DNA from: Bacillota bacterium
GTDB lineage: Bacteria; Bacillota_C; Negativicutes; Sporomusales; Sporomusaceae
Direction: 5' to 3'
Length of the DNA stretch: 7,754 nt
Assembly: GCA_023441125.1 (NCBI GenBank)
Contig: JAEZQV010000336.1
Location: 1 to 7,754, forward strand
Below, piece after piece: positions 1 to 7,754 of the stretch. Below the pieces are notes generated by a model that searched no databases, was not told the origin of the DNA, and saw nothing but the letters and a program-made list of their open reading frames with translations. Position numbers and translations under genes: made by a program. The number at the start of each line of letters is the position of its first letter. Position 1 is the first letter of the stretch.

Positions 1-66
1 CTGCAGCAAGGTCAAGAGGCCGGTAAGGACCGGAATAGCCAACGCTAGTAGTATCAGGTGTTGCAT
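1..66 (-). CDS. hyfF: HyfF-like membrane subunit, N-terminal 22 residues (cut by window edge)
   Basis: An open frame starts with ATG at 66..64 and runs off the left edge without a stop. The 22 visible residues begin MQHLILLALAIPVLTG and are almost wholly hydrophobic, as expected for the first membrane helix of a NuoN/MrpD-type antiporter-like subunit. A ribosome binding site AAAGGG (79..74) lies 7 bases before the ATG and overlaps the end of hyfE. The gap to the hyfE stop is only 4 bases. The name rests mainly on position: in hydrogenase-4 operons hyfF follows hyfE. HyfF is known as an ion-translocating membrane subunit. Too little sequence is present to confirm the family, so another membrane protein is possible. 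Confidence 0.6.
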   Translation of the reverse strand, partial: MQHLILLALAIPVLTGLLTLLQ

Positions 67-70
67 GCTA

Positions 71-688
71 TCACCCTTTCAACTTCTTTAAAAGGCCGGT
101 GTCCGTCGTTTCAAAGGACAGCTTCAGCCGGTAAGTCAGAATTACCAGAATAACAACCGCCACCAGGATATCGAAGAATATACCCAGCTCAATAATGAGC
201 GGCAACCCCTGGGTAATGGATAATCCGAGCAAATAGAGACCATTCTCCATGGTAAGCAACCCCAGGGTCTGCATCAGCGCCTGCCGGCGGGTCATGATCA
301 GCAGCAGGCCGATAAAGGACAGGGATACGGCAGCGGGCAGGGTCGAGTTGGCGGCAAATTCCGGCAAAGCATTACCCAGCAGGCCGTGAGCCAGAATAAT
401 GGACAGAATGGCCGTAAAAGTGGTGAAATTAGGCTTTACCAGTTCCCGTTCCTCGGCCAGATAGGGCAACAGCCGGTACAACGCATAGGAGATCAGACCT
501 ACTTTGATGACCGCGGTCAAGAGGGCCGCCACATACATATGAACTTCGCCGGTATGGATGCCGGCAACGGCACAAGCCAGCGCCACAATGACCGATTGGG
601 CCACAATAATGTGAATGCCCAGCCGGAGATTTGACACCCGGGTCAGCAGGATAGCCGCCGACATAAGCAGTATCGTTAACAAAACCAT
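71..688 (-). CDS. hyfE: Hydrogenase-4 component E (HyfE), membrane subunit
   Basis: A 205-residue, very hydrophobic protein with about six or seven predicted membrane helices. HyfE is a NuoK-related subunit of hydrogenase-4 and related membrane complexes and is thought to help form the ion path. The family's conserved C-terminal region is visible: E148 in MENG, then E167 in PLIIELGIFFD. K62 lies in a middle helix (AVIKVG). The length is close to E. coli HyfE (about 216). I chose the ATG at 688 because AAGGGAG (704..698) lies 9 bases upstream and the protein then starts in a membrane helix. The longer frame from 739 would add a polar, unlikely N-terminus and overlap hyfC. It lies 17 bases after hyfC and 4 bases before hyfF, so it is part of the same operon. 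No hyfD lies between C and E. Confidence 0.88.
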   Translation of the reverse strand: MVLLTILLMSAAILLTRVSNLRLGIHIIVAQSVIVALACAVAGIHTGEVHMYVAALLTAVIKVGLISYALYRLLPYLAEERELVKPNFTTFTAILSIILAHGLLGNALPEFAANSTLPAAVSLSFIGLLLIMTRRQALMQTLGLLTMENGLYLLGLSITQGLPLIIELGIFFDILVAVVILVILTYRLKLSFETTDTGLLKKLKG

Positions 689-697
689 TGTTGACTT

Positions 698-704
698 CTC
701 CCTT
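698..704 (-). promoter_or_regulatory. Ribosome binding site of hyfE (decides start)
   Basis: AAGGGAG, 9 bases upstream of the ATG at 688. It lies just after the hyfC stop codon (708..706). It supports the internal ATG over the upstream in-frame start at 739. Confidence 0.75.
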
Positions 705-705
705 C

Positions 706-1611
706 TTACTGGGCCACAATGGCCAGCAAGGACAGACATCCTGCCGCAACCATCAGCCCGGGTACCCGGAACAGCCGCATTTTATTGGTGCTGGTTTCAA
801 TAGCGGCCAGCAGCACCGCTGCGGCCAGCACTTTGACTACGAGCCCCAGCGCTGTCAGCCAGGCTGTTTCCTGACCAAAAACATTCCAGGGAACAAACAG
901 ATTGATCAAGAGCAGGATAAACACCAGTTGCTTGACGGCCGAAGCCCAGAAAATGAGCCCTACCGGCCGGCCGGAATACTCCAGCACCATACCCTCGTGC
1001 ACCATGGTCAGTTCCAGATGGGTGTCGGGGTTATCAACCGGTATCCGGCCTGTTTCCGCTACCGTAATAATCAGGAAAGCAATCGCCGCCAGCACAGCCG
1101 CTAAGGACAGCGGCGCCTGGGCCGCCGCCTGGGCCATAGTGGCAAGCACGGTCGAGCCGGCAGTAAAGGCGACGGTAAAGATAGTAAGCATTAATACCGG
1201 TTCAACCAGCACGCTGATAAACATTTCCCGTGAACCGCCCATGCCGCCGAAAGAACTGCCGGCATCCAGCGAGGCCAGGGCTAAAAAGAAACGGCCCAGC
1301 GCCAACAGGTATACCAGGACGAAGAGATTGTCAAACTGCACGGCCCCCGGCGTGAAAATGGTCGGTACCAGCGCGGCGGCGCCGATGGCGGAGGCAAAAT
1401 AGACATAAGGGGCCAAATGGAAAATCCAGGACACCGTCGGCGATATAACCTGATCTTTTTTGAGAAATTTGGCAAAGTCAAAGTAGGATTGGAAATAACC
1501 CGGGCCACGGCGGCTTTGCAGACGGCCCTTGGTATTTTTAATGATCCCCTGGACGAGCGGGGCCAACAGCACCAGACCAATGACCTGCAGGATTGTAAGT
1601 GTAAGCGTCAT
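706..1611 (-). CDS. hyfC: Hydrogenase-4 component C (HyfC/HycD, NuoH-like), membrane subunit
   Basis: A 301-residue membrane protein with about eight predicted helices, homologous to complex I subunit NuoH, which joins the peripheral redox arm to the membrane arm. Visible family motifs are KGRLQSRRGPG (residues 28-38) followed by the FAKFLKKD loop, GGMGGSREMF with E129 and E137 (about 122-137), and the acidic loop AETGRIPVDNPDTHLELTMVHEG (about 185-207), whose E186, D193, D196, E200, H205 and E206 are typical of the NuoH/HyfC quinone-side or redox-side interface. The ATG at 1611 is chosen because AAGGTGG lies 7 bases upstream. The longer frame begins with TTG at 1632 inside hyfB. The start lies 4 bases after the hyfB stop, which points to translational coupling. 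Length is close to E. coli HyfC (about 315). Confidence 0.92.
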   Translation of the reverse strand: MTLTLTILQVIGLVLLAPLVQGIIKNTKGRLQSRRGPGYFQSYFDFAKFLKKDQVISPTVSWIFHLAPYVYFASAIGAAALVPTIFTPGAVQFDNLFVLVYLLALGRFFLALASLDAGSSFGGMGGSREMFISVLVEPVLMLTIFTVAFTAGSTVLATMAQAAAQAPLSLAAVLAAIAFLIITVAETGRIPVDNPDTHLELTMVHEGMVLEYSGRPVGLIFWASAVKQLVFILLLINLFVPWNVFGQETAWLTALGLVVKVLAAAVLLAAIETSTNKMRLFRVPGLMVAAGCLSLLAIVAQ

Positions 1612-1615
1612 ACTG

Positions 1616-3643
1616 TCACCACCTTGTACCAATAATCATAACCAACACGGTAACTACCATGATATAACCGATATATAGCTGCAGACTGCCGGCCTGAATA
1701 CGCTTAACGCTGTTGGCCAGCCGCAGGATGCCGTCGGTGGCCGGCTGATACAGCCACTCGTTAATGAGGTGGCGGATATGCAGGTTGAGGGACATTTTTA
1801 CCCCGTGATACCGGTTCGGAGCTGTGTCGGCGGTAACTTCCGCAACCGGGCGCAACACGGGTCCGAATACCCGGCGGATTGGCTCGGCAAAGCCGGTGGC
1901 CGTGTACTCCATACGGGCGGTGGGAATAATGCCGCAGGTCCAGGTTTCCCCGGTTCTGACCTGAGGTGCGCCGTTGGCTCTGGCCAGCAGCCAGGCAACT
2001 GCCAGGCCCGCGACCAGCAGAATAACCACGAGCGGCATGGTGATCAGACCGGAGGTGCCCGGCTGAGCCGCAAAGCCGACTGCATACCAGCGGCCGGTTT
2101 GGAACAGGCCGTCCATGGACACGCCGGCATGGCCGGCCACTACCGTCTGGAGAATGCCGATCATCCATTGCGGCCAGACGCCGGCGGCCACGCACACGGC
2201 GGCCAGCGAGCCCATTCCCAGCAGCATGCTGCCCGGTACTTCCCGGGCTATTTCCGCCTGTTTGCTGCGGGGCTTAGCCAGAAATACCACACCGAAAGCT
2301 TTTACAAAACAGGCGGCCGCCAGGGCGCCGGTTAAGCCCAACAAGGCAATCAGAGCAACCGCCGACAACTTGCCGGCTAAACCGGCTGCCGCCTTGGGCA
2401 GAAAGAACAGGGCCTGGAAGGTCAGCCATTCGCTGACAAAACCGTTCAGCGGCGGCAGCGCCGAGATGGCGGCGGCGCCGATTAAAAAGCACAGCGCGGT
2501 ATACGGCATCTTGCTAATGAGGCCGCCCAGATGCTCAATATCCTTGCTGTGGGTGGCATGCAGCACCGCCCCGGCCCCCATGAAGAGCAGCGACTTGAAA
2601 ACCGCATGATTAAAGACATGATACAGCGCGGCAGCCCAGGCCAAACCGGCCAGGGTCTGCTGCCCGTAACTCATAAATACCATACCGGCGCCGACGCCCA
2701 GCAGAATGATGCCGATATTCTCCACACTGTGATAGGCCAACAGGCGTTTAAGATCATGTTCCATGAGGGCGTACAGCACGCCGAGGACCGAGGAAACAAT
2801 GGCCAGTAAGAGTACCAGACCGCCCCACCAGGCCGGACCGGTGCCCAGGAAATCAAGAAAGAAACGGGCCAGGCCATATATAGCGGTTTTAATCATAATC
2901 CCGGACATCATGGCCGAGACGTGGCTGGGAGCGGCGGGATGCGCCTCCGGCAGCCAGATATGCAGCGGCATGACCCCGGCTTTGGTGCCAAACCCCAGCA
3001 AGGCGCACAAAAATACCAGATTGCGCATGGGTTCGGACAAAGCGGCGCCGCTTAACTGAGCAAAATCCAGACTGGCCGAACCGGTTGCCAGCAGCATAAA
3101 GGCAATGGTGATAAACGCTGTGCCCACATGCGTCATTAAAATATACAGATACGCGGCTTTGGTGTTAGCCGTTTTCTCATACTCGTGATTGACCAGAAAG
3201 AAAGATACGACGGTCATTAATTCCCAGACGATAACAAAAGCTACTACCTGGCTCACGGTCAGCACCAGCACCATCGCTAGCAAAAAAGCGTTAAACAGCG
3301 CGACCAGGCTCACATACCGGTGGTGATAATACTCCCGGCTGTACCCCAGCGCATAGACACTGACGGCAGCGCCGACCACGCCAAAAGCCAGCAGGAAATA
3401 CGCCGACAGATAGTCAATTCGGACCTTCAGCAGGCCAAGCGGCGCACCCAGGGAAAACGTCAGCACCTGTCCGCCGCTTACCAGGGTCATGATGGCGCAC
3501 ACTGCCGCCAGCACACAGCCTGCGGCCGCCAGGGTATGGGAAAGATAGTTGGTGGCCCGCGGACTATAGCGGGTGCCAAGTGTCGCAACAATGCCCAGCA
3601 CAAAGGTACCAAGCACAATAAGGTATAATTGATCGATGAGCAC
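1616..3643 (-). CDS. hyfB: Hydrogenase-4 component B (HyfB/HycC, NuoL-like antiporter subunit)
   Basis: A large membrane protein of 675 residues from the preferred start, with roughly 14 to 16 helices. It belongs to the NuoL/NuoM/MrpA family, whose members are proposed to move ions. Visible key residues (numbered from 3643): E141 in VIVWELM, K221 in FGTKAGVMPLHIWLPEAHP, K252 in MIKTAIYG, the LKRLLAYHSVENIG segment (about 298-311), and K350 in NHAVFKSLLFMGAGAV, followed by LPPLNGFVSEWL. The C-terminal part with TCGIIPTARMEYTATGFAEPIRR (interrupted family motif around residues 570-590) and a last helix is typical of HyfB rather than NuoL. Length matches E. coli HyfB (672). The start is GTG. GTG at 3643 has AGGGAG 8 bases upstream, whereas the GTG at 3652 abuts that same site and is less likely. 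Its start is 5 bases beyond the stop of the [FeFe] hydrogenase gene. Confidence 0.92.
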   Translation of the reverse strand: MLIDQLYLIVLGTFVLGIVATLGTRYSPRATNYLSHTLAAAGCVLAAVCAIMTLVSGGQVLTFSLGAPLGLLKVRIDYLSAYFLLAFGVVGAAVSVYALGYSREYYHHRYVSLVALFNAFLLAMVLVLTVSQVVAFVIVWELMTVVSFFLVNHEYEKTANTKAAYLYILMTHVGTAFITIAFMLLATGSASLDFAQLSGAALSEPMRNLVFLCALLGFGTKAGVMPLHIWLPEAHPAAPSHVSAMMSGIMIKTAIYGLARFFLDFLGTGPAWWGGLVLLLAIVSSVLGVLYALMEHDLKRLLAYHSVENIGIILLGVGAGMVFMSYGQQTLAGLAWAAALYHVFNHAVFKSLLFMGAGAVLHATHSKDIEHLGGLISKMPYTALCFLIGAAAISALPPLNGFVSEWLTFQALFFLPKAAAGLAGKLSAVALIALLGLTGALAAACFVKAFGVVFLAKPRSKQAEIAREVPGSMLLGMGSLAAVCVAAGVWPQWMIGILQTVVAGHAGVSMDGLFQTGRWYAVGFAAQPGTSGLITMPLVVILLVAGLAVAWLLARANGAPQVRTGETWTCGIIPTARMEYTATGFAEPIRRVFGPVLRPVAEVTADTAPNRYHGVKMSLNLHIRHLINEWLYQPATDGILRLANSVKRIQAGSLQLYIGYIMVVTVLVMIIGTRW
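1619..1625 (-). promoter_or_regulatory. Ribosome binding site of hyfC (decides start)
   Basis: AAGGTGG, 7 bases upstream of the ATG at 1611, inside the last codons of hyfB. It supports ATG 1611 over the in-frame TTG at 1632. Confidence 0.7.
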
Positions 3644-3648
3644 GAATT

Positions 3649-5064
3649 TCACTCCCTAACCAAATGAAGATAATTTGTACAGTCCAGGCAGCTTTTCTGC
3701 CGGCTGCGGGGGGTGTAGCGGGTATGCAATAACTGGTAGCCATTCTGTTCTTCCAGAAACTCTTCATAAATCCGTTGAATGGCAGGATTGTTATGGGCCT
3801 TACGGTTTTTCTGCCGCTCGTCATGCCGGTAAATGCTGTGGGCCCGCCTGTCATAAGCAAGCTTACGGTCACTGACCGGCCATACCTTAGGCTGACCGCC
3901 GCCGCTGATACAACCGGCCGGGCAGGCCATAACCTCCATGAAGTGAAAATCGGCCTTCCCCTTACGGATTGCTTCCAGAATAGGTACGGCATACTTCAGA
4001 CCGGAAACAACCACAACCTTAAGCTGCCAGGAACCGATTCTGACGTTTGCCCTTCTTACTCCTTCCCCGCCCCGGACAAAGGCAAGCTTAACATCGGGTA
4101 TAGCCTGGCGGGTAACCAGCTCATAACCGGTGCGGAGCGCCGCTTCCATAACGCCGCCGCTGGCGCCGAAAATAGCACCGGCGCCGGAGTAGACACCAAG
4201 CGGTTTATCAAATTTTGCTTTAAGCAGATTCTTGAAATCAATGCCGGCGTCCTTAATTAACTGAGCCAGTTCCCGGGTTGTCAGTACGACATCCACATCC
4301 CGGTAACCGCTGTCCTGCATTTCCGGGCGCTGGCACTCAAACTTTTTACCGGTGCAGGGCATAACGGCCACACTGTAAATGCGGGAAGCTGTCACCTTAT
4401 TGAGAGCGGCGCCATAGGTTTTAAACAGGGCGCCGCCCATTTGCTGGGGTGATTTGCAGGTCGACAGATGGGCAATCAGGTCAGGATACTCCTGCTCGAC
4501 AAACTTGACCCAGGCGGGACAGCAGGAAGTAAACAGCGGCAATACCCCGCCGTCCTCCAGCCGTTCCAGCAGTTCTTCGCTTACTTCCATCGTGTTCAGG
4601 TCGGCGGCGAAGTTACTGTCATAAACCCGTTTAAAACCAAGCTTCTGCAGGGCCGCCGCCAGTTTTCCCGGTGTCAGGCTGCCCAGCGGCATCCCAAACT
4701 CTTCGGCAATGGACACCCTGACCGCGGCCGAGCATTGCACCACCGTAAACAAGTCCTTGTCAGCCAGCGCGGCCTTTACTGCGGGAACATCACTGTCGTA
4801 ATAGGCGGCAAACAGCGGTTCAGTGACTGAGACCGGCAGGTTGCGTTCCTGCCGTTTTTGGGCATACAAATTGATACCGGCGTCAGACCGCGACACATAG
4901 GCCGGGCAGATTTGGATGCACTGCCCGCACATCACACAGCGCTCCGGATTGATTCTGTGCGGCTGTCCTGTCGTGCCCTCAATGGCCTGCACAGGGCAGT
5001 GCAAGGCACAGTGCCTGCAGCCAGTACACAGTTCCGGATCAATTTTAATGATACCTGGCGACAT
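3649..5064 (-). CDS. hydA: [FeFe] hydrogenase catalytic subunit with two N-terminal [4Fe-4S] clusters
   Basis: A complete 471-residue group A-type [FeFe] hydrogenase, which interconverts 2H+ + 2e- and H2. Residues 1-55 hold two [4Fe-4S] motifs (C13, C16, C19, C23 and C43, C46, C49, C53). The H-cluster domain has all three signatures: FTSCCPAW (C181, C182), MPCTGKKFE (M235, C237, K240, E243) and MACPAGCISGGGQP (C381, C385). The four H-cluster ligands C182, C237, C381 and C385 are present, so it should be active. Oddities: the proton-path Glu equivalent to E279 of the Clostridium pasteurianum enzyme CpI is V161, the usual APAVR reads SAAVR (112-116), and a C-terminal tail carries C459 and C462. 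No signal peptide is seen, so it is probably cytoplasmic. GGGAGG (5078..5073) is 8 bases before the ATG. It is a paralogue of the hydrogenase at 6680-7754, and its stop lies just before hyfB, suggesting a partnership with the membrane arm. Confidence 0.93.
   Translation of the reverse strand: MSPGIIKIDPELCTGCRHCALHCPVQAIEGTTGQPHRINPERCVMCGQCIQICPAYVSRSDAGINLYAQKRQERNLPVSVTEPLFAAYYDSDVPAVKAALADKDLFTVVQCSAAVRVSIAEEFGMPLGSLTPGKLAAALQKLGFKRVYDSNFAADLNTMEVSEELLERLEDGGVLPLFTSCCPAWVKFVEQEYPDLIAHLSTCKSPQQMGGALFKTYGAALNKVTASRIYSVAVMPCTGKKFECQRPEMQDSGYRDVDVVLTTRELAQLIKDAGIDFKNLLKAKFDKPLGVYSGAGAIFGASGGVMEAALRTGYELVTRQAIPDVKLAFVRGGEGVRRANVRIGSWQLKVVVVSGLKYAVPILEAIRKGKADFHFMEVMACPAGCISGGGQPKVWPVSDRKLAYDRRAHSIYRHDERQKNRKAHNNPAIQRIYEEFLEEQNGYQLLHTRYTPRSRQKSCLDCTNYLHLVRE
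3652..3657 (-). promoter_or_regulatory. Ribosome binding site of hyfB inside the end of the [FeFe] hydrogenase gene
   Basis: AGGGAG lies within the last two sense codons of the upstream hydrogenase gene. It is 8 bases before the GTG at 3643 and directly abuts the GTG at 3652. The normal spacing favours 3643. Because the site is translated as part of the upstream gene, hyfB translation probably depends on ribosomes finishing that gene. Confidence 0.7.
4408..4473 (-). repeat. Conserved DNA segment shared by the two hydrogenase genes (copy 1)
   Basis: Aligned without gaps to 7397-7462, this 66-base segment differs at 5 positions by my count. It encodes the region around HLS-CKSPQQM-GALFKTYGA in both proteins. 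It shows that the two genes are paralogues in tandem. Much of the identity may be due to selection on the protein. Confidence 0.7.
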
Positions 5065-5202
5065 ACCTAGCGCCTCCCTGCCCTTTATTTGTGTAAGTAA
5101 TCGGCAATCCGCGGTTCCTGTTCCCCGGCAGCTTTAGGTTTCCCGGGTAAAATGACAATGACTCAATACCAGAGCCGTTCCGTGGGGCGTCCGGTGCAGG
5201 GA
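5065..5202 (-). other. Gap between focA and the second hydrogenase gene
   Basis: These 138 bases are the longest non-coding stretch in the window. They hold the ribosome binding site GGGAGG (5078..5073) of the downstream hydrogenase gene. I see no terminator (no stable stem followed by a T run) and no convincing -35/-10 pair. A weak CCCGG/CCGGG stem with a 14-base loop is possible. The gap could hold a promoter or a processing site, but nothing in it proves this. Confidence 0.4.
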
Positions 5203-6075
5203 TTACTGCTTCAGCGTGGCCGCCGGAACCGTACTCGCATTGCAGGCAGCTGCCGGGGTGCCGCGCAGGTAACTGTACCAGTAAAGCGTGGCCACAAAAA
5301 CCCCCAGACCAACGATATTCCCCAGTACAGCCGGAACCCAGTTGCCCATAACCATGGTCTCAAGGGTCAGGGTATCCACCTTGGTGCCGAGTTTGCTGGC
5401 TTCCACAACGGCCGGTATTGTTTTGGCAAATAAGCCGGCCGGCAGATAGTACATATTGGCGATGCTATGCTCGTACCCGCTCATGACAAAGGTCATAACC
5501 GGCAAATAGCAGGTAGCCACTTTACTGATAATATCCTTGGAGGAAAAACTCATCCACACGGCCAGACCTACCAGCCAGTTACACAGGATGGCCCGGAAAA
5601 AAACTTCCGCCCAGGTGAGATTGACCTTGGTAACAGCAATGGCTAAAGCCGATGCCCCCAACAGATTGTTATTGAATTTAAACAGGCCTGTCATATACAT
5701 AAGCCAGGCAACAAGTACGGATCCCAGCATATTGCCCAGGAGCACAATCCCCCAGTTTCTTAGAACATCAAACATAGTAATCCGTTTCGAAAACAGCGCC
5801 GTCAGCATCAGAACATTGCCGGTAAACAACTCGGCTCCGCAGATCACCACATACATCAGGCCTACCGAAAAGACCGAGCCGGTAACAAAACGCTGCCAGC
5901 CGGCCCCCAGTGAAGTAAGGTCATGGGTGGCCATGGTCGATCCTTCGGCGCCAAAAGCGATAAAGCAGCCGGCCAGTATCGCTAAGACAAACAAGGGACC
6001 GGCGGACATTTTAGCCCGTTTTACCTGCGCTTCCACACAATTTTGGGCAACCTCGGGCGGTGGGCAAAAACTCAT
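5203..6075 (-). CDS. focA: Formate channel of the FNT family (FocA/FdhC-like)
   Basis: A 290-residue membrane protein of the formate/nitrite transporter family, which forms pentameric channels in the cytoplasmic membrane that pass formate and similar small anions. The first FNT signature is visible as ICGAELFTGN (about 78-87) and the second as AILCNWLVGLAVW (about 162-174). The central pore histidine is H203 in SGYEHSIANM, next to E202, and K150 matches the conserved pore-side lysine. About six membrane helices are expected. The ATG at 6075 has a near-perfect AAGGAGG (6090..6084) 8 bases upstream. Its setting between hydrogenase and ferredoxin genes supports formate rather than nitrite as the substrate. 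The substrate is still an inference, since FNT members overlap in specificity. The N-terminus starts with an unusual SFCPPPEV stretch. Confidence 0.9.
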   Translation of the reverse strand: MSFCPPPEVAQNCVEAQVKRAKMSAGPLFVLAILAGCFIAFGAEGSTMATHDLTSLGAGWQRFVTGSVFSVGLMYVVICGAELFTGNVLMLTALFSKRITMFDVLRNWGIVLLGNMLGSVLVAWLMYMTGLFKFNNNLLGASALAIAVTKVNLTWAEVFFRAILCNWLVGLAVWMSFSSKDIISKVATCYLPVMTFVMSGYEHSIANMYYLPAGLFAKTIPAVVEASKLGTKVDTLTLETMVMGNWVPAVLGNIVGLGVFVATLYWYSYLRGTPAAACNASTVPAATLKQ

Positions 6076-6083
6076 AATAAAGA

Positions 6084-6090
6084 CCTCCTT
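6084..6090 (-). promoter_or_regulatory. Strong ribosome binding site of focA
   Basis: AAGGAGG, a near-consensus site 8 bases before the focA ATG. It is the strongest site in the window and the only one here preceded by a hairpin. Confidence 0.75.
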
Positions 6091-6118
6091 AACAACTTAT
6101 ATTTAGTGCTGATTAAGA

Positions 6119-6144
6119 GCAGGCGGAGCGGCCGCTCCACCTGC
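6119..6144 (-). terminator. GC-rich inverted repeat between the ferredoxin gene and focA
   Basis: Two 13-base arms, GCAGGTGGAGCGG and CCGCTCCGCCTGC on the minus strand, pair throughout with a single G-U wobble. The innermost pairs must open to form a loop. It starts 6 bases beyond the ferredoxin stop codon. On the minus strand it is followed by TCTTAATC, which has too few Ts for a strong intrinsic terminator. It may act as a leaky terminator or as an RNA stability/processing hairpin that sets the level of the distal genes. Confidence 0.5.
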
Positions 6145-6150
6145 ATCCTT

Positions 6151-6675
6151 CTACAGAGCCGGGAAAGGCGAATGCTCCCGCACAGCGCTTTTGCGTTTTT
6201 CCTTAATACCGGCGGTAATAGCCGCCGGCAATACTACCGACAGGGCTTTGGTCGGGCATTTTTTCACGCATTGCGGCCCGTCCGGCACATCGCCGCACAG
6301 ATCGCACTTATAGGCCGTCTTTTGGCCAGGGTTTTCTTCCACTCTGGTTAAATATACCGCCCCGATCGGACAGGCCATCAGGCAATTTTTGCAGCCGACA
6401 CATTTGTCGGCCAGTACATAGATGGCCTGACCGCGCTGGACAATGGCCTTTTCCGGGCAGGCTTCGGCACAGGGCGCGTCTTCGCATTGCCGGCATTGGA
6501 CCGGCACGCTGATGTCCTCAGTTTTTACCACCGACAGCCGGGGCACAAACGGCACACTTTTGATGGCCTCAGTGCCCAGCTGTTTTTCGGTATGCGCCAG
6601 GACACAGGCAATCTCGCAGGTGCGGCAACCGATACACAAATCAGGGTTGCCAATTACGAAGGCCGTCTTGATCAT
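6151..6675 (-). CDS. Four-cluster ferredoxin subunit, HycB/HydN type
   Basis: A 174-residue iron-sulfur protein that should carry electrons between a formate dehydrogenase and a hydrogenase. Sixteen cysteines form four [4Fe-4S] sites: C14, C17, C20, C24; C61, C64, C69, C73; C92, C95, C98, C102; and C124, C127, C136, C140. This order and spacing is that of the HycB/HydN/HyfA group, the electron-carrying subunits of FHL and HDCR. The last 30 or so residues form a basic tail without cysteines. No membrane helix or signal is present, so it is probably a cytoplasmic complex subunit. The ATG at 6675 follows AGAGGGGG (6690..6683) by 7 bases and begins 4 bases after the hydrogenase stop, so the two genes are probably coupled and the proteins partners. 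A stand-alone electron carrier is the other possibility. Confidence 0.88.
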   Translation of the reverse strand: MIKTAFVIGNPDLCIGCRTCEIACVLAHTEKQLGTEAIKSVPFVPRLSVVKTEDISVPVQCRQCEDAPCAEACPEKAIVQRGQAIYVLADKCVGCKNCLMACPIGAVYLTRVEENPGQKTAYKCDLCGDVPDGPQCVKKCPTKALSVVLPAAITAGIKEKRKSAVREHSPFPAL

Positions 6676-6679
6676 TCAA

Positions 6680-7754
6680 CTACCCCCTCTTGGTGTAATG
6701 AGTATGCAGCAGCTCGTGGGATTTGTGGCCCAGCGGCTCACCTAAAAATTCTTTGTAGACTTTGGTAATTTCCGGATTGGTATGGGATTTCCTGAGCGGC
6801 AAGGCCTCATCATGCTTATACATCGAATCCCGGCGGCAGGCATACACGTCCTTGCGCTTGGTCTCTAAAAGCACTTTGGGCTGACCGCCGCCACTGATGC
6901 AGCCCTGCGGGCAGGCCATAACCTCAACAAAGTGGAAATCGGCCGTGCCGTTTTTAATTTCCTCAATAATCGGCGCGGCATTGGCCAGCCCGGCGACAAC
7001 CACGGTCTTGACGGCCAGATCACCCACCTGGATGGTAGCCCGTTTTATTCCCTGGCTGTAGCGCACGTCCAGAATGTTGACGTTTTTAAGGGCTTTGCCG
7101 GTTATCAGTTCATAGCCGGTACGCAGCGCGGCTTCCATTACACCGCCGGTGACTCCGAAGATATGCCCGGCGCCGGTGTACGCTCCTAGTACGGAATCCG
7201 GCCGGCCAGGTTCCAGACTCTTAAAATCGATGCCGGCGTGTTTGATTACATTGGCCAGTTCCCGGGTTGTCAGCACCAGGTCAACGTCCTGGCTGCCGCT
7301 TGACTTCATTTCCGGGCGGGCGGCCTCAAATTTTTTGGCGGTACAGGGCATGACCGACACGCTGACAATTTTCTTGGGGTCGATTTTATCAAGCTGGGCG
7401 CCATAGGTCTTAAACAGGGCGCCGGCCATTTGCTGGGGCGACTTGCAGCTCGACAGATGGGCCTGAATGTCGAACTGTTCCTGCTCCACATAGTTAACCC
7501 AGGCCGGACAGCAGGAGGTGAACATGGGCAGTATGCCATTGTCCTTAATCCGTTTAATCAGCTCGCTGCCTTCCTCCATAATGGTCAGGTCGGCGGTAAA
7601 GTTAGTGTCATATACCCGGTCAAAACCCAGTTTTCTAAGAGCGGTAACCATCTTGCCGTCAACCAGTTCGCCTGATTCCAGGCCAAAGTCTTCAGCCAGG
7701 CCAACCCGGACAGCGGGGGCGCATTGCACCATGGTAAAGGTATCCGGATTACTG
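6680..7754 (-). CDS. hydA: [FeFe] hydrogenase, C-terminal part (N-terminus beyond window edge)
   Basis: An open frame enters from the right edge and ends with TAG at 6682..6680. About 358 residues are visible. They contain the whole H-cluster domain: FTSCCPAW near 7513, MPCTAKKFE near 7350, and MACPQGCISGGGQP near 6900. All four H-cluster cysteines are present. The proton-path residues matching CpI E279 (in MEEGSE), E282 and S319 are kept, unlike in the second hydrogenase. The protein ends in the usual HTHYTKRG. The start is outside the window: the ATG at 7732 is internal, because the frame upstream (PDTFT) still matches the family. Any N-terminal iron-sulfur clusters are therefore unseen. 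The immediately following HycB-type ferredoxin resembles the HydA2-HycB arrangement of HDCR complexes in acetogens. Confidence 0.92.
   Translation of the reverse strand, partial: SNPDTFTMVQCAPAVRVGLAEDFGLESGELVDGKMVTALRKLGFDRVYDTNFTADLTIMEEGSELIKRIKDNGILPMFTSCCPAWVNYVEQEQFDIQAHLSSCKSPQQMAGALFKTYGAQLDKIDPKKIVSVSVMPCTAKKFEAARPEMKSSGSQDVDLVLTTRELANVIKHAGIDFKSLEPGRPDSVLGAYTGAGHIFGVTGGVMEAALRTGYELITGKALKNVNILDVRYSQGIKRATIQVGDLAVKTVVVAGLANAAPIIEEIKNGTADFHFVEVMACPQGCISGGGQPKVLLETKRKDVYACRRDSMYKHDEALPLRKSHTNPEITKVYKEFLGEPLGHKSHELLHTHYTKRG
7397..7462 (-). repeat. Conserved DNA segment shared by the two hydrogenase genes (copy 2)
   Basis: Partner of 4408-4473, in the same orientation and about 3.0 kb away. 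61 of 66 bases match by my count. Confidence 0.7.

What the first reader, a model, noticed from the sequence alone, without database searches (positions are those of the whole stretch)
1616..5064. [FeFe] hydrogenase gene directly joined to a complex I-like Hyf membrane arm
Seen: a complete [FeFe] hydrogenase gene ends within a few bases of the hyfB start, and the hyfB ribosome binding site lies inside the hydrogenase gene. hyfC, hyfE and hyfF follow at once. Known: Hyf/Hyc membrane arms normally serve [NiFe] group 4 hydrogenases (HyfG/HyfI), and standard [FeFe] hydrogenases are soluble. Inference: the [FeFe] enzyme may be the catalytic or a second electron-accepting part of an ion-pumping membrane complex, possibly a formate hydrogenlyase with an [FeFe] active site. 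Alternatively, the membrane arm may belong to an Ehr-type complex that has lost its Ni ligands.
Basis: partly seen in the sequence, partly recalled or inferred. Interest (0 to 1): 0.75.

Follow-up and report, generated by a model that had tools for sequence, protein, structure and literature searches.

The report
Iron hydrogenase on a disarmed pump
In this bacterium the gene of an iron-only hydrogenase is joined directly to the genes of a complex I-like membrane pump; the pump's own nickel-iron hydrogen site, which lies outside the stretch read, has likely been dismantled, so the iron enzyme would take over the hydrogen chemistry of a predicted energy-saving membrane complex.

Summary
On the minus strand lie hydA1 (cut), hycB, focA, hydA2, hyfB, hyfC, hyfE and the start of hyfF; hydA2 ends within a few bases of hyfB and keeps its [FeFe] motifs. 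Its closest solved relative is HydA2 of the hydrogen-dependent CO2 reductase (HDCR). The neighbourhood recurs in Sporomusa sp. KB1, S. termitida, Anaerospora hongkongensis and a Solidesulfovibrio MAG, each time with focA. Their HyfG belongs to one clade (27 of the 120 closest HyfG proteins listed) in which two of the four Ni-Fe cysteines are serine and an Arg and two Ser are replaced; the other 93 keep all four cysteines. Among loci fetched, HydA precedes hyfB in 4 of 12 clade loci, 0 of 40 intact and 0 of 12 other Ehr. Best reading: an Ehr-type arm without a [NiFe] site carries an HDCR-type [FeFe] module and likely passes electrons from H2/formate to a quinone while pumping; assembly and acceptor are untested. 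Against: KB1's HydA lost the first Cys of TSCCP, complex I quinone residues are absent, and Desulfosporosinus holds the same arm without HydA.

The parts
6680..7754 (-). hydA1, [FeFe] hydrogenase of HDCR type, 5' end outside the window
   Evidence: Pfam Fe_hyd_lg_C 5.7e-96; 85-87% identical to HydA in FdhH-HycB-HydA-HycB clusters of six genomes of the order of KB1, L188-L193
6151..6675 (-). hycB-like 4Fe-4S ferredoxin subunit
   Evidence: Pfam Fer4_11 and others; AegA/HydN-type models, below cut-off; 82-87% identical to the HycB next to HydA in L188-L193
5203..6075 (-). focA, formate/nitrite transporter family
   Evidence: PF01226 2.2e-77; TIGR00790 234.6 above cut-off 232.3, TIGR04060 FocA 224.1 below cut-off 290.1; a focA precedes HydA-Hyf in all five such loci
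3649..5064 (-). hydA2, [FeFe] hydrogenase joined to hyfB; two N-terminal 4Fe-4S sites, motifs TSCCPAW, MPCTGKKFE, EVMACPAGCISGGGQP
   Evidence: TIGR02512 above cut-off; best solved relative HDCR HydA2 7qv7_D E 1.1e-183; motifs
3641..3657 (-). junction: AGGGAG inside hydA2, hydA2 stop 3651-3649, GTG starts at 3652 and 3643
   Evidence: sequence
1616..3652 (-). hyfB, antiporter-like membrane subunit
   Evidence: PF00361 2e-54; NF005086 above cut-off
706..1611 (-). hyfC, NuoH-like membrane subunit
   Evidence: PF00146 1.8e-43
71..688 (-). hyfE, small membrane subunit
   Evidence: NF008556 hydrogenase 4 membrane subunit 1.6e-17, below its cut-off; 62-86% identical to HyfE of the 12 SxSC loci with a hyfE match
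1..66 (-). start of hyfF (22 codons in the window)
   Evidence: translation, resembling the start of HyfF in L001 and L002

Best explanation
An HDCR-type [FeFe] hydrogenase gene is joined directly to the genes of a Hyf membrane arm whose large subunit has likely lost its [NiFe] site, and the products are predicted to form one membrane complex in which the [FeFe] enzyme, with HycB and formate dehydrogenase, would feed electrons from H2 or formate through the Fe-S clusters of HyfI into the emptied HyfG pocket, likely to a quinone, and so would drive proton pumping by HyfB/HyfF. Shown: the gene order; the recurrence in four other organisms; the coordinated replacement of [NiFe]-site residues in the HyfG clade; intact H-cluster motifs in the window's HydA2; purifying selection on HyfG and the arm. 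Inferred: that P0008 is the window's own HyfG; that HydA docks on the arm; the direction of electron flow; the quinone as acceptor; pumping. The architecture (HydA plus disarmed arm as one functional unit) I hold at about 0.7; the whole mechanism with quinone at the figure given below.
For: HyfG: C210S and C500S in 27 of 27 clade members against C in 93 of 93 others among the 120 listed, with R447Q, S469A and S471A equally fixed. The clade is one side of a branch (SH-aLRT 100, quick tree of 67 rows) among intact HyfG of the KB1 order and apart from the 12 other Ehr rows. The other subunits show at most one well-sampled fixed difference each between 12 clade loci and 21 intact loci, so change is concentrated in the [NiFe] pocket. 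HyfG differences L001/L079 by codon position are 91, 38, 256, and HyfB and HyfC show the same bias. HydA precedes hyfB in 4 of 12 clade loci, 0 of 40 intact, 0 of 12 other Ehr, among loci fetched with 1.5 kb or more before hyfB. focA in all five HydA-Hyf loci; HycB and an FdhH with an in-frame TGA in L002, HycB and FdhH in L007. A sigma-54-like site with one mismatch lies about 90-190 bases before focA in L001, L002, L007 and L079 (each scan expects about 1.1-1.3 such matches by chance somewhere in its locus), and a sigma-54 response regulator gene lies upstream of focA in L001. Sporomusa species, S. termitida included, are listed with ubiquinone and cytochromes b/c (PMC12003927, PMC8578096; passages). 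Loss of the [NiFe] site opening the pocket to other acceptors is the published picture for MBS and complex I (PMC7684303; passages).
Against: HydA of Sporomusa sp. KB1 reads TSFCPAW in place of TSCCPAW and is altered in a further loop; S. termitida has TPC for MPC. Eight clade loci (seven of the Desulfosporosinus group, one Desulforamulus) have no HydA beside hyfB, and in the five of those genomes searched (two are MAGs) no HDCR-type HydA was found. The complex I quinone-headgroup residues H38 and Y87 align, read by eye, with Ile158 and Gly207 of KB1 HyfG, while the MBH glutamate E21 is kept. The proximal-cluster CxxC of HyfI is hydrogenase-like, not the CC of complex I. The HydA joined to Hyf do not form one clade in the trees, although one clade is not rejected (AU p 0.10). 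Quinones of Anaerospora and Solidesulfovibrio were not looked up. No co-purification, activity or metal data exist here.
Confidence: 0.42

Rival explanations
1. Membrane-anchored HDCR or formate hydrogenlyase: HydA, HycB and FdhH interconvert H2 + CO2 and formate, and the disarmed arm only tethers them to the membrane next to FocA, without electron flow through HyfG.
For: focA, hycB, FdhH and hydA in one cluster in L002 and L007; L169 has focA-hycB-hyf-hycB-FdhH with an intact HyfG and no HydA, the same plan minus HydA.
Against: The Fe-S ligands of HyfI and the membrane subunits are conserved, and the arm exists without HydA in Desulfosporosinus, so it likely has a job of its own.
Confidence: 0.2
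2. The disarmed arm is a ferredoxin- or otherwise driven Ehr pump, and hydA2 is only co-transcribed; HydA is a separate soluble enzyme of the same formate regulon.
For: Desulfosporosinus and Desulforamulus arms without HydA; KB1 HydA looks altered; a separate HDCR cluster exists in S. termitida.
Against: HydA directly before hyfB, or separated only by hycB, in all five HydA loci, with gene overlap in the window; not found beside any of the 40 intact arms examined.
Confidence: 0.26
3. HyfG is not dead: the two remaining cysteines still hold a modified metal site that makes or uses H2.
For: Both remaining cysteines are kept in 25 of 27 clade members; the glutamate equivalent to MBH E21 is kept in all 8 rows of A1.
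Against: Two of 27 have also lost the second L1 cysteine (SASC); the Arg and two Ser positions are replaced in all 27.
Confidence: 0.07
4. Ordinary FHL plus a nearby hydrogenase: the window strain has an intact HyfG in this cluster, off the window.
For: The window ends in hyfF, so its HyfG is not read; KB1 and G022 hold an intact second Hyf elsewhere.
Against: P0008 (SCSC) is listed with the same longest contig length, 40,431, as P0122, the window's HydA2; the four other HydA-Hyf loci are SCSC or SASC.
Confidence: 0.04

Closest known systems
Hydrogen-dependent CO2 reductase (HDCR) of Thermoanaerobacter kivui and Acetobacterium woodii
   Same: HDCR HydA2 is the closest solved relative (7qv7_D, 1.1e-183); HycB-like subunits, and FdhH in relatives
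   Different: HDCR is described as lacking membrane subunits (PMC6288185, passages); here hydA2 is joined to a Hyf arm
Formate hydrogenlyase / Hyf (group 4 [NiFe] hydrogenase; HycE 7z0s)
   Same: hyfB, C, E, F in the window, hyfG and hyfI in relatives; focA, hycB, FdhH in relatives; HyfG of KB1 is closest to HycE among solved structures (2.9e-94)
   Different: two Ni-Fe cysteines and surrounding residues replaced; an [FeFe] hydrogenase gene is present instead
Ehr complexes, including the proposed FDH-Ehr
   Same: group 4-like arm with antiporter-like subunits that lacks Ni-Fe ligands (definition in PMC6349859, passages)
   Different: this clade is placed apart from the other Ehr rows sampled and carries an [FeFe] hydrogenase; the paper's FDH-Ehr has a formate dehydrogenase with NuoE/F-like partners
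MBS sulfane reductase of Pyrococcus furiosus
   Same: two of four [NiFe] cysteines kept, arm retained (PMC7684303, passages)
   Different: MBS lacks one proximal-cluster ligand and the E21 glutamate; here HyfI keeps CxxC and HyfG keeps the glutamate
Cytochrome b-linked periplasmic [FeFe] hydrogenase of Sporomusa ovata (HydA2B2C2)
   Same: [FeFe] hydrogenase tied to the membrane (PMC9430772, passages)
   Different: that one is described as potentially periplasmic with a cytochrome b anchor; this one lies beside a complex I-like arm, and no cytochrome gene is in the window

Membership tests
[FeFe] hydrogenase group A | model score and three H-cluster motifs | tested here: met
   420.6 bits against cut-off 405.95; TSCCPAW, MPCTGKKFE, EVMACPAGCISGGGQP
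HDCR | HydA of HDCR type | tested here: met
   7qv7_D E 1.1e-183, next solved sequence 6.7e-106
HDCR | FdhF and HycB in the same cluster | tested here: inconclusive
   hycB in the window, FdhH not in the 7.7 kb; FdhH present in L002, L007 and L080, not found in L001 or L079
HDCR | no membrane subunits | tested here: not met
   hydA2 joined to hyfB, hyfC, hyfE
group 4 [NiFe] hydrogenase / FHL | two CxxC Ni-Fe ligand pairs in HyfG | tested here: not met
Ehr | group 4-like arm with antiporter-like subunits and missing Ni-Fe ligands | tested here: met
   HyfB of the window, HyfF of L001, SxSC HyfG; for the window's HyfG through P0008
complex I | quinone headgroup residues H38 and Y87 of Nqo4 | tested here: not met
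   aligned, by eye, with Ile158 and Gly207 of KB1 HyfG (roles from PMC7684303)
MBS | proximal cluster with only three cysteines | tested here: not met
   HyfI keeps CxxC plus two further cysteines in L001, L002 and L003
energy-converting complex | ion pumping coupled to redox | not testable with these tools
   needs membrane vesicles

The most novel reading that the evidence does not exclude
A new kind of energy-converting hydrogenase: a complex I-like pump that threw away its own [NiFe] site and took on an [FeFe] hydrogenase/formate dehydrogenase module as its electron input, making a proton-pumping H2/formate:quinone oxidoreductase, and so a present-day replay of the step from hydrogenase to complex I.
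Probability: 0.33. Interest if true: 0.85.

Novelty: new variant of a known kind. Interest (0 to 1): 0.62.

Why it matters
Energy-converting hydrogenases are taken to rest on [NiFe] sites, and complex I is thought to descend from them by loss of that site (PMC7684303, passages). Here the loss looks young: intact and disarmed copies stand in the same genomes (KB1, G022), the membrane arm is almost unchanged, and an [FeFe] module sits beside it. If the complex is real, it gives some acetogens and sulfate reducers a further coupling site and makes the hydrogenase-to-complex I step testable in living organisms. My ten paper searches (three of them returned nothing) listed no paper whose title or abstract start describes it, and it did not appear in the passages I read.

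Tried and rejected
Whole genome of the window: none held, so its HyfG could not be read directly; P0008 is used through equal contig length. Structure models were too weak at the sites of interest (HyfG P0008 mean pLDDT 71.2, residues 140-185 and 473-506 below 50; HydA2 62.7), so no pocket geometry was drawn from them and no fold search was run. One origin of the Hyf-joined HydA: not seen in the trees, not rejected; left open. A sigma-54 site inside the window: 6 matches at two mismatches against 5.99 expected, so nothing there; the sites before focA are in relatives only; one before hyfB in L006 has one mismatch, in a two-mismatch scan with 18 matches against 22.2 expected, and none with the stricter first pattern. 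MBS-like sulfur reduction: set aside because HyfI keeps four proximal-cluster cysteines. Association test: Fisher p 0.0018 for 4 of 12 against 0 of 40, but loci are related by descent, so it is only a guide.

What the counts leave out. Gene contexts were fetched for part of the HyfG matches: 28 of 32 places, 35 of 56, 3 of 5, none of the nine, and not the four further intact places. From the fetched loci the HydA count drops those with under 1.5 kb before hyfB, no hyfB, or no readable HyfG: L087, L103, L104, L156, L157, L160, L170 (intact or unread), L080 and L145 (SxSC), L012, L013, L014 and L018 (other Ehr), and L105 and L106 (HDCR clusters without Hyf). The window is not in the 4 of 12; with it the count is 5 of 13. 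The HyfG list of 120 is the best of 4144 proteins over threshold, the HydA list the best 120 of 4395. The HyfG tree is a quick one and the four ligand columns were left in.
Full report
What is in the window. All genes run on the minus strand. From upstream to downstream they are hydA1 (6680-7754, 5' end cut), a hycB-like ferredoxin gene (6151-6675), focA (5203-6075), hydA2 (3649-5064), hyfB (1616-3652), hyfC (706-1611), hyfE (71-688) and the first 22 codons of hyfF. HydA2 scores 420.6 bits on the [FeFe] group A model (cut-off 405.95) and HyfB 695.8 on hydrogenase 4 subunit B (cut-off 667). The hydA2 stop overlaps a GTG start of hyfB by GTGA; a second in-frame GTG five bases beyond the stop has AGGGAG eight bases ahead, inside hydA2.

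What kind of hydrogenase. The best solved relative of HydA2 is HydA2 of the T. kivui HDCR (7qv7_D, E 1.1e-183; the next, a periplasmic [Fe] hydrogenase, 6.7e-106; the species is recalled). The three H-cluster motifs are canonical (their canonical form is recalled). HydA1 and the HycB are 85-87% and 82-87% identical to those of FdhH-HycB-HydA-HycB clusters in six genomes of the order of Sporomusa KB1 (L188-L193). The window therefore seems to carry the end of an HDCR operon followed at once by focA-hydA2-hyf.

Where else it occurs. A scan of genome contigs with HyfB gave 19 loci. HydA lies before hyfB in Sporomusa sp. KB1 (L001), Anaerospora hongkongensis (L002) and a Solidesulfovibrio MAG (L007). 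In L002 and L007 a hycB stands between hydA and hyfB, and FdhD, HycB and FdhH genes follow hyfI; the L002 FdhH has an in-frame TGA in a context typical of selenocysteine (the context is recalled). focA precedes HydA-Hyf in all five loci, the window included; elsewhere among 80 loci it was found only in L169.

The large subunit. HyfG of L001 aligns best, among solved structures, to HycE of FHL (7z0s, 2.9e-94). Where HycE has CGIC and CYSC, KB1 has SGVC and SYAC. Of the 120 closest HyfG proteins listed (of 4144 over threshold), 25 read SCSC and 2 SASC at the four ligand positions, all at 68% identity or more to KB1; 93 read CCCC, all at 66% or less. Eight positions differ consistently between the two sets; besides the two cysteines they include R447Q, S469A and S471A, each 27 of 27 against 93 of 93. 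From memory, the Arg is the pendant arginine over the [NiFe] site, one of the Ser the cyanide-binding serine, and the lost cysteines the terminal Ni ligands. P0008 (SCSC) and P0122 (identical to the window's HydA2) are both listed with a longest contig of 40,431 bases, so P0008 is very probably the window's HyfG. Longest contig lengths are also shared by the SxSC HyfG/HydA pairs P0007/P0131, P0011/P0138, P0019/P0141, P0026/P0237 and P0002/P0240 (KB1); two intact HyfG share one too, P0066/P0154 and P0078/P0174, but on contigs of 4-5 million bases (in the first, S. carbonis by name, the genes lie about 88 kb apart: G026).

History. In a quick tree of 67 HyfG rows (29 CCCC, 26 SxSC, 12 other Ehr) the SxSC set is one side of a branch (SH-aLRT 100) among intact sequences of the KB1 order, and the other Ehr lie apart, so the site was likely lost separately here. 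KB1 and G022 hold an intact and a disarmed Hyf in one genome. Between 12 SxSC and 21 intact loci the other subunits show at most one well-sampled fixed difference each (HyfC F286L, HyfB R618V, HyfF G374A, HyfI L187S, HyfE none; two more HyfI positions rest on one to four rows). HyfG differs between L001 and L079 at 91, 38 and 256 first, second and third codon positions, so it is under selection.

Association with HydA. Among loci fetched with at least 1.5 kb before hyfB, HydA is there in 4 of 12 SxSC loci, 0 of 40 CCCC loci and 0 of 12 other Ehr loci; contexts were fetched for part of the matches only (see Tried and rejected). The eight SxSC loci without it are seven of the Desulfosporosinus group and Desulforamulus aquiferis, whose genes are broken in the record. 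Five of these genomes (G003-G006, G009; two are MAGs) were searched for HydA; their best matches are 46-53% identical, against 61-65% for the HDCR-type HydA of G001, G002, G007 and G008 in the same call. G008, a Pelosinus MAG, has an HDCR cluster and, elsewhere, an intact Hyf. In the order of G007 (348 genomes) five genomes matched: G007 reads SASC, the other four CCCC; one of those, L169, is an FHL-like cluster with focA, hycB and FdhH and no HydA. Among 380 genomes of the class of KB1, nine matched at 1e-255: four SxSC and five CCCC. Among 398 drawn from the phylum of G003 one matched at that threshold, G003 itself. In the order of Desulforamulus 8 of 113 genomes matched at 1e-150, all CCCC; G009 itself, with its broken genes, did not reach it.

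Results against my reading. KB1's HydA has TSFCPAW in place of TSCCPAW and an altered loop (SGDGTIFSAAEDVMEVSL); P0191, its nearest relative in the tree, is altered in the same loop; S. termitida has TPC in place of MPC. KB1 has no other HDCR-type HydA. In that lineage HydA may be an electron-transfer or structural remnant. FdhH was not found in L001 or L079. The complex I quinone residues are absent, and the MBH glutamate and a hydrogenase-like proximal cluster are kept (roles from PMC7684303, passages). HydA sequences beside Hyf do not group together in the trees, though one clade is not rejected (AU p 0.10). Structure models were poor.

How it would work. In this superfamily coupling is thought to need redox chemistry at the pocket between HyfG, HyfI and HyfC. 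With the [NiFe] site gone, electrons from HydA (H2) or FdhH (formate), carried by HycB and the clusters of HyfI, need another acceptor there. Sporomusa species are listed with ubiquinone and b/c cytochromes (PMC12003927, PMC8578096; passages), so a quinone is the likeliest acceptor; that step is inference. A sigma-54 response regulator and a PAS histidine kinase are encoded beside the KB1 cluster and beside a Desulfosporosinus arm without HydA (L006), and sigma-54-like sites lie before focA in four relatives (about 1.1-1.3 matches expected per locus by chance), as in the formate regulon of E. coli (recalled).

What is known. HDCR is described as soluble and without membrane subunits (PMC6288185, passages); a putative HDCR of S. 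sphaeroides KIAC has been expressed in E. limosum (PMC12456013, passages). Ehr complexes lacking Ni-Fe ligands and a possible FDH-Ehr are proposed (PMC6349859, passages). A survey of Sporomusa genomes marks S. termitida as without Ech (PMC12003927, passages). My ten searches of the library listed no paper that by title or abstract start describes an [FeFe] hydrogenase joined to a disarmed Hyf arm; the library lacks most subscription journals.

Noticed in passing
window 5203-7754: A second HDCR-type hydA with hycB lies just upstream of focA, so two different HDCR-type hydrogenases share one gene run; in G022 (L080) HDCR-type genes follow the Hyf arm instead.
   Followed up: partly
L001 8548-9933: HydA of Sporomusa sp. 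KB1 has TSFCPAW in place of TSCCPAW and an altered loop; the ORF is intact. It may be a hydrogenase turned electron-transfer subunit.
   Followed up: partly
L003-L006, L142-L144: Desulfosporosinus-group genomes hold the disarmed Hyf arm without HydA beside it; in the four searched (G003-G006) no HDCR-type HydA was found. Its electron donor is unknown.
   Followed up: partly
L163-L168: A separate Ehr group in the order of G003 reads SESG at the ligand positions, with no HydA, FocA, HycB or FdhH match in the loci fetched.
   Followed up: no
L001 7522, L002 6365, L007 5494, L079 15513 (minus strand): Sigma-54-like sites TGGCATG... about 90-190 bases before focA; a sigma-54 response regulator and a PAS histidine kinase are encoded next to the L001 cluster and next to the L006 arm.
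   Followed up: partly
L002 19239-19241: In-frame TGA in FdhH, in a context typical of selenocysteine (recalled).
   Followed up: no
L016: The hyfB, hyfC, hyfF and hyfG genes of Desulforamulus aquiferis are broken into several frames, either by decay or by sequence errors.
   Followed up: no
window 3649-3690: HydA2 has a C-terminal tail KSCLDCTNYLHLVRE; P0126 and P0131 have shorter tails with one cysteine. The window, KB1, S. termitida and P0131 HydA also lack three residues of the C-terminal GEPLGHES loop of HDCR HydA.
   Followed up: no
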